From Phytoactinopolyspora limicola (GTDB lineage Bacteria; Actinomycetota; Actinomycetes; Jiangellales; Jiangellaceae), in NCBI RefSeq assembly GCF_011320225.1, contig NZ_JAAOEN010000006.1, forward strand, positions 62,001-126,000: a DNA stretch of 64,000 nt, in the 5' to 3' direction. The notes under the pieces were generated by a model, which did not search any database, was not told the DNA's origin, and saw nothing but the letters and a program-made list of their open reading frames with translations. A program made the translations under genes and the position numbers. Positions 1 through 64,000 of this stretch are shown in pieces. The stretch's first letter is position 1; each line of letters begins with the position of its first letter.

Positions 1-1
1 C

Positions 2-1120
2 GAGAATGCCGAACGACGCGATGGCGGCGGACCTGCCGGTCAAGATGTGGCGGATCCGAGCCGGCGCCTGTTCTTGCGCGCCGCCGGAAGCGTGGCTGCG
101 TTGGCTGCCGGCGCGGGCGCGGTTGGACGGTGGATCGCCGGTGATCGCAGTGGTGTGGAGGCAGCCCGGGACGAACTCGCCGTCGACGTCGAGCTGCCCC
201 GGGCGGACGTGCCGCCTGGTGCGGATCTCGACGTCTCCGGCGCGGACCCGTGGCGTACACCCAACGCCGAGTTCTACCGGATCGACACCGCCTTCCGGTT
301 GCCGCTGATCCAGCCGGATGAATGGCGCCTGCGCGTACACGGCATGGTGGAGCGCGAGTTGGAACTCAGCTACGACGAGCTGCTAGATATGGGTTTGGTC
401 GACCGCTGGGTGACCTTGACCTGTGTGTCCAACCAGGTAGGCGGTGATCTGGTCGGGAATGCCCTGTGGACCGGCGTGCCGTTGCGCGACGTGTTGTTGT
501 TGGCGGGCCCAAACCGCGACGCCGACGCGGTGCATTCCACGTCGCATGACGGATGGACCTGTGGAACACCCCTGGACGCCTTGACCGACGGCCGCGACGC
601 GTTGCTCGCGGTGGCGATGAACGGCGAGCCGCTGCCCGTGGAGCACGGCTTCCCGGTGCGCATGGTGGTGCCCGGCCTCTATGGGTACGTCAGTGCGACG
701 AAATGGGTAGTGGACCTGGCGGTGACCAGGTTCGACCAGTTCCAGGCATATTGGACGACGCGTGGCTGGGCGGAGCGTGGCCCGATCAAGGTGTCCTCCC
801 GCGTCGAGGTACCCGCCGACGGTGCGACGGTCGCCTCGGGGCAGGTGGCCGTGGCCGGGACGGCGTGGGCGCAGCACCGCGGCATCGAGGCCGTGGAGGT
901 GCGGGTGGACGAGGGGCCGTGGCAGCTGGCCGACCTTGGCACCGTGCCGAGTGACGATACCTGGCGGCAATGGGTATACACGTGGGACGCCGCTCCCGGC
1001 GAGCACGTCGTGGAGGTCAGGGCGATCACCGCCGACGGCGAGGAGCAGACCGGCGCCATCGCCCCACCCGCGCCGGACGGCGCCACCGGCTGGCACCGGG
1101 TGACGGTCACGGTGGCCTGA
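2..1120 (+). CDS. Sulfite-oxidase-like molybdopterin oxidoreductase, 5' partial
   Basis: Membrane-anchored or exported molybdenum-cofactor oxidoreductase. The frame is open to the left edge, so the true start is probably upstream; the first internal start is GTG at 47. Numbered from that GTG, RRLFLR followed by an Ala/Gly-rich hydrophobic run (residues 6-31) is a Tat-like signal or the last of several membrane helices. The Moco domain follows (about 70-240), with the expected molybdenum-ligand Cys126 in WVTLTCVSN and the conserved GLYGYVSATKWV stretch. A C-terminal Mo-co dimerisation-type beta domain (about 250-355) ends in WHRVTVTV. Many actinobacterial homologues carry several N-terminal membrane helices, which would lie outside the window. 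The natural substrate cannot be told from sequence. Confidence 0.88.
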   Translation, partial: ENAERRDGGGPAGQDVADPSRRLFLRAAGSVAALAAGAGAVGRWIAGDRSGVEAARDELAVDVELPRADVPPGADLDVSGADPWRTPNAEFYRIDTAFRLPLIQPDEWRLRVHGMVERELELSYDELLDMGLVDRWVTLTCVSNQVGGDLVGNALWTGVPLRDVLLLAGPNRDADAVHSTSHDGWTCGTPLDALTDGRDALLAVAMNGEPLPVEHGFPVRMVVPGLYGYVSATKWVVDLAVTRFDQFQAYWTTRGWAERGPIKVSSRVEVPADGATVASGQVAVAGTAWAQHRGIEAVEVRVDEGPWQLADLGTVPSDDTWRQWVYTWDAAPGEHVVEVRAITADGEEQTGAIAPPAPDGATGWHRVTVTVA

Positions 1121-1159
1121 CACCTCGGTATGGGGCGGCGTCGCCTCCCCGTGGGTAGC

Positions 1160-1229
1160 GACTTCGCTACCGCCACACGGCGTATCGGGCCCCGGAACGT
1201 TCCGAAGGCCATCTGGCGGTAGCGAAGTC
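1160..1229. terminator. Long hairpin after the molybdoenzyme gene
   Basis: A perfect 16-bp inverted repeat (1160-1175 and 1214-1229) with a 38-nt loop lies 40 bp after the stop codon. The arm reads GACTTCGCTACCGCCA. No T-tract follows, so a terminator role is inferred from position only. Confidence 0.45.
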
Positions 1230-1253
1230 GGTGAATTGAGTCGGCGGGCGGTG

Positions 1254-1297
1254 TCGGGTGAAGTGGGGGCGGGCGGCGTCGGGTGAAGTGGGGGCGG
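1254..1297. repeat. 19-bp direct repeat, two copies
   Basis: TCGGGTGAAGTGGGGGCGG occurs at 1254-1272 and 1279-1297 (25-bp period), about 65 bp before the aldo/keto reductase start. It may be a simple tandem duplication or a regulator-binding pair. Confidence 0.5.
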
Positions 1298-1360
1298 TTG
1301 GGGAAGAACGGCAGGCAGGGTGGGTGAGTCAGCAGCGTTGGACGGGTAAGGTCAGGAAGC

Positions 1361-2305
1361 GTGACTGAGATGCGATACCGCCAGCTGGGCGAGTCGGGAT
1401 TAACTGTGTCGGTCGTCGGCGTCGGGTGCAACGCGTTCGGCGCCCGCATCGACGCGGACACCACCAACTCCGTCGTCGCCGCTGCCATCGACCACGGGAT
1501 CACCCTGTTCGACACCGCCGACGTGTACGGCGACGGAGAAAGTGAGACGCTGCTCGGCAAGGCTCTAGGCCAGCGCCGGGACGAGGTGATCGTCGCCACC
1601 AAGTTTGGCATGGACATGGAAGGCGCCAACGGCCCTGATTGGGGGGTCCGCGGTTCCCGCCGCTACATCCGCACCGCCGTCGAGGCGAGCCTGCGCCGGC
1701 TCGGCACCGACTGGATCGACCTCTACCAGATGCACACCCCGGACCCACGTACTCCCATCGAGGAAACCCTTGGTGCGCTCAACGAGCTGGTCGCCGAAGG
1801 TAAGGTCCGCTACGTAGGGTCGTCGAACTTCGCCGCTTGGCAGCTGGTCGACGCCGACTGGGTGGCGCGGTCCAGCGGTTTCGAGCGGTTCATCAGCGCC
1901 CAGAACAAGTACTCGCTCTACGACCGCGCCGCGGAGGAGGAGCTTGTGCCCGCCGCCGAGCAAGCCGGGGTGGGAATCCTGCCGTTCTTCCCCCTCGAGT
2001 TCGGTCTGCTCACCGGGAAGTACAAGCGAGGCGAGCCGGCACCGGAAGGATCCCGGCTGGCGGCGCAGGCCAATCGCCTACAGCACGCCGATTTCGACCG
2101 GATCGAGGCGTTGGAGCAGTTCGCGGCCGACCGCGGCCTCGGTATCCTCGACGTCGCCATCGGTGGTTTGGCGGCGATGCCCGCGGTCAGCTCCGTCATC
2201 GCTGGGGCGACCAAACCCGAGCAGATCGAGGCCAACGCCCGAGCCGGGGCGTGGCGGCCCAGCGCTGAAGACCTCGCCGCTCTGGAGGCCCTGTCATCCT
2301 CGTGA
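1361..2305 (+). CDS. Aldo/keto reductase
   Basis: NADPH-dependent reductase of carbonyl compounds, cytosolic, with a TIM-barrel fold. The 314-residue length is normal for the family. The catalytic tetrad is visible: Asp51 and Tyr56 in FDTADVYG, Lys81 in VATKFGM and His125 in LYQMHTPDP. The GSSNFAAWQ segment and the late phosphate-binding stretch [11 protein letters not shown] are also typical. The start is the GTG at 1361, since [14 protein letters not shown] is the usual N-terminus. The gene stands alone and converges on pepN across a palindromic terminator region. The physiological substrate is unknown. Confidence 0.92.
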
Positions 2306-2321
2306 TGCTCGGCTATCCCCG

Positions 2322-2441
2322 GTGATCGTTAGCGGTTTTCCGCCCTCCAGCTCGGTGATCGTTGCCGGAAAATTGCTGCCCTGGCAGCACGATCCCGGCA
2401 ACGATCACCGGCAGTGGGGGCGGAAAACCGCTAACGATCAC
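2322..2441. terminator. Nested palindromes between convergent genes
   Basis: A perfect 24-bp outer inverted repeat (2322-2345 / 2418-2441, beginning GTGATCGTTAGCGG) encloses a perfect 16-bp repeat (2353-2368 / 2395-2410, CGGTGATCGTTGCCGG) and a small GCTGCC/GGCAGC hairpin. It fills the gap between the aldo/keto reductase and pepN stops, so a bidirectional terminator is likely. It belongs to the GTGATC palindrome family seen elsewhere in the window. Confidence 0.7.
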
Positions 2442-2452
2442 GGAGGGTGGGG

Positions 2453-5011
2453 TTAGGGGGCGGCGTCGCGGTCGCAGGCTTGCGCCCGCAACGCACGGTC
2501 AAGGTCGGCTAGTCCTTCGACGACGATCCGCCGGGCCGGAGCCGGCAGCTCTGCAGCCTCGAGCCACTGCCGGATCCGGGACGCCGTGCTGGCATCAGCC
2601 AACACCCGCGGGAACAACCCCTCGACGACGGTGTGGGCGGAGTCTTGGGTGCGCTCCGCCCACACCTGCGGCACTGCCTCGATGTAGTGGTCGACGTAGG
2701 GGAGGAGTAGATGACGCTGCTCCGGGTGGGCGAAGCCACGGACGGTGGCGGTGAGCAAAGCGTTGGGCAGCTCGTCAGTTTCCACCGCGTTCAGCCAGGC
2801 GTCGAGTTTGGCCTGCTCCGTGGGCCGGGCGGCACGGGCGTAGGTGGCTTGCCGTTCACCCGTGGCGGTGTTGTCGCGGGCCAGCTCCGCGTCGATGTGC
2901 TCGTCACCGGCCTGACCGATGACCACCAGTCTCTGCAGCAGATGCCAGCGTAGGTCGGTGTCGACCATCAAGCCGGGCAGGGTGTCGTCGTCGCCGTCCA
3001 GCAGAGCCCGCAGCTCGGCGGCGTGTTCGTCGCTGGCGACCGACGACGCCCATGCCCGGGTGAACGCGAGCTGGGCGTCGCTGCCCGCTTCGGCCGAACC
3101 GGCCAGTTCACGCAGCCCGGTGACCCACCGGGCCGAGAGCCGGATCCGCTCCGCCGGGTCGGCGTACAACGTGATGGCGGTGCGGGCCGTGGCGAGAACG
3201 TGCTGGACGACGGAGATGACGGTTTCGCTTTCGATGCCGCTCAACACCAACTCGACGTACTCGCGGGTGGGCAGCTCCGCGTCGCGCAGCATGTCGGTCA
3301 GCGCTGTCCAGCACAAGGCCCGGGGTAACGACGGCAGCGTGGCGATGGACTGGCCGACGGCCCGCCGGGACGGCTCGTCCAGCCGGACCTTCGCGAACGT
3401 GAGGTCGTCGTCGTTGACGAGCAGCACGTCCGGGCGGCGTACCCCGGTCAGCTCGGGGACGGGGGTCCGTTCGCCGGCGATGTCGAGCTCCACCCGGTCG
3501 CGGCGGGTGAGCCGGCCGTCGTCGCCGATGTCGTACAGGCCGATGGCGGCTCGGTGTGCACGTAGCGTGGGGTGGTCGGGGTCGGCGGTCTGTTCGATCA
3601 CGACGGAGGCGTAGGTGCCGTCGCCGTTCATGGTTATCGAGGGTCGCAGAGTGTTGACCCCGGCGCGTTGTAGCCATTGCTGGCCCCAGGTCGACAGGTC
3701 GCGCCCGCTTTTCTCCTCGAGGTGTCCGAACAGGTCGGACAGGGTGGTGTTGCCCCAGGCGTGCTCGGTGAAGTACGCCTGAACTCCGTCGAGGAATTGC
3801 TCCCGCCCCACCCACGCGACCAGCTGTTTGAGCACGCTGGCTCCCTTGGCGTAGGTGATGCCGTCGAAGTTCAGCTCGACGTCGTCGAGATCACCGATGT
3901 CCGCCGAGATCGGATGGGTCGACGGGAGCTGATCCTGGCGTAGCGCCCAGAGTTTCTCCGAGACGGCGAACGTCGTCCACGCCTCTTCCCAGCGAGTGGC
4001 CTCGCTCAGCGCCAGCATGCTCGCCCAGGTGGCGAAGGACTCGTTCAGCCATAGGTCGTCCCACCAGGTCATCGTGACGAGGTCGCCGAACCACATGTGG
4101 GCCAGCTCGTGCAGCATGGTCTCGGCACGTAGCTGGTAGGCGGCGTCGGTGACGCGGCTGCGGAAGACGTAGTCGTCGCGGATGGTGACCGCGCCGGCGT
4201 TCTCCATCGCCCCGGCGTTGAACTCGGGCACGAACAGTTGGTCGTATTTGGCAAACGGGTAGGGCAGGCCGAAGACGTCCTCGAAGAAGGCGAACCCGCG
4301 TTTGGTGACGTCGAACAGTTCGTCGGTGTCGAGGTGCTCGGCGAGGGAACGTCGGCAGAACAGTCCGAGCGGCACCGTGCCGGTATGTCCCACGTACTCG
4401 TCGCGGACCTCGTGGTAGGGACCGGCCACGAGGGCGGCGACGTAGGGCGAGAGTACCGGCGTCTCGGCGAAGCGCCACCTGCGAACCCCGTCGCGCACCA
4501 CGGTCACCTCGGCCGCAGGTGAGTTCGACACGAGTACCCAATGCTCCGGTGCGTCGACGGTGAAGGTGAACGTGGCTTTCAGGTCGGGTTGGTCGAAGCA
4601 GGCGAATACCCGACGTGCGTCGGCCACCTCGAACTGGGAGTAGAGGTAGACCTCGTCGTCCACCGGGTCCACGAATCGGTGCAGGCCCTCGCCGGTGCGC
4701 ATGTAGGAGGCGTCGGCGACGACCGTCACCTCGTTGCCGCGGGGGAGCTTCGGCAACTCGACCCGCGCACCGTCATACACCTGCGCGGGATCGAGCGAGG
4801 AGCCGTTGAGGGTGATCTCGTGCACGGTGGGGGCGATGAGATCGAGCCAGGTAGAGGCCCCCTTCTCCGCCTTGAACCGAACGGTTGTGGTGGACCGGTA
4901 GGTGGTGTCACCGCCGGTGAGATCGAGTTCTACGGCATAGCTGATCGACGAGCCATCGACGTGTGCGGCCCGATCGCGAACTTCGTCCCGAGTGAGGTTC
5001 GTGCCAGTCAT
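2453..5011 (-). CDS. pepN: Aminopeptidase N (M1 family)
   Basis: Zinc metallo-aminopeptidase that removes N-terminal residues from peptides in the cytosol. The predicted 852 residues are typical of actinobacterial PepN. The exopeptidase motif GAMEN is at residues 267-271, and the zinc site HELAH at 301-305 is completed by Glu324 in WLNESFAT. The N-terminal beta domain (about 20-200) and the long helical C-terminal ERAP1-like domain are present. The start is the ATG at 5011 (MTGTNLTRDEVRDRA), with AGGA upstream; a longer frame to 5074 adds an unlike proline-rich stretch. It is followed divergently by the DsbA-like gene, an order shared with M. tuberculosis Rv2467-Rv2466c. Confidence 0.95.
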   Translation of the reverse strand: MTGTNLTRDEVRDRAAHVDGSSISYAVELDLTGGDTTYRSTTTVRFKAEKGASTWLDLIAPTVHEITLNGSSLDPAQVYDGARVELPKLPRGNEVTVVADASYMRTGEGLHRFVDPVDDEVYLYSQFEVADARRVFACFDQPDLKATFTFTVDAPEHWVLVSNSPAAEVTVVRDGVRRWRFAETPVLSPYVAALVAGPYHEVRDEYVGHTGTVPLGLFCRRSLAEHLDTDELFDVTKRGFAFFEDVFGLPYPFAKYDQLFVPEFNAGAMENAGAVTIRDDYVFRSRVTDAAYQLRAETMLHELAHMWFGDLVTMTWWDDLWLNESFATWASMLALSEATRWEEAWTTFAVSEKLWALRQDQLPSTHPISADIGDLDDVELNFDGITYAKGASVLKQLVAWVGREQFLDGVQAYFTEHAWGNTTLSDLFGHLEEKSGRDLSTWGQQWLQRAGVNTLRPSITMNGDGTYASVVIEQTADPDHPTLRAHRAAIGLYDIGDDGRLTRRDRVELDIAGERTPVPELTGVRRPDVLLVNDDDLTFAKVRLDEPSRRAVGQSIATLPSLPRALCWTALTDMLRDAELPTREYVELVLSGIESETVISVVQHVLATARTAITLYADPAERIRLSARWVTGLRELAGSAEAGSDAQLAFTRAWASSVASDEHAAELRALLDGDDDTLPGLMVDTDLRWHLLQRLVVIGQAGDEHIDAELARDNTATGERQATYARAARPTEQAKLDAWLNAVETDELPNALLTATVRGFAHPEQRHLLLPYVDHYIEAVPQVWAERTQDSAHTVVEGLFPRVLADASTASRIRQWLEAAELPAPARRIVVEGLADLDRALRAQACDRDAAP

Positions 5012-5202
5012 GCATCGATCCTGGCAGAAGTCGGCACCTGTGGGGGGTAATGAGGGCGGGTCGGTGCCGTCCATGGTGAGTGGTTCACCCCGTTGGGCGG
5101 GAATCTTGACGGTCCGGTATGGGTTGCCGGAAATGAGGGCAGCGCCGCGGATGTGGGGTGCCCTTGGTTCACGATGACCCGACGATGCGAGGGGTGTGTT
5201 TG

Positions 5203-5871
5203 ATGACGGTCACCGATCAGGGCGGCGTTTCCATCGACGTTTCGGCCGATGCGCAGGCAGGCGAGAAACGGGAAGCTGTCGACTTCTGGTTCGATCCACG
5301 GTGCCCATGGGCGTGGATCACGTCACGTTGGATGCTGGAGGTCGAGAAGGTCCGGCCGGTCCGGGTGAACTGGCATGTCATGTCGCTGGGATACCTCAAC
5401 GAAGGCCGTGAGGTCGAGGAGGGCTACGCCCGGCTGCTGGCTCAGACCTGGGGCCCGGTGCGGGTGATCACCGCCGCGCGTTTGCAATATGGCGAGCAGT
5501 ACGTCAAGCCGCTGTACGACGCGATGGGCGAGCGGATCCACGTGCAGGCCCGTAAGGCGGACATTCCCGGCGTCATCCGGGAGGCTCTGGTGGCGGTCGG
5601 GCTGCCGGAGTCGTTGGCGGACTACGCCGCCAGCACCGAGTACGACGACGCGCTCAAGGAGAGCCACCACGCGGGCATGGACCAGGTAGGTATGGACGTC
5701 GGCACCCCGGTGATCGCCGTCGCCGGTTACGCGTTCTTCGGGCCGGTGATCTCACCCGCGCCGAAGGGGGAGGCGGCGGGGCAGCTGTGGGACGGCGTCC
5801 GGGCCTTGGCGTCGTACGACGGATTCTTCGAGATCAAGCGGACCCGTACCCGTGATCCCATCTTCGACTGA
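5203..5871 (+). CDS. DsbA-family mycothiol-linked oxidoreductase (Rv2466c-like)
   Basis: Thioredoxin-fold protein of the DsbA/2-hydroxychromene isomerase type. M. tuberculosis Rv2466c is a mycothiol-dependent nitroreductase with a CPWC site. Here the motif is FDPRCPWAW, so the nucleophilic Cys34 is kept but the resolving cysteine is Ala37, suggesting a monothiol mechanism. The helical insert and the cis-Pro loop in GMDVGTPVIAV are intact. The start is the ATG at 5203 with GAGGGG eight bases upstream; the ATG at 5185 is possible. It lies just upstream of rpiB in the same direction. The enzymatic role is inferred from the family and synteny. Confidence 0.85.
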   Translation: MTVTDQGGVSIDVSADAQAGEKREAVDFWFDPRCPWAWITSRWMLEVEKVRPVRVNWHVMSLGYLNEGREVEEGYARLLAQTWGPVRVITAARLQYGEQYVKPLYDAMGERIHVQARKADIPGVIREALVAVGLPESLADYAASTEYDDALKESHHAGMDQVGMDVGTPVIAVAGYAFFGPVISPAPKGEAAGQLWDGVRALASYDGFFEIKRTRTRDPIFD

Positions 5872-5943
5872 CGTTGTCGAGTTGTCCGGCCGGACAATGG
5901 GGGTGGGACGTGAGGGGACGACGGCGGCACTAGGGTAGGCGGC

Positions 5944-6504
5944 ATGCGCGTCCACATCGGTACCGACCATGCCGGCTTCGAGGCCAAGAACGAATTGGTT
6001 GAGCAACTCCGGCACGCCGGTCACGAAGTCGTCGACCACGGCCCTTTCGAGTATGACGCCCTGGACGACTATCCCGTGTTCTGTCTGCGCGCCGCCGAGG
6101 CGGTCGCGGCCGAGCCGGACAGCCTCGGCGTCGTCCTCGGTGGTTCCGGAAACGGGGAGCAGATGGCGGCGAACAAGGTCAAGGGTGTCCGTGCCGCGCT
6201 GGCGTGGTCGGAGGAGACCGCCCGGCTAGCCCGCGAGCACAACGATGCCCGTGTCATCTCGGTTGGCGCACGCATGCACACTCTTGACGAGGTGGCCCGG
6301 TTCGTGACGGTGTTCCTGGACACCCCGTATTCGGAGGCCGAACGGCACACCAACCGGATCCAGATGCTTAGCCGGTACGAGGAGTCGGGGGAGCTTCCGC
6401 CTCTTCCACAGGGGGCTCCGGCCGCTTCGGGTGCTCAGATCGATCGGGGGGCCCAGGGTGATCCTGGAGCTTCGCCGCCAGCGACGGCGTCTCGACCGGC
6501 CTGA
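5944..6504 (+). CDS. rpiB: Ribose-5-phosphate isomerase B
   Basis: Interconverts ribose-5-phosphate and ribulose-5-phosphate in the pentose phosphate pathway. The N-terminus MRVHIGTDHAGFEAKN and the GGSGNGEQMAANKVKGVRAAL segment are diagnostic. Glu72 in GNGEQ corresponds to the catalytic Glu of mycobacterial-type RpiB. The family core ends near residue 156. A further 30 residues (GAPAASG...ATASRPA) are low-complexity Ala/Pro/Gly and lie opposite the 3' end of a convergent small gene (6368-6667), with a 137-bp overlap. The tail probably arose by loss of a nearer stop codon. Synteny supports the call. Confidence 0.94.
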   Translation: MRVHIGTDHAGFEAKNELVEQLRHAGHEVVDHGPFEYDALDDYPVFCLRAAEAVAAEPDSLGVVLGGSGNGEQMAANKVKGVRAALAWSEETARLAREHNDARVISVGARMHTLDEVARFVTVFLDTPYSEAERHTNRIQMLSRYEESGELPPLPQGAPAASGAQIDRGAQGDPGASPPATASRPA

Positions 6505-6667
6505 ACCGCTGTACGCCGCTGGATTCCAGTTTGTCGAGTGCTTCGGCGAGCTGTTGAGGGTTGGGCCTGGAAGCGTCGCGGGCCCGGAGTGAGCGAGAGA
6601 CGTTGACCTGTGAGCGGCGGTCTACTTGATCGAGCCGCTGCTCTTCACGTTTGTCCCGACTAGCCAT
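6368..6667 (-). CDS. Small conserved actinobacterial protein of unknown function
   Basis: A 99-residue highly charged protein with the N-terminus MASRDKREEQRLDQVDRR. The first 57 residues are Arg/Asp/Glu-rich and predicted helical; the tail is rich in Pro and Glu. The codon pattern and non-random composition favour a real gene, although it overlaps the 3' end of rpiB by 137 bp on the other strand. Its start codon (6667) is only 14 bp from the divergent Fpg/Nei start, so the two promoters must overlap their coding regions. I recall similar small proteins near this locus in other actinobacteria, but cannot verify that here. No function is proposed. Confidence 0.6.
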   Translation of the reverse strand: MASRDKREEQRLDQVDRRSQVNVSRSLRARDASRPNPQQLAEALDKLESSGVQRFRPVETPSLAAKLQDHPGPPDRSEHPKRPEPPVEEAEAPPTPRTG

Positions 6668-6681
6668 AGAGAGGACGGTAC

Positions 6682-7506
6682 GTGCCGGAGGGGCATACGA
6701 TCCACCGGCTCGCCCGCCACCTGCGGTCCGAGTTCGCCGGTGAACCGCTCTCGGTGAGCAGCCCGCAGGGCCGGTTCCGGGACAGCGCGGCGTTGCTCGA
6801 TGGCACCGTCTTGGAGACGACTGACGCCCATGGCAAGCACCTATTCCTCGGCTTCGGTGGCGGGGCGATCCGCGGTGTCGTGCACCGTTGGGTACACGTG
6901 CATCTCGGGTTGTACGGGAAGTTCCGGATCGTCGAGGGCCCGGCCGAGCCGCCATGGGGCGAGGTACGTATGCGGTTGGCTACGGCGGCTGCCCACGCGG
7001 ATCTGCGCGGTCCCACTCGGTGTGTGGTGATCGAACCGGGGGAGAAGGCCGCCGTCCATGCCAGGCTAGGCGCCGATCCGGTCCGGGGCGACGACCCCAG
7101 CGCGGCATTGGAACGCATCGCCCGCAGCCGCAGCCCGGTGGCGCTGCTGCTGATGGATCAGTCGGTGATCGCCGGAGTGGGCAACGCCTACCGCGCCGAG
7201 GTGCTCTTCCGGTCCGGGCTCGACCCGGCGACACCGGGACGGCGGGTGGAGTCGGAGACCCTCCGGGGTATCTGGGCTGATCTCGTCGAGCTGATGACGG
7301 TCGGCGTCGACACCGGACGCATCGACACGGTCCGGCCGGAACACGAGCCGTCGGCGATGGGGCGGCCGCCCCGGGTCGACGCACACGGCGGCGAAGTCTA
7401 CGTCTATCGGCGGGCCGGGCAGCCGTGTTTGGTGTGCGGCAGTGAGGTCCGGATCCGGGAGGTGGCTGCCAGAAATCTGTTCTGGTGTCCTAAATGTCAG
7501 GCTTGA
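6682..7506 (+). CDS. Fpg/Nei-family DNA glycosylase (endonuclease VIII-like)
   Basis: Base-excision repair glycosylase/AP lyase acting on oxidised bases. The mature N-terminus PEGHTIHRLA has the catalytic Pro and Glu; PEGH/PEGP with an H-type continuation is characteristic of Nei rather than Fpg. The helix-two-turn-helix segment includes DQSVIAGVGNAYRAEVL. A C-terminal zinc finger uses Cys249, Cys252, Cys269 and Cys272. The length of 274 residues is normal. The start is the GTG at 6682, preceded by GAGAGGA. Position next to rpiB matches Rv2464c (Nei2) in M. tuberculosis. Specificity between Nei1 and Nei2 types is not resolved. Confidence 0.92.
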   Translation: MPEGHTIHRLARHLRSEFAGEPLSVSSPQGRFRDSAALLDGTVLETTDAHGKHLFLGFGGGAIRGVVHRWVHVHLGLYGKFRIVEGPAEPPWGEVRMRLATAAAHADLRGPTRCVVIEPGEKAAVHARLGADPVRGDDPSAALERIARSRSPVALLLMDQSVIAGVGNAYRAEVLFRSGLDPATPGRRVESETLRGIWADLVELMTVGVDTGRIDTVRPEHEPSAMGRPPRVDAHGGEVYVYRRAGQPCLVCGSEVRIREVAARNLFWCPKCQA

Positions 7507-7586
7507 GGGTGCGGTAGGCGACGGACAGCGCCCATCTGTCCTTGCCGAATGGGTTCAGCACCTGCGCGGATGCGGTTAGTGTGCTT

Positions 7587-7747
7587 AGAGCTTCCGCCAA
7601 TAGATCGGTGGAGCTGAGCCAGTGGAGGAGCGAGCATGGCAAGGCGGAGGAGGAGGTCGATGCGGAGCCATCGATCGACGACGACAACGAAGCCAGGCGA
7701 TACTCGTCCACTGGCTCAGCCCGCCAGCATCTGTTGGCGGAAGCTCT
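7587..7747. repeat. 161-bp imperfect inverted element (MITE-like)
   Basis: Two perfect 14-bp inverted repeats are nested: 7587-7600 with 7734-7747 (AGAGCTTCCGCCAA) and 7613-7626 with 7707-7720 (GCTGAGCCAGTGGA). The intervening arms match partially, so the whole segment can fold as one long hairpin. It contains a strong GGAGGAG ribosome site (7624-7630, whose first bases overlap the arm ending at 7626) followed by a 39-codon Arg-rich ORF (7636-7755). The stop of that ORF overlaps the GTG start of the phosphatase gene (GTGA). It could be a miniature inverted-repeat element or a leader that controls the downstream gene. Confidence 0.6.
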
Positions 7748-7751
7748 TACT

Positions 7752-8855
7752 GTGAAGGCTATGCTGGCCGGCCGTCCTCGCCTCCTCGAGAATCAAGCGT
7801 TCCGCCGGTTGGTGCGCATCGTGAATTACTCGTTGGCCCACCAGGGCGTCCTGCTGGCGGGGCTGCTGATCCTGACGCTGCTCCTCGGGGTGGCCACCGT
7901 GGTGTGGTCGGGTTCGTTGCCGGTGAGCGTGTTGGTGCTGCCGATCGTGGTCGGCGGTGTCGTGCTGTCGTTGTACTCCCTGCGCTGGGTGATCGCCGCC
8001 GCTTTCGCATGCCTGGTGGTGGCGGGTGCCGCGGGCGAGGTCCGCGCCGAGTACGCCTGGGCGACCGTCGTTGTCCTCATCACCGCTGCCGTCGCGCTTG
8101 GGCTGGCGAGGTCGAGGGCCCGGCTCGGAGTGACGGGTACGACGGGTGAGTCGATGCTCGTCGATCTCCGGGACCGACTGATCGCACATGGCAAGCTGCC
8201 GCCGCTACCACCGGAGTGGGAGATCGACGTCGTCCACCGCTCAGCCGGGCGTTCGGAGTTCTCCGGCGACTTCCTGGTCGCGGCCCGCTCGTCGGAAGGG
8301 CTCATGCTCGAGGTCGCCCTCGTCGACGTGTCGGGAAAAGGTCACGGTGCCGGGACCAGGGCGCTCCTGCTGTCCGGAGCATTCGGGGGGCTGCTCGGCT
8401 CCTTGCCTCCGGCCGAGTTCCTGCCGGCAGCCAACGCCTACCTGCTCCGACAGAGGTGGGCCGAAGGCTTCGCGACGGCGGTCCATGCGGTGGTCGACCT
8501 CTCGTCCGGGCGATTCGAGGTACGTTCGGCTGGGCATCCGCCCGCTATCCACTACAAGTCTGGATCCGGCCGCTGGGACACCCTCGACGCGACCGGCGGC
8601 CTGCTGGGCGTGTTCGAGAAAGACGTGTACGAGCCGAGCACGGGATTGCTGCGCCCCGGCGACGCGCTCATGCTCTACACCGACGGGTTGGTGGAGGCGC
8701 CGCGCCGCGACCTGGCCGACGGTATCGACAAACTCCAGGGCGAGGCGGAACGCCTGGTCACCAAGGGTTTTCGGCATGGCGCGGGCACCCTGGTCGACGC
8801 GGTGGCGTCGTCGGACGCCGACGATCGCGCCCTGCTCCTGCTCTGGCGCACCTGA
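7752..8855 (+). CDS. Membrane PP2C/SpoIIE-type serine phosphatase
   Basis: Predicted integral-membrane protein phosphatase related to RsbU/SpoIIE, which dephosphorylates anti-sigma antagonists or similar Ser/Thr-phosphorylated partners. Four hydrophobic helices occupy roughly residues 30-120. The PPM domain follows from about residue 145, with the metal-binding Asp residues in EFSGDFL, VALVDVSGKGHGAG and LYTDGLVEA, and a closing DDRALLLLW. GTG at 7752 or ATG at 7761 is the likely start; the frame is open back to 7542, but that part runs through the inverted element and looks non-native. No partner anti-sigma factor is adjacent, so the target is unknown. Confidence 0.85.
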   Translation: MKAMLAGRPRLLENQAFRRLVRIVNYSLAHQGVLLAGLLILTLLLGVATVVWSGSLPVSVLVLPIVVGGVVLSLYSLRWVIAAAFACLVVAGAAGEVRAEYAWATVVVLITAAVALGLARSRARLGVTGTTGESMLVDLRDRLIAHGKLPPLPPEWEIDVVHRSAGRSEFSGDFLVAARSSEGLMLEVALVDVSGKGHGAGTRALLLSGAFGGLLGSLPPAEFLPAANAYLLRQRWAEGFATAVHAVVDLSSGRFEVRSAGHPPAIHYKSGSGRWDTLDATGGLLGVFEKDVYEPSTGLLRPGDALMLYTDGLVEAPRRDLADGIDKLQGEAERLVTKGFRHGAGTLVDAVASSDADDRALLLLWRT

Positions 8856-8858
8856 TGT

Positions 8859-8930
8859 CCCCTTCCCGGTGATCATTGGCTTTTGACTACCGGATCCGGT
8901 AGTCAAAAGCCAATGATCACCGGGAAGGGG
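8859..8930. terminator. 72-bp perfect palindrome between convergent genes
   Basis: Every base from 8859 to 8930 pairs around the centre at 8894/8895, with no loop. Its arm contains CCGGTGATCATTGGC. It starts 4 bp after the phosphatase stop codon and ends 20 bp before the convergent SDR stop, so a bidirectional terminator is likely. A close relative lies at 15687-15788. Confidence 0.75.
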
Positions 8931-8950
8931 AGGGGTGAGGGGCCGGACGC

Positions 8951-9697
8951 TTACTTGCGTAGGCGTAGCTCCTGCATGCCGCCGTCGACGGCGAGGCTGA
9001 TACCCGTGGTGGAACCAGCGGCCGGAGACGCGAGATAGCCGATCGCCTGGGCCACCTCGTCGGCGCTGACCATCCGGCCGGTGGGCTGACGGGCGTTGAG
9101 CGCCGCACGTTCGGCTTCGGGGTCGGCGGCCTGGGCGAGCAGGCGACCGATCCACGGTGTATCGGCGGTGCCGGGGCTGACGCAGTTGACCCGGATGCCC
9201 TCGCGGATGTGGTCGGCGGCCATCGCTTTGGTCAAGGACAGCACCGCACCTTTGGAGGCGGAATACAGCGCCCGCTGTGGGAGCCCCGCGGTGGCGGCGA
9301 TCGAGCAGACATTGACGATGGCCGGGTGTCGGGCCGAGCGCAGGTACCCAAGCGCGGCGGCGCTGACTCTGGCCATGCCGGTGACGTTGACGTCGAACAC
9401 CCGTGCCCATTCGGCATCGTCGTTGTCGGCCACCGTCCCGATCGCGCCGACGCCGGCGTTGTTGACCAACACGTCGATCCCGCCGAGGGCGGCCGCGGCG
9501 TCGTCCACGGCCGAGGTGACGGATCCGCGGTCGGTGACGTCGCACCGTATTCCCAGCAGCGGCGCCGGAACGTCATCCGGGTGGAGGTCCAGAACAGCTA
9601 CCCGGGCACCGAGTCCGGAGAGATGCAGCGCCGTGGCCAGGCCGATACCCGACGCTCCTCCGGTCACGATCGCGGTCAGGCCGTCCATCCCACCCAT
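8951..9697 (-). CDS. Short-chain dehydrogenase/reductase
   Basis: NAD(P)-dependent oxidoreductase with a Rossmann fold. The cofactor motif TGGASGIG is at residues 12-19, NNAG is present in VLVNNAGVGAIG, and the catalytic Ser and YSASK are in CSIAATAG...ALYSASKGAV. The C-terminal GGM ending is typical of classical SDRs of about 250 residues. The start is the ATG at 9697, with a strong GAGGAGG six bases upstream; the frame extends to 9736, but that part lacks a ribosome site. The substrate is unknown. It is transcribed towards the phosphatase gene. Confidence 0.9.
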   Translation of the reverse strand: MGGMDGLTAIVTGGASGIGLATALHLSGLGARVAVLDLHPDDVPAPLLGIRCDVTDRGSVTSAVDDAAAALGGIDVLVNNAGVGAIGTVADNDDAEWARVFDVNVTGMARVSAAALGYLRSARHPAIVNVCSIAATAGLPQRALYSASKGAVLSLTKAMAADHIREGIRVNCVSPGTADTPWIGRLLAQAADPEAERAALNARQPTGRMVSADEVAQAIGYLASPAAGSTTGISLAVDGGMQELRLRK

Positions 9698-9797
9698 GTC
9701 GCCTCCTCGGCAATTCGTCCGATGTTTTCGGGTCATGGTACAGCGCTGCTACGACTGCCACGTCGCACCGGGGTCGCCGGGCCGGGGCGGCCCGACG

Positions 9798-10637
9798 TCA
9801 GGGGTAGGTGCCGCCCACTGCCCGATCAGCCAGCCGAACAACGGCCTCTACCAGCACTGTTCCACCGAACATGACACTGTCGTTGTGGCCGGCCCCGTCG
9901 ATCGCGACCTCTTCGACGGGGCCCGCGACAGCACCGGCGACCTCTCGGCTCAGCCCAGGCGGGATGATGGAATCATCGGTTCCATATACCACCGTCGTCG
10001 GGACTCTCACCGCCGCGACATGTTCGGCCACCGGGTATCGGTCACGCAGCATCAAGCCGAGCGGCAGGAACGGATAGTGTCGACGGCCAGCGGCGGCGAG
10101 ATCGGGGAACGGCGAGCGTAGGAGCAGGCCGGCGGGCGGGTGTTCGGTCGCCAACTCCGCCACCACCCCGGTGCCCAGGCTTTCCCCGAAGTACAGCAGT
10201 CGCTCGGCTGGCACGCCGCGGTTGTTGGTCAGGTGGTCCAATGCGGCGCGGATGTCTCGCGCCAACCCCTGTTCGCTGGGGCTGCCCGAATTGCCCCCGT
10301 ACCCGCGATAGTCGAACAGCAACGTGGCGAAACCTGCCTCGGCGAGGGCAGTGGCCAGCGCCGCCCGGCCGGCGCGGTTGCCACCGTTCCCGTTGGCGAC
10401 GAGCACGGTGACCTCCCGGTTCTCGCCCTGCGGCGGGACGTACCAGGCGCCCAGTTCCACGTCGTCGCTAGTGGTCAGGGTGACATCCTCGCCACCGGCG
10501 ATCACCTCGGCGGCGGGTGGCACGGCGGACGTGTCGGGCAGATAGATCAGGCGGCGCTGCATCAGCCACAACAATGCTACGAGGATGGCGACGACACCGG
10601 CGATGATCAGCGCCGCCTTGACGATGGAACCGGCCAT
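9798..10637 (-). CDS. Membrane-anchored alpha/beta hydrolase (BEM46-like)
   Basis: Serine hydrolase tethered by one N-terminal helix (residues 5-26, VKAALIIAGVVAILVALLWL). The nucleophile elbow is GESLG, the acid is in VYGTDDSIIP and the catalytic His in IDGAGHND. The LLFDYRGYGGNSGSPSE segment is typical of the BEM46/YfhR group of peptidase S9-like hydrolases. The length of 279 residues is normal. Upstream lies a perfect hairpin (10677-10716) and then the VOC gene on the same strand. The substrate is unknown. Confidence 0.88.
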   Translation of the reverse strand: MAGSIVKAALIIAGVVAILVALLWLMQRRLIYLPDTSAVPPAAEVIAGGEDVTLTTSDDVELGAWYVPPQGENREVTVLVANGNGGNRAGRAALATALAEAGFATLLFDYRGYGGNSGSPSEQGLARDIRAALDHLTNNRGVPAERLLYFGESLGTGVVAELATEHPPAGLLLRSPFPDLAAAGRRHYPFLPLGLMLRDRYPVAEHVAAVRVPTTVVYGTDDSIIPPGLSREVAGAVAGPVEEVAIDGAGHNDSVMFGGTVLVEAVVRLADRAVGGTYP

Positions 10638-10676
10638 TCCTCAAGTGTGCCTGTTAGTACCTGGCTGGATCGCCGT

Positions 10677-10716
10677 TCAGCCCGTGATCGCTACCGGGGC
10701 AGCGATCACGGGCTGA
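10677..10716. terminator. Hairpin terminator after VOC gene
   Basis: Perfect 16-bp arms (10677-10692 / 10701-10716, TCAGCCCGTGATCGCT) with an 8-nt loop, just downstream of the VOC stop on the minus strand. It carries the GTGATC core of the palindrome family. Confidence 0.7.
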
Positions 10717-10730
10717 GCTCCCGCGCCGGC

Positions 10731-11126
10731 TCAGGTCGCGGCCGGCATGGAGTGCTGCACGAGATGATGCACGATCCCCGCCGGGTCTTTGATCCAGTGG
10801 CTGTCGAGCCCCGGACCGCTGATTGGTTCTATTTCGTCGCACGGGTGGATATCCGCCTCGGCCAGTCGCTGTACGGCGGCGTCGAGGTTGGTGGTCTCCG
10901 TCTCGAGCCACACGTCGGGCCGGCTGTAGGTGTCCACCCGGTCCAGCCACAGGGTGATCACCCCGAACGTGACGCGGTGCGTCTCGGCCACCGTGGGTGT
11001 GGACGACGGGTCGTCCTTGGTGACGGGCAGGCGCAGGACGTCGCGGTAGAACGCCAGAGTGTCCTGGTAGTTCGCCTTGGGGATCTTCAAGGCGATGTTG
11101 ACGCTGCCATCGAACTGCGGATTCAC
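10731..11126 (-). CDS. VOC/glyoxalase-fold protein
   Basis: A 131-residue single-domain vicinal-oxygen-chelate protein. VNIALKIPKANYQDTLAFYRDVLRLPV is the first beta-alpha unit, with VWLETETTNLDAAVQRLAEA and WIKDPAGIVHHLVQ forming the second half. The metal-binding residues are not clear, so it may bind a small molecule without catalysis. It is the third gene of a minus-strand set after an SRPBCC protein and an ArsR-type regulator, a combination common in actinobacteria, and is probably co-transcribed with them. The substrate is unknown. Confidence 0.8.
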   Translation of the reverse strand: MNPQFDGSVNIALKIPKANYQDTLAFYRDVLRLPVTKDDPSSTPTVAETHRVTFGVITLWLDRVDTYSRPDVWLETETTNLDAAVQRLAEADIHPCDEIEPISGPGLDSHWIKDPAGIVHHLVQHSMPAAT

Positions 11127-11214
11127 GCTGATCTCCTCGTATGGGGCGGGTTGGGGTGGCGGGTAGAGCTCGGGTAGTCGTCGAGCGGCCGCCCGTCGGG
11201 TGGTCCTCGAGTGG

Positions 11215-11589
11215 CTAGCCGTTGGTCGTTCGGTCGTGGGCCGGGTCGGACTCGGCCAGGCGGGCCAATCGGTCCAAGCGACGGTCCCATTGGCGGGCGA
11301 GCGTCGTCAGCCATCGTGACGTGTCGCGTAGCGTCTGGACCTGCGGCACGTATTGAACCTCTCGGCCGACCTTGCGGGGCTGGACCAAGGCGGCCTGGCT
11401 GAGCACCTCAAGGTGCTTGCCGATGGCCTGTCGGCTGATGGGCCGGCTCCGGGCCAGCTGGCTCGCGGTGGCGGCGCCGTCGTGGATGAGCGTTTGGAGT
11501 AGGTCGCGACGGACGTCGTCGGCCATGGCGGTGAACACGGTGCCGGGTACGCCGGGTATGTCGCGGCTTGGTGCGTGTGTCGTGGTCAT
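11215..11589 (-). CDS. ArsR-family winged-helix regulator
   Basis: A 124-residue repressor-like protein. The winged helix spans about residues 20-95: MADDVRRDLLQTLIHDG, then ATASQLARSRPISRQAIGKHLEVL (recognition helix), then the wing VQPRKVGREVQYV. The start ATG (11589) overlaps the stop of the upstream SRPBCC gene by 4 bp (ATGA), so the two are translationally coupled. This group of ArsR proteins typically regulates its own SRPBCC operon. An inverted repeat at 12055-12072 is the likely operator. No metal-binding cysteines are visible, so a metal sensor role is unlikely. Confidence 0.87.
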   Translation of the reverse strand: MTTTHAPSRDIPGVPGTVFTAMADDVRRDLLQTLIHDGAATASQLARSRPISRQAIGKHLEVLSQAALVQPRKVGREVQYVPQVQTLRDTSRWLTTLARQWDRRLDRLARLAESDPAHDRTTNG

Positions 11590-12035
11590 GACGTTGCCAC
11601 ACCGTCCAGCTCCTGGAGGAACGCGACGAGATGATCGAGTTCGACCTGCCAGCCGTGTACGTGTTCGTCGATCGCGGCGCGGATCCGGGCGGCCGGGAAG
11701 TCGGCGAATCCGGATTCGACGACGTGGACCTTGGTGGAGTGTTGGTCGACGGCGGTCAGGGTGAACTCCACCAGTGTGGACGGGCCGTCGTCGAGGCTCG
11801 TGTCTGGGTCTTCCGCCCAGCGGAAGCTGAACTTGTGTGGTGCTTCTACTCGCTCGATGCGGGCGGCGAACGAGCCGTAGTCGTCCCATCCGAACTGGGC
11901 CGGGGCGCCTTCGCGTAGCTCGAATTCGGCGTGCTGGCCGAACCAGCGGCTGACGTAGGTGGGTTGGGTGACGACGCTCCAGACTCGGGTGAGTGGTGCG
12001 CGGACGATGATCTCGCGGTCGATGGTGTTCTGCAT
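11586..12035 (-). CDS. SRPBCC (AHSA1-like) protein
   Basis: A START/Bet v1-fold protein of about 149 residues with a hydrophobic ligand cavity. The signature is IDREIIVRAPLTRVWSVVTQPTYVSRWFG, followed by the central FSFRWAEDPDT strand and a C-terminal helix GWQVELDHLVAFLQEL. The start is the ATG at 12035 (MQNTIDREI), as GGAAGGA lies eight bases upstream; the ATG at 12041 is too close to that site. It is the first gene of the SRPBCC/ArsR/VOC set. A second, unlinked pair of this type is at 43.0-43.9 kb. Ligand unknown. Confidence 0.88.
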   Translation of the reverse strand: MQNTIDREIIVRAPLTRVWSVVTQPTYVSRWFGQHAEFELREGAPAQFGWDDYGSFAARIERVEAPHKFSFRWAEDPDTSLDDGPSTLVEFTLTAVDQHSTKVHVVESGFADFPAARIRAAIDEHVHGWQVELDHLVAFLQELDGVATS

Positions 12036-12054
12036 GAACATTCCTTCCGTAAAG

Positions 12055-12072
12055 TGCAACCTCAGAATTGCA
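12055..12072. promoter_or_regulatory. Candidate ArsR operator
   Basis: TGCAA-N8-TTGCA inverted repeat 20 bp upstream of the SRPBCC start. Related GTGCAA and TTGCGCA words follow at 12090-12110. Position suits autoregulation by the ArsR gene in the same operon. Confidence 0.45.
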
Positions 12073-12140
12073 TATCTGTCGCCGAAGGTGCAACTTTGTG
12101 CTTGCGCATTAGGGTGGCGTCGCCAGGGAAGAGTAGGGTT

Positions 12141-12178
12141 TCCCCCACCTCGGCTTGGGGGGACTCACCCATGGTGAG
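12141..12178. promoter_or_regulatory. Inverted repeats upstream of ABC exporter
   Basis: Two small inverted repeats lie 30-70 bp before the ABC ATPase start: TCCCCCA-N8-TGGGGGGA (about 12141-12163) and CTCACC-CAT-GGTGAG (about 12164-12178). They are candidate operators; no matching regulator is encoded beside the transporter. Confidence 0.3.
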
Positions 12179-12207
12179 CTGCTACGACGCACCAATAGCG
12201 TGACTAC

Positions 12208-12954
12208 GTGAGCGATAACGACACGCATACGAGCGCCGTCCGGCTTGACGGCGTGACGAAGGTCTACGGCGAGGGCTCGGCAGCGGTACACGCTCTCCGC
12301 GGGGTGAACGTCGCGATGGCGAAGGGCAGCTTCACCGCACTGATGGGCCCGTCCGGATCGGGCAAGAGCACTCTGCTGCACTGCGCCGCCGGCCTGGACA
12401 CTCCAACGTCGGGCCGGGTGCTCCTCGGCCGGACCGACCTGTCCAGCCTCAACGAGAAGCGACTCACCGAGCTACGTCGCGAGCGCGCCGGGTTCGTCTT
12501 CCAAGCCTTCAACCTCATCCCGGCGCTCGACGTGCTCGGCAACGTCACCCTCCCATTGCGTCTGGCCGGCAAACGACCGGACCGGACCTGGCTGAGCGAG
12601 ATCATCGACCGGGTCGGACTGCGCGAGCGCGTCCACCACCGGCCCTCGCAGCTCTCCGGCGGCCAGCAGCAACGGGTCGCCATCGCGCGAGCGCTGGTGG
12701 CCCGGCCGGACGTGTTGTTCGCCGACGAACCCACCGGGGCGTTGGACAGCCGTACCGCCGCCGACGTGATGCGGCTGATCCGCGAGGTAGTCGACGACGT
12801 AGGCCAAACGGTGATCATGGTGACTCACGACCCCGTCGTCGCGTCGTACGCGGACACGGTGCTGATCCTGGCCGACGGCAGGGTCGTGGAGCGGATGCCC
12901 GCCGGTGACGCTGAAGCTATCGCCCGCCGGATGATCAGCGCTGAGGTGGCGTGA
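12208..12954 (+). CDS. ABC transporter ATP-binding protein (MacB/LolD type)
   Basis: Cytosolic ATPase subunit powering the FtsX-type permease encoded next. Walker [10 protein letters not shown] is at residues 47-55. The family marker [16 protein letters not shown], the signature [15 protein letters not shown], Walker [13 protein letters not shown] and the switch MVTHD are all intact. The 248 residues match MacB-type NBDs. The start is the GTG at 12208. Its stop codon overlaps the permease start, implying a two-gene operon. This family acts by mechanotransmission or by export of peptides, lipids or antibiotics; the cargo is unknown. Confidence 0.93.
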
Positions 12955-15161
12955 TGATCTGGCTCGCACTGGCGACGTTGCGTGACCGCAAGGTGGGTTT
13001 CGTCGGAGCGTTCGTCGCATTGTTCTTCGCCTGTGCGGTGGTCACCGCGTGCGGGATCCTGATGGAGACCGGCATCCGAGGTCACGCGCAACCGGACCGC
13101 TACGCTGCAGCGCCGGTGGTCGTGGCCGGTGCGAACGAGGTCAGCCGAACCGACACCACGGGTGAGGACACATTGTGGGCCCCGCTCCCTGAACGAGCGT
13201 CCGTGCCGGACGACGTCGCGGCCCTGGTCGCGGAGGTCGACGGTGTGACGAGGACCGAGTGGCTGGATCCCGGGATGGCCCTGGGGGTACATGGGCCTGG
13301 CCACCCCGATGATCTTGCCGCCCGCGTCGCCGACGTGCTGCCCGCCGACGTCCTGACCGCCTACACCGGCCGCGGCCGAGGCGCCGCCGAGTTCCCGGAC
13401 CAGGCAGAGAGCCAGGAGTTCATGCTGGCGTTGTCCGGCAGCTTCGGAGGCATCGCCGTCATGATCGCGATCTTCGTCGTAGCCGGCACGTTCGGACTAC
13501 TCATCCAGCAACGACGCCGGGAGATCGCGGTCCTACGAGCCATCGGAGCGACCAGCTCACAAGTGCGGTCGATGATCCTGCGCGAGATCCAGCTCGTGGC
13601 GGTGGTCGCCGGAGTGCTGGGTGTCCTGCCGGGTGTGGTCGTCGCGCGGTGGCTGCATCGTGAGTTCGTCGCCCGGGGTGCCATCGATCCCAGTTTCGAG
13701 CTGGCGATCGGGCCGCTGCCAGCGCTGATCGCCGTCGCTACCGGACTGGCGGTGGCGTCGCTGGCCGGGTGGACAGCCTCGCGGCGGGCGAGCCGCATCA
13801 ACGCCGTCTCCGCGTTGGGTGAAGCTGCCGTCGAACGCACTGGCCTCGGCAAGGGGCGGGTGATCGCAAGTATCGCCTTCCTAGGGCTGGGAGTGATGAT
13901 CCTGATCCTGGCATCGGCCGCCGGTGGGGAAGACGCGGCGGCCGGGCCGCTGGGTGCGGTGCTGATGATCGTGGTCGCGGTGGCGCTGATCGGACCGGCC
14001 GTGATGCGGCTGGTCGTGCGGGCTGTGGGGAATCTGCTCATCCGACTGGCGCCAACATCGGGGTACCTGGCGGTCGCCTCGCTGACCTCCGGCACCCGTC
14101 GGTTCGCCAGCGCGATGGCGCCGCTGCTGGTGCTGGTGGCGCTGGCCGGGGTGACGATCTTCTTCCACACGACGATGGCGGACAACGCCGACCGTCAGGC
14201 GCGATCAGGACTACTCGCCGATCACGTTCTGGTGGCGGCGCCGGAGGAACCCGGCGTGCCGGACGGGGTGAGCGCACAGGTCCGAGACCTCCCCGGGGTG
14301 ACGGCCGTGACCGAGGTGGTGCACACGGGAATCACCGGGTATACCCGCGAACTCGGTGAGACGGTGCTGACGTCCATGGTTGCGCAAGGTGTATCCGGGG
14401 ACGCCGTCCAGGCCATGGACCTCGACCTGCGCGCCGGCTCGCTGGACGAGCTGACCGGGCCGACCGTCGCCCTGAGCACGTTGGCGGCCTCCGCCTTCCG
14501 GGCCGACGTGGGCGACACCGTCGAGGTCCACCTCGGTGACGGTACGCCGATGGAGCTCGACGTCGTCGCGATTTATGGACGAGGCCTCGGTTTCGGCCTG
14601 GTGACGGTGCCGGACGACCTGGTCCGGCCGCACACCACCAGCCAGCTGACCGATCAGGTGCTGGTCAACGGCGGCGATCCGGCGGACCTCGACGGGGTGC
14701 TGGCCGACTACCCGGAGGTGGTCGCTGTCAGCGGCGACGGATACCTGGATACGCTCGGTGAGCTGCGTGAAGACGAAGCGTGGATCAACTACCTGGTGAT
14801 CGGTGTGCTCTTGGTCTACGTGGCTGTCTCCGTGGTGAACACCCTGGTGATCAGCACCGGAGAGCGGGCACGGGAACTCGCCCTCCTGCGGGTGGTGGGT
14901 GGCTCGCGACGGCAACTGTTCGGCATGCTCCGGTTGGAGGCGCTCGTCGTCGCCGGCACCGCCGTTGTCATCGGGACCATCGCCATGCTGGCAGCGCTGA
15001 TACCAGGAGGGATCATCCTGGCCGAGAATCCCATCCCCGGGATCCGGCCGCTGATCTACGCCGGACTGGTCGCCGTGGCCGCCCTGCTCTCACTGGGTGC
15101 GGTTCTGGTGCCCGGCAGGTTGCTGCTCGCCAGGCAGTTGACCGTCGCCAGCGAGCGCTGA
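12954..15161 (+). CDS. FtsX-like ABC permease
   Basis: Membrane subunit of the adjacent MacB-type transporter, about 735 residues. One N-terminal helix (about 15-33) is followed by an extracytoplasmic part. Two FtsX domains come next: the first has EIAVLRAIGATSSQVRSMILREIQ (about 185-208), and the second, near the C-terminus, has ARELALLRVVGGSRRQLFGMLRLEALV. A second extracellular domain lies between them. The start ATG overlaps the ATPase stop (GTGATGA). It is the Gram-positive single-chain arrangement with two permease halves in one protein. Cargo unknown. Confidence 0.92.
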   Translation: MIWLALATLRDRKVGFVGAFVALFFACAVVTACGILMETGIRGHAQPDRYAAAPVVVAGANEVSRTDTTGEDTLWAPLPERASVPDDVAALVAEVDGVTRTEWLDPGMALGVHGPGHPDDLAARVADVLPADVLTAYTGRGRGAAEFPDQAESQEFMLALSGSFGGIAVMIAIFVVAGTFGLLIQQRRREIAVLRAIGATSSQVRSMILREIQLVAVVAGVLGVLPGVVVARWLHREFVARGAIDPSFELAIGPLPALIAVATGLAVASLAGWTASRRASRINAVSALGEAAVERTGLGKGRVIASIAFLGLGVMILILASAAGGEDAAAGPLGAVLMIVVAVALIGPAVMRLVVRAVGNLLIRLAPTSGYLAVASLTSGTRRFASAMAPLLVLVALAGVTIFFHTTMADNADRQARSGLLADHVLVAAPEEPGVPDGVSAQVRDLPGVTAVTEVVHTGITGYTRELGETVLTSMVAQGVSGDAVQAMDLDLRAGSLDELTGPTVALSTLAASAFRADVGDTVEVHLGDGTPMELDVVAIYGRGLGFGLVTVPDDLVRPHTTSQLTDQVLVNGGDPADLDGVLADYPEVVAVSGDGYLDTLGELREDEAWINYLVIGVLLVYVAVSVVNTLVISTGERARELALLRVVGGSRRQLFGMLRLEALVVAGTAVVIGTIAMLAALIPGGIILAENPIPGIRPLIYAGLVAVAALLSLGAVLVPGRLLLARQLTVASER

Positions 15162-15217
15162 CGCGGACTGTGTCGGTGAAGGCGCTGACCGCGCGGTTCG
15201 GGGATAGGGTGTCCGGC

Positions 15218-15715
15218 GTGACAGAACGGTTCCGGGTGGTGCCCGCGGTGTACGTGTTGCTGCGCCGGCACGGGGATGCCGGCAGCGAGGTACTGCTGCA
15301 ATTGCGGCAGAACACCGGCTACATGGATGGCAAGTGGGCGATGGCAGCGGCCGGACACGTCGAGGCGGCCGAGTCGGTGTTCGAGGCCGGGTGCCGGGAA
15401 GCCGCCGAGGAGCTGGGGGTGCGGATAGAGCCGCGACACCTGCGCGCCCTGTGTGTCATGCATCGAACCGGTGGCACCGGGCTGCCGATCGACGAGCGGG
15501 TGGATTTCTTCTTCGAGTGCTGGCAGTGGTCGAGCACACCTCGCCTCGTCGAATCGGACAAGACGGCTGACCTGCGGTGGTTTCCGCTCGACGACTTGCC
15601 GGAGCCGGTGGTCCCGCACGAACGCCTAGTGCTGGGCCACGTTCACGCGGATACGCTGCCGCCGGTTGTCACGTTCGGCTTCGACGCCACCCCCTCCCGG
15701 CCCTCCTCCCGGTGA
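15218..15715 (+). CDS. Nudix hydrolase
   Basis: Hydrolyses nucleoside-diphosphate-linked compounds. The Nudix box is complete: GHVEAAESVFEAGCREAAEELGV fits G-x5-E-x7-REUxEExGU. FRVVPAVYVLLRRHG begins the fold, so the start is taken as the GTG at 15218; a GTG at 15170, nine bases after the permease stop, would add 16 residues. The final codons (PSRPSSR) lie inside a perfect 102-bp palindrome, so the C-terminus is partly dictated by the terminator sequence. The preceding ABC genes are close enough for read-through transcription. Substrate unknown. Confidence 0.9.
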   Translation: MTERFRVVPAVYVLLRRHGDAGSEVLLQLRQNTGYMDGKWAMAAAGHVEAAESVFEAGCREAAEELGVRIEPRHLRALCVMHRTGGTGLPIDERVDFFFECWQWSSTPRLVESDKTADLRWFPLDDLPEPVVPHERLVLGHVHADTLPPVVTFGFDATPSRPSSR

Positions 15716-15788
15716 TCATTGGCTTTTAACCACCGGATCCGGTGGTTAAAAGCCAATGATCACCGGGAGGAGGGCCGGGAGGGGGTGG
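15687..15788. terminator. 102-bp perfect palindrome at convergent gene ends
   Basis: All bases from 15687 to 15788 pair around 15737/15738. The inner 60 bp resemble the 8859-8930 palindrome (CCGGTGATCATTGGCTTTT arm). It covers the last nine codons and stop of the Nudix gene and abuts the stop of the convergent secreted-protein gene, suggesting a bidirectional terminator. Confidence 0.78.
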
Positions 15789-16814
15789 TCAGCAGTCGCC
15801 CCGCCAGGCGGTGAGATCACACAACCCGGGTCCGGTCCGCCAAGTTAATCCGGTGCGGGCATTGACGCCGAACGGACGCCGCGCCTCGACGTCGGTGCTG
15901 GCCCCGGAGTCCCGCGAGAGCCAATACCGCAGCTCGACGGTGCGCTCACCGGTCAGCCGGATCACGTAGAACGGCGCCGCTATAGGCGAGCGTCCGCCAC
16001 CGGGAGCCGCCCACCAGTTGGAGCCCTGGGCCCGCGCCGGATCCACGAACGCGCAGTCATGTGCCGCGCCCTGATACCAGCAGCGACGGATCTCCGTGCC
16101 GCCGCGCCGGTCGACGCCGTCGACCGGGGTGACCCCGGACAGCGCACGCTGGTAGGTGTCTTCGCATGCCCCTTGGCGGCACGCCACCCAGTCGGTCCAG
16201 GCGTGCGCCCGTGCCGCGGCCGGCGAGGCGCCGCTGTTGATCCGCGTGCAGTACTTGTTGACGATGAAGGGGGCCATCCGGTTGGCCGCGTATCGGGAGT
16301 CCATAGCCTGCGCCGCGGTGTAGTTGGTGCCCAGGCCGGCAGAGTCGAGCTGCCACATGCCGATGCCGGGGTGGAACCACAGCCCGGGCGCGCGGTTCTG
16401 GGGATCGCCAAGTGCGGGCTGGGTGTCGTATCGCGACAGCGTCATCGGCGACGGCGCGGCTCCGGAGGGCGACACCTCCGGCCAGGTCATGGCGATCACC
16501 ATGGCCGTGGCGGCGTTGTGCGAGATCGAACACGACGCGTCGTCGGCGGCTTGGCGGGCGGCGTCACGGGCGTAGCGCAACGGCTCGGCACCGAACCGGA
16601 GTTGCTGGTTCTGGGGCACCCACGCGTTGGCCAGCTTCAGCGCTTCCGCCGTGGCGTCGTCGGCCGCTGCCGCGTCGTCGTCGCTGGCCACGTCGTGGGA
16701 GGGCTCGGGCGGAGGCGCGGACGTCGCCGGCGCCGCGGCACCCCACGCGGCGACACACCCTACGGTGGCAACGGAGATCAGCCGGGTGATCCACGCGCGC
16801 GACCTCTTAGCCAT
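15789..16814 (-). CDS. Secreted protein of unknown function, possibly lysozyme-like
   Basis: A 341-residue exported protein. Residues 1-30 form a signal peptide (MAKRSRAWITRLISVATVG, then Ala-rich to ATSAPPPEP), followed by an acidic/Ala linker. The mature domain has several cysteines (CSISHN, NKYCTRI, ACRQGACEDTYQ, RRCWYQ, HDCAFV, GLCDLTAWRGDC), consistent with disulfides outside the cell. A PGIGMWQLDSAGLG segment near residue 150 is reminiscent of transglycosylase/lysozyme folds, but the match is weak. The start is the ATG at 16814, with GGAG eight bases upstream. No operon partners. Confidence 0.72.
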   Translation of the reverse strand: MAKRSRAWITRLISVATVGCVAAWGAAAPATSAPPPEPSHDVASDDDAAAADDATAEALKLANAWVPQNQQLRFGAEPLRYARDAARQAADDASCSISHNAATAMVIAMTWPEVSPSGAAPSPMTLSRYDTQPALGDPQNRAPGLWFHPGIGMWQLDSAGLGTNYTAAQAMDSRYAANRMAPFIVNKYCTRINSGASPAAARAHAWTDWVACRQGACEDTYQRALSGVTPVDGVDRRGGTEIRRCWYQGAAHDCAFVDPARAQGSNWWAAPGGGRSPIAAPFYVIRLTGERTVELRYWLSRDSGASTDVEARRPFGVNARTGLTWRTGPGLCDLTAWRGDC

Positions 16815-16914
16815 GTTGTGCACTCCTTCGGCCCATGGATGATCAGGCCACCCCTCGTCAGTGTCCTAGACCAGTGCCTGCGGTGTCTGGCGAATCCCAA
16901 AGTCGCCCTCAGCC

Positions 16915-16972
16915 CGGTGATCGTTGCCGGGATCGTGTCGCTATGGCGACAGAAATCCGGCAACGATCACCG
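16915..16972. terminator. GTGATC-family hairpin
   Basis: Perfect 16-bp arms CGGTGATCGTTGCCGG (16915-16930 / 16957-16972) enclose a second hairpin TGTCGC-TATG-GCGACA (16936-16951). It lies between the divergent secreted-protein and PdxH-like genes, so here it is not at gene ends. The arm sequence equals that of 2353-2410. Confidence 0.6.
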
Positions 16973-17090
16973 ATGCGTGGGGATGCTGTGGGGAAGCCGG
17001 GGGATGGTGTGGGGAAGCCGTCCGGAGACCACGCGAGCCGGACCGGATAGGTTTGAGGTCGCCCCACCGGAACCCTCAGGAGGATGAGTC

Positions 17091-17750
17091 GTGACGGCGT
17101 CCAACGTCCAAGCCTTGCTGCGGTCGCTGCGTGTGTTCCCGGACGAGCTACCGGACTTCGAGCCCGCCGCGGTGCCGGACGACCCGTTGCGGTTGTTCCT
17201 GTCGTGGCTCGACGACGCCATCCGCACCGGGGTCCCCGCACCCCATACCACCACGCTGGCTACTGCTGGCGCCGATGGCCGGGTCTCGGCACGGGTGTTG
17301 CTGCTCAAGGACGTCGACGACACCGGCTGGTACGTCGCCACCCACGCCAGCAGCCCCAAGGCCGCACACATCGCCGAGAATCCCCAAGTATCGCTGTCGT
17401 TCCTCTGGTCGCAGCGCGGACGGCAGATCCGGATCGAAGGGGTCGCGTCCGCGATGGACGCCGAGACCAGCGCTCGTGACTTCTTGGAACGGCCGATGGA
17501 CTCGAGGGTCGCCACCCTGGTGGGGCACCAGAGCCAGCAGATGGCCGATCCGGCGGAGTACCGAGCCGCCGAGGCCGATGCACGCCGACGGATCGCCGAA
17601 GACCCTCAGGTAGTCGCGGAATCGTGGACGGTCTACCAGGTGCGTCCCAGATCGGTGGAGTTCTGGCAGGGCCGCCCCGACCGGTCTCACGTGAGAGTGC
17701 GCTACGACGCGGTCGGGGAAGGGTGGCAGCGAACGATGTTGTGGCCGTAG
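17091..17750 (+). CDS. Pyridoxamine 5'-phosphate oxidase-family flavoprotein
   Basis: PdxH-like FMN oxidase. It has the split-barrel core: HTTTLATAGADGRVSARVLLLKDVDDTGWYVATHASSPKAAHIAENP, and a conserved C-terminal half with QSQQM, VYQVRPRSVEFWQGRPDRSHVRVRY and a terminal RTMLWP. These positions match PdxH C-terminal substrate-binding residues, so true pyridoxal-5'-phosphate synthesis is plausible, although many actinobacterial relatives use other cofactors. The start is the GTG at 17091, with a strong AGGAGGATG upstream. The 219-residue length is normal. It is followed by a small membrane-protein gene. Confidence 0.85.
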   Translation: MTASNVQALLRSLRVFPDELPDFEPAAVPDDPLRLFLSWLDDAIRTGVPAPHTTTLATAGADGRVSARVLLLKDVDDTGWYVATHASSPKAAHIAENPQVSLSFLWSQRGRQIRIEGVASAMDAETSARDFLERPMDSRVATLVGHQSQQMADPAEYRAAEADARRRIAEDPQVVAESWTVYQVRPRSVEFWQGRPDRSHVRVRYDAVGEGWQRTMLWP

Positions 17751-17901
17751 CTCCGACCTGCCGGGGGTTTGCCCGTCGTCATGATCGGGAAATGATGACC
17801 ACACGAGCGCGCTTCGATGGTGGCCCGGTGGCGGCACGTGGTCCACAAGCCACACCACCGGACCGAACCAGCCGCGGCGCGGAAATTGTGGAGGTCAGGT
17901 C

Positions 17902-18288
17902 ATGATCGTAGTGGCAGTACTGGTACTCGCCGCTGTGATCGCGCTGGTCATCGCCGTAGTGGTGGAGGGCGGCGAGGCGGTGACCGTGGAAGCGCTCGGA
18001 TCCAGCGTGCACACCACCGTGTTGGGGGTCTTCGCAGCTGGCTTGGTCGCCGGTCTGGTGCTGGTGGGTGCGCTTGCCCTGCTCGCCTTCGGCGTTCGGC
18101 AGGTCCAGGCGCGTCGCCGGGAGATCGACTACTTGCGCAAGAAGATCGCCGAGCATGAGCGAGCCGACGAACCTGACGCCCAGGGCGAAGGGCCGGTGAG
18201 CGAGCCGTCGGCGTCGAGCTGGGTACCGGAACGTGGGCCGGTACGCAGAAGTGCGCCGTCGACGTCTCCAGAGCCACTCCGCCGGTAA
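17902..18288 (+). CDS. Small membrane protein of unknown function (LapA-like topology)
   Basis: A 128-residue protein with two hydrophobic helices (residues 2-21 and 42-65), then a basic/charged helical stretch RQVQARRREIDYLRKKIAEHE that looks like a short coiled coil, and a Ser/Pro-rich tail. The arrangement recalls LapA/DUF1049 proteins, but no clear family motif is seen. It follows the PdxH-like gene by 150 bp and converges on an SDR gene. A 37-codon ORF starting at 17792 ends over its ATG (ATGA), which may be a leader. Function unknown. Confidence 0.65.
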   Translation: MIVVAVLVLAAVIALVIAVVVEGGEAVTVEALGSSVHTTVLGVFAAGLVAGLVLVGALALLAFGVRQVQARRREIDYLRKKIAEHERADEPDAQGEGPVSEPSASSWVPERGPVRRSAPSTSPEPLRR

Positions 18289-18363
18289 GACCGGTTGTGT
18301 GTGGTGGTCGTCGGACAGTCCACCGGGTTGGTGATGTCGACGGGGTAGTTGGCGGGCGGAGCG

Positions 18364-19194
18364 TCAGTAGTGGACCCAGCCGCCGTCGACGTTGATGACT
18401 TGTCCGGTGATGAAGCTGCTTTCGTCGCTGGCCAGGAAGACGAACGCACCGGTGAGGTCGGCTGCGTATCCGCGCCGTTTCAGCGATTGGACCGGGAGGA
18501 TCGTGTCCATGACGGCGTTGGCGTCCGGCGCGATGTCGACCTCGCTTTCGGTACGGATAGCGCCGGGCATGACGGCGTTGACGCGGATCGCCTCGCCACC
18601 CATCTCACGAGCCAACGCCCTGGTCAGGCCGATGATTCCGGCCTTGCTCGCGGTGTAGTGGACCGAACCGGCCTGGCCGGTCTCGACCATGACGCTGGTG
18701 ACGTTGATGACACATCCGTGTCCGCTGTCGCGCAGATCGGGGTAGGCCGCCCGAGTCAGCAGCCAGCTGCCGCGGAGGTTGACCTGGTAAACGTGATCCC
18801 ATTGGTCGACTGTGAGCTGGTGCCATGCCCCACGGGAGGAGGCCGCGGCATTGTTGACCAGGACGTCGATCCGTCCAAGTTCGGCACGCGTGGAGGAGAC
18901 GAGTGTGTCGGCCGCCTGCGGGTCGGCGAGGTCGGCGGCGAGCGGGATGGCCTGGCCTCCGATGCCGGCCAGTTCGGCGGCGAGCTTCTCGGCCTGCTCG
19001 GTGGGTTCAGGACGGGGCTCGTGTGCGATGGCCACCGCCGCGCCTTCGGCGACATAGGCGCGGGCTACGGCGGCGCCGATGCCGCGGGAGGCTCCGGTGA
19101 TCAATGCGACCCGCCCGGCCAAGCGAGGGCCGGGGCCGGCCGGCACGGTGTGCGGCTGCGTGGAGACGTCCGGCGAACCGGCGTGAATGTCCAT
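18364..19194 (-). CDS. Short-chain dehydrogenase/reductase
   Basis: NAD(P)-dependent oxidoreductase of about 276 residues. TGASRGIG is near residue 33-40, NNAA in IDVLVNNAAASSRG replaces the usual NNAG, and the catalytic HYTASKAG (Tyr-x3-Lys) follows SVMVETGQAGSV. The C-terminal GQVINVDGGW is typical of FabG-like SDRs. The start is the ATG at 19194 (MDIHAGSPD), with GGGAGGGTG upstream; a 20-residue tail precedes the Rossmann fold. It sits downstream of RidA on the same strand, separated by a strong hairpin, so it is probably transcribed on its own. Confidence 0.9.
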   Translation of the reverse strand: MDIHAGSPDVSTQPHTVPAGPGPRLAGRVALITGASRGIGAAVARAYVAEGAAVAIAHEPRPEPTEQAEKLAAELAGIGGQAIPLAADLADPQAADTLVSSTRAELGRIDVLVNNAAASSRGAWHQLTVDQWDHVYQVNLRGSWLLTRAAYPDLRDSGHGCVINVTSVMVETGQAGSVHYTASKAGIIGLTRALAREMGGEAIRVNAVMPGAIRTESEVDIAPDANAVMDTILPVQSLKRRGYAADLTGAFVFLASDESSFITGQVINVDGGWVHY

Positions 19195-19268
19195 GCACCC
19201 TCCCAACACGTCACCAGTACCATACACGCTCGTATCACTAGACGTAATGGGCAGTTCATTCTATATGT

Positions 19269-19348
19269 CCGCCCCTGTCCCCATGATCATGAACACTTTG
19301 CCGTGCCATAGCACGGCAAAGTGTTCATGATCATGGGGACAGGGGCGG
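19269..19348. terminator. 80-bp hairpin with 38-bp perfect arms
   Basis: Arms 19269-19306 and 19311-19348 pair perfectly around a CATA loop; the arm contains CCATGATCATGAACACTTTG. It lies downstream of RidA and upstream of the SDR, both on the minus strand, so it would terminate RidA transcription. A variant of the GTGATC family with CATGATCATG. Confidence 0.72.
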
Positions 19349-19386
19349 GGTAGGGCGGGTGCGGGATGGGGTGCGGTAGGGGGAGG

Positions 19387-19851
19387 TCAGGCCGCGACGC
19401 GGGCGACCAACTCGACCTCCACCGGAACCCCGAGCGGCAGACTGGCGACCCCGACCGCGGACCGTGCGTGCCGGCCCCGGTCACCGAGCACCTCGATCAA
19501 CAGCTGGCTGGCTCCGTTGGCTACGGACGGCTGCTGGGTGAGGTCGGGCGTGGAGTTGACGAACACGGTGACCTTCAGGATGCGTTCGACGGCGTCCAGC
19601 GAACCCAGCGCCGCCTTCAGGCGGTACAAGCCGTTGGCGGCCGCCTTGCGGGCCTCGTCGATGGCCTGGTCGACGGTAACGTCCGCGCCTACCTTGCCGA
19701 GCAATGGCGCGCTTTCGCCGACGAACGCCACCTGGCCGGACACATACGCCACACCCTCGTCGATGACGACGGCTTCGATCGGAGCGGAGGCGGGTAGCGG
19801 TGCGGGTGCCTCGGGCATGGCGGTGGTCAGCTGCTGGTCTGCGGTGCTCAT
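19387..19851 (-). CDS. RidA/YjgF-family enamine/imine deaminase
   Basis: Hydrolyses reactive enamine/imine intermediates from PLP-dependent deaminases. The 154 residues include AYVSGQVAFVGE, the central GLYRLKAALGSLDAVERILKVTVFVNSTPDL and the C-terminal GRHARSAVGVASLPLGVPVEVELVARV, which carries the conserved Arg that binds the substrate carboxylate. The N-terminus has an extra 15 residues. It is directly downstream of the remnant of a PLP-dependent amino-acid deaminase, the kind of enzyme whose products RidA clears. RidA may therefore have lost its operon partner. Confidence 0.93.
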   Translation of the reverse strand: MSTADQQLTTAMPEAPAPLPASAPIEAVVIDEGVAYVSGQVAFVGESAPLLGKVGADVTVDQAIDEARKAAANGLYRLKAALGSLDAVERILKVTVFVNSTPDLTQQPSVANGASQLLIEVLGDRGRHARSAVGVASLPLGVPVEVELVARVAA

Positions 19852-19881
19852 GTGAACCTCTCGTGATCGGCTGATGCGGGA

Positions 19882-20252
19882 TCAGAAGAACGTGCGGACG
19901 GCGGAGATCACCCGGTAGGCGTCGTCGACCACCGGGATGACCCGCCACGTGTCGAACGTGGTGCACGGATGAGAGGGGCCGCGCGCTACGAGGTCGCCGA
20001 CCTCGAGCGTGGCGTCGCCATCCGGATCCACGCACGGGTAACCGTGCTGGTGTTTGGTGCCGGTCATGGTCCCGCCGGCCAGTTCGGTGTAGTGGCCACC
20101 GCGTAGCCGGCCGAGGGCCTCGGGCAGCCTACCGTCCGCAGCGGCATCGCGTTTGCTCGCGTCGCCGATGACTAGGCTGGGTGCAGGGGGCAGAGTGCCC
20201 GCGCGCAGACCTCGAGGGCCGCCCAGAAGTCCGATGACGCGCGGTTGCCTGG
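19882..20252 (-). pseudogene. 3' remnant of D-serine dehydratase-like amino-acid deaminase
   Basis: The last 120 or so codons of a PLP-dependent deaminase of the D-threonine aldolase/D-serine dehydratase (DSD1) group survive. Motifs TLEVGDLVARGPSHPCTTFD and VVDDAYRVISAVRTFF are the family's C-terminal signature, including the zinc-site HxC. Upstream, DFWAALEVCARAL is in a different frame from the following PPAPSLVIGDASKRDAAADG, so there is a frameshift near 20190-20205. The sequence then stops at the end of the methyltransferase gene, and the PLP barrel is missing. The rest was probably lost in a rearrangement that brought in the methyltransferase. Confidence 0.8.
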
Positions 20253-20810
20253 TTAGCCGTCCGACCGGACGGCGCGGATGACCATGATCGTCTTGCGCCC
20301 GTTGGGGCGAGTGAGAGTCTCGACGCTGCCGTAGCCGAGGCCTCCCAGGACCTGCGTGACCTCGCTCACCTGCTGATTGGTGATGCCGTGACCGGGACGG
20401 CGCAGGAGGCGTTCGGCGAGCAGCAGCCGGCCGCCGGGGGCCAGGGTGGCGTTCAGGGCGGCGAGGCCGGCATCGCGGTCGACCCAATGGTGCATCGCGG
20501 CGATCGACCAGATGACACTAAACGATGCGTCCTCGAACGGTGGCTGCTCGGCGGTGCCGACCCGCACGTCCGCACCGGGGACACGTTTCTTGACCATGTC
20601 GACAAAGGTGTCCGACGGGTCGATGGCCGCGACCCGGTCGGCGCCGATCCGTTCGGCCGCCAGGGCGACCGCGGTACCCGGGCCACAGCCGACCTCGAGT
20701 GCGCGATCGGTCGGCTGCAAGTCTGCCAGGTCGACGACGATCTGGTTGGACGCCGAGCCTCGGTTCAACCAGCCGTAGATACGACCCGTGATTGCGCCGA
20801 ACCTCTGCAT
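20253..20810 (-). CDS. Class I SAM-dependent methyltransferase
   Basis: A small-molecule methyltransferase of 185 residues with a UbiE/COQ5-like core. The SAM-binding motif I is ALEVGCGPGTAVALAA (about 37-52), motif II AAIDPSDTFVDMV, and motif IV FSVIWSIAAMHHWVD; the LAPGGRLLLAERLL stretch completes the fold. It is shorter than most relatives because the C-terminal strands are abbreviated. It abuts a truncated deaminase on the same strand. Substrate unknown. Confidence 0.88.
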   Translation of the reverse strand: MQRFGAITGRIYGWLNRGSASNQIVVDLADLQPTDRALEVGCGPGTAVALAAERIGADRVAAIDPSDTFVDMVKKRVPGADVRVGTAEQPPFEDASFSVIWSIAAMHHWVDRDAGLAALNATLAPGGRLLLAERLLRRPGHGITNQQVSEVTQVLGGLGYGSVETLTRPNGRKTIMVIRAVRSDG

Positions 20811-21025
20811 CGCGTCAGCGTACTCCGGTTCACTCCGCGCTACCTATGGCGGTGGGTGACAACAACGGATCTTGCGGCGGTGATCTTCCGGTGTGATGAT
20901 CAGGTAATGCCAGGAAACGCGTGATGATCTTCTCCTGACATAATTGGTGATTCTGGTTGTGCGACGCGGCGCGGCCTGTGAGAGTGGCAGTGCGGGATGA
21001 TCGTCTTCACATGGAGGGTTCGGGC

Positions 21026-22279
21026 ATGCGGGTGGGCCGTGATGTCCAGGACCGGCTGAAGAGCCGGATCCAGAGCGGGCTGAAGCTCGTCGCTGGTGAG
21101 CACATCATGCTCATCGTCCGCATCAACGGTAAGAACCCCACAGCCGACTGCCTTGTTGTCACCAACGCCCGGGTCCTCACCTTGGAGTCCACGGCCGAGC
21201 CGCTGACGTGGATCCGTCGTCAGGCCCTCGCCGATGAGGTCCGAACCTGGCGGCTGACCCGGAAGTTCCGCAGCCGTTTCACCGTCACCTCCGGATACGG
21301 TCGCACCGACGTGTTCGGCTCCAGCCTGACCGTCTTCGACGACGACCTCGTCGACGAGGCCATGACCACGTTGGTGAGCAACCGCACGGCCGCCAGCAGC
21401 GTGAGCACGGTGAAGGCTTTGCGCGCCGAGGCGCACTGGATGTCGAGCCCGTACGGCCGAGCCGTGTACGTGCTGGACCGGGTCCGCGTCCCTCCGGCCA
21501 CCGCCGAGGTCATCGACCTCGACATGGTGGAACGTCAGCTGAGCCAGTTCGACTACTGGCCTAGTAGCGAGGTACGTCGGCACTTGGCGTCATGCCTGCC
21601 CGGCGGTGGTTGTTTCCTGGCCGGCGCGAGCTCCGACGCCGCTCAGCCCGGGCCGCCGGCGCCGGTGGCTCGGGAACACATCGATGCTGTGCTCGACGGG
21701 CTCGTCACCGTAGACTCCGCCAAGATCAAGAAGTCGTCCGGAACCGAAGCGTACGTGTTCCATCAGTTGATGGTGGTCGCCGCGCACATTCGCAGCGCCG
21801 CGGCCTGGCAGTCGCCACACTTGGATGAGCATGGCCTCCGGGTCGACCTGGATGACGAGGTCCGACGCATCGCGTTGCGCTGTCACCAGATCGCCGGTCT
21901 ACGCGCCGAGATCGGTGACAAACCGGAGGGTCAGTCCGAGACCGGCCGTCGGGCGGCCGCGGTCCGAGAAACGTCGCTGGCGTCCCTGGACGCCGTCGCC
22001 AGCCGCCTGGAAGACCGGGTGAGCCTGCTGGCGTCGTACCGCGACCGACTGCGCTCCCTGTCTCGGGAGTTGGCTGATCTCGATAGCGCCACCCACATCT
22101 CCGGTGTCGCCGAACGGGTCGCCACGCTGGCGTCGTCGGCCAGCGACGAGCCGGGCGCACACCTGGGTTCCTTGCTGCCTAACCCGCGTGAACCCGAAGA
22201 CGCACTCCCGGACGCGTTGGCGGCTGTCCGGGAAGAGATAGATCGGCTGACTCAGCACGACGGCCATCTCGTGCCCTGA
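21026..22279 (+). CDS. Protein of unknown function with N-terminal PH-like domain and C-terminal coiled coil
   Basis: About 417 residues, soluble, unrecognised. Residues 10-120 (LVAGEHIMLIVRINGK..., CLVVTNARVLTLES) resemble a bacterial PH/YokE-type domain. The middle contains YDYWP-like and VYVLDRVRVPPATAEVIDLDM segments. The C-terminal part (about 290-410) is rich in Arg/Glu/Leu heptads and predicted coiled coil. The start is the ATG at 21026, since GGAGG lies seven bases upstream; the ATG at 21011 lacks a site. It stands between a methyltransferase and a terpene-cyclase-like gene; no operon partner suggests a role. Confidence 0.6.
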   Translation: MRVGRDVQDRLKSRIQSGLKLVAGEHIMLIVRINGKNPTADCLVVTNARVLTLESTAEPLTWIRRQALADEVRTWRLTRKFRSRFTVTSGYGRTDVFGSSLTVFDDDLVDEAMTTLVSNRTAASSVSTVKALRAEAHWMSSPYGRAVYVLDRVRVPPATAEVIDLDMVERQLSQFDYWPSSEVRRHLASCLPGGGCFLAGASSDAAQPGPPAPVAREHIDAVLDGLVTVDSAKIKKSSGTEAYVFHQLMVVAAHIRSAAAWQSPHLDEHGLRVDLDDEVRRIALRCHQIAGLRAEIGDKPEGQSETGRRAAAVRETSLASLDAVASRLEDRVSLLASYRDRLRSLSRELADLDSATHISGVAERVATLASSASDEPGAHLGSLLPNPREPEDALPDALAAVREEIDRLTQHDGHLVP

Positions 22280-22336
22280 TCGTCTTTTGTCGCGTTGGTC
22301 CTGGATCGGCGCCACACCGGACGTCCGTTGGAGGCC

Positions 22337-23284
22337 ATGGCCGATTCGTTCAAGCGTCGTGAGTTCATGACGGGTGATGATGAGGTGGTGAACACTTTGA
22401 CCAGGGCTGCCGAGTTCATGGCCACCCATGCGCGCTTGCTCGATCGCCGCCGGTTCGAGCTGCTGTTCGGGGACGGTTCAACCGTTGCTGCACTGGCGGC
22501 GCTGGCTGCCTACCGTCAGCCGGACGGCGGGTACGGAATCGGTCTCGAACCAGACCTGCGCTCCGACAGCAGCCAACCGCTGAGTGCATTACACGCGTTC
22601 GAGGTGTTCGAGGAGATCGGCCGGGACACCTCGCCGGAGGCCGTCAAACTGTGTGACTGGCTCGGCTCCGTGACACTCGTCGACGGCGGGTTGCCGTTCG
22701 CGTTGCCGATCCCAGACCCAGCGGGCTGTGCGCCGTTCTTCGTCGACGTCGACCCGACCGAGTCGTCGCTGCACATGACCGCCATGCTGGCGGGAATCGC
22801 GCACCGGGTGGGTCGCCACGACACGGGTGTGCGGGACCACCCCTGGCTGGTGACCGCCACGGACTACGCGATGCGACACATCCGGGCGATGCGGGCGCCC
22901 GGCCATGCACTTGAGTTCCGCTACTGCCTGCAGATGCTCGACGCCCTGGTGGACACGTCGGCTGAGGCCCGAGTGGAGCTGCGGCGCCTGGGCGAGTTCC
23001 TTCCGTCGTCCGGACCTATACCCGTCGACGGTGGGATCGAAGGCGAGGCGATGCACCTCCTTGACTTCGCGCCCGTCCCAGAGCGCCCGATCCGGAATCT
23101 GTTTCCGGCGACGGCGGTGCGCGACGAACTGGACCGGCTGATGACCGGGCAGCAGGACGACGGTGGCTGGACCGTCGACTGGCAGGCACACTCGCCGGCC
23201 AGTGCGGTCGAATGGCGAGGCTGGTCCACGGTGCGCGCCCTAAAAATCCTGCGCGACAACCATCGGCTGACAAGAAGCGACTAA
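22337..23284 (+). CDS. Protein with prenyltransferase/squalene-oxidase-like repeats
   Basis: About 315 residues of alpha-helical pairs. AYRQPDGGYGIGLEPDLR and GQQDDGGWTVDWQAHSPASAVEWRGWSTV resemble QW-type repeats of the terpenoid cyclase/protein prenyltransferase alpha-alpha toroid, but no DxDD or DCTAE catalytic motif is seen. Catalysis is therefore doubtful. Start choice is uncertain: ATG 22337 has GGAGG only two bases away, while ATG 22367 has a weak site. It is 58 bp downstream of the PH-like gene. Function unknown. Confidence 0.6.
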   Translation: MADSFKRREFMTGDDEVVNTLTRAAEFMATHARLLDRRRFELLFGDGSTVAALAALAAYRQPDGGYGIGLEPDLRSDSSQPLSALHAFEVFEEIGRDTSPEAVKLCDWLGSVTLVDGGLPFALPIPDPAGCAPFFVDVDPTESSLHMTAMLAGIAHRVGRHDTGVRDHPWLVTATDYAMRHIRAMRAPGHALEFRYCLQMLDALVDTSAEARVELRRLGEFLPSSGPIPVDGGIEGEAMHLLDFAPVPERPIRNLFPATAVRDELDRLMTGQQDDGGWTVDWQAHSPASAVEWRGWSTVRALKILRDNHRLTRSD

Positions 23285-23419
23285 GGGCTGTCCGAACATC
23301 CCAACACGGAGACACCGGAGCCGGTTCCGCGCGGGATAACTCGCCGGGGAGCCGGTAGGATTGGCTGCGGTCCACGTCGGACCGTCACTGCCCGTACTAT
23401 CTGCTCCTCGGAGATCGTT

Positions 23420-26400
23420 GTGCCTCGCCGCCCATCGGCAAATCCATCAAGTCCGTCAAATCAGCCCAAGCCCTCAGAATCGCCGAGCCCCTCAGAATCG
23501 GCCAGCCCCTCAGAATCGGCCAGCCCCTCAGAATCGGCCAGCCCTTCAGAATCACCGGCCGCCTCAGATCAGCAGGCGGCAACAGACCGGCAGACTCCGC
23601 CGAAACGGCAGCCCCCTTCACATCATCGGGGTTCACCACGGCCGCCGGGTCCCGCCCAGTCGTCGCCTGGAACATTCCGCCGCCTCGAGCCGTACCTGGT
23701 CCGGCACAAGAGGACGCTGCTCGTCTCCGTGCTGCTGGCCTTACTCTGGGCCGGGGCGGTAGCGGCCGTCCCGGTCACCCAGGGACGGGTCATCGACGAC
23801 GCGATCGTCAGCGGCACATCGCCTCTGATGCCGCTCATCGTCCTGCTCGGCGCCGTCGCGGTGGCCAGGTTCCTGCTGTCCACCGGCTGGCGCTACATCG
23901 GTGGCAAGACCGCCTTCCGGATCCAGGACGACATCCGGCACGACGTCTACGACACCCTGCAGCGGCTCGACTTCACCGGGCACGCTCAGCTGCAAAGCGG
24001 CCAGCTCGTCTCCCGGATCAGCAGCGACCTGCAGAAGGTCCATATGCTGCTGAGCTGGATCCCGCAGGTGGCGGGTGCGCTGCTGTCGGCCACGCTGTCC
24101 ATCGGGATCATGTTCGCGTTGTCGCCCCCGGTGGCGGCGCTCGTCGTCGCTGTGATCGTCGTCGTCTTCGCCGTCACCAACCGGCAGCGCCAGAAGGTGT
24201 ACGCCGCCGGCTGGGACGCCCAGCAGCGCGAGGCCGAGATGACCACCCGGGTCGAGGAGGCGGTCACCGGCGTAAGGGTGGTGCGCGCGTTCGGCCAGCA
24301 GCCCGCCGAGACCGAACGGCTGCACGCGTCGCTGCTCGACATGTTCGCGGCCCGGGTGCGGGCGGTCCGGCTGCGCGCCCCGTTCGTGGCGTCGCTCCAG
24401 GGTGCGCCGCTGGCCGGGCAGGTCCTGGTGCTGCTCGTCGGTGGTCTTCTGGTGCTCAACGGTCACCTCACGGTCGGAGTCTTTCTCGCCTGCATCGGGT
24501 ACCTCGCCGAGCTGGTCGGGATCGCGAGGGTGGCCGGCATGGTGCTGACCAACGCCCCGATGGCCAAGGCCGCGACCGAACGCGTCGGTGAGCTGCTCGA
24601 TCTGCAGGCGGAGATCACCGAGCCACTTCGGCCGGTGGACGTCGCCCCCAACGGTGGGTCAGTCTCGTTCCACAAGGTCAGCTTCGCCTACGCCGACGGC
24701 GACGGGCATCAGGTGATGCGCGACTTCACCCTCGACGTCCAGGCCGGCGAGACGGTCGCCCTGGTCGGCCCGTCCGGATGCGGCAAGTCCACCGCCCTCA
24801 CCATGCTGCCGCGGTTCTTCGATGCCGACGCCGGGACCATCACCGTCGACGGCATCGACGTGCGGCGATGGTCTCTGCCCGAACTGCGCGGCCGGATCGG
24901 CGTGGTCTTCGAGAACAGCTTCCTCTTCTCCGACACCATCGCGGCCAACATCGCCTACGGCAAACCCGATGCCACCGCCGATGAGATCCGTGCCGCCGCG
25001 ACCGCGTCCGCCGCCGACGAGTTCATCGGCGAGCTGTCGGACGGATACGACACGGTGGTCGGCGAGGAAGGTATCACCCTCTCCGGTGGCCAGCGCCAAC
25101 GCGTGGCGCTGGCCCGGGCGCTGCTCGCGGAGCCGGACATCCTTTTGCTCGACGACGCCACGTCGTCCGTCGACGTCAAGGTGGAGGAGCGTATCCACGC
25201 CAATCTGCGGCCGTTTCTCGCTGAACGGACCGTGCTCCTCGTCGCGTATCGGGAGTCCACGCTGCGCCTGGCCGATCGCGTCGTCCTCATCGACCAGGGC
25301 GGCGTCGTCGACCACGGCAGTCACCAGGAACTGATGGAGCGCTCCGGGCTCTACCGCGACCTGTTCGGCGACGGAGATTCCAGCTCCGACGACGCCGGTC
25401 CGGCCGGTCTCATCGGACGGGCCCGAACCGGACGGTTCGAAGCGACCGCGTCGGCCTGGCAGTCTCGCCAGGACGCCACCGGTCACCTGCCGCCGGCGGA
25501 GATGGAGATTCCGCGGCCGGTCGCCGATCAGATCGCCAAGCTGCCGCCACCGAAGGATCCCCCGGCGGTCGATTTCGCCCGGGAGAACGGCGCTCGTGGG
25601 CCGCTGCGGCTGCCATCGTTCGTCCGGCCGTACATCGGCGGGCTGATCGTGGGAATGGGACTGGTCATCCTCGAAGCCGTCATCGTGCTGATGAACCCGA
25701 TGCTGGTCCGCCAGGCCGTGGACGACGGAATGCTGGCGGGTTCGCTGCCGGTGCTGTTCACCATCTGCGCGGTCGCCGCCGGGCTCGTCGGTGCGCTCTG
25801 GTGGGATCAGCGCACGGGGCTGCTGTGGACCGCTCGCAGCACCGAGCGGCTCCTGCTGGCGCTGCGGGTGCGGATCTTCGGCCAGCTGCAGCGGCTCGGC
25901 ATCGACTACTACGACCGCACCCAGGCCGGCCGGATCATGACCCGGATGACCTCCGACGTGGACGCGATCGCGCAGCTGTTCCAGGTGGGTCTGATCAACA
26001 CGGTGGTGAGCCTGACCACCTTCATCGGGATGTCCGTCGTGGTCGTCGTACTCGACCCGCTGCTGGCGCTGGTCGTGCTGGGCGTAATCCCGTTCGCGGC
26101 CCTGAGCACGTGGTGGTACCGGCGCCGCGCCTCGGTGGCATACGACCAGGCCCGCGAGCAGATATCGGTGATCAACGCGGACATCCAGGAGAGCATGGCC
26201 GGGATCCGGGTCACCCACGCCTACCGCCGGGAAGCGGTCAACCTGGCCCGCTTCGCCGCGATGGGCCGGGAGTTCGTCGCCGCGAGCCTGCGCGGGTTGT
26301 TCGCCGTGTCGGTGTACGTCGCCACCATCGAGCTGCTCTCGGTGCTCGCGATCGCCGCCGTCCTGGGCGTGGGAGCTACCCGGATCGAGTCGGGAACCCT

Positions 26401-27292
26401 GGCGCTGGGCACGCTCATCGCATTCCTGCTCTACCTGGCCCAGGTCTTCGCGCCGGTGCAGCAACTGTCCCAGGTGTTCGACGTCTACCAGCGGGCCCGG
26501 ACCGGACTGGTCCGGGTGCGACGGCTGCTGGCCCTAGAGACGTCCACACCGGTGCGGCCGGACGCCGAACCGGTGCGCGAACTCCGGGGCGACATCCGTT
26601 TCCACCAGGTACGGCTGCGCTACGCGGGCACGTCGACGGACGCGATCCGCGACGTCGACCTGCACGTACCACCCGGCCAGCGGATCGCGTTCGTGGGGCG
26701 CACCGGAGCCGGCAAGTCGACGCTGTCGAAGCTGATCGCCCGGTTCTACGACCCGACGTCGGGAACCGTCCTGGTCGACGGGCGCCCGCTGGATGCGCTC
26801 GACGTCACCAGCTACCGCCGCCGGCTGGGGTACGTGCCGCAAGAGCCGTTCCTGTTCTCGCGCACGATCCGGGACAACATCGCCTACGCCAAGGCGACGG
26901 TGAGCGACGCCGAGGTCGAGGCCGCGGCCCGGGCCGTCGGAGCACATGAGTTCATCGAGCGGCTGCCCGGCGGTTACCACCATGTGGTGGCCGAACGCGG
27001 CCGGTCGTTGTCGGCCGGACAGCGCCAGCTGGTCTGCCTGGCGCGGGCGCTGTTGCACGACCCGTCGATCCTGATCCTCGACGAGGCGACCTCCAACCTG
27101 GATCTGGCCAGTGAGCGACGCGTCAACCAGGCGATGCGGGTGGCGTCAGCGGGCCGGACCACACTCGTCGTCACGCACCGACCGCAATCGTTGCACTGGG
27201 TGGACCGAGTGGTGGTGGTCGCTGACGGCAGGATCGACGGCGACGAGCCGGCGCCCGACTACGTCGCCCGGGTGCTCCAGCCAGCCGGCTAG
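23420..27292 (+). CDS. Fused double ABC exporter (TMD-NBD-TMD-NBD) with asymmetric sites
   Basis: Single-chain type IV multidrug/lipid exporter of 1290 residues. A Ser/Pro/Glu-rich N-terminal tail (about 1-85) precedes TMD1 (about 95-385). NBD1 has Walker A GPSGCGKST (about 449), LSGGQRQ (about 554), and altered catalytic residues: LLLDDATSS (Asp for the catalytic Glu, about 577) and LVAYRES (Tyr for the switch His, about 609). TMD2 follows (about 735-1030). NBD2 is canonical: GRTGAGKST (about 1092), ILDEATSNLD and VVTHRPQS, but its signature is LSAGQRQ. This is the pattern of heterodimeric exporters with one degenerate ATP site. Start GTG 23420, GGAG upstream. Confidence 0.93.
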   Translation: MPRRPSANPSSPSNQPKPSESPSPSESASPSESASPSESASPSESPAASDQQAATDRQTPPKRQPPSHHRGSPRPPGPAQSSPGTFRRLEPYLVRHKRTLLVSVLLALLWAGAVAAVPVTQGRVIDDAIVSGTSPLMPLIVLLGAVAVARFLLSTGWRYIGGKTAFRIQDDIRHDVYDTLQRLDFTGHAQLQSGQLVSRISSDLQKVHMLLSWIPQVAGALLSATLSIGIMFALSPPVAALVVAVIVVVFAVTNRQRQKVYAAGWDAQQREAEMTTRVEEAVTGVRVVRAFGQQPAETERLHASLLDMFAARVRAVRLRAPFVASLQGAPLAGQVLVLLVGGLLVLNGHLTVGVFLACIGYLAELVGIARVAGMVLTNAPMAKAATERVGELLDLQAEITEPLRPVDVAPNGGSVSFHKVSFAYADGDGHQVMRDFTLDVQAGETVALVGPSGCGKSTALTMLPRFFDADAGTITVDGIDVRRWSLPELRGRIGVVFENSFLFSDTIAANIAYGKPDATADEIRAAATASAADEFIGELSDGYDTVVGEEGITLSGGQRQRVALARALLAEPDILLLDDATSSVDVKVEERIHANLRPFLAERTVLLVAYRESTLRLADRVVLIDQGGVVDHGSHQELMERSGLYRDLFGDGDSSSDDAGPAGLIGRARTGRFEATASAWQSRQDATGHLPPAEMEIPRPVADQIAKLPPPKDPPAVDFARENGARGPLRLPSFVRPYIGGLIVGMGLVILEAVIVLMNPMLVRQAVDDGMLAGSLPVLFTICAVAAGLVGALWWDQRTGLLWTARSTERLLLALRVRIFGQLQRLGIDYYDRTQAGRIMTRMTSDVDAIAQLFQVGLINTVVSLTTFIGMSVVVVVLDPLLALVVLGVIPFAALSTWWYRRRASVAYDQAREQISVINADIQESMAGIRVTHAYRREAVNLARFAAMGREFVAASLRGLFAVSVYVATIELLSVLAIAAVLGVGATRIESGTLALGTLIAFLLYLAQVFAPVQQLSQVFDVYQRARTGLVRVRRLLALETSTPVRPDAEPVRELRGDIRFHQVRLRYAGTSTDAIRDVDLHVPPGQRIAFVGRTGAGKSTLSKLIARFYDPTSGTVLVDGRPLDALDVTSYRRRLGYVPQEPFLFSRTIRDNIAYAKATVSDAEVEAAARAVGAHEFIERLPGGYHHVVAERGRSLSAGQRQLVCLARALLHDPSILILDEATSNLDLASERRVNQAMRVASAGRTTLVVTHRPQSLHWVDRVVVVADGRIDGDEPAPDYVARVLQPAG
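23472..23561 (+). repeat. 18-bp coding tandem repeat, five copies
   Basis: The unit CCTCAGAATCGGCCAGCC (two perfect central copies, edges diverged) encodes repeated PSESAS hexapeptides in the N-terminal tail of the ABC exporter. The copy number may vary between strains. Confidence 0.75.
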
Positions 27293-27372
27293 TGGTGTCG
27301 CGCGCCGGAGATCCGGGCGGATCTCCGGCGCGGCACACTAGTGTCGTTAGGGTGGCTCGGAGGAAGGCAACA

Positions 27373-27810
27373 GTGCGCCGGCTGCTGGTGACGTGTGGCG
27401 TCGTCGTGATGGCATGCGCCGGATGTTCCGACGACGTGCCTGACGTGAGCCCGCAACTCGGCGACGGTGCGGACGCCGTTGAGCTAGGTGGACGTGACGA
27501 CACCCGGCCCGCCCCGGCTGGTGACGGTACCGACCCGCCGGCTGGCGGGGCCGACGGAGTGTCCCCGGATCCCGATGGTGCCGACGGCGTCGAGACCGTG
27601 GTCGTAGACCAGGTGGGTGAGGTGGACGTCCGGGTCACCGGGGCCAGCCAGATGGAGCTGGTCGACGTCCGCCCGGCGGCTGGATGGCGGTACACCGTCG
27701 ACGACGCCGACACCGACGAGATTGAACTCGAGTTTCGCCACGAAGGCGGCCGGTCGGTCGACGTCGAGATCACCGTCGAGGACGGCCACCTTCGGACCGA
27801 GGTCGACTAA
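27373..27810 (+). CDS. Lipoprotein A with shared acidic beta domain
   Basis: A 145-residue predicted lipoprotein. The signal RRLLVTCGVVVMACAGC ends in a lipobox with the lipidated Cys followed by SDD. A Pro/Asp/Gly-rich linker leads to a domain of about 60 residues with MELVDVRPAAGW, DEIELEF and VEITVEDGHL. The same domain occurs twice in the lipoprotein at 30329-31105, on the other side of a two-component system. The start is the GTG at 27373, with GGAGGAAGG upstream; the longer frame to 27292 has no site. It converges on the response regulator. Function unknown; an extracytoplasmic ligand or sensor accessory role is inference. Confidence 0.75.
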   Translation: MRRLLVTCGVVVMACAGCSDDVPDVSPQLGDGADAVELGGRDDTRPAPAGDGTDPPAGGADGVSPDPDGADGVETVVVDQVGEVDVRVTGASQMELVDVRPAAGWRYTVDDADTDEIELEFRHEGGRSVDVEITVEDGHLRTEVD

Positions 27811-27845
27811 CCGTCCTCGCCGCACCCACCACACGGAGGGTTGTG

Positions 27846-27967
27846 CACAAGGAAGCTTGTTGTCGCTATAGGCGCAGTGCGGAAGCTTGTGGTCGGCGCC
27901 TTGCAGTGGCGCCTTGCAGTAAGGAGGCTTGTGGTCGCTATAGGCGCGGTAAGGAGGCTTACTGCAC
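27846..27967. repeat. Tandem imperfect repeats between convergent genes
   Basis: Variants of (A)AGGAGGCTTGTGGTCGCTATA and GCGCCTTGCAGT recur three to four times (AAGGAAGCTTGTTGTCGCTATA near 27849, TAAGGAGGCTTGTGGTCGCTATA near 27930), with paired GCAGT/ACTGC words. A related segment is at 62278-62345, and the GTCGCTAT word also occurs in the palindromes near 16938 and 42228. Possible terminator. Confidence 0.5.
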
Positions 27968-27982
27968 CGGCGGCGGGTGGGT

Positions 27983-28654
27983 TCACCCGGGGTCGAAGCG
28001 GTACCCCATGCCACGGACGGTGATGATGACACCATCACCCAGCTTCTTGCGCAGATATCCGACGTATACGTCGACCACGTTGGAGCCCGGATTGTGGCTG
28101 TACCCCCACACCCCGCTGAGCAGCTGCTCCCGGGAGAGCACCTCGCCGGGCCGCTTCAGAAACACCTCCAGCATGACGAACTCGCGTGCGCTGAGCTCCA
28201 CCTCGCGGCCGTCGATGCGGACCTGCCGGCGGCGGATGTCGAGGGCTAACCGGCCGACGTTGAGTTCGGACGATGCCTCAGCGCTTGCTGTTGCCCCGGA
28301 TCGTAGCCGCGCCCGGACGCGGGCCAGGAGTTCGTCGAACCGGAACGGTTTGCTGAGGTAGTCGTCGGCGCCGGCATCGAGCCCTTTGATGGTGTTCTCC
28401 GGCCCGCCGCGGGCGGTCAGGATGAGCACCGGTGTAGTGACACCTTGGCCGCGTAAGGCGTGGAGCACATCGAGTCCGTCGATGTGGGGTAGCCCGATGT
28501 CGAGGATGACCAGGTCGATGTCGGCGCGGTGCGCTTCGTCGAGCCCGGTCCGGCCGTCGTGGGCCACGACGGTGGTGTAACCGTGGGCGGCGAGGCCGCG
28601 TTCGAGGAACTCGGCGATGCGGGGCTCGTCTTCGACGATGAGGATGCGGGTCAC
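27983..28654 (-). CDS. OmpR-family response regulator
   Basis: Transcription factor of 223 residues. The receiver has acidic residues EDE at 8-10, the phosphorylated Asp52 in LVILDIGLP and the conserved Lys in DDYLSKPF. The C-terminal winged helix (about 130-220) has VELSAREFVMLEVFLKRPGEVLSREQLL and the recognition helix VVDVYVGYLRKKLG. Its start ATG overlaps the stop of the histidine-kinase gene by 4 bp, so kinase and regulator form one operon with the kinase first. Likely targets are its own operon and the flanking lipoprotein genes. Confidence 0.95.
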   Translation of the reverse strand: MTRILIVEDEPRIAEFLERGLAAHGYTTVVAHDGRTGLDEAHRADIDLVILDIGLPHIDGLDVLHALRGQGVTTPVLILTARGGPENTIKGLDAGADDYLSKPFRFDELLARVRARLRSGATASAEASSELNVGRLALDIRRRQVRIDGREVELSAREFVMLEVFLKRPGEVLSREQLLSGVWGYSHNPGSNVVDVYVGYLRKKLGDGVIITVRGMGYRFDPG

Positions 28655-30147
28655 GGCAACTCACCTTCCACGGTAGGGGAGACCGTCGCCTCGTGGTGTG
28701 CTTCGGCCGGGACGACGACGGTGAACCGAGCCCCGCCGGTGTCCGACGCACCAACCTCCACCCGGCCGCCGTGCGCTCGGGCGATGGCGTCCACGATGGC
28801 GAGCCCCAGGCCGGCCCCGCCGTCCTGCCGGGCGGAGGTACGGCCGCGGCTGAAGCGGCCGAAGAGCCGGTCTAGCTCGGCTGGGTCGACACCCGGGCCG
28901 TCGTCGGTGACCCACAGGTGCGCTTCGCCATCACGCAGCGCCGAGCCGACACCGACCCGCTGGCCGGGTTCGGTGTGCTGCACCGCGTTCTGGGCCAGCT
29001 GGAGTAGTGCCTGGGTGAGCCGCTGCCGGTCGCCTTCCACCACGCCGGGTGCCACGGCGTCCAGGCGCCAGTCGCGGTCGCCGAGGGCGCGTGCCTTGGC
29101 CAGGACCTCGTCGGTCAGCGCGTCGAGGTCGACCGGTGTGACGTCGAGGAACTCGGCTTGCTGCGCCTTGGCCAGCAGCAGAAGGTCGTCGACCATCCGC
29201 TGCATCCGGTCCAGCTCGTCGTTGATCAGTTCGAGGGTCTCTTCGCGTTGGGCGTCGTCGGCGTAGTTCATCAGGTCGAGGTTGCCGCGGATGATGGTGA
29301 CCGGAGTGCGCAGCTCGTGCCCGGCGTCGTCGATGAACTCCCGTTGCGCGCGGAAAGCCGTCTCCAGCCGGTCGAGCATGTCGTTGAAGGTGGCCACCAG
29401 CCGGGCGATCTCCCCGCGGCCGCCCTCCCACTCGATGCGCCGGGTCAGATCGGTCTCGGTGATCGATCGGGCCGTCGCCGAGACCTCGTCGACCGGTCTG
29501 AGCACCCGGCCGGTGACGAACCAGACGATGCCGGCCGCCACGACGAGGACGATGCCGCCGATGATAGCGACCACGGTGATGACATCGCTGATCTCGGATG
29601 CTTCGAGGTCGCGGAACCACGCGGTGACGAACACCCCGACGGTGTCCCCGCCGACCTGGACCGGGGTGGCCTGATAAGCCACGACTCCGACGTCGTCGAC
29701 CTGGACCCGGCCCCGCTCGACGGCCTGCACCGCACTCCATCGGTCGGTCAGCTCGACGAGCCGATCCAGCCGGGCCGGAGGATCACCACCACTGCGCAGA
29801 TAGGGAGCGCCGTCGACGTAGGTGATGAATACTTGATTCTCCGACGGAACGTTGCGCTGGAGGAAAACTCGGAACATCCGCTCGACGTCGGGGCCGAACA
29901 ACTCACCCGTCGCCGGATCCGTGCCCGCGGCGAGGGCGGCGAACTCCTCGGTGTCGCGGGCCATGCCGTCGGTGATGCGTTCGTCCACCCGAGACTCGAG
30001 GATCATCTGGGTGGCCAGGCTGGACAGCACCAGGGCCGCCACCAGCAGGGCGGCGCTGGCCGCGACGATGGGTGCGCGGGCCGAGCCGAACCGTCGCGAC
30101 CAGCTTCGCTTCGGGCCGGTGGCCTGCCTCCGCGTCGTCGAGTCCAT
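28651..30147 (-). CDS. Sensor histidine kinase (EnvZ/MprB type)
   Basis: Membrane kinase of about 498 residues, cognate to the adjacent response regulator. TM1 is at about residues 20-44. An extracytoplasmic sensor region of about 125 residues follows, then TM2 (VITVVAIIGGIVLVVAAGIVWFV). HAMP comes next, then a HisKA H-box DDAGHELRTP with the phosphorylated His near residue 272, and an ATPase domain with N box QNAVQHT, G1 DDGPGVD and GGAGLGLAIV. The start is the ATG at 30147, with GGAGG upstream; the frame continues to 30186. The sensor part shows no PAS, and its signal is unknown. Confidence 0.93.
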   Translation of the reverse strand: MDSTTRRQATGPKRSWSRRFGSARAPIVAASAALLVAALVLSSLATQMILESRVDERITDGMARDTEEFAALAAGTDPATGELFGPDVERMFRVFLQRNVPSENQVFITYVDGAPYLRSGGDPPARLDRLVELTDRWSAVQAVERGRVQVDDVGVVAYQATPVQVGGDTVGVFVTAWFRDLEASEISDVITVVAIIGGIVLVVAAGIVWFVTGRVLRPVDEVSATARSITETDLTRRIEWEGGRGEIARLVATFNDMLDRLETAFRAQREFIDDAGHELRTPVTIIRGNLDLMNYADDAQREETLELINDELDRMQRMVDDLLLLAKAQQAEFLDVTPVDLDALTDEVLAKARALGDRDWRLDAVAPGVVEGDRQRLTQALLQLAQNAVQHTEPGQRVGVGSALRDGEAHLWVTDDGPGVDPAELDRLFGRFSRGRTSARQDGGAGLGLAIVDAIARAHGGRVEVGASDTGGARFTVVVPAEAHHEATVSPTVEGELP

Positions 30148-30328
30148 TCGTCGCACGCCTCCGATTGTGCCTGCCTGCTCCGTCATATGTGCGCAGGTGA
30201 TGGCGTTCCACGTGGTTGATGAGGGAATCCTGAGCCGAACATGAGAGGCCTTTCATGAAGGCTCGACGACGTTGGTTCGACGGGTAGACCGGTAAGAGAC
30301 CGAACGACGTACACGATGAAAGGTGCCC

Positions 30329-31105
30329 ATGATGCGCCGGACAGCTGGAACTTTCGCCGCCATCGCGGCGGTCACCCTCGTGGTCGCGGCCTGCGGCGGG
30401 GACGACAGCTCGACCACGACCCTGAACGACGGTGCCGATGCCGTCGAGGTCAGCCCCGACACCGGTCCAGCCGATGCTGGTGAGCCGGGAAGCGCCGATG
30501 ATGACCACGATGATGCTGGTCAGGGTGGTGATGATGCGGCTGATGACACCGCTGGCGCCGCCGACGCGGAACGCGACGACACCGGTGGCAGCGCGGTGAT
30601 CGACCCGCGGGCTGACTACCCGGTGCCGGCCCAGCCGGGCCGCTGGGCGATCGGCGAGGCCGGATTCGTCGAGTTCGACGTACGCGACCGGGAGCTGGTC
30701 CTCGTCGACGTCGAGGCGGTCGACGGCTGGCGTTCCAGCGTCGACGAGGACTCGTCGGACGAGATCGAGGTCGACTTCAAGCAGGGCAACGTCGACATCG
30801 ACGTCGAGATCGAACTGGACGACGGCCGGCTGGAGATCGACGTCGACACCGACATCGACCGCGCCGACCCCGGGGTGTACGAACTAGGCCAGGCCGGATC
30901 GATGGAGTTCACCGTCGACAATGGCCGGCTCGTGCTGCGCGACGTCGTCGTGGCTGACGGCTGGTCGCTGCGGATGGACGAAGAGGACAGCGACGAGATC
31001 GAGTTCACCCTGTCCAGCGGGAATGAGCGGTGGCGGGTGGAGATCGAGCTCGACGACGGTGCGGTGGAGTTGGAGATCGACTACCGGGTCCGCGACACGA
31101 TCTGA
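30329..31105 (+). CDS. Lipoprotein B with duplicated acidic beta domain
   Basis: A 258-residue predicted lipoprotein divergent from the kinase operon. Lipobox LVVAAC follows a basic MMRRTAG start. A long Asp/Gly/Ala linker (about 27-95) precedes two tandem copies of the domain found in lipoprotein A. Each copy has a G-x-V/M-EF strand, a (R/E)LVLVDV or RLVLRDV strand, a GW turn, DEIE(V/F) and a V(E)IELDDG-x-(L/V)E(I)D ending. The protein is extremely acidic, which may mean cation or polycation binding. The start is ATG 30329 with AAAGG upstream. Regulation by the adjacent two-component system is inferred from the divergent layout. Confidence 0.78.
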   Translation: MMRRTAGTFAAIAAVTLVVAACGGDDSSTTTLNDGADAVEVSPDTGPADAGEPGSADDDHDDAGQGGDDAADDTAGAADAERDDTGGSAVIDPRADYPVPAQPGRWAIGEAGFVEFDVRDRELVLVDVEAVDGWRSSVDEDSSDEIEVDFKQGNVDIDVEIELDDGRLEIDVDTDIDRADPGVYELGQAGSMEFTVDNGRLVLRDVVVADGWSLRMDEEDSDEIEFTLSSGNERWRVEIELDDGAVELEIDYRVRDTI

Positions 31106-31151
31106 GGTGTGGCCCCGGGGATCGGCGGGCGGTGGCGCGCCGCCCGTCCGC

Positions 31152-32828
31152 TCAGCGGACCCGTGCCCGCAGCAGCTCCTCGGCAAAGGCCGGCCGACGG
31201 CGGTTCCGCTGGATGACGTCGGCCAGGTAGCGGGTGAACTCCGTGGGCGTTCCGGCCGCCTCCGCGGCGTCTCGCATGCGGCGTAGTAGCCGGGCGGCGG
31301 TCCGGTAGTTGTGGCGGCCGGCATGCACCAGCGTCCGGTCGACGACCCGCCGATACAGCGGCAGCGTGGACGCTGGGTCGGTGATGATGCGGCGGCGGAA
31401 CAGGCGTTCCCACAGTTCGACGTCGATGCCGTCCGGGTGGGCGCGGGCCGCCGTCCACGCCGCGTCGTCGTCGCCGCGATCATGGAGAACGAGCACCCAT
31501 CCGCGCGGATCGACCCTGGCCAGAAGCTCACCAGCTACCGCGTGCTCGGCGTCCCACACTCCGGCAGCGGTGGCATCACGCTCGAACGCCTTGTACGTGG
31601 TCGTCGACGGCCGGTTCTGGAAGTCGTCGCGCCGGATCCGGACCACCTCGTCGAGCTGTCCGCGCCGTCGGGCGTCCTCGGCGGCATACGTCACCAGGGG
31701 AGTCACCTGGTGCGAGTGTGGGTCGGCGGCGATGCCCTGTCGGGCGTATTCGGCGGCGAGCTCGCCATAACCGGACTCGTGTAAGGCATCCACCAGCTCG
31801 GCGAACTGGTAGGCGCGCTGGGGCTGTCCGCCGGCACGTTGGATGATCTCCTCCGGATCTCGGTGCAGCACCGCTAGCCGGCGGCGGGCGTAGTCGATGC
31901 CGTGGTGGTCCGCCGCATCATCCTTGGAGAGCTGATCGAGCAGACCGCGGTACTGCTCAGCCCCGATCGCGCCGATCACGTCGGCGTATTCGCAGATGTC
32001 GATGTCGATGACGTCTTGGGTGCCGCCGAACCTGAAGGTGAACAGCCAGTTCACCAAGGCCGTGACGTCGGCGTCGGTCAGGTGCGCCGCGGCTGCCGCC
32101 TTCGCATGTGCATCGAGCAGACGGCCGATCTGCATGCCCTGCGACCCGGACGAGTCGTCACTGCGCCGGATAGCCCGCACCGCTAGCTCGATAGCCCGTT
32201 GTACGACGGCGAGGAACTGGGCGGATGCAGCGTTCTCCGCGAGATCCTCCAGGTGGTCCACGACGGGTTCGACGTCGTCCGCGTACTGGTTGGCGGCCAG
32301 ATAGTCGTAGAAGGGTTCATCTGGGGTGAACGTGTCGGCCACGACCGTCATCAGGGTGGACATGTCGCCGGTGGTGGTGGCGGTGATGGTGGCGTGACGA
32401 CGGGCGACGAACTCCACCATCCCGTCGACCTCGATGCAGGCGTCCAGCAGAAGATCTCTGAGTTCGTTGGCGGTGAGTCCGTGCAGCCACCGGTCCGGGC
32501 TGAAGGTTTCCTGCTCGACGTCCGCCGCCTCCCTGACACCGGCCTGCCCGGTGGACTCGTCCGAGGGGACCGCCACCGAGACGGCGACGGCGACGCAATG
32601 TTTGCAGAACGCACCCATCACCCCGACCGGGCAGTCGCAGAACCACGAGTCGGCGGACAGCTCGACGTGGTAATCGTCCGTGCCGGCGACCACGGCCGTG
32701 ATCCGATCCGCACCCTCGGTGAGTTCGATGACGCGCCCGGCGCCGGCGTAGGTGGCGCCGCGCTCGATCGTGATCGGGTCGGTTAGCTCGTCGAGGCGGC
32801 TGCTGAGGTCCTGTGCCCACACACTCAC
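31152..32828 (-). CDS. SWIM zinc-finger protein with long helical repeat region
   Basis: About 558 residues. The SWIM motif CxC-x8-CxH is Cys64, Cys66, Cys75 and His77 in WFCDCPVGVMGAFCKHCVAV. SWIM domains bind DNA or protein. The remaining 450 residues are helical pairs rich in Ala/Arg/Asp, resembling TPR-like repeats, and include ARRRLAVLHRDPEE and repeated HAGR..YRTAARLLRRMR. Such proteins are common in actinobacteria and have no established role. The start is the GTG at 32828 with GAGAG upstream; a frame to 32966 continues through unlikely sequence. Confidence 0.8.
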   Translation of the reverse strand: MSVWAQDLSSRLDELTDPITIERGATYAGAGRVIELTEGADRITAVVAGTDDYHVELSADSWFCDCPVGVMGAFCKHCVAVAVSVAVPSDESTGQAGVREAADVEQETFSPDRWLHGLTANELRDLLLDACIEVDGMVEFVARRHATITATTTGDMSTLMTVVADTFTPDEPFYDYLAANQYADDVEPVVDHLEDLAENAASAQFLAVVQRAIELAVRAIRRSDDSSGSQGMQIGRLLDAHAKAAAAAHLTDADVTALVNWLFTFRFGGTQDVIDIDICEYADVIGAIGAEQYRGLLDQLSKDDAADHHGIDYARRRLAVLHRDPEEIIQRAGGQPQRAYQFAELVDALHESGYGELAAEYARQGIAADPHSHQVTPLVTYAAEDARRRGQLDEVVRIRRDDFQNRPSTTTYKAFERDATAAGVWDAEHAVAGELLARVDPRGWVLVLHDRGDDDAAWTAARAHPDGIDVELWERLFRRRIITDPASTLPLYRRVVDRTLVHAGRHNYRTAARLLRRMRDAAEAAGTPTEFTRYLADVIQRNRRRPAFAEELLRARVR

Positions 32829-33064
32829 GGACAGCACTCTCTCAGGGCGAGGGGCGTAGGTTCCACCCGTGCCATCCAGCTTGGTTTCACAGCGGTGGTC
32901 GCCGTCGTCGGCACTTCCTGGTTTTGTATGCCGTATGCGGCCTGGTTTTCGGGGGTTATCCGGCATAGAAAGCCAGCAAGAGCCGGGCCACGGCCCGTCC
33001 CGCCATGGTCAAACGATTAGGCTGCATCGACGTTGCCGGTGATCGGGGGAGTGAGGGCGGGCCA

Positions 33065-33565
33065 ATGGGATCGATCCGATGGGGAGGTCGGGTCGGGGCC
33101 GTCGTCTGCCTGGCAGCCGGCCTGGTAGCCGGGTGTGCGTCGGAGGAACGCCCCGAGGGAGAGCGGGCCACCGTGGTGCACGTCATCGACGGTGACACAC
33201 TCGACGCCCAGATGGCGGGCGGCGGCGGCGTCGAGCGGGTCCGGCTGCCGCAGATCGACACACCGGAGCGCGACGAGTGTGGGTACGACGACGCGACGCG
33301 GCTCCTCCTCGACTTGGTGTTGGACCAGGACGTCGTGCTGGTCCCGACGAGCGACGGCCCAGACCGTGACGTCCACGACCGGCTCCTACGTGCGGTGGAA
33401 CTCGACGGCGCGGACGTCGGCGCCGAGCTTGTCGAAGCAGGGATGGCTCGCTGGTTGTCTCGGCACGCCGGTGAGGACTCGCGGCTCGCCGGCGTCTACG
33501 AGGAGGCCGAGGACGAAGCGCGGCGCGAAGGGCGTGGATTCTGGACGAGCTGCGGCTGGCGGTAG
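33065..33565 (+). CDS. Secreted thermonuclease-family lipoprotein (SNase fold)
   Basis: Extracellular or membrane-anchored staphylococcal-nuclease-like enzyme of 166 residues. A lipobox LVAGC follows a hydrophobic signal. The SNase core shows HVIDGDT (calcium-binding Asp), RLPQIDTPERDEC (catalytic Arg and Glu in TPE) and DVHDRLLRAVELDG with a second Arg, then AGMARW and DSRLAGVYEEAEDEARREGRGFW. All three catalytic positions seem present, so it is probably active. The start is the ATG at 33065. It stands alone between the SWIM gene and a convergent aminotransferase. Confidence 0.85.
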   Translation: MGSIRWGGRVGAVVCLAAGLVAGCASEERPEGERATVVHVIDGDTLDAQMAGGGGVERVRLPQIDTPERDECGYDDATRLLLDLVLDQDVVLVPTSDGPDRDVHDRLLRAVELDGADVGAELVEAGMARWLSRHAGEDSRLAGVYEEAEDEARREGRGFWTSCGWR

Positions 33566-33633
33566 CCGTCCAGGCCCTTACTGCCACACAACTCCCCGGC
33601 GCTGCCGGCGATGGTGCGTCGAGTGTTTGCTGG

Positions 33634-34440
33634 TCAGGGCTTGACGGCTGGTTCGTTGTTCCACGCTTCATGCAGCAGGGCACCGAACTCGGCCGACGGT
33701 TCCAGCGCCACATCCGAGATGGCCGTCACGGCCACGCCGGGAGTCCACGAGTTCATCACCGCCGCGGCCAGGCCCGTGGTCTCCGCCGGTTCCAGGCGCT
33801 GGGTGCGCTGATCGACACCAAGCTCGGCCAACTGTCGCTGGATCGTCTTCTGGGTGACCCCTTCGAGCAGCCGTCCCTGCGGCCAGATCACCGAACGGCC
33901 ATCGTAGAACGCCAGGTTCCAGATCGACGCTTCGGTCAGAGCACCGGACCGGTCGATGAACACGGCGTCGTCGAAACCGGCCGATACCGCCGTCTGGATG
34001 GCCACGGTCTTCGCGGTTTCGCCGACGAGCTTGACCTCCGCGAGGAAGCGTTCGTGTGCGTATGGGTAGAGACGCAGCGGCCCGTTCGGCGGCGTGGCCG
34101 GTGGCGCGGTCCGAACGAGCACATTCAGCCGGGACTCCGAGCGGGGGACGAACTCACCGCTGGAGGTGAAGACGGTGATCGTCATCGAGAGATCCGGACC
34201 GGATGCCTCGATCGCCTTCCCGGCGTAACCCAGGATGGTGTCGTCGGCGACGGAATCGCCAAACATTTGCTCAGACGCGGCCCGGAGGCGTTGGAGGTGC
34301 AGGTCGAGTGCCTTGGTCCGGCCGTCGCGGATCTGCATGGCGGTGAAGTGGGCGTAACCGGCGAAGGCTAACGGCGACAGCTCGGCGGCGCCGGCGGGCT
34401 GGCCGTTGAGCGAGATGTTCGTCATGGAATCTGCGGTCAT
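33634..34440 (-). CDS. Class IV PLP-dependent aminotransferase
   Basis: Fold-type IV enzyme related to branched-chain aminotransferase and aminodeoxychorismate lyase, 268 residues. The PLP lysine is in FLAEVKLVGETAK. Other family features are the early Arg in RDGRTKALDLHLQRL, FIDRSGALTEASIWNL, and LLEGVTQKTIQRQL. The exact reaction cannot be assigned. The ATG at 34440 lies about eight bases after a -10-like TTTAAC, which suggests a leaderless transcript. The divergent MerR gene and the palindrome between them make this a likely MerR target. Confidence 0.88.
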   Translation of the reverse strand: MTADSMTNISLNGQPAGAAELSPLAFAGYAHFTAMQIRDGRTKALDLHLQRLRAASEQMFGDSVADDTILGYAGKAIEASGPDLSMTITVFTSSGEFVPRSESRLNVLVRTAPPATPPNGPLRLYPYAHERFLAEVKLVGETAKTVAIQTAVSAGFDDAVFIDRSGALTEASIWNLAFYDGRSVIWPQGRLLEGVTQKTIQRQLAELGVDQRTQRLEPAETTGLAAAVMNSWTPGVAVTAISDVALEPSAEFGALLHEAWNNEPAVKP

Positions 34441-34447
34441 GTAGGCA

Positions 34448-34478
34448 CGTTAAAGCTTGACATCAGTGGCAAGGTCAA
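34448..34478 (-). promoter_or_regulatory. MerR-type promoter/operator for the aminotransferase gene
   Basis: On the minus strand, TTGACC (-35) and TTTAAC (-10, about 34453-34448) are separated by 18 bp, and the perfect TTGAC-N12-GTCAA palindrome (34457-34478) covers the -35 box and the spacer. This is the usual geometry of MerR-activated promoters. It sits in the 70-bp gap between the aminotransferase and the divergent merR-like gene. Confidence 0.55.
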
Positions 34479-34510
34479 ACGCGAGACGACGCGCTTGGAC
34501 AGGAGGCAGG

Positions 34511-34858
34511 GTGCAGATCGGAGAACTGGCCGCACGTACCGGCGTCAGCGAACGGTCTCTGCGGTACTACGAACGGCTCGGATTGCTGCACGCGGAGCGC
34601 CGGTCCAACGGGTACCGGGACTTTGCCGACGCCGCCGCGGGAGACGTCGCCAAGATCCGGGCGCTGCTGGACGTCGGGTTCTCCACCGAAACGATCAAGA
34701 CGCTGCTTCCCTGTGTTGAGGAAGGTACCCGCGGATTCGTGCTCTGCGACGAGGTTGTCGAACTCGTCGAACGCCATCTCGCACGGTCGGACGCGGAGAT
34801 TGGCCGGCTCCGCCGCCAGCGCGCGGAGTTGGCGAACTACCTGGGCGCCAGCAGTTGA
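34511..34858 (+). CDS. MerR-family transcriptional regulator
   Basis: A 115-residue DNA-binding protein. The winged helix spans MQIGELAARTGVSERSLRYYERLGLLHAERRSNGYRDF, with the signature RYYERLGLL. A dimerisation helix follows (VVELVERHLARSDAEIGRLRRQRAELANYL). Cys74 and Cys85 are seen but not in a clear metal site. The start is the GTG at 34511, with AGGAGG five bases upstream; the frame to 34457 would run through the operator. It probably controls itself and the divergent aminotransferase. Confidence 0.9.
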   Translation: MQIGELAARTGVSERSLRYYERLGLLHAERRSNGYRDFADAAAGDVAKIRALLDVGFSTETIKTLLPCVEEGTRGFVLCDEVVELVERHLARSDAEIGRLRRQRAELANYLGASS

Positions 34859-34904
34859 CGGGCACCACGTCGAGGCGATCGCCGGGTACGCCGCGGCCGC
34901 GGCG

Positions 34905-35393
34905 TTACGTGGGCCGGGGGTCTTGGCTGAGGACCTCCCGCTTGTAACGCTTGAGCAGAACGTGGCCGGTGGTCAGCACGGCAAGCACAACGATCGGCAC
35001 GGCGACCTGCGGCATGGGCGTGTTGAGTGCGGGAACGATCAGCAGACCTATCCACAGCGTGACGTAGGTGAAGTAGACGTGGTCGACGTAGCGTCGCTGC
35101 CACCCGGTCCGCTGCGCCGACGCCTCACGGTGTGCCAGCCACAATCTCCAGCCCATGACGGCGGCCAGGCCGGCCAGGCCGGTAAACGTGACCCGGGCAG
35201 CGGCGTCGAGATCAGTCCAGTCGTAGACGATCAGCGCGACCATGCCGACGATCAGAACCGTGACACACGCCACGTAGAGCCGCCGCCAGTGGTGTCGCCC
35301 GTCGTCCGGCCGCGGCGGCGACAGCGACAGCAGGCCGGCCAGCACTCCGGCCACTCCAGGTGCGGCGTGCAGGAGGACAAGTCCGGTGCGCAT
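34905..35393 (-). CDS. Four-helix integral membrane protein, unknown function
   Basis: A 162-residue protein with hydrophobic segments near residues 5-22 (LLHAAPGVAGVLAGLLSL), 40-58 (VACVTVLIVGMVALIVY), 68-85 and 110-150. The topology and a His in the first helix resemble DUF2306-type proteins, but I cannot confirm this. The start is the ATG at 35393, with GGAGGCGGACT upstream. Convergent with merR. No function proposed. Confidence 0.65.
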   Translation of the reverse strand: MRTGLVLLHAAPGVAGVLAGLLSLSPPRPDDGRHHWRRLYVACVTVLIVGMVALIVYDWTDLDAAARVTFTGLAGLAAVMGWRLWLAHREASAQRTGWQRRYVDHVYFTYVTLWIGLLIVPALNTPMPQVAVPIVVLAVLTTGHVLLKRYKREVLSQDPRPT

Positions 35394-35507
35394 AGTCCGC
35401 CTCCTTCGTGTCGCGGCGACGATCACGGGATCGGTGCTGTCTCGAAGGTACCGGTGCGCGGCGGGCAGCAGCGTCAGGATCGGTCCCTATCCTGGCCGTT
35501 TCGTTCC

Positions 35508-36119
35508 CTATTTTCCGGAGGTGGTTTCCCAGGTGAACCCGTCCGGGTCGGTGAAAGACCCGGCCCCGCTGCCGACGGCCATCCGGTGCGATCCCGTCCC
35601 GTCCGGCGAGACCCCGGCGACTTTGGCGAGGCCACGACGTTTGTACAGCGCCAGCGTGACGGGTCCGGAGTCGAACTGGACGTACTTACGGCCGTAGCTC
35701 TTCGCGACGGTGAGGCCGCGGTCGACGTAGAACTGCTTGCTCGCGGCGACGTCCGCGACGCCGAGCTGGAGCACGATGTCGTCGATCTGCTTCGTGGCCG
35801 GCCCGGTGTTCTTCTTCGACGACGACGCCAACGTCACGATCGTTCCGTCCGGAGCCTGGACGACGCCGCCATAACCCCACAGCGACTTCGCGGCCGGCTT
35901 CACCTGGGTGGCCCCGGCGTCGACAGCGGCACTGGCCAGGGCGTCGACAGTGGCCGGCTGGGACACGACGAGCGAGAGCGTGAACCCCCGGAAGCCGGTT
36001 GTTGGAGCGTCGGAGGCACGCACCTGCACGTGTTTACCCAATTCGAGCGCTTCGGTGTAGAAGAGGTCAGCGGCCGTGGGGTCGGATACCTCGAGGGTGA
36101 TGTAGTCGATGGTTGTCAT
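35508..36119 (-). CDS. Two-domain VOC/glyoxalase protein
   Basis: A 203-residue protein with two VOC modules: MTTIDYITLEVSDPTAADLFYTEAL for the first half, and IDDIVLQLGVADVAASKQFYVDRGL...FTDPDGFTWE for the second. The YVQFDSGPVTLALYKRR strand belongs to the second module. Metal ligands are not obvious, so binding or resistance roles are as likely as catalysis. It follows the VOC gene at 36167 on the same strand by 47 bp, and the two may be an operon. Substrate unknown. Confidence 0.82.
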   Translation of the reverse strand: MTTIDYITLEVSDPTAADLFYTEALELGKHVQVRASDAPTTGFRGFTLSLVVSQPATVDALASAAVDAGATQVKPAAKSLWGYGGVVQAPDGTIVTLASSSKKNTGPATKQIDDIVLQLGVADVAASKQFYVDRGLTVAKSYGRKYVQFDSGPVTLALYKRRGLAKVAGVSPDGTGSHRMAVGSGAGSFTDPDGFTWETTSGK

Positions 36120-36166
36120 GGCTGGTCCTTTCAGTTGAGTGTTGGTGTCTTGGACGTGCGGTCGGC

Positions 36167-36508
36167 TCAGCGTTGAAGGAATCCGAGGACGTTGCCGCTG
36201 GGATCTTCGACGATGGCGGCCAGTTGCCCACCGCCGACATCTTTGACGTCCTGGCGGGTCCGCCAGCCAGCATCGACGGCTTGGCGCAGGGTGGCCGCGA
36301 CGTCGGCGACGTGGCAGTAGCTGACCGGGCCGGTCATGCCGTGGTTGTGACCGTTCGGGTCGAGGCCGATCTCCTGCTCGCCGACCCGGAAGCCGACATA
36401 GTAGGGCTCGTCGGCGTACGGCTGCACACCCAGCACGGTTCCGTAGAGCGCCTTGGCGGCGGCCAGGTCCCGGACCGGGATGATGATGGTCTGAATGCTG
36501 TGGCTCAT
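36167..36508 (-). CDS. Small VOC-family protein
   Basis: A 113-residue single VOC domain: MSHSIQTIIIPVRDLAAAKALYGTVLGVQPYADEPYYVGFRVGEQEIGLD, followed by GPVSYCHVADVAATLRQAVDAG and a closing DPSGNVLGFLQ. His and Glu positions typical of metal-binding glyoxalases are partly present. The start is the ATG at 36508, with AGAGGAGGCAGTC upstream. The STAND regulator gene is divergent, 200 bp away, and could regulate this pair. Confidence 0.85.
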   Translation of the reverse strand: MSHSIQTIIIPVRDLAAAKALYGTVLGVQPYADEPYYVGFRVGEQEIGLDPNGHNHGMTGPVSYCHVADVAATLRQAVDAGWRTRQDVKDVGGGQLAAIVEDPSGNVLGFLQR

Positions 36509-36607
36509 GACTGCCTCCTCTTTGACGTGGTCTCTTACTGGTGTCAGCATCTCCCTGGCCTGGGTAGTCCCACATCCGTGCTGAGCACGGAGCACACCAC
36601 GGATCCA

Positions 36608-36697
36608 GCCCCGTAGCCCCGTAGCCCCGTAGCCCCGTCGCCCCGCGGCCTTGGCGGTCCTCCGCGAGGCGAGCCCGTGCGAGGCGAGCCCGCGCGA
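36608..36697. repeat. Microsatellite-like tandem repeats upstream of STAND regulator
   Basis: Five copies of an 8-bp unit CCCCGTAG (last two diverged) span 36608-36648. Two copies of the 15-bp unit GCGAGGCGAGCCCGT, plus a partial one, span 36663-36697. These lie between the divergent VOC and STAND genes and may vary by slippage. Confidence 0.7.
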
Positions 36698-36710
36698 GAG
36701 AATAGGTCAC

Positions 36711-39563
36711 GTGTCGAAGCAGACGGCGACGGCGGGGATCTCGGCTCGGGAGGCCGAGATTCTGGCCCTCCTCGGAGAACACCGCAGCAACGCCGAGATC
36801 GGTGCGCAGCTGTTCATCTCGGTCCGCACCGTCGAGACCCACGTGTCGTCGCTGCTGCGTAAGCTTGGCGCGCCCGATCGTCGGGCCCTCGCCGATCTGG
36901 CCGGCGAATTCGACCGCGCCGAGCGGACCAACCAGGCGCTGGCCGGGCTTCCGTCGCCCCTGACCCCGTTCATCGGCCGGGCCGAGGAGCGCGGCGCCCT
37001 GCGCGATGCTGTCAGCGCGCACCGCGAGGTCACCGCCGTCGGCCCCGGTGGTGTGGGCAAGACCCGGTTGGCGCTGGCCGTCGCCGCGGACCTAGCCAGC
37101 AGCTTCGTCGACGGCGTGTGGTTCGTCGATCTGGTGCCGGTCACCGACCCTACGATGGTCGGCTCCGCCGTCGCGGCGGCGCTCGGCGTGGGGGAGCAGC
37201 AGGGTCGCGGTATCGACGAGTCCGTGTTGGCGGCGCTGGTCGGCCGTCGCGTCCTGCTGGTGCTGGACAACTGTGAACACCTGACCGACGGGGTGGCGCC
37301 GTTCGTCGAGCGTTTGCTGGCGCGCTGCCCGGAGGTGAGCGTTCTGACCACCAGCCGGGCGCGGCTGATGGTGCCGTTCGAGCGGGTTTATCCGGTTCCG
37401 CCGCTGTCCCTTGACGGACTCGGTGCCGACGACGCACCGGGCGCGGCCGATTCGGCGGACGCGGTCGCGCTGTTCGTCGACCGGGCCGCGGCCGTCGGCT
37501 GGAGCGTCGAGACCGAGCACCTGGACCAGGTCGCCGACGTGTGCCGCAAGTTGGACGGGGTGGCGCTGGCGATCGAGCTCGCGGCGGCCCGGCTGCCCGC
37601 GCTGGGGCTCGATGGCCTGGTCACAGGCTTGTCCGACCATCTGCGGCTGCTGGTTGGCGGGTACCGTGCCGACGACCGGCACCGTTCGGTCCGGGCCATG
37701 CTGGACTGGAGCCAGGCGCTGCTCGACGGCCCCGACCTGACTCTGCTGCGACGGACGTCGGTGTTCGTTTCGCCGTTCAGCGCGTCGGCCGCCGCGGCGG
37801 TGGCCGGGTTCAGCCCGCTGGAGCCAGGGGAGATCGCCGACGGGTTGGCGCGGCTCGCGGACCAGAGCCTGCTGAGCGTCGCCGCGTCCGCCGGAGGCAC
37901 CCGGTACCGCGCATTGGAGACCATCCGCCAATACGGGACTGAACAGCTCACCGAGGCCGGTGAACTCGATAGCACCCGTGCTCAGCATCTGCGCTGGTGT
38001 GCCGGCACCGCTCGTGAGCTGGCCGAAGACCCGTCGCCCACCACTGGCACCTGGCGGGCCGGTTTCGACGCCGTAGCCGACGACTTCCGGGCCGCCTTGA
38101 GCTGGGCCGCTGAGCAGCCGGAGCAGCGCACCGACGCGTACCAGCTCGCGCTGTCGCTGGCGCACCTGGCTTTCTCCCGCAACCTGGTAGGTGAGTCCCA
38201 GCAGCGCTTCGAGCAGGCGGCCGGCCTCACCGACGACCCCGCCGGCGAGGCTTCCGCCCTCCGGTGGGCGGCGAACGTCGCCGCGTGCCGGATGCGGGGC
38301 GACGACGCCTACCGCCTGTGGCAGGCTGCCGCCGACGTCGCTCACCGCGCCGGAGACACAGCTGCCGCGGCGCGGGACCTCGCCACGGCCGCCACCACTT
38401 ACTTCCGTAAAGCCGGTGCTTTCGCCCAGCGGCCCCCGGTCGACGACGCGACCGCATTGCTGGCCCGAGCGGTTGAGCTGGCCGGTGCCGACGCCGCAGC
38501 CCAGGCCGCGGTGGCCCTGGCCGAATGCACGGCTCGCGGGTACATGTTCTTCGCCGACCAGACCGCCGATGCTACGTCGGCCGCGGCGACGATGACCACC
38601 CTCGCGGAGCGGGCAGTGGACCTCGCCCACCGGCTGGGCAACCCGGTAGCCGAAGGCGCCGCTCTGCACGCGCTGACCGGGGCGCGGCGACGGTCGGGCG
38701 ACACGTTCGCCGCTGCCGCCACCGCACGTCGTCGGGTAGAGCTGCTCGAATCCGTGCCGATCACCCCGGGCTCCGCGGACGAACTGATCGACGCGCTGAC
38801 GATTGCCACCGCCACCAGCATCGGCGTCGGCGACCTGCCGTCGGCCCGACGATGTGGTCGGCAGTTGCGCGATCTGCCGCTGTTGGCCGAGGTCGGGCAT
38901 ATCGCGACTGCGCAGCTCATCATGGCCGACGCGCTTGCCGGGTACGGCAACGACGTGATCGCGGCCAGCACCCAGTTTCTCGACGGCTGGACCCAGGCGG
39001 GCCGTCCGCGGGGCCATACCTTCGGCCCGGTGGCCGCGGCGGTCGCGATGATCCACGGGCTACGTGGCGACGAGGCCGCCCGCGCCGACTGGTTGTCCGT
39101 CGTCGACCAGTTGGGCGTCAGTGTTGCCGACCGATCCGGCTACGCACCCACCTTCGACGCCATCACCCTGCTGCACCGTGGAGAGGTGGCGCTCGCCCTG
39201 GAACGGCTCGACGTCCAAGCCGACGAGGCGAACCTGTGGCGCCTGGGGATACTGCTGCACTGGCACGTTGCCCTGCGCGCCGAAGCCGCCGTGCTGGCCG
39301 GCGACCCCGACGCCGGCGACCACCTCGTTGCCGCCCGTCCGGTCGTTGGAGAGAACCCCGTCGCGAACGCGATCCTCGACCGGGCCGCCGCGCTGCACGA
39401 CGACGACCACGGACGTCTCGTCGCCGCCGCAACCGCCTTCGAGGCGGCCGGCTGCCCATATCAACAGGCCCGGACACTCGTCCTGGCCGGCGGCGATACC
39501 GTGCCCGCCGGCAACGACATCCTCACCAACCTCGGGCTCGCCCCTACAAAGGCCGCCGGCTGA
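36711..39563 (+). CDS. STAND ATPase regulator with N-terminal LuxR HTH
   Basis: Large signal-transduction ATPase of 950 residues. An N-terminal GerE/LuxR HTH (residues 8-60: ISAREAEILALLGEHRSNAEIGAQLFISVRTVETHV) is followed by an NB-ARC-like ATPase with P-loop GPGGVGKTRLA (111-118) and Walker B VLLVLDNCEHL (about 180). Beyond residue 420 come TPR-like helical repeats rich in Ala. Most actinobacterial LuxR-STAND proteins carry the HTH at the C-terminus, so this order is less usual. The start is the GTG at 36711. A decayed paralogue lies at 40995-42177. The inducer is unknown. Confidence 0.88.
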   Translation: MSKQTATAGISAREAEILALLGEHRSNAEIGAQLFISVRTVETHVSSLLRKLGAPDRRALADLAGEFDRAERTNQALAGLPSPLTPFIGRAEERGALRDAVSAHREVTAVGPGGVGKTRLALAVAADLASSFVDGVWFVDLVPVTDPTMVGSAVAAALGVGEQQGRGIDESVLAALVGRRVLLVLDNCEHLTDGVAPFVERLLARCPEVSVLTTSRARLMVPFERVYPVPPLSLDGLGADDAPGAADSADAVALFVDRAAAVGWSVETEHLDQVADVCRKLDGVALAIELAAARLPALGLDGLVTGLSDHLRLLVGGYRADDRHRSVRAMLDWSQALLDGPDLTLLRRTSVFVSPFSASAAAAVAGFSPLEPGEIADGLARLADQSLLSVAASAGGTRYRALETIRQYGTEQLTEAGELDSTRAQHLRWCAGTARELAEDPSPTTGTWRAGFDAVADDFRAALSWAAEQPEQRTDAYQLALSLAHLAFSRNLVGESQQRFEQAAGLTDDPAGEASALRWAANVAACRMRGDDAYRLWQAAADVAHRAGDTAAAARDLATAATTYFRKAGAFAQRPPVDDATALLARAVELAGADAAAQAAVALAECTARGYMFFADQTADATSAAATMTTLAERAVDLAHRLGNPVAEGAALHALTGARRRSGDTFAAAATARRRVELLESVPITPGSADELIDALTIATATSIGVGDLPSARRCGRQLRDLPLLAEVGHIATAQLIMADALAGYGNDVIAASTQFLDGWTQAGRPRGHTFGPVAAAVAMIHGLRGDEAARADWLSVVDQLGVSVADRSGYAPTFDAITLLHRGEVALALERLDVQADEANLWRLGILLHWHVALRAEAAVLAGDPDAGDHLVAARPVVGENPVANAILDRAAALHDDDHGRLVAAATAFEAAGCPYQQARTLVLAGGDTVPAGNDILTNLGLAPTKAAG

Positions 39564-39622
39564 CCCTCGTGGCGCGAGGACGGCCGGATCTGCTGCATAC
39601 CAGACCTGTACCCGTCCTCTGA

Positions 39623-40891
39623 CTATGGCTTGAGCGCACCGATTGGAACGACATCGACGTGGTCGGGTCGCCGATACGCGTATTCGCCGGCCGTGATCAC
39701 GACGAGCGCTTCTGGTTCCCGGGCGATCCGCCGTTCTGCGATCCGCCGGAGGGACGCCGCCGCACCGTCTATGTCATGCCCGAGCTTCACTTCGACGCCG
39801 ATCCAGGTCCCATCACGATTCTCGATGATCATGTCAGCTTCGAGATCGCCGTTACGCTCACGATAGTGATAAACCGAGGCGTCCAAGGCCTGCGCGTAGA
39901 CCAGCAAATCCCGCGTCACGAGAGACTCGAACAAGCTTCCCAGGATGAAGGGATTCTTGAGCAACCTCTCAGCATTTGAGCCGAGAAGAGACGCCGCCAG
40001 GGAAGGGTCAACGAGATGGCGCTTGCTCAACTCGGCCAACCTGGTACGCGATCTCAGTTCTGGGCTCCACGCTGGCAGGTCGGACGTGAGCATCAACTGC
40101 CCAGCAGCTTCTCGATAGGCATCGGCGGTTTGCCATGTCAGCGTTTGGTCTCGACCAGCCACGGGCGAGTCGTCCCCCACTACTCGAGAGACAATCTTGG
40201 TAAGCGGCGCAGGATGAGCCGTGAACTGTGCGTATGCCCGGAGAAACCGCTCCAGACGCGCCGGATCGTGGTGCGTGCCGCCAGCAGACGGGATGGCGTG
40301 CTCTACCGCGTAGACAAGATAGTTACGAGTGAACCGCTCCGGATTTGGCACAGCGCCGGTAACGATCTCGGGCCAACCGCCACGAACGATCAAATGAGCG
40401 TAGTCGGCGATGCTCGCCTCGCTGCGCCCCCGGGCCGGCTCTCCGCTGAACAGCGCAGCAAGGGAAACTTGCCCGGTCGAATCGCCGCTCTCCCATAAGC
40501 TCATCGGGCGCATCTGTACTCGAGCCATACGACCAGCGCCTGAGTGGCGACGCGCGTCTGGCTCCGGTGTTGCGGATCCGGTGAGCAAGAACTGTCCGGG
40601 TTCTCGGCGATCGTCTACTGCTCTTCGTACCGCGTTCCATAGACGAGGCTCGACCTGCCATTCATCGATCAGCCGGGGAACGGCGCCGTCTAGCACGAGA
40701 CCTGGGTCCAACCGCACCAGTTCCGCTGCCGCCTCGTCAACGTCGAGTCTTACCTCGCTGGCGGCATGCTGACGCGCGGTCTCAGTCTTGCCGCAGGCCT
40801 TAGGCCCCTCAAGGACAACCGCGCCCATCGCCGCGAGATCCGTTTTGATCTGGTCATCGACGATACGAGACCGATACGTACCCCTACCCAT
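39623..40891 (-). CDS. AAA ATPase with DUF4143 domain
   Basis: A 422-residue ATPase of the AAA_14/DUF4143 type. Walker A GPKACGKTETARQ is in the first 40 residues; LIDEWQ and FLLTGSA form Walker B and sensor. The C-terminal DUF4143 region ends with a PD-(D/E)xK-like stretch EADMIIENRDGTWIGVEVKLG. The start is the ATG at 40891, with CGGAGC five bases upstream; the frame runs on to 40918. Such genes are frequent in defence islands and their function is not established. Directly upstream lie three 23-bp tandem repeats. It converges on the STAND gene. Confidence 0.85.
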   Translation of the reverse strand: MGRGTYRSRIVDDQIKTDLAAMGAVVLEGPKACGKTETARQHAASEVRLDVDEAAAELVRLDPGLVLDGAVPRLIDEWQVEPRLWNAVRRAVDDRREPGQFLLTGSATPEPDARRHSGAGRMARVQMRPMSLWESGDSTGQVSLAALFSGEPARGRSEASIADYAHLIVRGGWPEIVTGAVPNPERFTRNYLVYAVEHAIPSAGGTHHDPARLERFLRAYAQFTAHPAPLTKIVSRVVGDDSPVAGRDQTLTWQTADAYREAAGQLMLTSDLPAWSPELRSRTRLAELSKRHLVDPSLAASLLGSNAERLLKNPFILGSLFESLVTRDLLVYAQALDASVYHYRERNGDLEADMIIENRDGTWIGVEVKLGHDIDGAAASLRRIAERRIAREPEALVVITAGEYAYRRPDHVDVVPIGALKP

Positions 40892-40921
40892 GAGCAGCTC
40901 CGTTGAAGCAGCAGACAATCT

Positions 40922-40983
40922 ATCATCGAACTAGCAGCGATCCTATCATCGAACTAGCAGCGATTCCATCATCGAACTAGCAG
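40922..40983. repeat. 23-bp tandem repeats upstream of DUF4143 ATPase
   Basis: ATCATCGAACTAGCAGCGAT plus three variable bases is repeated at 40922, 40945 and 40968 (last copy partial). It begins 30 bp before the ATPase ATG and ends inside the truncated hydrolase frame. Possible iterons/operator sites, or duplication at a recombination junction. Confidence 0.75.
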
Positions 40984-41342
40984 AATCGCCGACCGCCAGC
41001 TGCCCCTGCCAACAGGCCCAGACACTGTTCAGCCAGCCGCATCGCCAACCAAGGACCGAACGCGCCGGTAAACGAGTAACCGAAGCAGAGGAACCGCGGG
41101 TGACCAAGGTGTCGGGCGACCGCAAACATGTCCGATGCCCACAGGCCCGGAACATAAGACCCACCTGTACGGGTACTAGCACCGAAGTCCCGCGGCGAAG
41201 CCACGATCAGCGTGAATCGTCGGGCCATCATCTGCTCGTGCTCGGGAGTCCACGTGTAGTTGCACTCCGGCGCCAGGAGAGGTGGCCCGCTGCCCGTCAC
41301 ACGGAAGGCGATCTGGGCACCAGTCACGCTCAGGGACTCCAT
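40977..41342 (-). pseudogene. Truncated alpha/beta hydrolase
   Basis: The first 120 codons of an alpha/beta-hydrolase: GAQIAFRVTGSGPPLL, RFTLIVASPRDFGAST and the nucleophile elbow FGYSFTGAFGPWLA. Family members have about 250-290 residues; here the Asp and His of the triad are missing. The final codons (GLLAGAAGGRRFC) are the antisense of a remnant of the STAND gene paralogue, so the frame runs across a recombination junction near 41030 and stops. It is unlikely to be active. Confidence 0.75.
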
Positions 41343-41536
41343 GCGGCGCAGCCTACGGCTGCCAACAATCTGTTACAGGGACACCGCCTTGCCGTTCGTG
41401 CTCACCGAGCAGAAGTCGGCTCGGGCGGCGGCGGCGGGCGCGGCGCGCGGCGCCGATCGTTGAGGCGAGACGTCAGCTGCTTGACGTGAGCCGTGATCGC
41501 GTCGATTGAACACACTCAGATCTCCTGGTGTCGCCA

Positions 41537-41809
41537 TCAGCCTTGCTCCCGAGCGGCAAGTGCAGCGAGCAGGGCAGCCTCGGCGGCTGTCGTCTTGGGC
41601 GTCGTGAGTTCGAGCGCCAGGCCGAGCGCTCGTAACACAAGAAACACCTGCTCGGTGCTGGCCGCCGGATGGCCGGCCTCGAACTTTGCCAGCCACGCAC
41701 GAGACACTCTGGCGTTCTCAGCCAGCGCGACCTGAGACATTCCACGTCGCTTACGTTCGGCCCGCACCGCGGCACCTAGCTGCCGCGCATCCGAGATGCT
41801 CGCCATCAC
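41537..41809 (-). CDS. HipB-like XRE-family regulator (orphan antitoxin)
   Basis: A 90-residue helix-turn-helix protein: LGAAVRAERKRRGMSQVALAENARVSRAWLAKFEAGHPAASTEQVFLVLRALGLALEL is the standard HipB fold. Its stop overlaps an ATG (TGATG) that starts MATPGDLSVF, resembling the first residues of HipA, but the frame then departs from the family and the next stop (41373) comes after about 54 codons. The toxin gene is thus missing and the antitoxin is left alone. Start ATG at 41809 or 41806. TA-type autoregulation is expected from the family, and AT-rich repeats (TAGACAAATC-like) lie just upstream at 41825-41890. Confidence 0.82.
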   Translation of the reverse strand: MMASISDARQLGAAVRAERKRRGMSQVALAENARVSRAWLAKFEAGHPAASTEQVFLVLRALGLALELTTPKTTAAEAALLAALAAREQG

Positions 41810-42002
41810 ACTCTCCTGTCCACGAATGTAGACGAAATCAAAATGTCTATGTACGTAGACACTATCAAAGGTCTGCGAACGTAGACACGTGATGCGCGGT
41901 CAAAGCTAGCCCAACGTTCGTGCTGCGCACAGGGCCAACGACGCACACACCGTGGTTCGTCTACGGCACATGAACACTGACCACAGCTGGAATACGCCGC
42001 CC

Positions 42003-42037
42003 CCATATTCAAGGTTATGCATCAACCTTGAATATGG
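42003..42037. promoter_or_regulatory. Fic-type inverted repeat, copy 1 (gene lost)
   Basis: Perfect 14-bp arms CCATATTCAAGGTT (42003-42016 / 42024-42037), loop ATGCATC. It is nearly the same as the repeat before the first fic gene (44403-44439), including the preceding GAATACGCCG. No fic gene follows here. Confidence 0.65.
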
Positions 42038-42171
42038 ACGGTAGCGACGACGGGCGAGCCTGCACATCGATGGGCGGCGCGACTCCTCAGCGAATGACGG
42101 CCGACGGCGATACCGCGTCGGTCGGCAACGACGTCCTCAACGTCCTCGGCCTCACCACCCCGCACCGACCC

Positions 42172-42293
42172 CGGTGATCATGAGCAGATTCCGGCCCACG
42201 CCGAAGGTGATCGTGAGCGCTGTCGAGTCGCTATGGCAACGCAAATCCGCTCACGATCACCGGTGCCTGAGGCACGAATCCGCTCACGATCAC
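42172..42293. terminator. GTGATC-family palindromes
   Basis: A perfect 14-bp pair GGTGATCGTGAGCG (42206-42219 / 42248-42261) with a GTCGCTATGGCAAC loop, and a second copy of AATCCGCTCACGATCAC ending at 42293. It lies 80 bp past the stop of the DHFR-like gene on the minus strand and at the end of the STAND remnant. Confidence 0.6.
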
Positions 42294-42372
42294 GCCGTCG
42301 ATAACCAGATCGATGGCCACTTCGCTGAGGTGATGCGCCTGAACGTCGACGAGCGACGGCGGCGCTTTCCAA

Positions 42373-43038
42373 CTACGTGCGGACTACCGCGTAGTTCAGG
42401 TGCGTGACCTGCGCTGACGGTTCCGTTTTTGTCTGCTTGATGGTGGCGCGCTCGGGGTCGATGCCGTCGAAGAGCTGGACCCCTTTGCCGAAGAGTACGG
42501 GCGAGAGGGCGATGGAAAACTCGTCGACCAGGCCCGCGTTCAGGTACTGGAGGATCGTGTCGCCGCCGCCGGCGATGCGAACATCTCGATCTCCGGCCGC
42601 CTTACGGGCCTGCTCAAGTGCGCTTTCGATGCCGTCGTTCACGAAATAGAACGTCGTGCCGCCGGGGCGTTCCCAAGGCTCTCGGACCTCATGAGTCACG
42701 ACGTAGACGGGGGTGTGGAACGGCGCCTCCTCCGGCCAGCTGACTTCACCAAGGTCGAACATCCGCTTGCCCATGACGCTGGCGCCGGTGCGGCGGAACG
42801 TCTCTTCGAGGATGGTGTTGTCGCGGCCTTCCTTGCCCCCCTCGCCGAACTTCAGGTTCTGGCGGAAGAAGCGCTGTCCGAGTACCCATGCCTGAAGCTT
42901 CGACCACTGAGCCGTCCACGCTTTGAGGCCGGGTGTGGTCTCGCCACGTCGGAGCGCGTCGACGTCGTCCGGGCTGCTCTCGGGTGCGACGTACCCGTCG
43001 AGCGACATCGAGACGCTGAAGAACACCTTGTCCGTCAT
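42373..43038 (-). CDS. Dihydrofolate reductase-like (RibD C-terminal) protein
   Basis: A 221-residue protein of the RibD_C/DHFR-like family: KVFFSVSMSLDGYVA at the start, TGASVMGKRMFDLGEVSW in the middle, and VRIAGGGDTILQYLNAGLVDEFSIALSPVLFGKGVQLFD near the end. NADPH-dependent reduction of a small molecule is likely. The start ATG (43038) overlaps the stop of the AHSA1 gene (TGATG). It is the third gene of an ArsR/AHSA1/DHFR-like operon. A second member of the family is cut by the right edge of the window. Confidence 0.9.
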   Translation of the reverse strand: MTDKVFFSVSMSLDGYVAPESSPDDVDALRRGETTPGLKAWTAQWSKLQAWVLGQRFFRQNLKFGEGGKEGRDNTILEETFRRTGASVMGKRMFDLGEVSWPEEAPFHTPVYVVTHEVREPWERPGGTTFYFVNDGIESALEQARKAAGDRDVRIAGGGDTILQYLNAGLVDEFSIALSPVLFGKGVQLFDGIDPERATIKQTKTEPSAQVTHLNYAVVRT

Positions 43039-43532
43039 CACTGGCCTTCCGTCGAGTTGTTCTGGCTGGTGACGTACTCCGCCAGCCGGCCAATGGTCTG
43101 CTGGCCCCCCTCGATCGCGTGGTGCTCCTTGGCTGCTTGGTCGCGGAGTTCGGCGGTCGGGAAGATCGTCCGCATGACGACGTCGGTGGTGTCGCCGTCG
43201 TCGTCGAAGGTCAGAATCGACTCGAAGGCATTCGGGTCGTCCGCCGACTCGCCATGCAACAGGACGATCCGCTCCGGGCGCACGATCTCGCGCCAGGTGA
43301 TCCACTCCGGATAATCCGTGCCGTCCGGGCCGTGCATGGTGAAACTCCAGACGCCGCCCTCACGGAACTCGAACGCGCGCGTTGTGGTGGTGAACCCATT
43401 GGGCCCCCACCACTGCGACAGGTGGCGCACCTCGGTGAAGGCGCTGAACACCAGGTCGCGCGGTGCATCGATGGTGCGAGTGATCACGATCTCGCGGTCG
43501 GCGGTTGTCTGGTGTGCTGAGTTAGTTGTCAT
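43038..43532 (-). CDS. AHSA1-family SRPBCC protein
   Basis: A 164-residue Bet v1-like protein: REIVITRTIDAPRDLVFSAFTEVRHLSQWWGPNGFTTTTRAFEFREGG is the classical AHSA1 N-terminus. The C-terminal helix is HHAIEGGQQTIGRLAEYV. It overlaps the 3' end of the arsR-like gene by 11 bp and couples to the DHFR-like gene. ArsR-AHSA1 pairs are widespread, and the ligand is usually unknown. This is the second such pair in the window. Confidence 0.92.
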   Translation of the reverse strand: MTTNSAHQTTADREIVITRTIDAPRDLVFSAFTEVRHLSQWWGPNGFTTTTRAFEFREGGVWSFTMHGPDGTDYPEWITWREIVRPERIVLLHGESADDPNAFESILTFDDDGDTTDVVMRTIFPTAELRDQAAKEHHAIEGGQQTIGRLAEYVTSQNNSTEGQ

Positions 43533-43878
43533 CGGGGTTCTCTTTCTGCGACTCGCTCTTGAGTTCCTGCACGTAGGTGTTCAATCGGTCGAAGCTCTCG
43601 TTCCAGAACTCCGCAAAGCCGCCCACCCACTCGTGGATGGGCTGTAGGCCGCGGGCGTCCAAGCCGTAGAGCCGCTGCTTGCCGACCTCGCGGACCTGGA
43701 CTAGCTGCACCTCCCGCAGCACCCGGAGGTGTTTGGACGCACTGGGCTGCGGGATGCCGAGCTCCTTGGCGAGCTCCAGAACGGGGCGCTCGCCGTTCTT
43801 GAGCAGCTCCAAGATGCCGCGACGCTGCGGCTCGGCGATCGCGTTGAACGTGTCGGATGTGGTTGCTGCTCGAGGCAT
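43522..43878 (-). CDS. ArsR-family repressor
   Basis: A 118-residue winged-helix regulator: TFNAIAEPQRRGILELLKNGERPVLELAKELGIPQPSASKHLRVLREVQLVQVREVGKQRLYGLD is canonical, with the recognition helix QPSASKHLRVL. The C-terminal FWNESFDRLNTYVQELK helix mediates dimers. No metal-binding ELCVCDL motif, so it is of the AHSA1-linked non-metal subgroup. A perfect palindrome 10 bp upstream of its ATG suggests tight autorepression of the operon. Confidence 0.93.
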   Translation of the reverse strand: MPRAATTSDTFNAIAEPQRRGILELLKNGERPVLELAKELGIPQPSASKHLRVLREVQLVQVREVGKQRLYGLDARGLQPIHEWVGGFAEFWNESFDRLNTYVQELKSESQKENPDDN

Positions 43879-43888
43879 GCACCCATCA

Positions 43889-43906
43889 TATTCCCATATG
43901 GGAATA
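43889..43906. promoter_or_regulatory. Operator of the ArsR operon
   Basis: Perfect 18-bp palindrome TATTCCCATATGGGAATA, starting 10 bp before the arsR-like ATG. The position over the core promoter or 5' end fits autorepression. Confidence 0.65.
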
Positions 43907-43962
43907 CGTCAAGCGAGGCGTTTGTGCGACATCGACACCGCGCGGAGGTGAGGCGCGGTGCG

Positions 43963-44130
43963 TCAATGACGCGGTAGGCGTATCCAGGCAGCTGAACGCC
44001 CGAAGCCGTCGGGCGCCACGATCCCTTCATCGCGCAAGCGGTTCAGCACGAGCCGGATCGTCTGGTCGCTGACCCCCGGCAACGCGGCACGGATGTCTGC
44101 CAGGCGCATAGCCGTGGGGGCGTGGTGCAT
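43963..44130 (-). pseudogene. Winged-helix tail of a lost Fic-type protein
   Basis: A 55-codon frame beginning at ATG 44130 reads MRLADIRAALPGVSDQTIRL and VLNRLRDEGIVAPDGFGRSA, a winged-helix module like those at the C-terminus of Fic-family or regulator proteins. The same frame is open upstream (GSKQDRVRDYV), with no ribosome site in front. It may be a very small regulator, but a remnant is more likely given the neighbouring fic genes. Confidence 0.45.
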
Positions 44131-44402
44131 CACGTAGTCGCGAACCCGGTCTTGCTTGCTGCCACTTGCCCTCTGTGTCGCGGCTCGCTGACTGAAGCTT
44201 TTGGTATGCGCCCGCCGCCCGCCGTAGCTCGGGTTGTAGGCAAAGCCATGTTTACCGGTGTTGGCTTGGATCAGGTGCCAAGTGTGGTCGTTCGATCACA
44301 TACCGCGTTGTTGCCGAACGGCCACAAATGCGCAGGTAGGTGGTCGACAGGGGCCGTCGGTGTGTTGCCGGTAGCGGTGAAGACAGGCTTGAATACGCCG
44401 AG

Positions 44403-44439
44403 CCCTTATTCAAGGTTATGCGCTAACCTTGAATAAGGG
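44403..44439. promoter_or_regulatory. Inverted repeat in front of fic gene 1
   Basis: Perfect 16-bp arms CCCTTATTCAAGGTTA (44403-44418 / 44424-44439), loop TGCGC. Its right end merges with the GGGAGG ribosome site of the Fic gene, so it could act as an operator or as an mRNA hairpin that hides the site. Confidence 0.72.
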
Positions 44440-44448
44440 AGGTAATTG

Positions 44449-45699
44449 ATGGGACGTTACGAGGCGCGAACATGGCCGGCTGATCCCTCCGGGGCTACCC
44501 GCGCTGAACGCACATCGTGCCGGTACCAAGCCTACGTCCCGGAGCCTCTCGTAGGAATCGACTTGGATCTGTCGGCTTCTGCGGCGGCCGACGTGGTCGA
44601 CGTCGAGCAACAGGTGCGCCATCTCAACGATGCTCACCCCGGTTTGGCGAATCTTGAGCCCCTCGCGAGGTTCCTTCTGCGTGCAGAGGCGGTCGCTTCC
44701 TCGAACATAGAGGGCTTAGTCCTCAATGTTCGTCGCTTGGCCCGCAGTGAGGCAGCTGAACGAGAGGGCCTACCAGTCACTGATGAGACCGCCAGAGCGG
44801 TCCTCGGCAATGTCAAAGCGCTCGACGAAGCTCTCACCCTCGCCTCGGATCCGAACATGCCGGTAACAGTCGACGACATCGGGATGGTCCACAAGGCGTT
44901 GCTTGTAGGAACGCGCGATGAGAGATGGGCCGGTGTCGTGCGCAGCGAGCAAAACTGGATCGGTGGAGTAAATCCATGCTCCGCCGCCTTCGTGCCGCCA
45001 CCCGAGGCGTACGTTCCCGCCCTCCTTGATGACCTCGCCGCATACATCTCCGGAGAGGAGCACCCAGCGCTCTTGCAGGCAGCCCTCGCTCATTCACAGT
45101 TCGAGACCATCCATCCTTTTGCCGATGGCAACGGGCGGGCTGGGCGAGCACTCATTCAACTGGTCTTGCGCCGCCGCGGCGTTGCGACACGGGTGGTGCC
45201 ACCGGTTTCCCTTGTTCTCGCGACCCAGGCCGACACGTATATAGATGCACTCGACCAAACTCGAGTCGATGGTTCCACGGTGTCGGGCCAACTGTTGTGG
45301 GTGGAACTGTTCCTCTCCGCTGCCGGCCGTGCGTGCCGCGACTCGTCGCAGTTCGCCACTGATCTGGCCTCGTTGGAAAGTTCGTGGAGGTCCAGCCTCG
45401 GACGGGTGCGCGCGAACTCGGCGACGGACCTCTTGGTGACAGCCCTGCCGTCCCTCCCCGTGTTCTCGGTGGCGACTGCTGCGACCCATATTGCGAGGAC
45501 GTTTCAAGCGACAAGTGAGGCCGTCAACCGGCTGGTGCAAGCAGGCGTAGTGCGGCAGATGAAGGTAGGGCGCCGAAATCGAACATTTGAAGCAGTAGGA
45601 CTCTTTGAAGCGTTCACCGGGTTCGAGCGACTGCTCGCCAGCCCGGGCGCCGACACACAGATGTCCCCATCGGAACGTCCAGTGCCACAACGTCCGTAA
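44449..45699 (+). CDS. Fic-domain protein 1
   Basis: A 416-residue Fic protein, predicted to AMPylate or otherwise modify a protein with a nucleotide. The Fic motif HPFADGNGRAGR starts at His222. An inhibitory helix motif SxxxEG (SSNIEG, residues 84-89) lies N-terminal to the core, as in class II Fic proteins, and should autoinhibit activity. The Fic_N-like region and WIGG loop (NWIGGVNPCSAAFVPPP) precede it. A C-terminal winged-helix (about 340-400, ATAATHIARTFQATSEAVNRLV) ends the chain. Start ATG 44449, GGGAGG upstream. The target is unknown. Confidence 0.92.
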   Translation: MGRYEARTWPADPSGATRAERTSCRYQAYVPEPLVGIDLDLSASAAADVVDVEQQVRHLNDAHPGLANLEPLARFLLRAEAVASSNIEGLVLNVRRLARSEAAEREGLPVTDETARAVLGNVKALDEALTLASDPNMPVTVDDIGMVHKALLVGTRDERWAGVVRSEQNWIGGVNPCSAAFVPPPEAYVPALLDDLAAYISGEEHPALLQAALAHSQFETIHPFADGNGRAGRALIQLVLRRRGVATRVVPPVSLVLATQADTYIDALDQTRVDGSTVSGQLLWVELFLSAAGRACRDSSQFATDLASLESSWRSSLGRVRANSATDLLVTALPSLPVFSVATAATHIARTFQATSEAVNRLVQAGVVRQMKVGRRNRTFEAVGLFEAFTGFERLLASPGADTQMSPSERPVPQRP

Positions 45700-45860
45700 C
45701 GATCTACCGGATGAGATAGATCTTGCGCGGCGCGGTCATGGTCCGGTCGCGTCGGCCTTCTCGCGTAACGAACGGCGGGAAGTATCTCGGCGCCGGGGAT
45801 GGTGGGTGCGAGTGAGCGTGGGAGCTCGTCTACCGATGTCGCGGCTGAACCTATCGATGT

Positions 45861-45882
45861 GAGTTTCCAAATTGGAAAACTC
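45861..45882. promoter_or_regulatory. Inverted repeat between the fic genes
   Basis: GAGTTTCCAA-ATTGGAAAACTC, with perfect inner arms TTTCCAA-A-TTGGAAA. It lies 160 bp before the second fic gene. The 341-bp gap (45700-46040) holds no gene; CGGTTATGCTTA near 45988 is a weak trace of the Fic repeat. Confidence 0.4.
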
Positions 45883-46040
45883 GGTTCCCCGCGCGTTGGC
45901 CCGCGGGCGGGGGCGTCGATAGGTATGTCGCTGCTGAAGCATGGACTGCGGCGACCCGCAACCGTAACTTGCGGCGCTCTTGTTTACGGTTATGCTTAAA
46001 AAAGTAATCAAGGCTGCCCATAGTTTCGGATGGGAGGGCA

Positions 46041-47369
46041 ATGGCGAAGCCGCCTGAGCCGAAGGGTGTGCCGGCAGGTGGCCGGCACGGCGACGTGCGA
46101 GCCGACGAACCCGTCGAACTCCCTGGTGGCCGCCAGGCTGCACTCGACTGGCCGGCAACCGAACACCGTCAGATCCCGTGGCGCACCAACCCTGACCAGC
46201 GCGGCAGGGACGGTCGGCGGCCCAACTATCAGGACAGGATGCTCACTTCGGTGGTGGCCGAGGTGCCACCCAGAATCGCCGACGTTCCGGTTCACCTGAC
46301 TTCTGACCTTGCCGAACTCTGCCGCTACGTCGAGGGGGAGATAGCCCGTCTGGATGCCGAGTACGGCGCCCATCTGGTGGGTCTCTCGTCTTTTCTGGTG
46401 CGGTCGGAATCGGTCGCTTCCTCCCGGATCGAGCACGTGTACGCCGACCTCGATGACGTCGCCCGGGCGTCGATCGCCGAAGAAGCCTCGCGTGCAGCCA
46501 TGGGTACCGTCGCCGCGATCGAGGCGACGGCCAAGCTGATCCACAGCCAGGAGCCCGGTCAGCCGTTCCGCGAGGCCACACTGTTGAATGCCCACCACAC
46601 GCTTCTCGAAGACGACCCCATGGAAAGCCAATACGCAGGCAAGTACCGCGACGTCCAGAACTGGATCGGGGGCAGCGACTTCAGCCCCCGCGACGCTGTC
46701 CACGTCCCCGCCCCACCGGGGGAGATCAAGCCCCTGATGGCTGATCTCGTGGCATTCGCGAACCGGGACGACCTTTCGCCGCTTGCCCAAGCCGCACTCG
46801 TGCACGGCCAGTTCGAGGCGATCCACCCTTTCACGGACGGCAACGGCCGCATCGGCCGCGGACTCATCGCCGTGACCCTCCGCAGGCGGGCTGTCGCCCG
46901 GCAGGTCATCGCCCCCGTAGCCGCGGCCATGCTGGCAGACGTCGACACCTACTTCGAATCCCTGATCGCCTATCGCCGCGGTGACGGCGGCAGGCTGATC
47001 GGCTATATGGCACGCGCCGCGGAAACCGCCACGCGCGAGGCGGCGGTGTCAGCCCAGCGATTGAGCGAGATGCCACAGACGTGGCGAGACCTGGTCCGCC
47101 CGCGCGCGAACTCGTCGGCGGCGAAGCTCATCGATGGGCTCGTAGCAACTCCCTACTTCAATGCGCAGATCGCGCAGCGGATCACGGGATCGGCCGCGCC
47201 CCGCACGTACGAAGCAATCGAGAAACTGGCAGAGGCCGGTGTCCTCCGGGAGATCACCGGCGGTGCGCGGAACCGCGTCTGGGCGGCCAGCGATGTAACG
47301 ACCGAAATCGCCGACCTCGACGAACGCATCGGCAGGCGGGTCAAGCCCTCGGGCCGCTGGCGACTATAG
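46041..47369 (+). CDS. Fic-domain protein 2
   Basis: A 442-residue Fic protein with an intact motif HPFTDGNGRIGR (His262). An inhibitory-helix-like segment SSRIEH is present, but the usual Gly/Asn after Glu is His. The core has NWIGGSDFSPRDAVHVPAPP and the C-terminal part has a winged helix (TPYFNAQIAQRITGSAAPRTYEAIEKLAEAGVL). About 35% similar by eye to Fic 1, same domain order, so a paralogue or a second acquisition. Start ATG 46041, GGGAGG four bases upstream. The N-terminal 65 residues are Arg/Pro-rich. Confidence 0.92.
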   Translation: MAKPPEPKGVPAGGRHGDVRADEPVELPGGRQAALDWPATEHRQIPWRTNPDQRGRDGRRPNYQDRMLTSVVAEVPPRIADVPVHLTSDLAELCRYVEGEIARLDAEYGAHLVGLSSFLVRSESVASSRIEHVYADLDDVARASIAEEASRAAMGTVAAIEATAKLIHSQEPGQPFREATLLNAHHTLLEDDPMESQYAGKYRDVQNWIGGSDFSPRDAVHVPAPPGEIKPLMADLVAFANRDDLSPLAQAALVHGQFEAIHPFTDGNGRIGRGLIAVTLRRRAVARQVIAPVAAAMLADVDTYFESLIAYRRGDGGRLIGYMARAAETATREAAVSAQRLSEMPQTWRDLVRPRANSSAAKLIDGLVATPYFNAQIAQRITGSAAPRTYEAIEKLAEAGVLREITGGARNRVWAASDVTTEIADLDERIGRRVKPSGRWRL

Positions 47370-47549
47370 GACGCTGAAGCGGAGCAACGGTCGGCGGACA
47401 TAAGGCGGTCTCGGCGATGCCTGTACCTAAGTACAGTGTTCCCAAGTACAGTCGTCGAAGACTGCCGTGCTCCGGTCCCTGCCGTCATGGGCAACGGCGC
47501 GATAGGCGACACACAGGCGGCCAACGACGGCGAAGGCAACCTTGAACAA

Positions 47550-47581
47550 GCCGGAGCCATATTCAAGGTTGTGCGTTAACC
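47550..47581. promoter_or_regulatory. Fic-type inverted repeat, copy 3 (degenerate)
   Basis: GCCATATTCAAGGTT followed by GTGCGTTAACC repeats the left arm and core of the other two copies, with CTTGAACAAGCCGGAG before it. The right arm is lost after AACC. It lies 75 bp before a short ORF at 47657. In the 47370-47549 stretch, AAGTACAGT is repeated at about 47428 and 47444. Confidence 0.55.
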
Positions 47582-47656
47582 GCGCCGACCTCCTCCGGCC
47601 ACGAACGACGGTAGGCGTCGCCATCATAGGCGAGCGCGTGTGCCAGGAGGGTACCT

Positions 47657-47860
47657 GTTGTTCGCTACTACGACGTCGGGCTCGAGGCCTACGAGGCGAT
47701 AGTGAGCGACGCCTACTTGGAAGACGACGGGTATGAACGGGTGAGATCAAACTCTCCTCTTGGCAAGCTGCTCGTCAACGTACGGCCAGGCCAACGGCTC
47801 TCCTATGGCAAGCCCAACGGTGAACCAGCCCTGGTTGAAATCCTGGACGTGACGGACTGA
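47657..47860 (+). other. Short ORF with strong ribosome site but no clear start codon
   Basis: Frame of 67 codons: VVRYYDVGLEAYEAIVSDAY, then LEDDGYERVRSN and GEPALVEILDVTD, protein-like in composition. AGGAGG (47645-47650) is seven bases ahead of the first codon, but the codon there is GTT. The first in-frame conventional start is GTG at 47702. It is probably a small gene, perhaps toxin-antitoxin related, that lost its start. Function unknown. Confidence 0.35.
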
Positions 47861-47956
47861 AAGTAATACACGTTCGGCACAGTGCATGGATAAACGCGGA
47901 GGTCACATCGCGCGTGGTCAACTTGAGCGCCTGAGCATCTTCCAGGGGTGTTGTAA

Positions 47957-48195
47957 ACTTACAACGCGCACAAGGATGTCAAGCGGGCCGTCGATGAGGC
48001 CGAGGAGCTGGGCTTCGAGATCAAGCCACTGAGCAGCCGCTGGCATACGTGGGGATGGATCATCTGTTCCCGTGCGGACAGCACGTCAAGGTGTTCTTGT
48101 CGGGCAGGAACCCAACTGGCGGAGCGAAGATCATAGCGAGATTCACGGCCAAACACCGAGCACACATCGAGCATCAGAAGGCAGGTGAGAAGTGA
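47957..48195 (+). pseudogene. Frameshifted HicA-like small toxin gene
   Basis: HKDVKRAVDEAEELGFEIKP, then SSRWHTWGWIIC in one frame continue as PCGQHVKVFLSGRNPTGGAK and IIARFTAKHRAHIEHQKA in another; the shift is near 48075. Together they form an approximately 80-residue HicA-like dsRBD-fold protein. No start codon precedes the first frame (a TAA lies at 47954). The second frame ends TGATG over the start of the next gene, so the pair once formed a translationally coupled operon. Real frameshift or sequencing error cannot be told apart. Confidence 0.6.
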
Positions 48196-48737
48196 TGGAC
48201 GCCTACGAGATCACGCTGATCATCGACCGTGAACCGAGCGATGCTGAGATTGAAGATGCGTTTGAGTCGTTGGACGGCTTGGGCATGACCGGCATCGAAA
48301 CAAGCGATACCGGTGTGCTGATCCACTTCGAGGCTGAAGCCGAGTCGATGTCAAGAGCGATCGTGAACACCACCTTCGGGCTCCAGCGCGTCGCTTCGCT
48401 GAACGTTCGTGTGGTTGGCATCCATTCAGAAGACCTCGTCACACTCAAGGACATCGCCCAGCGCACCGGCAGGTCGTACGAGTCCGTGCGGCTGCTCGCG
48501 AATGGCCGGCGAGGCCCTGGGCACTTCCCGCGTCCGCTGAGCGCGGGAACCTTCAGCTTGTACTCATGGGAAGAAGTCCTCATGTGGCTCGCTACCTACC
48601 AGGGCACCACGCCACCAGGCGACTACGGGGCCGTGCTGGCCGCGGCCGATCTCCTGATTCGTGCCGGGGAACTGCTTGGGCAGGAGCAGCGTTGCGAGCT
48701 TGCGCCGCTGCTAACCGGGCACGTTGAGACAGCGTGA
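48195..48737 (+). CDS. HTH protein paired with HicA-like remnant
   Basis: About 180 residues. The N-terminal half (MDAYEITLIIDREPSDAEIEDAFESLDGLG...TGVLIHFEAEAESM) looks like a ferredoxin-like alpha/beta domain. The C-terminal part has an AlpA/MerR-like helix-turn-helix: LVTLKDIAQRTGRSYESVRLLANGRRGPGHFPRPL. Proteins of this layout occur behind small HicA-like genes in actinobacteria and are likely antitoxin-type regulators. Its ATG overlaps the stop of the HicA-like ORF; a GTG at 48192 is an alternative start. Confidence 0.7.
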   Translation: MDAYEITLIIDREPSDAEIEDAFESLDGLGMTGIETSDTGVLIHFEAEAESMSRAIVNTTFGLQRVASLNVRVVGIHSEDLVTLKDIAQRTGRSYESVRLLANGRRGPGHFPRPLSAGTFSLYSWEEVLMWLATYQGTTPPGDYGAVLAAADLLIRAGELLGQEQRCELAPLLTGHVETA

Positions 48738-48920
48738 TCGATACGAAAGGTAACCTCGGCTCCGACGTGACGCGAATGTCCGATTGACCGCGCTCATCAG
48801 CTGACCCACCGCGTTCTGCGAGAAGTGACGTCGTCACCTGTGCTGTGCGAGCTGGCGATTCGTTGTGTCCGTGGTCGCTGGTAGGAATAGCCCACACAGA
48901 TCATCATTGCGGCGGGCGAG

Positions 48921-51434
48921 GTGGGCAAAGTGGGCAACGAAGCGGGTCGCACACCGGGCGGCGCCATGTCAGGCGTCGCAGACGTTGGCAAGGCGGACGT
49001 GGCTTCTGACCTCGTGGACACTGTCATGGGGGCGGCTGCGGACGCTCCTGACCTAGACGACGACGCTCGCCTTCTGCTGCTGTCGATATTCACCAACGAC
49101 GACGACATGCAGGCGGAACTGATCGGCAGCGCCCCCAAGCGCAACACCAAAGCTGCGTCAGAGAGCCCGGCCGTGCCGGCCGGAGCGTTCCTGAAGTCGG
49201 TCACCGTGACCGGCTTCCGCGGCGTCGGCGTCCAGGCACGGCTCGATTTGCATCCTGCGCCGGGGGTCACCGTCGTCGCGGGCCGTAATGGCTCCGGCAA
49301 ATCGACGTTCAGCGAGGCCGTGGAAGTAGCCCTGACCCGGACGTCGTACCGCTGGAGCAACAAGAAGAACGCAGCGTGGCGAGCCGGCTGGCGCAACCTT
49401 CATCACGCCGACCCGTGCGGCATCAAGGTGGAGCTGGCTGAGCAGCATGCCGGCCTCACCACCATTGGCGTGGACTGGACGGCTGATTCGGAGCTCGACG
49501 GTGGGACGTTCTGGACACAACGCCCGGGAGAACGGCGCGACACCGCTGCTGACCCACTCGGATGGGCTGCTCCGCTGGAGCTTTACCGGCCTTTGCTCTC
49601 GTATGACGAGCTCGGCGGCATCCTCGAGGCCGGGCCGAGCAAGTTGTACGACAAGCTCTCCATCGTGCTCGGGCTGGGGCCGATCGCTGACGCCGTGGAC
49701 CAGCTCGACGACTTGGCCAAGGCAGCGGCCGCACCCCGGCGCGAAGCGAACAAAATGGTCTCGCAGCTGCTCACCAGACTCAACGCATCGCAAGATGCTC
49801 GTGCGGCCGAAGCGCACAAGCTCCTGAAGGCGCGCAAGCGCGACCATGACGCCATCGCGCAGCTCGCCACCGGCGTGGGCACGGCACCGGCCGACGACCT
49901 GGCGGTGCTGCGCACGCTGGCTGCACTGACGGTTCCGCCGGTAGACGACGTCCGTGCCCTCGTCGAGAAGTGCGTGCAAACACGTCATGCGCTTGCCGAG
50001 CTGTCCGGAACCGCGGCCGAGGCGCTCGTTCGCCGTACCGCCTTGCTGAATCACGCGCTGGAGCATGTAGCCGTCACCGGTGCCGGGCCGTGTCCCCTGT
50101 GCGGCGTCGGTACGCTCGACGATGCGTGGGCTGGCGAGGCACGCGGCGAAGTCGCCCAGCTGAAGCAGCAGACCGAAGCGCTCGAGAAGGCCGATGCGGC
50201 CTACCAGACAGCGCTGCGTCAACTGCGGTCAATACTTCCGATCGCACCACCGGCACTGGAGGCCCACGTCGACTGCGACCTGCCCAGTAAGGAACAGGCA
50301 GCCGACGCTTGGCGCGCTGTGCGCGATGTCGATGTCACCACTGCATCCGGACCGCAGGAGTACCTCGACGCCTACACCACCCTCGTAGCGAATGTGGCAG
50401 AGCTGCGGCAGGCGGCCGAAGCCGAACGCCAACGACGCGAGGACCTCTGGGCGCCCCTAGCCAGCAGCCTCGCCGAGGTAGTCGGCGCGCTGCGAAAGGC
50501 CGACGACGCGGACCGACGTGGCGTCACGGTCAAAGCGGCTGCCTCATGGCTGAAAGAGCACGCCAACCAGCTACGCAACGAGCGCCTACGCCCCATCTCC
50601 GACCATGCGCAGCAGATCTGGGCCGAGCTGCGACAAGAAAGCAACGTGGATCTCGGGCCGATCGAAGTGGCTGGCACCAATACCCGGCGCCGGGTCGAGC
50701 TCTCCGCCGAGGTCGACGGTCACGAGACCGGGGCGCTCACCGTCATGAGTCAGGGCGAGCTCCACGCCCTTGCCCTAGCACTGTTCTTACCGCGGGCGAC
50801 GTTGCCCGCAAGCCCGTTCCGGTTCGTCGTCGTCGATGACCCCGTGCAGGCGATGGACCCGGCCAAGGTGGACGGCTTGGCCCGGGTCCTCGAGCGGATC
50901 GGGCGGACCCACCAGGTCATCGTGTTCACCCACGACAACCGGCTGCCCGAGGCCATCCGATGTTTAGGAATCGACGCCCGGATCCTTGAGGTGCATCGAG
51001 CCGAAGGATCCAAGGTCGAAGTAGTCAACGCCTCCGACCCCGCACAGCGCTACCTGTCCGACGCTCACGCCGTCGCCCGGGATCCCGGGGCAGACGCGGA
51101 GGTCCGGCGGCGGATTATCCCCGTGCTGTGCCGGCTCGCCGTCGAGAACGCTTGCCGCGAGTTGTTCACGGCCCGGCGCTACGCACGCGGTATCAGTCGC
51201 GACGACGTCGAGGCGGCCTGGGACCAAGCGCGGACGACTCGTCAACGGGTTGCGCTTGCGCTTCATGACGATCCCAAAGCCGACCCGCAGCCGTGGCTGG
51301 CACGCGGCAACCGGCGCAGCGGAGCTATGCAGGTCATCGGCCGCGACAGTCATCACGGCCTGGAACGCGACGCCGTTGGCGCCGTCGGTGACGTACGCCT
51401 GTTGGTCCAAGACCTCCGATCGGAGGCGAGATGA
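48921..51434 (+). CDS. SMC/Rad50-like AAA ATPase with zinc-hook motif
   Basis: An 837-residue ABC-class ATPase. Walker A is GRNGSGKST (residues 121-129), after a flexible 80-residue N-terminus. A coiled-coil-rich middle carries CPLCG (about 391), half of a zinc hook as in Rad50 and RloC. The signature region is MSQGELHALALALFLP (about 609), then Walker B FVVVDDPVQAMD (Asp-Asp in place of Asp-Glu) and the switch THDNR (about 671). The last 150 residues are helical, with Cys and His. Its stop overlaps the next start (ATGA). Similar ATPases act in anti-phage systems such as RloC and PrrC; here the role is inference. Start GTG 48921 is uncertain. Confidence 0.85.
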   Translation: MGKVGNEAGRTPGGAMSGVADVGKADVASDLVDTVMGAAADAPDLDDDARLLLLSIFTNDDDMQAELIGSAPKRNTKAASESPAVPAGAFLKSVTVTGFRGVGVQARLDLHPAPGVTVVAGRNGSGKSTFSEAVEVALTRTSYRWSNKKNAAWRAGWRNLHHADPCGIKVELAEQHAGLTTIGVDWTADSELDGGTFWTQRPGERRDTAADPLGWAAPLELYRPLLSYDELGGILEAGPSKLYDKLSIVLGLGPIADAVDQLDDLAKAAAAPRREANKMVSQLLTRLNASQDARAAEAHKLLKARKRDHDAIAQLATGVGTAPADDLAVLRTLAALTVPPVDDVRALVEKCVQTRHALAELSGTAAEALVRRTALLNHALEHVAVTGAGPCPLCGVGTLDDAWAGEARGEVAQLKQQTEALEKADAAYQTALRQLRSILPIAPPALEAHVDCDLPSKEQAADAWRAVRDVDVTTASGPQEYLDAYTTLVANVAELRQAAEAERQRREDLWAPLASSLAEVVGALRKADDADRRGVTVKAAASWLKEHANQLRNERLRPISDHAQQIWAELRQESNVDLGPIEVAGTNTRRRVELSAEVDGHETGALTVMSQGELHALALALFLPRATLPASPFRFVVVDDPVQAMDPAKVDGLARVLERIGRTHQVIVFTHDNRLPEAIRCLGIDARILEVHRAEGSKVEVVNASDPAQRYLSDAHAVARDPGADAEVRRRIIPVLCRLAVENACRELFTARRYARGISRDDVEAAWDQARTTRQRVALALHDDPKADPQPWLARGNRRSGAMQVIGRDSHHGLERDAVGAVGDVRLLVQDLRSEAR

Positions 51435-51778
51435 GCACGCCCGACCCTGCCCGCCTGCTGACACTGGCCGAGCAGATCCTCGCCGGAGACGTTGACACAC
51501 CACGAGCCCGCTCGTCGCGCTCAGCAGCGATCCTCGGGCGTACAGCATTGGAGCGGCTGGTCCAGGACCTTTGCGCCCGTCACGGCTTGGAGGTATCGGC
51601 CGCTTCCATGCGAGTTCAGCTCGCCTGCCTGTCGGCTGTGACCCCGTCCGTCGCCAGCGAGGCCAACATGGCGTGGTGGGGACTCAGCCGAGCCTGTCAT
51701 CAGCACGCGTACGAGATCGCGCCCAGCCACGACGAGGTCCGGCGATTCCTCACCCGCGTCCGCCAGCTCAGCGGGTGA
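51431..51778 (+). CDS. Small HEPN-like partner of the SMC-like ATPase
   Basis: A 115-residue all-helical protein translated in overlap with the ATPase (4 bp). Helices include SRSAAILGRTALERLVQDL and ANMAWWGLSRACHQHAYEIA. The RACHQH segment fits the R-x4-6-H motif of HEPN ribonucleases, and the helical length is right for a HEPN domain. If so, the pair could be an ATPase sensor with an RNase effector. The assignment is tentative; the family is not recognised with certainty. Start ATG 51431. Confidence 0.6.
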   Translation: MSTPDPARLLTLAEQILAGDVDTPRARSSRSAAILGRTALERLVQDLCARHGLEVSAASMRVQLACLSAVTPSVASEANMAWWGLSRACHQHAYEIAPSHDEVRRFLTRVRQLSG

Positions 51779-51835
51779 CGCTGTCCGTGGCAGTTTGAAC
51801 AACGCGGGCAGCACCCGAAGCGCGAGGTGGTGCCA

Positions 51836-52216
51836 CTATTCAATACGGGCAGGCGGGTAGCGGTGCGAAACCTCGTCGAGCTTATTGTGCGCAGCGGCGA
51901 TGAGATCCACGTCGAGCGCGGCGGCCAGCTGAACAAGATAGTTCGTCACGTCCGCAAGCTCAGAGCGGATCCGGTCCGCGGCCTTGGCGTCGTCCGACAT
52001 GACGGTCGCGGCCTCGTCGGGTGTGAGCCATTGGAGTTCCGCCACCAGCTCGCCCACCTCACCCGCCAGCGCCATTGCCAGGTTTTTCGGCGTGTGGAAC
52101 TGCTCCCAATCCCTCTCGGCAGCGAACGCTGCAAGCCGGCCAGTCAGTTCGGCGAGACGGTCGCCCGGATCGCCAGAATTCGTCGAGCGAGCTACAGCTC
52201 CGTCGGATTCAGTCAC
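51836..52216 (-). CDS. MazG-like nucleotide pyrophosphohydrolase
   Basis: A 126-residue all-alpha NTP pyrophosphatase of the MazG/RS21-C6 type. The metal-binding motif E-x2-E-x3-E and ExxD is present as GEVGELVAELQW and SELADVTNYL. FHTPKNLAMALAGEVGEL is typical of the dCTPase-like group. It is 44 bp after the DUF2075 ATPase on the same strand, so co-transcribed. Could remove dNTPs during phage infection, but housekeeping hydrolysis is equally possible. Confidence 0.9.
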   Translation of the reverse strand: MTESDGAVARSTNSGDPGDRLAELTGRLAAFAAERDWEQFHTPKNLAMALAGEVGELVAELQWLTPDEAATVMSDDAKAADRIRSELADVTNYLVQLAAALDVDLIAAAHNKLDEVSHRYPPARIE

Positions 52217-52260
52217 GCATCCATGTTTACCAGCATGACCTCATCGGCCGAGCGCTTCGC

Positions 52261-54150
52261 TCATGCAGAAGTCCGCGTGCGGGTCTGTTCGATCAAACTC
52301 GCCAGGAACTCCCGGGTCTCGGGATCGGTGGCGTAAAGGACTGTGCCGACCATTCCACGTGTAAGGAGCACCTTGTAGATGTGGCGAACGAGGCGATCGA
52401 ATTCCTCGTCGCTCACAGCATTGCGGCTGCGGAACGACGGGTCGCGGTTGGCGCTGCGGTTGGTTCGCAATCGACCATCCCGGGCAATCAAATCGGGACC
52501 GATGATCACGCCTGACCAGTCGTACTCGAATCCTTGAGCTGTGTAGATACACCCAACCTGGCCGAAGCCGGCGGGGTCGGTGGCCCAGTACGAACGCCCG
52601 GGTGCGCCGCCAACGGAACGGTCGCTCTTGGCGTTCCAGGGCCGCGCCCAGTCGTCGATCTGAACGTCTGCGACAAGTGTGCCGTCGTCGCGGGGGTCAC
52701 TCCACGGCCAGCAGAACCCCGCCGACATCCGCGCGGAGAATCCCTCGTCAAGCTTGCCCGCGAGAATCGCCTCGAGCTCCATCGGCGAGTCGGCCACCTG
52801 CACCTCGAACCGGTCGTCGCCCTCCCACGCGACCGGGCCGCCCGGATCAAGGCCGAGCAGGTTCCTGACCCATCGCTCGTAACTCGCACTACCACCACAG
52901 CGGAACTGACCCTCGAGGTCGACAGGATAGACCTCCAGATTCCGACGACGCGCGGCCTCGTAGATCGCCTCGACCGAGCCGATCTCACCAGGTTTCACCA
53001 CCTGGTGTTCGTCGAGGAGGAAGACCGGAACTCGGGCGACCGAGATCAGCTCGTCGACCTGGGGCCTTCCGGTGCGTTCGGCTGCGCGGGTGAAGCGGTT
53101 GGCCGACGTCTCCCGGATGCGGTGCGCTTCGTCGGCGATAAGGACGTCGAAGCTGTTCGGCTCGATGCTCATGAAGCTGTTGAAGTACTTGAACAGATTC
53201 TTGAGCCGGGTCGAGCCCTTACCTGCGTACCTGCGCAAGGTCTCGGTGAAGGATTTCGAGCCAGTGGCATGGATGACGGTCCTGCCCTGGCGAGATAGCT
53301 CGCCGAGCAGCGAAAGGGCAATGACACTCTTACCGCTCCCCGGCCCGCCTCTCACGACGACCACGCGCTTGCCGTCCTGCCGATGTGCCCGCTCCACCGC
53401 ATGCAACACCAGCTCGTAGGCGAGCCGCTGTTCGTTCAACAGGGTGAATTGCTCGCGGTTCTTGATCTCGTCCGCGGCTACGGCTAGGAGCTGGCGGCTG
53501 GGCCGGATCGCGCTTGCCATGAGCCGGTCGGCGGCGGGCGCACCCGGCGACGGCGCCAGATGATGGCGGAGGTACTCGAGGAACTCGCTCCTGCGCTGCG
53601 CAGTGAACATACGGCTGTGCTCGTCCTGGCGGAGGCTGAAGAGATCCTGTACGCCGTGGTCGGTGGCGTTGTGAAGGTAGACCACCCCCTTCACCGCACC
53701 TTCTTGGCCATTGAGCGAGGCTGTGAAGTCGATCAGATGCTCGCAGTAGCCACGTACCTGAATGGCCGGATTCAGCCTTGGGCCGCCACGAGTGCCCTCT
53801 GCGAGCACCAGCTGGTCGTCGTCCTCCCAAGCCTCGGCGCTGCTCCACTGCTTCAGCTCGACCACCACGTACGAGTCGTCACCGGTACGTGGGTCGGTGC
53901 CAGCGAGAATGACGTCCACGCGTTTGCTGGTCAGTGGCAACCGATGCTCGATGAGCATCTCGACGGCGCCAAGATCGGCATCAACCAGATCACGAGCAAG
54001 GATCGGGAGACTGCGATCCCACGAGCGCATCTCCGCATCCGAAACCCGCGCACCCGTTGTGTACCGGACGTGCTCTGAGATGCGGACCGCCAACGTGCCC
54101 TCAAGTGCCAGCGCAGCCAAGCCTTCGGCAGAGACGCGGAACGCCGACAT
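52261..54150 (-). CDS. DUF2075 ATPase/helicase-like protein
   Basis: A 629-residue protein. An N-terminal nuclease-like region has VDVILAGTDPRTGDDSYVVVELKQW, the pattern of a PD-(D/E)xK fold (Asp...Glu-x-Lys). The DUF2075 ATPase follows: Walker A RGGPGSGKSVIALSL (about 268-280), DVLIADEAHRI (Walker B), VFLLDEHQVVKPGEIGS and the C-terminal helicase-like YTAQGFEYDWSGVIIGPDL and LLTRGMVGTVLYATD. It pairs with the downstream MazG gene. Similar pairs are common in defence islands, but a defence role here is not demonstrated. Start ATG 54150. Confidence 0.88.
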   Translation of the reverse strand: MSAFRVSAEGLAALALEGTLAVRISEHVRYTTGARVSDAEMRSWDRSLPILARDLVDADLGAVEMLIEHRLPLTSKRVDVILAGTDPRTGDDSYVVVELKQWSSAEAWEDDDQLVLAEGTRGGPRLNPAIQVRGYCEHLIDFTASLNGQEGAVKGVVYLHNATDHGVQDLFSLRQDEHSRMFTAQRRSEFLEYLRHHLAPSPGAPAADRLMASAIRPSRQLLAVAADEIKNREQFTLLNEQRLAYELVLHAVERAHRQDGKRVVVVRGGPGSGKSVIALSLLGELSRQGRTVIHATGSKSFTETLRRYAGKGSTRLKNLFKYFNSFMSIEPNSFDVLIADEAHRIRETSANRFTRAAERTGRPQVDELISVARVPVFLLDEHQVVKPGEIGSVEAIYEAARRRNLEVYPVDLEGQFRCGGSASYERWVRNLLGLDPGGPVAWEGDDRFEVQVADSPMELEAILAGKLDEGFSARMSAGFCWPWSDPRDDGTLVADVQIDDWARPWNAKSDRSVGGAPGRSYWATDPAGFGQVGCIYTAQGFEYDWSGVIIGPDLIARDGRLRTNRSANRDPSFRSRNAVSDEEFDRLVRHIYKVLLTRGMVGTVLYATDPETREFLASLIEQTRTRTSA

Positions 54151-54659
54151 CGGCGACAGAACCCCCAGGGCAGCACGAAGTTACTCGTGCGGGTGGGGGC
54201 ATATCCGCCGATAAGCAGAAGCCCGTCGGGCCGCAACCTTGCAGAGATGACCCTAGCGGACGAAGACATCATCGCGTCGCGGCGCCGGGCCGGTTCTGGG
54301 CGCGTACTGTCCTGACCTCAGAACTTCGTCCGCGCCCGACGGTTGTCTCCGGGGTGACGTCGCCTTTCGGGCACCGCCGTCCGTGTACGGGTCGGCAAGG
54401 CAATCAGCGCGTCGGGAGGCATGCCGCACCACTAGTCCGAGTAGGTGCGGTTGTCATCGCCACCCGAACACAACATTAGGGGCGAAGGTCATTCATTGAC
54501 GCCATGCCAGGATGGCAGTCCATAGGGCCACACCATGTGTCTGGCGGGAGTTCCACTGGCGACGCTGAACGACTGCGGCCTGCCGCGGTGCGTTAACAAG
54601 TTCACAGAGCCTGCGCGTGATCGTTACAGTCGACGCATGCTGGCGGGTGAGGGGAATCG
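54151..54659. other. Intergenic region without recognised genes
   Basis: This 509-bp gap separates the divergent DUF2075 and DarT genes. Open frames here are short and Arg/Pro-rich, as expected by chance. No repeat, tRNA or promoter motif stood out; the last 60 bp before DarT are less GC-rich (GTTAACAAGTTCACAGAG) and probably hold its promoter. Confidence 0.5.
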
Positions 54660-55307
54660 GTGAGGTCCGTGGCACGTCCAAGCCCAGCGTACGTACTCCA
54701 CTTCACGCATATGGGACACCTCGAGACCGTTGTAGCGAATGGACTCCTCAGCGATTCCGAGGCCAGAGCTACAGGTGTGCTCGCAAATGAGGTTGGTCTC
54801 CAAGACGTCAAGGCACGCCGCCGTGCGCGATCTGTCGACGTCGGACCGGGTCGCACCGTCGGCGAGTATGTCCCGTTCTATTTCGCGCCCAGGAGCCCCA
54901 TGATGTTCATGATCGAGAAAGGCGGCGTTGCGACGTATCAGAACGGTTGCGACGATCTGGTGTACCTCGTGACGACTGTGGAGACCCTGATTGAACAGCA
55001 GCTCAAGGTCGTGTTCTCCGATCGGAATGCCGTGCTCAGCCTTGCTCGGTTCACAGACAATGTGAGAGATCTGGACGACCTGATCGACTGGGAACTGATG
55101 CAGGCTCAGTACTGGTACAACACTCCTGACTTCCCCGATAGGAAGGAACGTCGGATGGCCGAGTGCCTGGTGCATGATCGGGTTCCCTGGCGTGCGTTCA
55201 CGCATGTGGCAACACGCACCAAGCACACTGCTGAGCGTGTTCAAAGCGTTCTGGGTAGCGTGGGAGCTACAACACCCGTCATTGTCAGACCCAGCTGGTA
55301 CTTCTGA
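54660..55307 (+). CDS. darT: DarT-like ssDNA ADP-ribosyltransferase toxin
   Basis: A 215-residue DUF4433 protein. Members transfer ADP-ribose from NAD to thymidine in single-stranded DNA. LHFTHMGHLETVVANGLL holds the early NAD-binding His, YVPFYFAPRSPMMFMI is the central signature, and Glu168 in RMAECLVHDRVPW is in the place of the catalytic Glu. The Arg-rich KARRRAR loop is near residue 55. The start is GTG 54660 with a weak GAGGGG upstream. DarG follows after 18 bp, completing the toxin-antitoxin module. DarTG has known anti-phage activity. Confidence 0.92.
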   Translation: MRSVARPSPAYVLHFTHMGHLETVVANGLLSDSEARATGVLANEVGLQDVKARRRARSVDVGPGRTVGEYVPFYFAPRSPMMFMIEKGGVATYQNGCDDLVYLVTTVETLIEQQLKVVFSDRNAVLSLARFTDNVRDLDDLIDWELMQAQYWYNTPDFPDRKERRMAECLVHDRVPWRAFTHVATRTKHTAERVQSVLGSVGATTPVIVRPSWYF

Positions 55308-55325
55308 ACTATGAGGAGGACGCAC

Positions 55326-56399
55326 GTGATCCGCGAAGCTCACGGCAGCCTGCTCGAAGCCGACGCAGATGCACTCGTCAACACCGTCAACACTCAAGGT
55401 GTCATGGGCAAAGGGCTGGCGCTGCAGTTCAAGCGGGCCTACCCAGAGATGTTCAAGGAGTACGCCAACGCGGCGAAGCTCGGCCAGATTCAACTCGGTG
55501 AGATGCACGTGTGGGAGACGGGCACGATCGAGGGTCCCCGGTTCGTGATCAATTTTCCGACTAAGGGGCATTGGCGGGCTCGGTCACGCCTGGCTGACAT
55601 CGAACGTGGGCTTGAGAGTCTGGTGCGGGTCATAAAACAGCTTGGTATCTCCTCGATTGCTGTGCCGCCGCTCGGTTGCGGTAACGGTGGACTCGACTGG
55701 AGCGACGTGGAGCCACGCATTCGGGCTGCGCTCAAAGACGTGACTGGAGTCGACGTGCTGGTCTTCCCTCCGGGAGAGGCGCCTGCTGCTGCGGACATGC
55801 GCGTTCGGACAGCACCGCCGCGAATGACGCCCGGTCGTGCAGCGCTGATCAAAACACTTAAGCGCTACAGCGGGGTTTCGTTCGGCGTGTCGTTGATCGA
55901 AGTGCAGAAGCTCATGTACTTCCTGCAATGCGCGGGAGAGCCGCTACGGCTTAATTACGAGAAGGGCAGGTACGGCCCCTATGCCGACAACCTTCGACAC
56001 GTGCTGTCCCTCATCGAGAACCACTACCTCAGCGGGTATGGCGACGGAAGCAAGCGCGTCAGGGAAGCTGAACCCCTCGTAGTGCTGCCAGCCGCAGAGG
56101 GACCAGCTGACACGGTCCTGGCCGATCACCCTGAGACGGTCCAACGTATCGAGTCGGTCATGCAGCTCGTCGAGGGATTCGAGTCCGACTACGGCCTCGA
56201 GCTCCTAGCGAGCGTGCATTGGATTGCGTCCAACGATGATCCCAGCGCTGCAGACGAGGTGAACCGTGCGGTCAAGCTTGTTCAGGAGTGGACGTCACGC
56301 AAGGCTGGTATGTTCACGCAAGGACACATCACAGCTGCGTGGAACAAGTTGAGGCAAACAGGCTGGTTGCCTCAAGTTACGCAGCTGCCAGACCCGTAG
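55326..56399 (+). CDS. darG: DarG-like macrodomain antitoxin
   Basis: A 357-residue antitoxin that removes ADP-ribose from DNA. The macrodomain is in the first 160 residues: ALVNTVNTQGVMGKGLALQF binds ADP-ribose and the loop PPLGCGNGGLDW is intact, so it should be active. The C-terminal half (about 175-350) has VQKLMYFLQCAGEPLRLNYEKGRYGPYADNL, the DarT-binding helical domain of DarG. The start is GTG 55326, as AGGAGG lies six bases before; an ATG at 55311 overlaps the ribosome site. Downstream is a hairpin at 56443-56483. Confidence 0.93.
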   Translation: MIREAHGSLLEADADALVNTVNTQGVMGKGLALQFKRAYPEMFKEYANAAKLGQIQLGEMHVWETGTIEGPRFVINFPTKGHWRARSRLADIERGLESLVRVIKQLGISSIAVPPLGCGNGGLDWSDVEPRIRAALKDVTGVDVLVFPPGEAPAAADMRVRTAPPRMTPGRAALIKTLKRYSGVSFGVSLIEVQKLMYFLQCAGEPLRLNYEKGRYGPYADNLRHVLSLIENHYLSGYGDGSKRVREAEPLVVLPAAEGPADTVLADHPETVQRIESVMQLVEGFESDYGLELLASVHWIASNDDPSAADEVNRAVKLVQEWTSRKAGMFTQGHITAAWNKLRQTGWLPQVTQLPDP

Positions 56400-56442
56400 G
56401 CGTGCGGCCGGACTCAGCATTGGACGCGATGAGCGGTAGGCT

Positions 56443-56483
56443 TGTTAACTAACATGCTCGGCCAACGCACATGCTAGTTAACA
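56443..56483. terminator. Hairpin between darG and helicase gene
   Basis: TGTTAACTAACATG (56443-56456) pairs with CATGCTAGTTAACA (56470-56483), 13 of 14 bases. AACATGCT is also directly repeated at 56451 and 56480. It lies between convergent genes, so a terminator is likely; it is AT-richer than the surroundings. Confidence 0.5.
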
Positions 56484-56555
56484 TGCTTTGAGGACCACTA
56501 GACATACGGACCAGACCGCTCGAAAGCGCCTTCGAATCCCGCGGGGAAGGTGTGC

Positions 56556-59500
56556 TCAGGCGGCCACTGACGCGACACTGAACGTCTCCGCCGGCATCGC
56601 GCGCCGCAACCGCCACGTCATCGCGATGGGCCTTTCGCCCTGGTGAGACACGTACGACGCCTCACCGAGGCACAGGTACGGCGCGGCGCCTAGATCGTCG
56701 GACGTCGTGTTGCGAACAAACAGCAGCACGTGCGAGCTGCCGCTCAGATACCGCCGCCCGGTCGGGGAGGCCAGCGACGTCGAGTTCTGCGACTCCCAGT
56801 GGAATAGCTCTGGGCTGATGGCATAGTCCCGATACATCGTCGTCGGCAGGAACTCCTTCTCGCTCTTGGTCAGGCTGACCAGGAACGCATCAACGTTCTC
56901 CGACTCCACCCACACGACGCCGGACTGGTGATGACGGGGCGGCCGCCGGAGATTCGCATAGCCCAGTGCCGCGAGGATCTCCTCACGCCGGTAGTGCGCG
57001 TGGCTGCTCATCGGCACGTGCCCAAGTTCGCTGTCCAAAGCCTCCGGCAGGTACCTGGTCCGGTCAGCGCCGAGAGCGACGATCTGGCGAATCTCGTCGC
57101 ACACTGCCGGATGCCGGCGAAGCGCGGCCAGACCGTCGTCGTACGAGCCGAAACCGCCCCCGTCCGGCCACAGCGAGAAGAACAACATCCGGGCGAATCG
57201 CTGATCACGTGCGGAGATCGCGCCATAAGACTGCCCGTCCGCCTCAACCAGCCGGGCATACGCGGACGCCCGTTCCGGATCGTCGACGTGCGCCAAAGCC
57301 GCCATCCGGCGCAGAAGCTTGCCCTCGCCAGGCCCGGCCGCCGGCATGTCTTGCCCAGCCTCTCGCCGCAGAGAAGTCCACGACCCGTTCGACCGATAGA
57401 CGTCGACGACCTCGCGCTCAGCCTCGTACAAATACGTCGCGAGCGACGCGACACCATACGAGCGCACCTCGCCCACCAGGTCGCGGCGCAACGTGCGTAG
57501 CTGAGACCGCACGTTCTCCAGCACCGTCTGGCGAGCTACCCGGTCCAGCACGATCTGCGACCCCGACGGCAGGAACGGGAATCCCTGCTCGATCTGTCGG
57601 CTCAGCGCCCGCCGCGTAGCCCCAGTCAGCGCCCGGTACCGCATGTCGAACCGGTACTCCTTGCGGTGCTGACCGATGAAGTCCAAAACGGTCAGGACCG
57701 CCTTGCCCGGCGCCCGACGCAGGCCGCGTCCGAACTGCTGCAAGAAGATCGTGGCGCTCTGGGTGGGCCGCAGGAACAACACGGTGTCCACTTCGGGAAT
57801 GTCCAGACCCTCGTTGAACAGGTCCGCCGCGAACAGCGTAGTGACGTCGCCGCGCCGGAGTTTCTCGATCGCCTCGGCGCGATCGTGGGTCCTGGTGGAT
57901 CCGGACACCGCGATCGCCGGCAACCCGGATTGGCAGAACACGTGCGCCATGTACTCGGCATGTGCGACGGACACGCAGAAGCCGAGCGCCCGCATCTGCT
58001 GCGGATCAGCGACCTTGTCTCGCACGGTGGCGAGCACCCGCCGCGCTCGTGCGTCGTTCCCCGTATACAGCCGGCTCAGCGCGGCGTCGTCGTAACGGTT
58101 GCGCCTCCACTCGATGCGGGTGAGGTCGACGTCGTCGTTCACACCGAAGTAGTGGAACGGCACCAGGAGATCGGCGGCGACGGCGTCCCACAGCGGCAGC
58201 TCATACGCGGAGCGGTTGTTGAAGAAGGCGCGCACGTCGACGCCGTCACCGCGCTCGGGTGTGGCCGTGAGCCCGAGTAGTTCCTTGGGCTGTAAGTGGT
58301 CGAGGATCCGCCGATAGCTGGCAGCCTCGGCGTGGTGGAACTCGTCGACCACCACCACATCGAAGTGGTCAGGAGAAATCGTGGTGACGTCGAGGCTCGA
58401 CAACGACTGCACACTGGCAAAGACGTGGCGCCATCGCTCGGGCCGCTGGCCGCCCACGTACGTCTCGCCGAACGTGCCGTCACGCATTACTTCGCGGTAG
58501 GTGCGCAGCGACTGATCCAGAATCTCCGAGCGGTGAGCGACGAAGAGCAGGGTGGGCGACGCTCCGTCAGTGGCCTCCGCGATACGCCGGTAATCCAAGG
58601 CAGCGACGACCGTCTTCCCCGTGCCGGTGGCCGCGACCACGAGGTTCCGGTGCTGTCCGTGCAGAGCGCGTTCGCTCTCCAACGCTTCGAGTATCTCCAC
58701 CTGGTGCGGCATCGCACGCACGTCGAGGCCCGAGACAGTGATGGACGACGTGCCCGCTCCGCGGTTGCGTGCCCGGCTGATGGCGTCGTCGAAGAGTTCG
58801 GCGTCGGTGCCGGGGTTGTAGGGCAGGCACGCATTCGACTCCCAGTAGGTGTCGAACGTGGCCTCGAACTTGCGGAGCAGGTCCGGGGTGGCCACGCCGG
58901 AGAGCCTGACGTTCCACTCCAGCCCGTCTACCAGCGCTGACCTGGAGAGATTCGAGCTACCAACGTAGGCGGTGTCGAACCCGGAGTTGCGGCGCAGCAG
59001 CCACGCCTTGGCGTGCAGCCTGGTGGACTGCGTCTCGTAGTTGATCTTTACCTGGGCGCCGAATCTGTTGACCAGCTCGTCGACGGCTCGGCGCTCCGTC
59101 GCGCCGACATACGTGGTGGTGATGACCCGGAACGGCGCTCCACGCTCACGAAGCTCCTGGAGCGGTTCTTCCAGGACGCGCAGTCCGTGCCAGCGGATGA
59201 ACGCACACAGCAGGTCGACGCGGTCAGCGCTGGCCAGCTCCGCCCGCAGTTCGGTGGACAATGCGGGTTCACCGGGTGAGTTGGTGAGCAACGCTGCGTC
59301 CGACAGCGGCGTCACCGGCCGCGGCCAGGTGCGACCAGCCACCGGCTCGGCCGACGAGAGCGCCAGCAACTGCTCGATGGTGCCGGGCAGGGCGTCGTCG
59401 TCGGCATTCAGGTGTTCGGTGATCTGGTTGACCAGGGCGACTCGGCGCTCGGTGTCTGGCTCCGCTTCGACCGCCCGCCGGACCAACGCGGCGATGTGCC

Positions 59501-59639
59501 GCGCGAGCACGTCCGCGGCAGCTTCCCGGTCGACAGGTTGAAGAACAGGTACGACGCCGTCCGGTGAATCAAGTTCCCGATCGAGCGCAACGGTACGCAG
59601 TGCCTCGTAGATCCCCTCCGCCCATGCGCCCACAGGCAC
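56556..59639 (-). CDS. PLD-nuclease/superfamily 2 helicase fusion with DUF3427
   Basis: A 1027-residue protein. The N-terminal part (about 130-290) has a phospholipase-D-like HxK motif HAKAWLL (about 208) with YVGSSNLSRSAL. The SF2 helicase core has Walker A ATGTGKTVVAALDY (about 338), DEFHH (about 431), LLGLTATPERGDGVD, and motif VI QFGRGLRRAPGK. The C-terminal region (from about 730) matches DUF3427 in layout, ending in RRAMPAETFSVASVAA. Such fusions are found in defence and mobile-element neighbourhoods. Start GTG 59639; GAGAGAG precedes it. Stands convergent with darG. Confidence 0.9.
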   Translation of the reverse strand: MPVGAWAEGIYEALRTVALDRELDSPDGVVPVLQPVDREAAADVLARHIAALVRRAVEAEPDTERRVALVNQITEHLNADDDALPGTIEQLLALSSAEPVAGRTWPRPVTPLSDAALLTNSPGEPALSTELRAELASADRVDLLCAFIRWHGLRVLEEPLQELRERGAPFRVITTTYVGATERRAVDELVNRFGAQVKINYETQSTRLHAKAWLLRRNSGFDTAYVGSSNLSRSALVDGLEWNVRLSGVATPDLLRKFEATFDTYWESNACLPYNPGTDAELFDDAISRARNRGAGTSSITVSGLDVRAMPHQVEILEALESERALHGQHRNLVVAATGTGKTVVAALDYRRIAEATDGASPTLLFVAHRSEILDQSLRTYREVMRDGTFGETYVGGQRPERWRHVFASVQSLSSLDVTTISPDHFDVVVVDEFHHAEAASYRRILDHLQPKELLGLTATPERGDGVDVRAFFNNRSAYELPLWDAVAADLLVPFHYFGVNDDVDLTRIEWRRNRYDDAALSRLYTGNDARARRVLATVRDKVADPQQMRALGFCVSVAHAEYMAHVFCQSGLPAIAVSGSTRTHDRAEAIEKLRRGDVTTLFAADLFNEGLDIPEVDTVLFLRPTQSATIFLQQFGRGLRRAPGKAVLTVLDFIGQHRKEYRFDMRYRALTGATRRALSRQIEQGFPFLPSGSQIVLDRVARQTVLENVRSQLRTLRRDLVGEVRSYGVASLATYLYEAEREVVDVYRSNGSWTSLRREAGQDMPAAGPGEGKLLRRMAALAHVDDPERASAYARLVEADGQSYGAISARDQRFARMLFFSLWPDGGGFGSYDDGLAALRRHPAVCDEIRQIVALGADRTRYLPEALDSELGHVPMSSHAHYRREEILAALGYANLRRPPRHHQSGVVWVESENVDAFLVSLTKSEKEFLPTTMYRDYAISPELFHWESQNSTSLASPTGRRYLSGSSHVLLFVRNTTSDDLGAAPYLCLGEASYVSHQGERPIAMTWRLRRAMPAETFSVASVAA

Positions 59640-59718
59640 ACTCTCTCAGACCAGCCGGCCAGAACCGGCGTGCTCTGGCGCCAACGCTCCCGATAGGGCC
59701 AGCCAGGCTTAAACACCG

Positions 59719-59745
59719 CTATGACTTGAGCGCACCGATGGGTGA
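59719..59745 (-). pseudogene. Terminal codons of a lost DUF4143 ATPase gene
   Basis: The minus strand reads PIGALKS and a stop, against VPIGALKP and a stop at the end of the DUF4143 ATPase (39623-39650). The shared DNA is CTATGRCTTGAGCGCACCGAT. A short trace only; it marks a deletion or recombination point downstream of the DUF234 gene. Confidence 0.4.
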
Positions 59746-59763
59746 CGTATGCGCTCGTCGGAG

Positions 59764-61227
59764 CTACGCGTAGAGCCGATCTAGGCCGACCAAGACAACG
59801 TCGCCGGCACGTTCGGCGTCGTGAAGGTCTGAAGTGAACCCAGCAGCGCTGAAGCAGAGCAGTCGGACCTGTGACGTGTCGTAGCGATCGTTCCTGGTCA
59901 GCAAGGATGCAACGTGTCGAAGCCGTTCCAGATGGCCGGTTCCCATCACCTCTCCCCACTTGACTTCGCCGATGGCCAGCAACGGCGGCTTGCCGCCATC
60001 GGACGTGCCGATGACGACAACGTCGATTTCGTGAGTCGTGCGCTGCGCCGGGTCGGAGGTGGCGCCGTGGCCGACGCGGGCAGGTAGGCCACCAAAGACG
60101 TCATCGTCGGCATAGAACAATGCCCATTCGCGACAGATCTCCTCGAACCTGGGCCCGAGCACATTGCTGACGAAGCGGCGCTGACTGTTGCGCCACACAC
60201 GATCAGCGTTTCCCGGCCGTTCAAGCTGATCCCATGTGGGGCGCATCACCGCGTGGTAGAAGGTGATCAATGGTTCGGAGATCCGGTATGTGCTGCGTTT
60301 GTCCCGGAATGCGTCGGCCTCCCGGATCAGAAGGCCGGCGTCCTCGAGCACGTCCAGCGGATGCGCCAAATCTGAAGACTTCCGTTCAAGGTAGTTCGCT
60401 ATTCCGCCCCGACTGGCGTTTCCGTTGGCGACTCCAGCCAGGACCGCATGATAGAGAGCGCTGTCGCGGAGTTCAGGTTCCTCGGCTAAGAGATACCGCG
60501 CCTCGCGAAAGAGCGGACTCTCGGCGTTGAGCACCGTCCGCACGACCCAATCGTCAAAATCGTCTGGCCCGGTCGGAACGTCGTTGCGAGCGAGCTCGCG
60601 CCGATACGCCGGTGTTCCTCCGACCACTGCGTTCACCTGCACCGCCAGCTGAGGATCTGTGATGCCCCAGAACTCGGCGGCCAGCCGATAATCAAGCGTC
60701 CGAATGACGAGCTCCAAGCTTGCCCGGCCCCTCAATGGCGCATTGCCGGACAACAGCCCACCCATGACTGACAGAGCAGACCCGCAGAGGAGCAGGCGCG
60801 ATCGCGACTCGACCCGTTCATCTCGCAACGGCCCATACGCCTGCTGAATGATCGACGGTAACGCCGGGGTGGCCTTCGCGAGATAGGGGAACTCGTCCAA
60901 AACAACCGGCACGTGCCGTTCGCGTCCGAGCGCCAGCAGTGCATCGATGACCTCGTACCAGTCAGCAGGGCGAAAGGGGACCGGCAGTCCAAGGAAGTCA
61001 GTCAGCGCGGCACCGATCCGCCGCAGCGACTCCGTCTCGGTTTCCTCAACCGCGCCGAAGTAGAAGCCACCCGCGGCCCGGCATAGCGCATCCAGCAGGA
61101 ACGTCTTGCCCTGCCGACGACGCCCGGACACCACACCAAGCATGGCACCGGATTGATCATCGGCAGCAAAGCGGGTGAGCGCCGACCACTCATGGTCGCG
61201 ATCGAACATTCCCGCTGGCTTGTCCAT
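59764..61227 (-). CDS. DUF234-type AAA ATPase (archaeal-ATPase-like)
   Basis: A 487-residue ATPase. The P-loop is variant: GVVSGRRRQGKTFLL (residues 35-42 GRRRQGKT). VPVVLDEFPYLAK is Walker B and RLLLCGSALSVMGGLL the sensor. A winged-helix and the C-terminal DUF234 nuclease-like domain follow, with HEIDVVVIG and AIGEVKWGEV in the Asp/Glu-x-Lys arrangement. These ATPases are abundant in archaea and bacteria, role unknown. Start ATG 61227 with AGGAGG upstream. Divergent from the APH-like gene. Confidence 0.87.
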   Translation of the reverse strand: MDKPAGMFDRDHEWSALTRFAADDQSGAMLGVVSGRRRQGKTFLLDALCRAAGGFYFGAVEETETESLRRIGAALTDFLGLPVPFRPADWYEVIDALLALGRERHVPVVLDEFPYLAKATPALPSIIQQAYGPLRDERVESRSRLLLCGSALSVMGGLLSGNAPLRGRASLELVIRTLDYRLAAEFWGITDPQLAVQVNAVVGGTPAYRRELARNDVPTGPDDFDDWVVRTVLNAESPLFREARYLLAEEPELRDSALYHAVLAGVANGNASRGGIANYLERKSSDLAHPLDVLEDAGLLIREADAFRDKRSTYRISEPLITFYHAVMRPTWDQLERPGNADRVWRNSQRRFVSNVLGPRFEEICREWALFYADDDVFGGLPARVGHGATSDPAQRTTHEIDVVVIGTSDGGKPPLLAIGEVKWGEVMGTGHLERLRHVASLLTRNDRYDTSQVRLLCFSAAGFTSDLHDAERAGDVVLVGLDRLYA

Positions 61228-61245
61228 CGCTAGACCTCCTAGACA

Positions 61246-61272
61246 TAACTATACTTATGATAACTGTAGTTA
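61246..61272. promoter_or_regulatory. AT-rich inverted repeat between divergent genes
   Basis: TAACTA (61246-61251) and TAGTTA (61267-61272) flank an AT-rich core TACTTATGATAACTG, one of the lowest-GC stretches nearby. Probably a promoter/operator shared by the DUF234 and APH-like genes. Confidence 0.4.
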
Positions 61273-61360
61273 CATCTCTCGTGGAGCGCAGGCGCCGGTC
61301 AAGTTCGCGACAGCGAAACTCATTCGCGTCCGTCTGCCGGGTCTGAAAGCATCGGACATC

Positions 61361-62176
61361 GTGAGTCAGCGTGTTATCTCGGGAGTCCCGACGGGCCCGG
61401 TCGTCGTCCCCACCGTCATCAAAGCCATCGCCGAGGGCGACACCATCACGCCGGTGTGGGAGAACGAACTCGGTGGCCTGACGTTCCGGCTCGACGGCGG
61501 CGGGGGAGCCCGGTATGCGAAGTGGCTGGCTGCGGGCACGCCGGAGATCGACCTGGCTGCTGAGGCGGCCCGCCTTCGGTGGGCGCGACGCTGGGCCCGG
61601 GTTCCTGAGGTGATCGACCACGGCGCCGACGACGCCGGTTCGTGGCTGGTGACGGCGGCCGAGCCGGGCCGGTCCGCCGTCGATCCAGTATGGGTGGCCG
61701 ATCCGACGACGGCTGCGACGGCTATCGGTCGCGGTCTACGTATCCTTCACGACGCACTGCCCGTCGACGAGTGTCCCTTCGACTGGAGCGTGGAGCATCG
61801 CCTGGCTTCCGCGTGGCGGTTCATCGAGCCTGATGGCGACGTGTCCGATGGGCCCGAACCCAACGGCCGCGACGGCATCTCCCGCGCTGAAGCGCTGGCC
61901 CGCCTCGGCGAGCCGCCGCCGATCGACCGCCTCGTCGTCTGCCACGGCGACGCCTGCGCCCCTAACACTCTTATCCACGACGACGGTACGTTCGCCGCCC
62001 ACGTGGACCTCGGGGCCCTGGGTGTCGCCGACCGCTGGGCCGACCTCGCCATCGCATCGTGGAGCACGGTGTGGAACTACGGCGCGGGTTACGAGGAGGT
62101 GGTTTATGCCGGCTATGGCATCGACGCCGACCCCGCGCGCATCAGCTACTACCGCCTGCTCTGGGACCTGACTTAG
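61361..62176 (+). CDS. Aminoglycoside phosphotransferase (APH)-like kinase
   Basis: A 271-residue kinase-fold protein close to APH(3')-type enzymes. The N-lobe has FRLDGGGGARYAKWLA (ATP-binding Lys). The catalytic loop is VVCHGDACAPNTLI (HGD-x4-N) and the metal-binding VDLGALGVADRWADLAIA (Asp-x-Gly); the C-terminus YRLLWDLT is typical. All catalytic positions are present. The start is GTG 61361; frames upstream (to 61175) run through the promoter region. May confer aminoglycoside resistance, or phosphorylate another metabolite. Confidence 0.9.
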   Translation: MSQRVISGVPTGPVVVPTVIKAIAEGDTITPVWENELGGLTFRLDGGGGARYAKWLAAGTPEIDLAAEAARLRWARRWARVPEVIDHGADDAGSWLVTAAEPGRSAVDPVWVADPTTAATAIGRGLRILHDALPVDECPFDWSVEHRLASAWRFIEPDGDVSDGPEPNGRDGISRAEALARLGEPPPIDRLVVCHGDACAPNTLIHDDGTFAAHVDLGALGVADRWADLAIASWSTVWNYGAGYEEVVYAGYGIDADPARISYYRLLWDLT

Positions 62177-62616
62177 GGCGGCGGACGCACGCGGGCTGAT
62201 CGGCGGGCCCTGCTGGTCGCGCGGGCCCGGAGGCGTCGGCCTGGCACGAACGGCTTCCTCATGGCGAGGCGCAGGGGCCGCAGTAAGGCTCCTCGTTGTT
62301 GCCCTGGCGACAGCATGCTTCCTTGTGGCGACGTCACTGCTGCGGTAGGGCACCTGTCGCCGCTGACGGCGAGATCTCAAATGGCGCCATGTGCTACTGT
62401 TTACCTAGTTGTAATCATGTAATCCTCTTTTATCAGTTGTTTGACGTTGTTCAAGCTCGCTTTTTCCATCGAGGGCCCTCTTTTCTTCGTCTCAAGGCTA
62501 TCCACGGCTTTGTTTCCTCGTGGTTCGTCATCGTGTCTGGTCTCACAACGGCGATGCGCCACGGACGCGTAGGTCCGGCTCCGTCTCCGTCGACAACCAG
62601 CCCTTGGTGGTGCCTG
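62177..62616. other. Non-coding stretch with a repeat and AT-rich promoter region
   Basis: A 440-bp gap. At 62278-62345, CCGCAG...CTGCGG flank CAGTAAGGCTCCT and GCTTCCTTGTGGCGAC, a segment related to the repeats at 27846-27967. The part 62390-62470 (TGTTTACCTAGTTGTAATCA) is markedly AT-rich and probably holds the promoter of the glycosyltransferase. An open frame from 62296 crosses it but is not protein-like. Confidence 0.55.
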
Positions 62617-63768
62617 TTGATATCGTTCGTCTGGTCTCCTGGAAATCCGTTGCCCGCCGGCACAGGTGGCTCGGAGAACTACACCGTTGGCCAGGTCCGT
62701 GAGTTGAATCGCCGCGGGACACCGTCGCAGGTGGTGACGGTCGGGCTAGGCGCCGCTGACGGCCGGGACGATTTCGACGATGTCCCGTTCCGGTCGTTGC
62801 CGACGTTGACTGAGGTCGGACAGTTGGATGGCACCGTCGTGTTCGTCAACGAGCCGCATGCGGTGCCGACCAGACGTCACTCGTACCTGATCCTGCACAA
62901 CCCGCCGCCCATCCGGGAACGCGAGTGGGCATTCGCCACTGAGGGAACTCGGGACCGCACGTTGATCGCCACCAGCCAGTACGCGGCTGAGTTATGGGCG
63001 CGATTCCTCGACGTCGACGTGTCGACCATCAATGTCGTCTACCCGTTCGCCGAGCCGCAGTTTGCCGCGCAGTCCCGGCCGCGTCACTCGGGTGAGTCGA
63101 CCCGGGTGTTGTTCGCCGGGCGGCTCAGCCCGGAGAAGGGTATTTACACCCTCCTGTCCATGCTGCATATCGACATCATCGATCAAGACGCGGACCTCAC
63201 CTTCACCGTAACCACCGCTGGCGCCGACAAACCACAAGGAAAGATCATCGAACGGCTGGTCGGAGCACATCCGAGGATCTCCGTCGTCGCCACACGGAAG
63301 ACGCCGGCCGCCATGGCGAGCCTGATGGCCGACCACGACGTCGTCGTCATGCCGTCCAACAGCCAGTACTGGCACGAGACCTTCGGCATCGTCTCGATCG
63401 AAGCCCAGCACGCTGGTTGCCGGGTTATCGCCTCCGACGACGGCGGGCTGCCCGAGACCGACTGCGGTGGTGTGGTCCTGGTCCGGCCGGATGACGCCGA
63501 GGCTCTCGCCTGGGGTCTCCGGGAGGCGGTAGGTCGCGGCCCGGTGGGGCCGGCAGCCCGTAGCGCCGCCGGAGCCCGGTTCACGGTCGGGGAATCCGTC
63601 GACACACTTCTCGACGTCTTCGCCCGACCGCGGCCGGCCACCCCCGCGGCCATCATTCGGCAACTGGAAGAACTGGCCGCCCGGCCGTCGGCCGACGTCC
63701 CGAGCATCTCTGGGCGGACCGCGAAGATGCGACGCGACACGTGGGAGGTCGACGACGCATCGGTCTAG
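62617..63768 (+). CDS. Glycosyltransferase family 4
   Basis: A retaining GT-B glycosyltransferase of about 383 residues. The N-terminal Rossmann half begins ISFVWSPGNPLPAGTGGSENYTVGQVRELNRRG, the usual glycine-rich donor/acceptor loop. The C-terminal half has VLFAGRLSPEKGIYTLL and the E-x7-E motif in HETFGIVSIEAQHAGC, with DDGGLPET. The start is unclear: TTG 62617 directly precedes the first strand, while an ATG at 62551 would add a disordered stretch. Acceptor unknown. No other sugar gene is nearby. Confidence 0.85.
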   Translation: MISFVWSPGNPLPAGTGGSENYTVGQVRELNRRGTPSQVVTVGLGAADGRDDFDDVPFRSLPTLTEVGQLDGTVVFVNEPHAVPTRRHSYLILHNPPPIREREWAFATEGTRDRTLIATSQYAAELWARFLDVDVSTINVVYPFAEPQFAAQSRPRHSGESTRVLFAGRLSPEKGIYTLLSMLHIDIIDQDADLTFTVTTAGADKPQGKIIERLVGAHPRISVVATRKTPAAMASLMADHDVVVMPSNSQYWHETFGIVSIEAQHAGCRVIASDDGGLPETDCGGVVLVRPDDAEALAWGLREAVGRGPVGPAARSAAGARFTVGESVDTLLDVFARPRPATPAAIIRQLEELAARPSADVPSISGRTAKMRRDTWEVDDASV

Positions 63769-63785
63769 TTCGGTGCGGTCTTCGT

Positions 63786-64000
63786 TCAGCGAACGACGCG
63801 GAACCACAGGTTGGCCGCCTGCGGCGCATCGGTCAGGCTGAGACGTTCGAGTGTGACGTTGGTGCCGCCGGGATGGTCGAAGAGGCGCACACCGTCGCCT
63901 ATTAGTACGGGTGCGACGATGGCGAGTACTTCGTCGAGGAGTCCGGCCTCCAGGCATTGTTTGGCGACGTTGGCGCCGATGACGTTGACGTATTTGTCGC
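63786..64000 (-). CDS. DHFR-like (RibD C-terminal) protein, 5' partial
   Basis: The last 70 codons of a RibD_C-type reductase: DKYVNVIGANVAKQCLEAGLLDEVLAIVAPVLIGDGVRLFD and a final ANLWFRVVR before the stop. The rest lies past the right edge. The segment corresponds to the C-terminal half of the gene at 42373, though it is not closely similar in detail. It converges on the glycosyltransferase gene, 17 bp apart. Confidence 0.85.
   Translation of the reverse strand, partial: DKYVNVIGANVAKQCLEAGLLDEVLAIVAPVLIGDGVRLFDHPGGTNVTLERLSLTDAPQAANLWFRVVR

What the first reader, a model, noticed from the sequence alone, without database searches (positions are those of the whole stretch)
42003..47581. 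Three copies of a Fic-associated inverted repeat
TATTCAAGGTTATGCG followed by a complementary arm occurs at 42003-42037, 44403-44439 and, degenerated, at 47550-47581, each preceded by related sequence (GAAtACGCCGxxxCC). The middle copy abuts the ribosome site of Fic 1. The others lack a downstream fic gene. This suggests a specific operator for Fic modules, with the other copies left by deleted fic genes.
Basis: partly seen in the sequence, partly recalled or inferred. Interest (0 to 1): 0.6.

Follow-up and report, generated by a model that had tools for sequence, protein, structure and literature searches.

The report
Self-control switch of Fic toxin genes
A mirrored DNA repeat in front of a likely toxin-like Fic gene of a soil bacterium appears to be the site where the Fic protein binds to switch off its own gene, and the same multi-part design, with different letters, stands in front of many related genes in distant bacteria.

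Summary
The three repeats are real: two perfect palindromes around TTCAAGGTT-N7-AACCTTGAA and one degraded copy, each with a further half-site 15 bp upstream. The motif marks fic promoters. Of 35 exact-match stretches in the genome collection, 9 have a fic homologue directly downstream (8 of 11 actinobacterial ones); 20 look like unrelated sites. Homologues use different letters in the same frame: alternating half-sites recur every 40-41 bp in actinobacteria and mostly every 31, 41 or 51 bp in distant homologues, about 3, 4 and 5 helical turns. A sequence-free search finds the design upstream of 70 of 107 fic genes, against 8 of 210 control stretches. The recognition helix of Fic's own winged helix changes with the half-site (Gln353-Ala354 in 13 of 13 TCAAGG homologues, 1 of 26 others examined). 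Best reading: an operator by which a SoFic-like AMPylase represses its own gene; among Fic proteins I saw this demonstrated only for Yersinia CccR, with other geometry. Binding and repression here are inferred. Fic2 has its own diverged operator.

The parts
41984..41992 (+). copy 1, half-site H1 (CAGCTGGAA, 6/9 to AACCTTGAA), 15 bp before half-site H2
42003..42037 (+). copy 1 palindrome, 14-bp arms, spacer ATGCATC; no fic directly downstream
   Evidence: 53 bp at 87% to the P. halotolerans fic-less site
43966..44202 (-). relic of a third fic gene: only the last 79 residues (winged helix) remain, 90% identical to an intact Fic of G020; about 0.95 kb is missing between 44210 and 44218
44385..44393 (+). 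copy 2, half-site H1 (AGGCTTGAA, 7/9)
44403..44439 (+). copy 2 palindrome, 15-bp arms, spacer ATGCGCT: operator of fic1, abutting its ribosome site
44449..45699 (+). fic1: Fic_N + Fic (HPFADGNGRAGR, inhibitory SSNIEG) + C-terminal winged helix (helices 325-335, 341-347, recognition 352-364; wing 369-381); SoFic-like
45959..46032 (+). diverged operator of fic2: CAACCGTAA 45959-45967, TTACGGTTA 45984-45992, AAAAAGTAA 45999-46007, TTTCGGATG 46024-46032; period 40
   Evidence: score 37 against a maximum of 34 in 20 shuffles; sequence
46041..47369 (+). fic2: second SoFic-like Fic; C-terminal region aligns with the winged helix of Fic1
47538..47546 (+). copy 3, half-site H1 (AACCTTGAA, 9/9)
47557..47586 (+). 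copy 3: left arm CCATATTCAAGGTT, spacer GTGCGTT, broken right half-site AACCGCGCC

Best explanation
The repeat is a transcriptional operator of SoFic-like fic genes, bound by the C-terminal winged helix of the Fic protein itself (autorepression). Half-sites alternate in orientation, H1-N15-H2-N7-H3-N15-H4, so that same-facing half-sites recur every 40-41 bp, about four helical turns; fic1 of the window has H1, H2 and H3. Fic dimers would bind cooperatively on one face of the DNA across the promoter and start region and hold the AMPylase at a low level; loss or titration of the protein would release expression. Shown here by sequence: the architecture, its conservation upstream of fic, its covariation across arms and copies, its covariation with the recognition helix; shown by model: the winged-helix fold. 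Inferred: that Fic binds it, that binding represses, and the oligomeric state. Copies 1 and 3 are most likely operators whose fic genes were lost; copy 1 is still a perfect palindrome and may still bind Fic1.
For: (1) 35 stretches of genome contigs (one genome for each of 84,980 species) hold TTCAAGGTT-N7-AACCTTGAA exactly. 9 have a fic homologue (33-89% identity over the part held) right downstream: L029, L035, L038, L039, L040, L043, L044, L045, L049. Six more lie in GC-rich DNA (0.60-0.69) with an outer half-site (6-9 of 9) and no intact fic: L033, L041, L046, L051, L057, L058; of these L041 has a fic start remnant and L057 a probable one (22 codons, E 0.002, at the expected place). The other 20 have outer half-sites of at most 5 of 9, 18 of them in DNA under 50% GC. 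(2) Free search for four alternating half-sites, any sequence, period 28-55: 26 of 41 Fic1-type, 10 of 21 Fic2-type and 34 of 45 IMG/VR fic upstream regions (clustered at under 80% protein identity) exceed the maximum of 20 own dinucleotide shuffles. Controls: 5 of 61 and 0 of 45 inside the gene, 3 of 60 and 0 of 44 at about -700. (3) Of those 70, 62 have periods of 30-31, 40-42 or 50-52, although all of 28-55 were open. Same-strand repeats at offset 40: 18 of 41, at 41: 7 of 41, shuffle maximum 3; IMG/VR set: offset 31 in 12, 51 in 9, 62 in 8, 41 in 7 of 45, maximum 4 in mononucleotide shuffles. (4) Recognition helix: Gln353-Ala354 in 13 of 13 TCAAGG homologues and 1 of 26 others, among 39 of the 56 Fic1-type rows; 6 changes of TCAAGG on the tree of the Fic body, at least 3 forced by supported branches. 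In the distant period-31 group KPTA mostly goes with TTTACTAG, and APTA or SPTA with TTTCTTAG or TTCCTAGC. (5) AlphaFold model of Fic1, pLDDT 88.4, with a winged helix at 325-381; PDB folds matched include 7cb8, SoFic, 7xux (CccR, as recalled) and CbFic2 8cil. (6) CccR represses its own gene through an inverted repeat (passages of PMC9755527).
Against: No binding data. Phylogenetically independent pairs are few: 3 on supported branches; QA goes the same way in 2.8 on average and never the other way, sign test median p 0.25. Half-site classes were assigned by hand and 17 of 56 Fic1-type rows (unclear operator or incomplete protein) were left out of that count. In a Mantel-type test the recognition segment (partial 0.27) was no better than the rest of the winged helix (0.26), with two poor rows in it (L049 truncated, L073 misregistered). 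The window's fic1 has only three half-sites: the free search returned period 37 for it, and 45 for L035, not 40. 15 of 41, 11 of 21 and 11 of 45 regions did not exceed their shuffles. Exceptions: L089 has Gln-Ala with TAAAGG; L195 has TPTA with TTTACTAG. Copy 2 would also form a strong RNA hairpin (86-nt region -31.7 kcal/mol, z -3.8). In G020 the fic1-less operator lies 305 bp from the start of another Fic gene that reads away from it, so it is not certain that it serves nothing there.
Confidence: 0.8

Rival explanations
1. RNA-level control: the palindrome is an mRNA hairpin that hides the ribosome site of fic1.
For: RNA of 44385-44470 folds with a 16-bp stem that pairs part of the ribosome site, z -3.8. 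In several homologues the outer stem covers the Shine-Dalgarno sequence (L065, L068, L070; seen).
Against: The palindrome lies at varying distances from the start codon (about -30 to -80), with repeats at helical-turn spacings (31, 41, 51 bp) that a hairpin does not need. Outer half-sites are kept in many homologues. A -10-like TANNNT at the right arm (20 of 27, mirror 13 of 27; weak) would start the mRNA after the palindrome.
Confidence: 0.08
2. Operator of another regulator, such as a host or island repressor, and not of Fic itself.
For: Copies without fic exist, and copy 1 lies about 195 bp from an Xre-type gene.
Against: Half-site and Fic recognition helix change together. The Xre protein had no tblastn match at 1e-4 around the operators of P. 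alkaliphila (L226), G020 (L228), P. halotolerans C64 (L227) or G022 (L230). The two Fic genes of the window have different half-sites.
Confidence: 0.08
3. Copies 1 and 3 are working auxiliary operators (DNA looping or a small Fic regulon), not remnants.
For: Copy 1 is a perfect palindrome with compensated outer bases and a third half-site.
Against: No further copies scoring 13 of 18 or better were found within 8.6-10.3 kb of the fic1 operators of P. alkaliphila, P. halotolerans C64 or G022; fic-less operators in relatives are explained by fic loss. Copy 3 has lost half an arm.
Confidence: 0.25
4. A mobile repeat or terminator that happens to sit near fic.
For: 20 of 35 exact matches in genome contigs look unrelated to fic.
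Against: The periodic design stands upstream of 70 of 107 fic genes against 8 of 210 control stretches; no exact match in 2.9 million viral contigs; only three near copies in the genome, all in this island.
Confidence: 0.02

Closest known systems
CccR of Yersinia pseudotuberculosis (FIC + C-terminal HTH; PMC9755527, passages read)
   Same: Fic domain plus C-terminal HTH; inverted repeat in its own promoter; shown to repress itself by binding it; 7xux (CccR, as recalled) is among the PDB matches of Fic1.
   Different: Reported operator is a pair of 10-bp half-sites 26 bp apart; here alternating half-sites with 7- and 15-bp gaps and a 40-bp period. CccR is a type VI effector; nothing of the kind was tested here.
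SoFic anti-phage family (PADLOC PDLC03963; SoFic of Shewanella; EcSofic, PMC12249575, passages read)
   Same: Fic1 and Fic2 match the profile at 1.1e-69 and 9.8e-63; Fic1 shares the fold of SoFic including the C-terminal domain.
   Different: Far below NCBIfam's SoFic equivalog cut-off (58.5 and 64 against 550 bits). EcSofic is held by a 47-aa antitoxin encoded downstream; PMC10628234 (2023, passages) states that DNA binding by SoFic had not been shown.
CbFic2 of Coxiella (PMC10628234, passages read)
   Same: Fic enzyme whose HTH domain binds DNA.
   Different: Tested on random DNA; no operator was defined in the passages seen.
AbiEi and antitoxin operators with several inverted repeats (search listings and starts of abstracts only)
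   Same: Multiple inverted repeats in the own promoter, cooperative autoregulation.
   Different: There the antitoxin binds; here toxin-like enzyme and putative repressor are one polypeptide.

Membership tests
SoFic-like Fic (PADLOC PDLC03963) | profile match over the whole protein | tested here: met
   Fic1 25-389, 1.1e-69; Fic2 88-420, 9.8e-63
SoFic-like Fic (PADLOC PDLC03963) | catalytic HxFx(D/E)GNGRxxR | tested here: met
   HPFADGNGRAGR (Fic1) and HPFTDGNGRIGR (Fic2); nearly all of these columns are invariant among 28 homologues
SoFic-like Fic (PADLOC PDLC03963) | N-terminal inhibitory motif (S/T)xxxE(G/N) (recalled) | tested here: inconclusive
   Fic1 SSNIEG fits; Fic2 SSRIEH lacks the G/N
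SoFic proper (NCBIfam NF046030) | equivalog score cut-off of 550 bits | tested here: not met
   58.5 and 64 bits
SoFic-like Fic (PADLOC PDLC03963) | anti-phage activity | not testable with these tools
   needs phage assays
Self-repressing Fic of CccR type | C-terminal winged helix/HTH | tested here: met
   model of Fic1 with winged helix at 325-381; Foldseek match to 7xux
Self-repressing Fic of CccR type | inverted repeats just upstream of its own gene | tested here: met
   Fic2
Self-repressing Fic of CccR type | two 10-bp half-sites with a 26-bp spacer | tested here: not met
   9-bp half-sites, gaps of 7 and 15, period 40
Self-repressing Fic of CccR type | measured binding and repression | not testable with these tools
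   no bench data
Type II Fic toxin-antitoxin module (class I Fic) | small antitoxin gene that carries the inhibitory helix, next to fic | tested here: inconclusive
   the inhibitory motif lies inside Fic1; fic1 starts right after the operator; mechanical ORFs such as 44122-44436 were not searched against families

The most novel reading that the evidence does not exclude
SoFic-like Fic enzymes as a family are their own repressors: most lineages carry a private operator of the same periodic alternating-half-site design, tuned to 3, 4 or 5 helical turns, and the operator letters can be read from four or five residues of the recognition helix. The toxin-like enzyme and its transcriptional control are one protein, so a cell that loses or titrates Fic derepresses it, which would be a built-in trigger for a phage-defence gene.
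Probability: 0.5. Interest if true: 0.75.

Novelty: new variant of a known kind. Interest (0 to 1): 0.62.

Why it matters
How Sofic toxins are kept quiet and then set off upon phage infection is called elusive in PMC12249575 (abstract start and passages). A family-wide, sequence-readable operator would give a direct test (bind, footprint, swap helix residues, titrate with operator DNA) and a way to annotate promoters of many fic genes. It also offers a natural set in which operator letters and recognition helix appear to have changed together while geometry stayed fixed, useful for studying how a repressor and its site co-evolve.

Tried and rejected
Chance repeat: rejected. Mobile repeat: only three near copies in the genome and no exact match in viral contigs. 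Phage origin of fic1: no match in 50,697 phage records at 1e-30; plasmid relatives exist at 34-39% identity. The tetrad search in its free form did not recover the window's fic1 operator as period 40, because H4 is absent. A partial Mantel-type test of half-site against helix was weak and is reported as such. The -10-like asymmetry is weak (20 of 27 against 13 of 27). Five named plasmid fic genes: Microvirga (41 bp), Phyllobacterium (41), Lachnospira (52) and, marginally, Synechocystis (50) exceed 50 mononucleotide shuffles; Picosynechococcus does not; ten plasmid hits were listed for that query, five fetched. A DNA search of E. coli genomes with a distant relative of SoFic found nothing. Fic remnants after copies 1 and 3: none found. 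Rows dropped before counting: L003, L004, L133, L076, L102, L104 (fragments, near-duplicate or other Fic types), leaving 85 of 91, clustered to 62; the viral set went from 80 loci to 79 usable to 45. Fic1-type rows left out of the helix count: L040, L049, L076, L077, L081, L082, L083, L088, L092, L099, L101-L105, L136, L137; L040 and L049 have the TCAAGG operator but their proteins are cut off before the helix; in the others printed no QA occurs at 353-354. Literature: nine searches; in the listings, abstract starts and passages that I saw, CccR is the only Fic protein with a defined own operator. Three papers were seen in passages; most subscription papers are not in the library.
Full report
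What is there. In the 6.59 Mb genome no other site comes within 2 mismatches of TATTCAAGGTTATGCG. Copies 1 and 2 are perfect palindromes with 14- and 15-bp arms and a 7-bp spacer, and they differ from each other by compensated changes in the outer arms. Each copy has a further half-site 15 bp upstream of H2, so the unit is H1-N15-H2-N7-H3, not a simple inverted repeat; copy 3 keeps H1 and H2 and about half of H3.

Organism and genes. Fic1 passes the Pfam cut-offs for Fic_N and Fic, Fic2 that for Fic; both match the SoFic-like defence profile, well below the cut-off for SoFic proper. Fic1 is modelled with a C-terminal winged helix; the best solved match is a Mycobacterium marinum Fic, followed by SoFic, and further down 7xux (CccR, as recalled) and CbFic2.

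Is the repeat tied to fic? The pattern TTCAAGGTT-N7-AACCTTGAA was found in 35 stretches of the genome collection. Nine have a fic homologue directly downstream; among the 11 stretches whose titles are actinobacterial 8 do, and a ninth (L041) holds a fic start remnant. L057 (Chloroflexi) shows a match to the first 22 codons of fic right beside the palindrome (E 0.002 in a loose search). L033, L046, L051 and L058 have an outer half-site (7-9 of 9) in GC-rich DNA but no fic was found. In the other 20 no outer half-site exceeds 5 of 9, and 18 of them lie in DNA under 50% GC. In a class-wide scan of 393 genomes with up to 2 mismatches 17 had matches, while the reversed control pattern matched in 5.

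The converse test gave the main result. Upstream of Fic homologues found by protein search stand palindromes of quite different sequence: TTGGAGGTT, TATTCAGGC, GCTAAGGTT, TGAAAGGAT, ACCAAGGTT, ATTCCGAGTTA and others. What they share is spacing. Same-strand repeats of 9-mers peak at offset 40 (18 of 41) and 41 (7 of 41) in Fic1-type genes and at 41 (6 of 21) in Fic2-type genes. In distant homologues from IMG/VR they peak at 31, 51, 62 and 41. A search for four alternating half-sites with no sequence given and any period of 28-55 bp picks 26 of 41, 10 of 21 and 34 of 45 regions above all of 20 own shuffles, against 5 of 61, 3 of 60, 0 of 45 and 0 of 44 control stretches. Of the 70 positive regions, 62 have periods of 30-31, 40-42 or 50-52, about 3, 4 and 5 turns of B-DNA. 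That is expected of protein bound on one face of DNA and is not needed by an RNA hairpin. Relatedness within subfamilies remains after clustering at 80%, so these counts are not independent events; and among the 70 are the window's fic1 (period 37) and L035 (45), whose best tetrad is not the evident palindrome.

Who binds it? The recognition helix of the Fic protein varies with the half-site (39 of 56 Fic1-type rows, those with a clear operator and a complete protein): Gln353-Ala354 in 13 of 13 homologues with TCAAGG and in 1 of 26 with other half-sites; QT with TCAGGC (4 of 4); KP with TGGAGG (4 of 4); REA with (C/G)CAAGG (2 of 2); VAA with CTAAGG or GCGAAGG (3 of 3). On a tree of residues 1-318, without the winged helix, TCAAGG changes 6 times, at least 3 times across supported branches, and QA goes along. 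With 3 such pairs the sign test cannot be significant (p 0.25), and the classes were set by hand. L089 is an exception (QA with TAAAGG). A Mantel-type test was weaker. In the distant period-31 group KPTA mostly pairs with TTTACTAG (L195, TPTA, is an exception), and APTA or SPTA with TTTCTTAG or TTCCTAGC.

The fic-less copies. G031 has operator plus fic; its congener G054 has 84% identical upstream DNA and the operator, and then homology resumes at the end of fic (L012 2-1528 and 2833-2962 against L011 17-1528 and 1566-1694; junction). G020 keeps 137 bp of the window's fic1 upstream region at 86%, operator included; after it comes an integrase-core (transposase-like) gene and no fic1, while a different Fic gene starts 305 bp on the other side and reads away. 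P. halotolerans C18 keeps operator, ribosome site and about six codons, and the window's copy 1 matches that site over 53 bp at 87% with the identical spacer. So loss of fic with the operator left behind is seen more than once in relatives. In the window, no coding remnant follows copies 1 or 3. A proven relic of a third fic lies elsewhere, at 43966-44202 (-): the last 79 residues at 90% identity to that other Fic of G020, the rest deleted. Remnant against working auxiliary site stays open for copies 1 and 3; the perfect state of copy 1 argues for a recent loss or a continuing role.

Fic2. Its upstream region holds CAACCGTAA / TTACGGTTA / AAAAAGTAA / TTTCGGATG at period 40. The two Fic proteins of one island therefore use different letters in the same frame, as expected if each controls itself.

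Mechanism. Best reading: self-repression by Fic through a periodic operator over the promoter and start region. Binding and repression are inferred, and the promoter was not mapped. Precedent: CccR, where it was measured (PMC9755527, passages). The RNA hairpin is a real rival for fic1 alone. Novelty rests on nine paper searches in an open-access library, in whose listings and passages CccR was the only Fic protein with a defined own operator; a description elsewhere cannot be excluded.

Noticed in passing
window 45959-46032: Fic2 has its own diverged operator with the same 40-bp period.
   Followed up: yes
   Followed up: partly
window 46041-47369: Fic2's inhibitory motif reads SSRIEH instead of (S/T)xxxE(G/N), so its self-inhibition may differ.
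   Followed up: no
window 41537-41809 (-) and 41830-41890: Xre/HipB-like gene with what look like its own GTCTAC/GTAGAC repeats upstream (by eye); a 78% identical homologue lies 4.5 kb from the fic-less operator of P. halotolerans (L229).
   Followed up: partly
window 48921-51778: RecF/SMC-like ATPase plus a small overlapping gene, kept as a pair in P. halotolerans (L229 11850-14588, 70% DNA identity); weak PADLOC matches to several defence ATPases.
   Followed up: partly
window 39623-40918 (-): DUF4143 ATPase matching PADLOC candidate PDC-S01 at 7.8e-69, next to the fic island.
   Followed up: no
L040, L044, L049, L045 (fic start regions): The fourth half-site lies inside the first codons of fic (for example ATG GCC AAG GTT), so the operator may constrain the protein's N-terminus.
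   Followed up: no
L029 6956-7020: Two perfect palindromes 40 bp apart in front of a fic gene of a Holophagae MAG: five half-sites in one array.
   Followed up: partly
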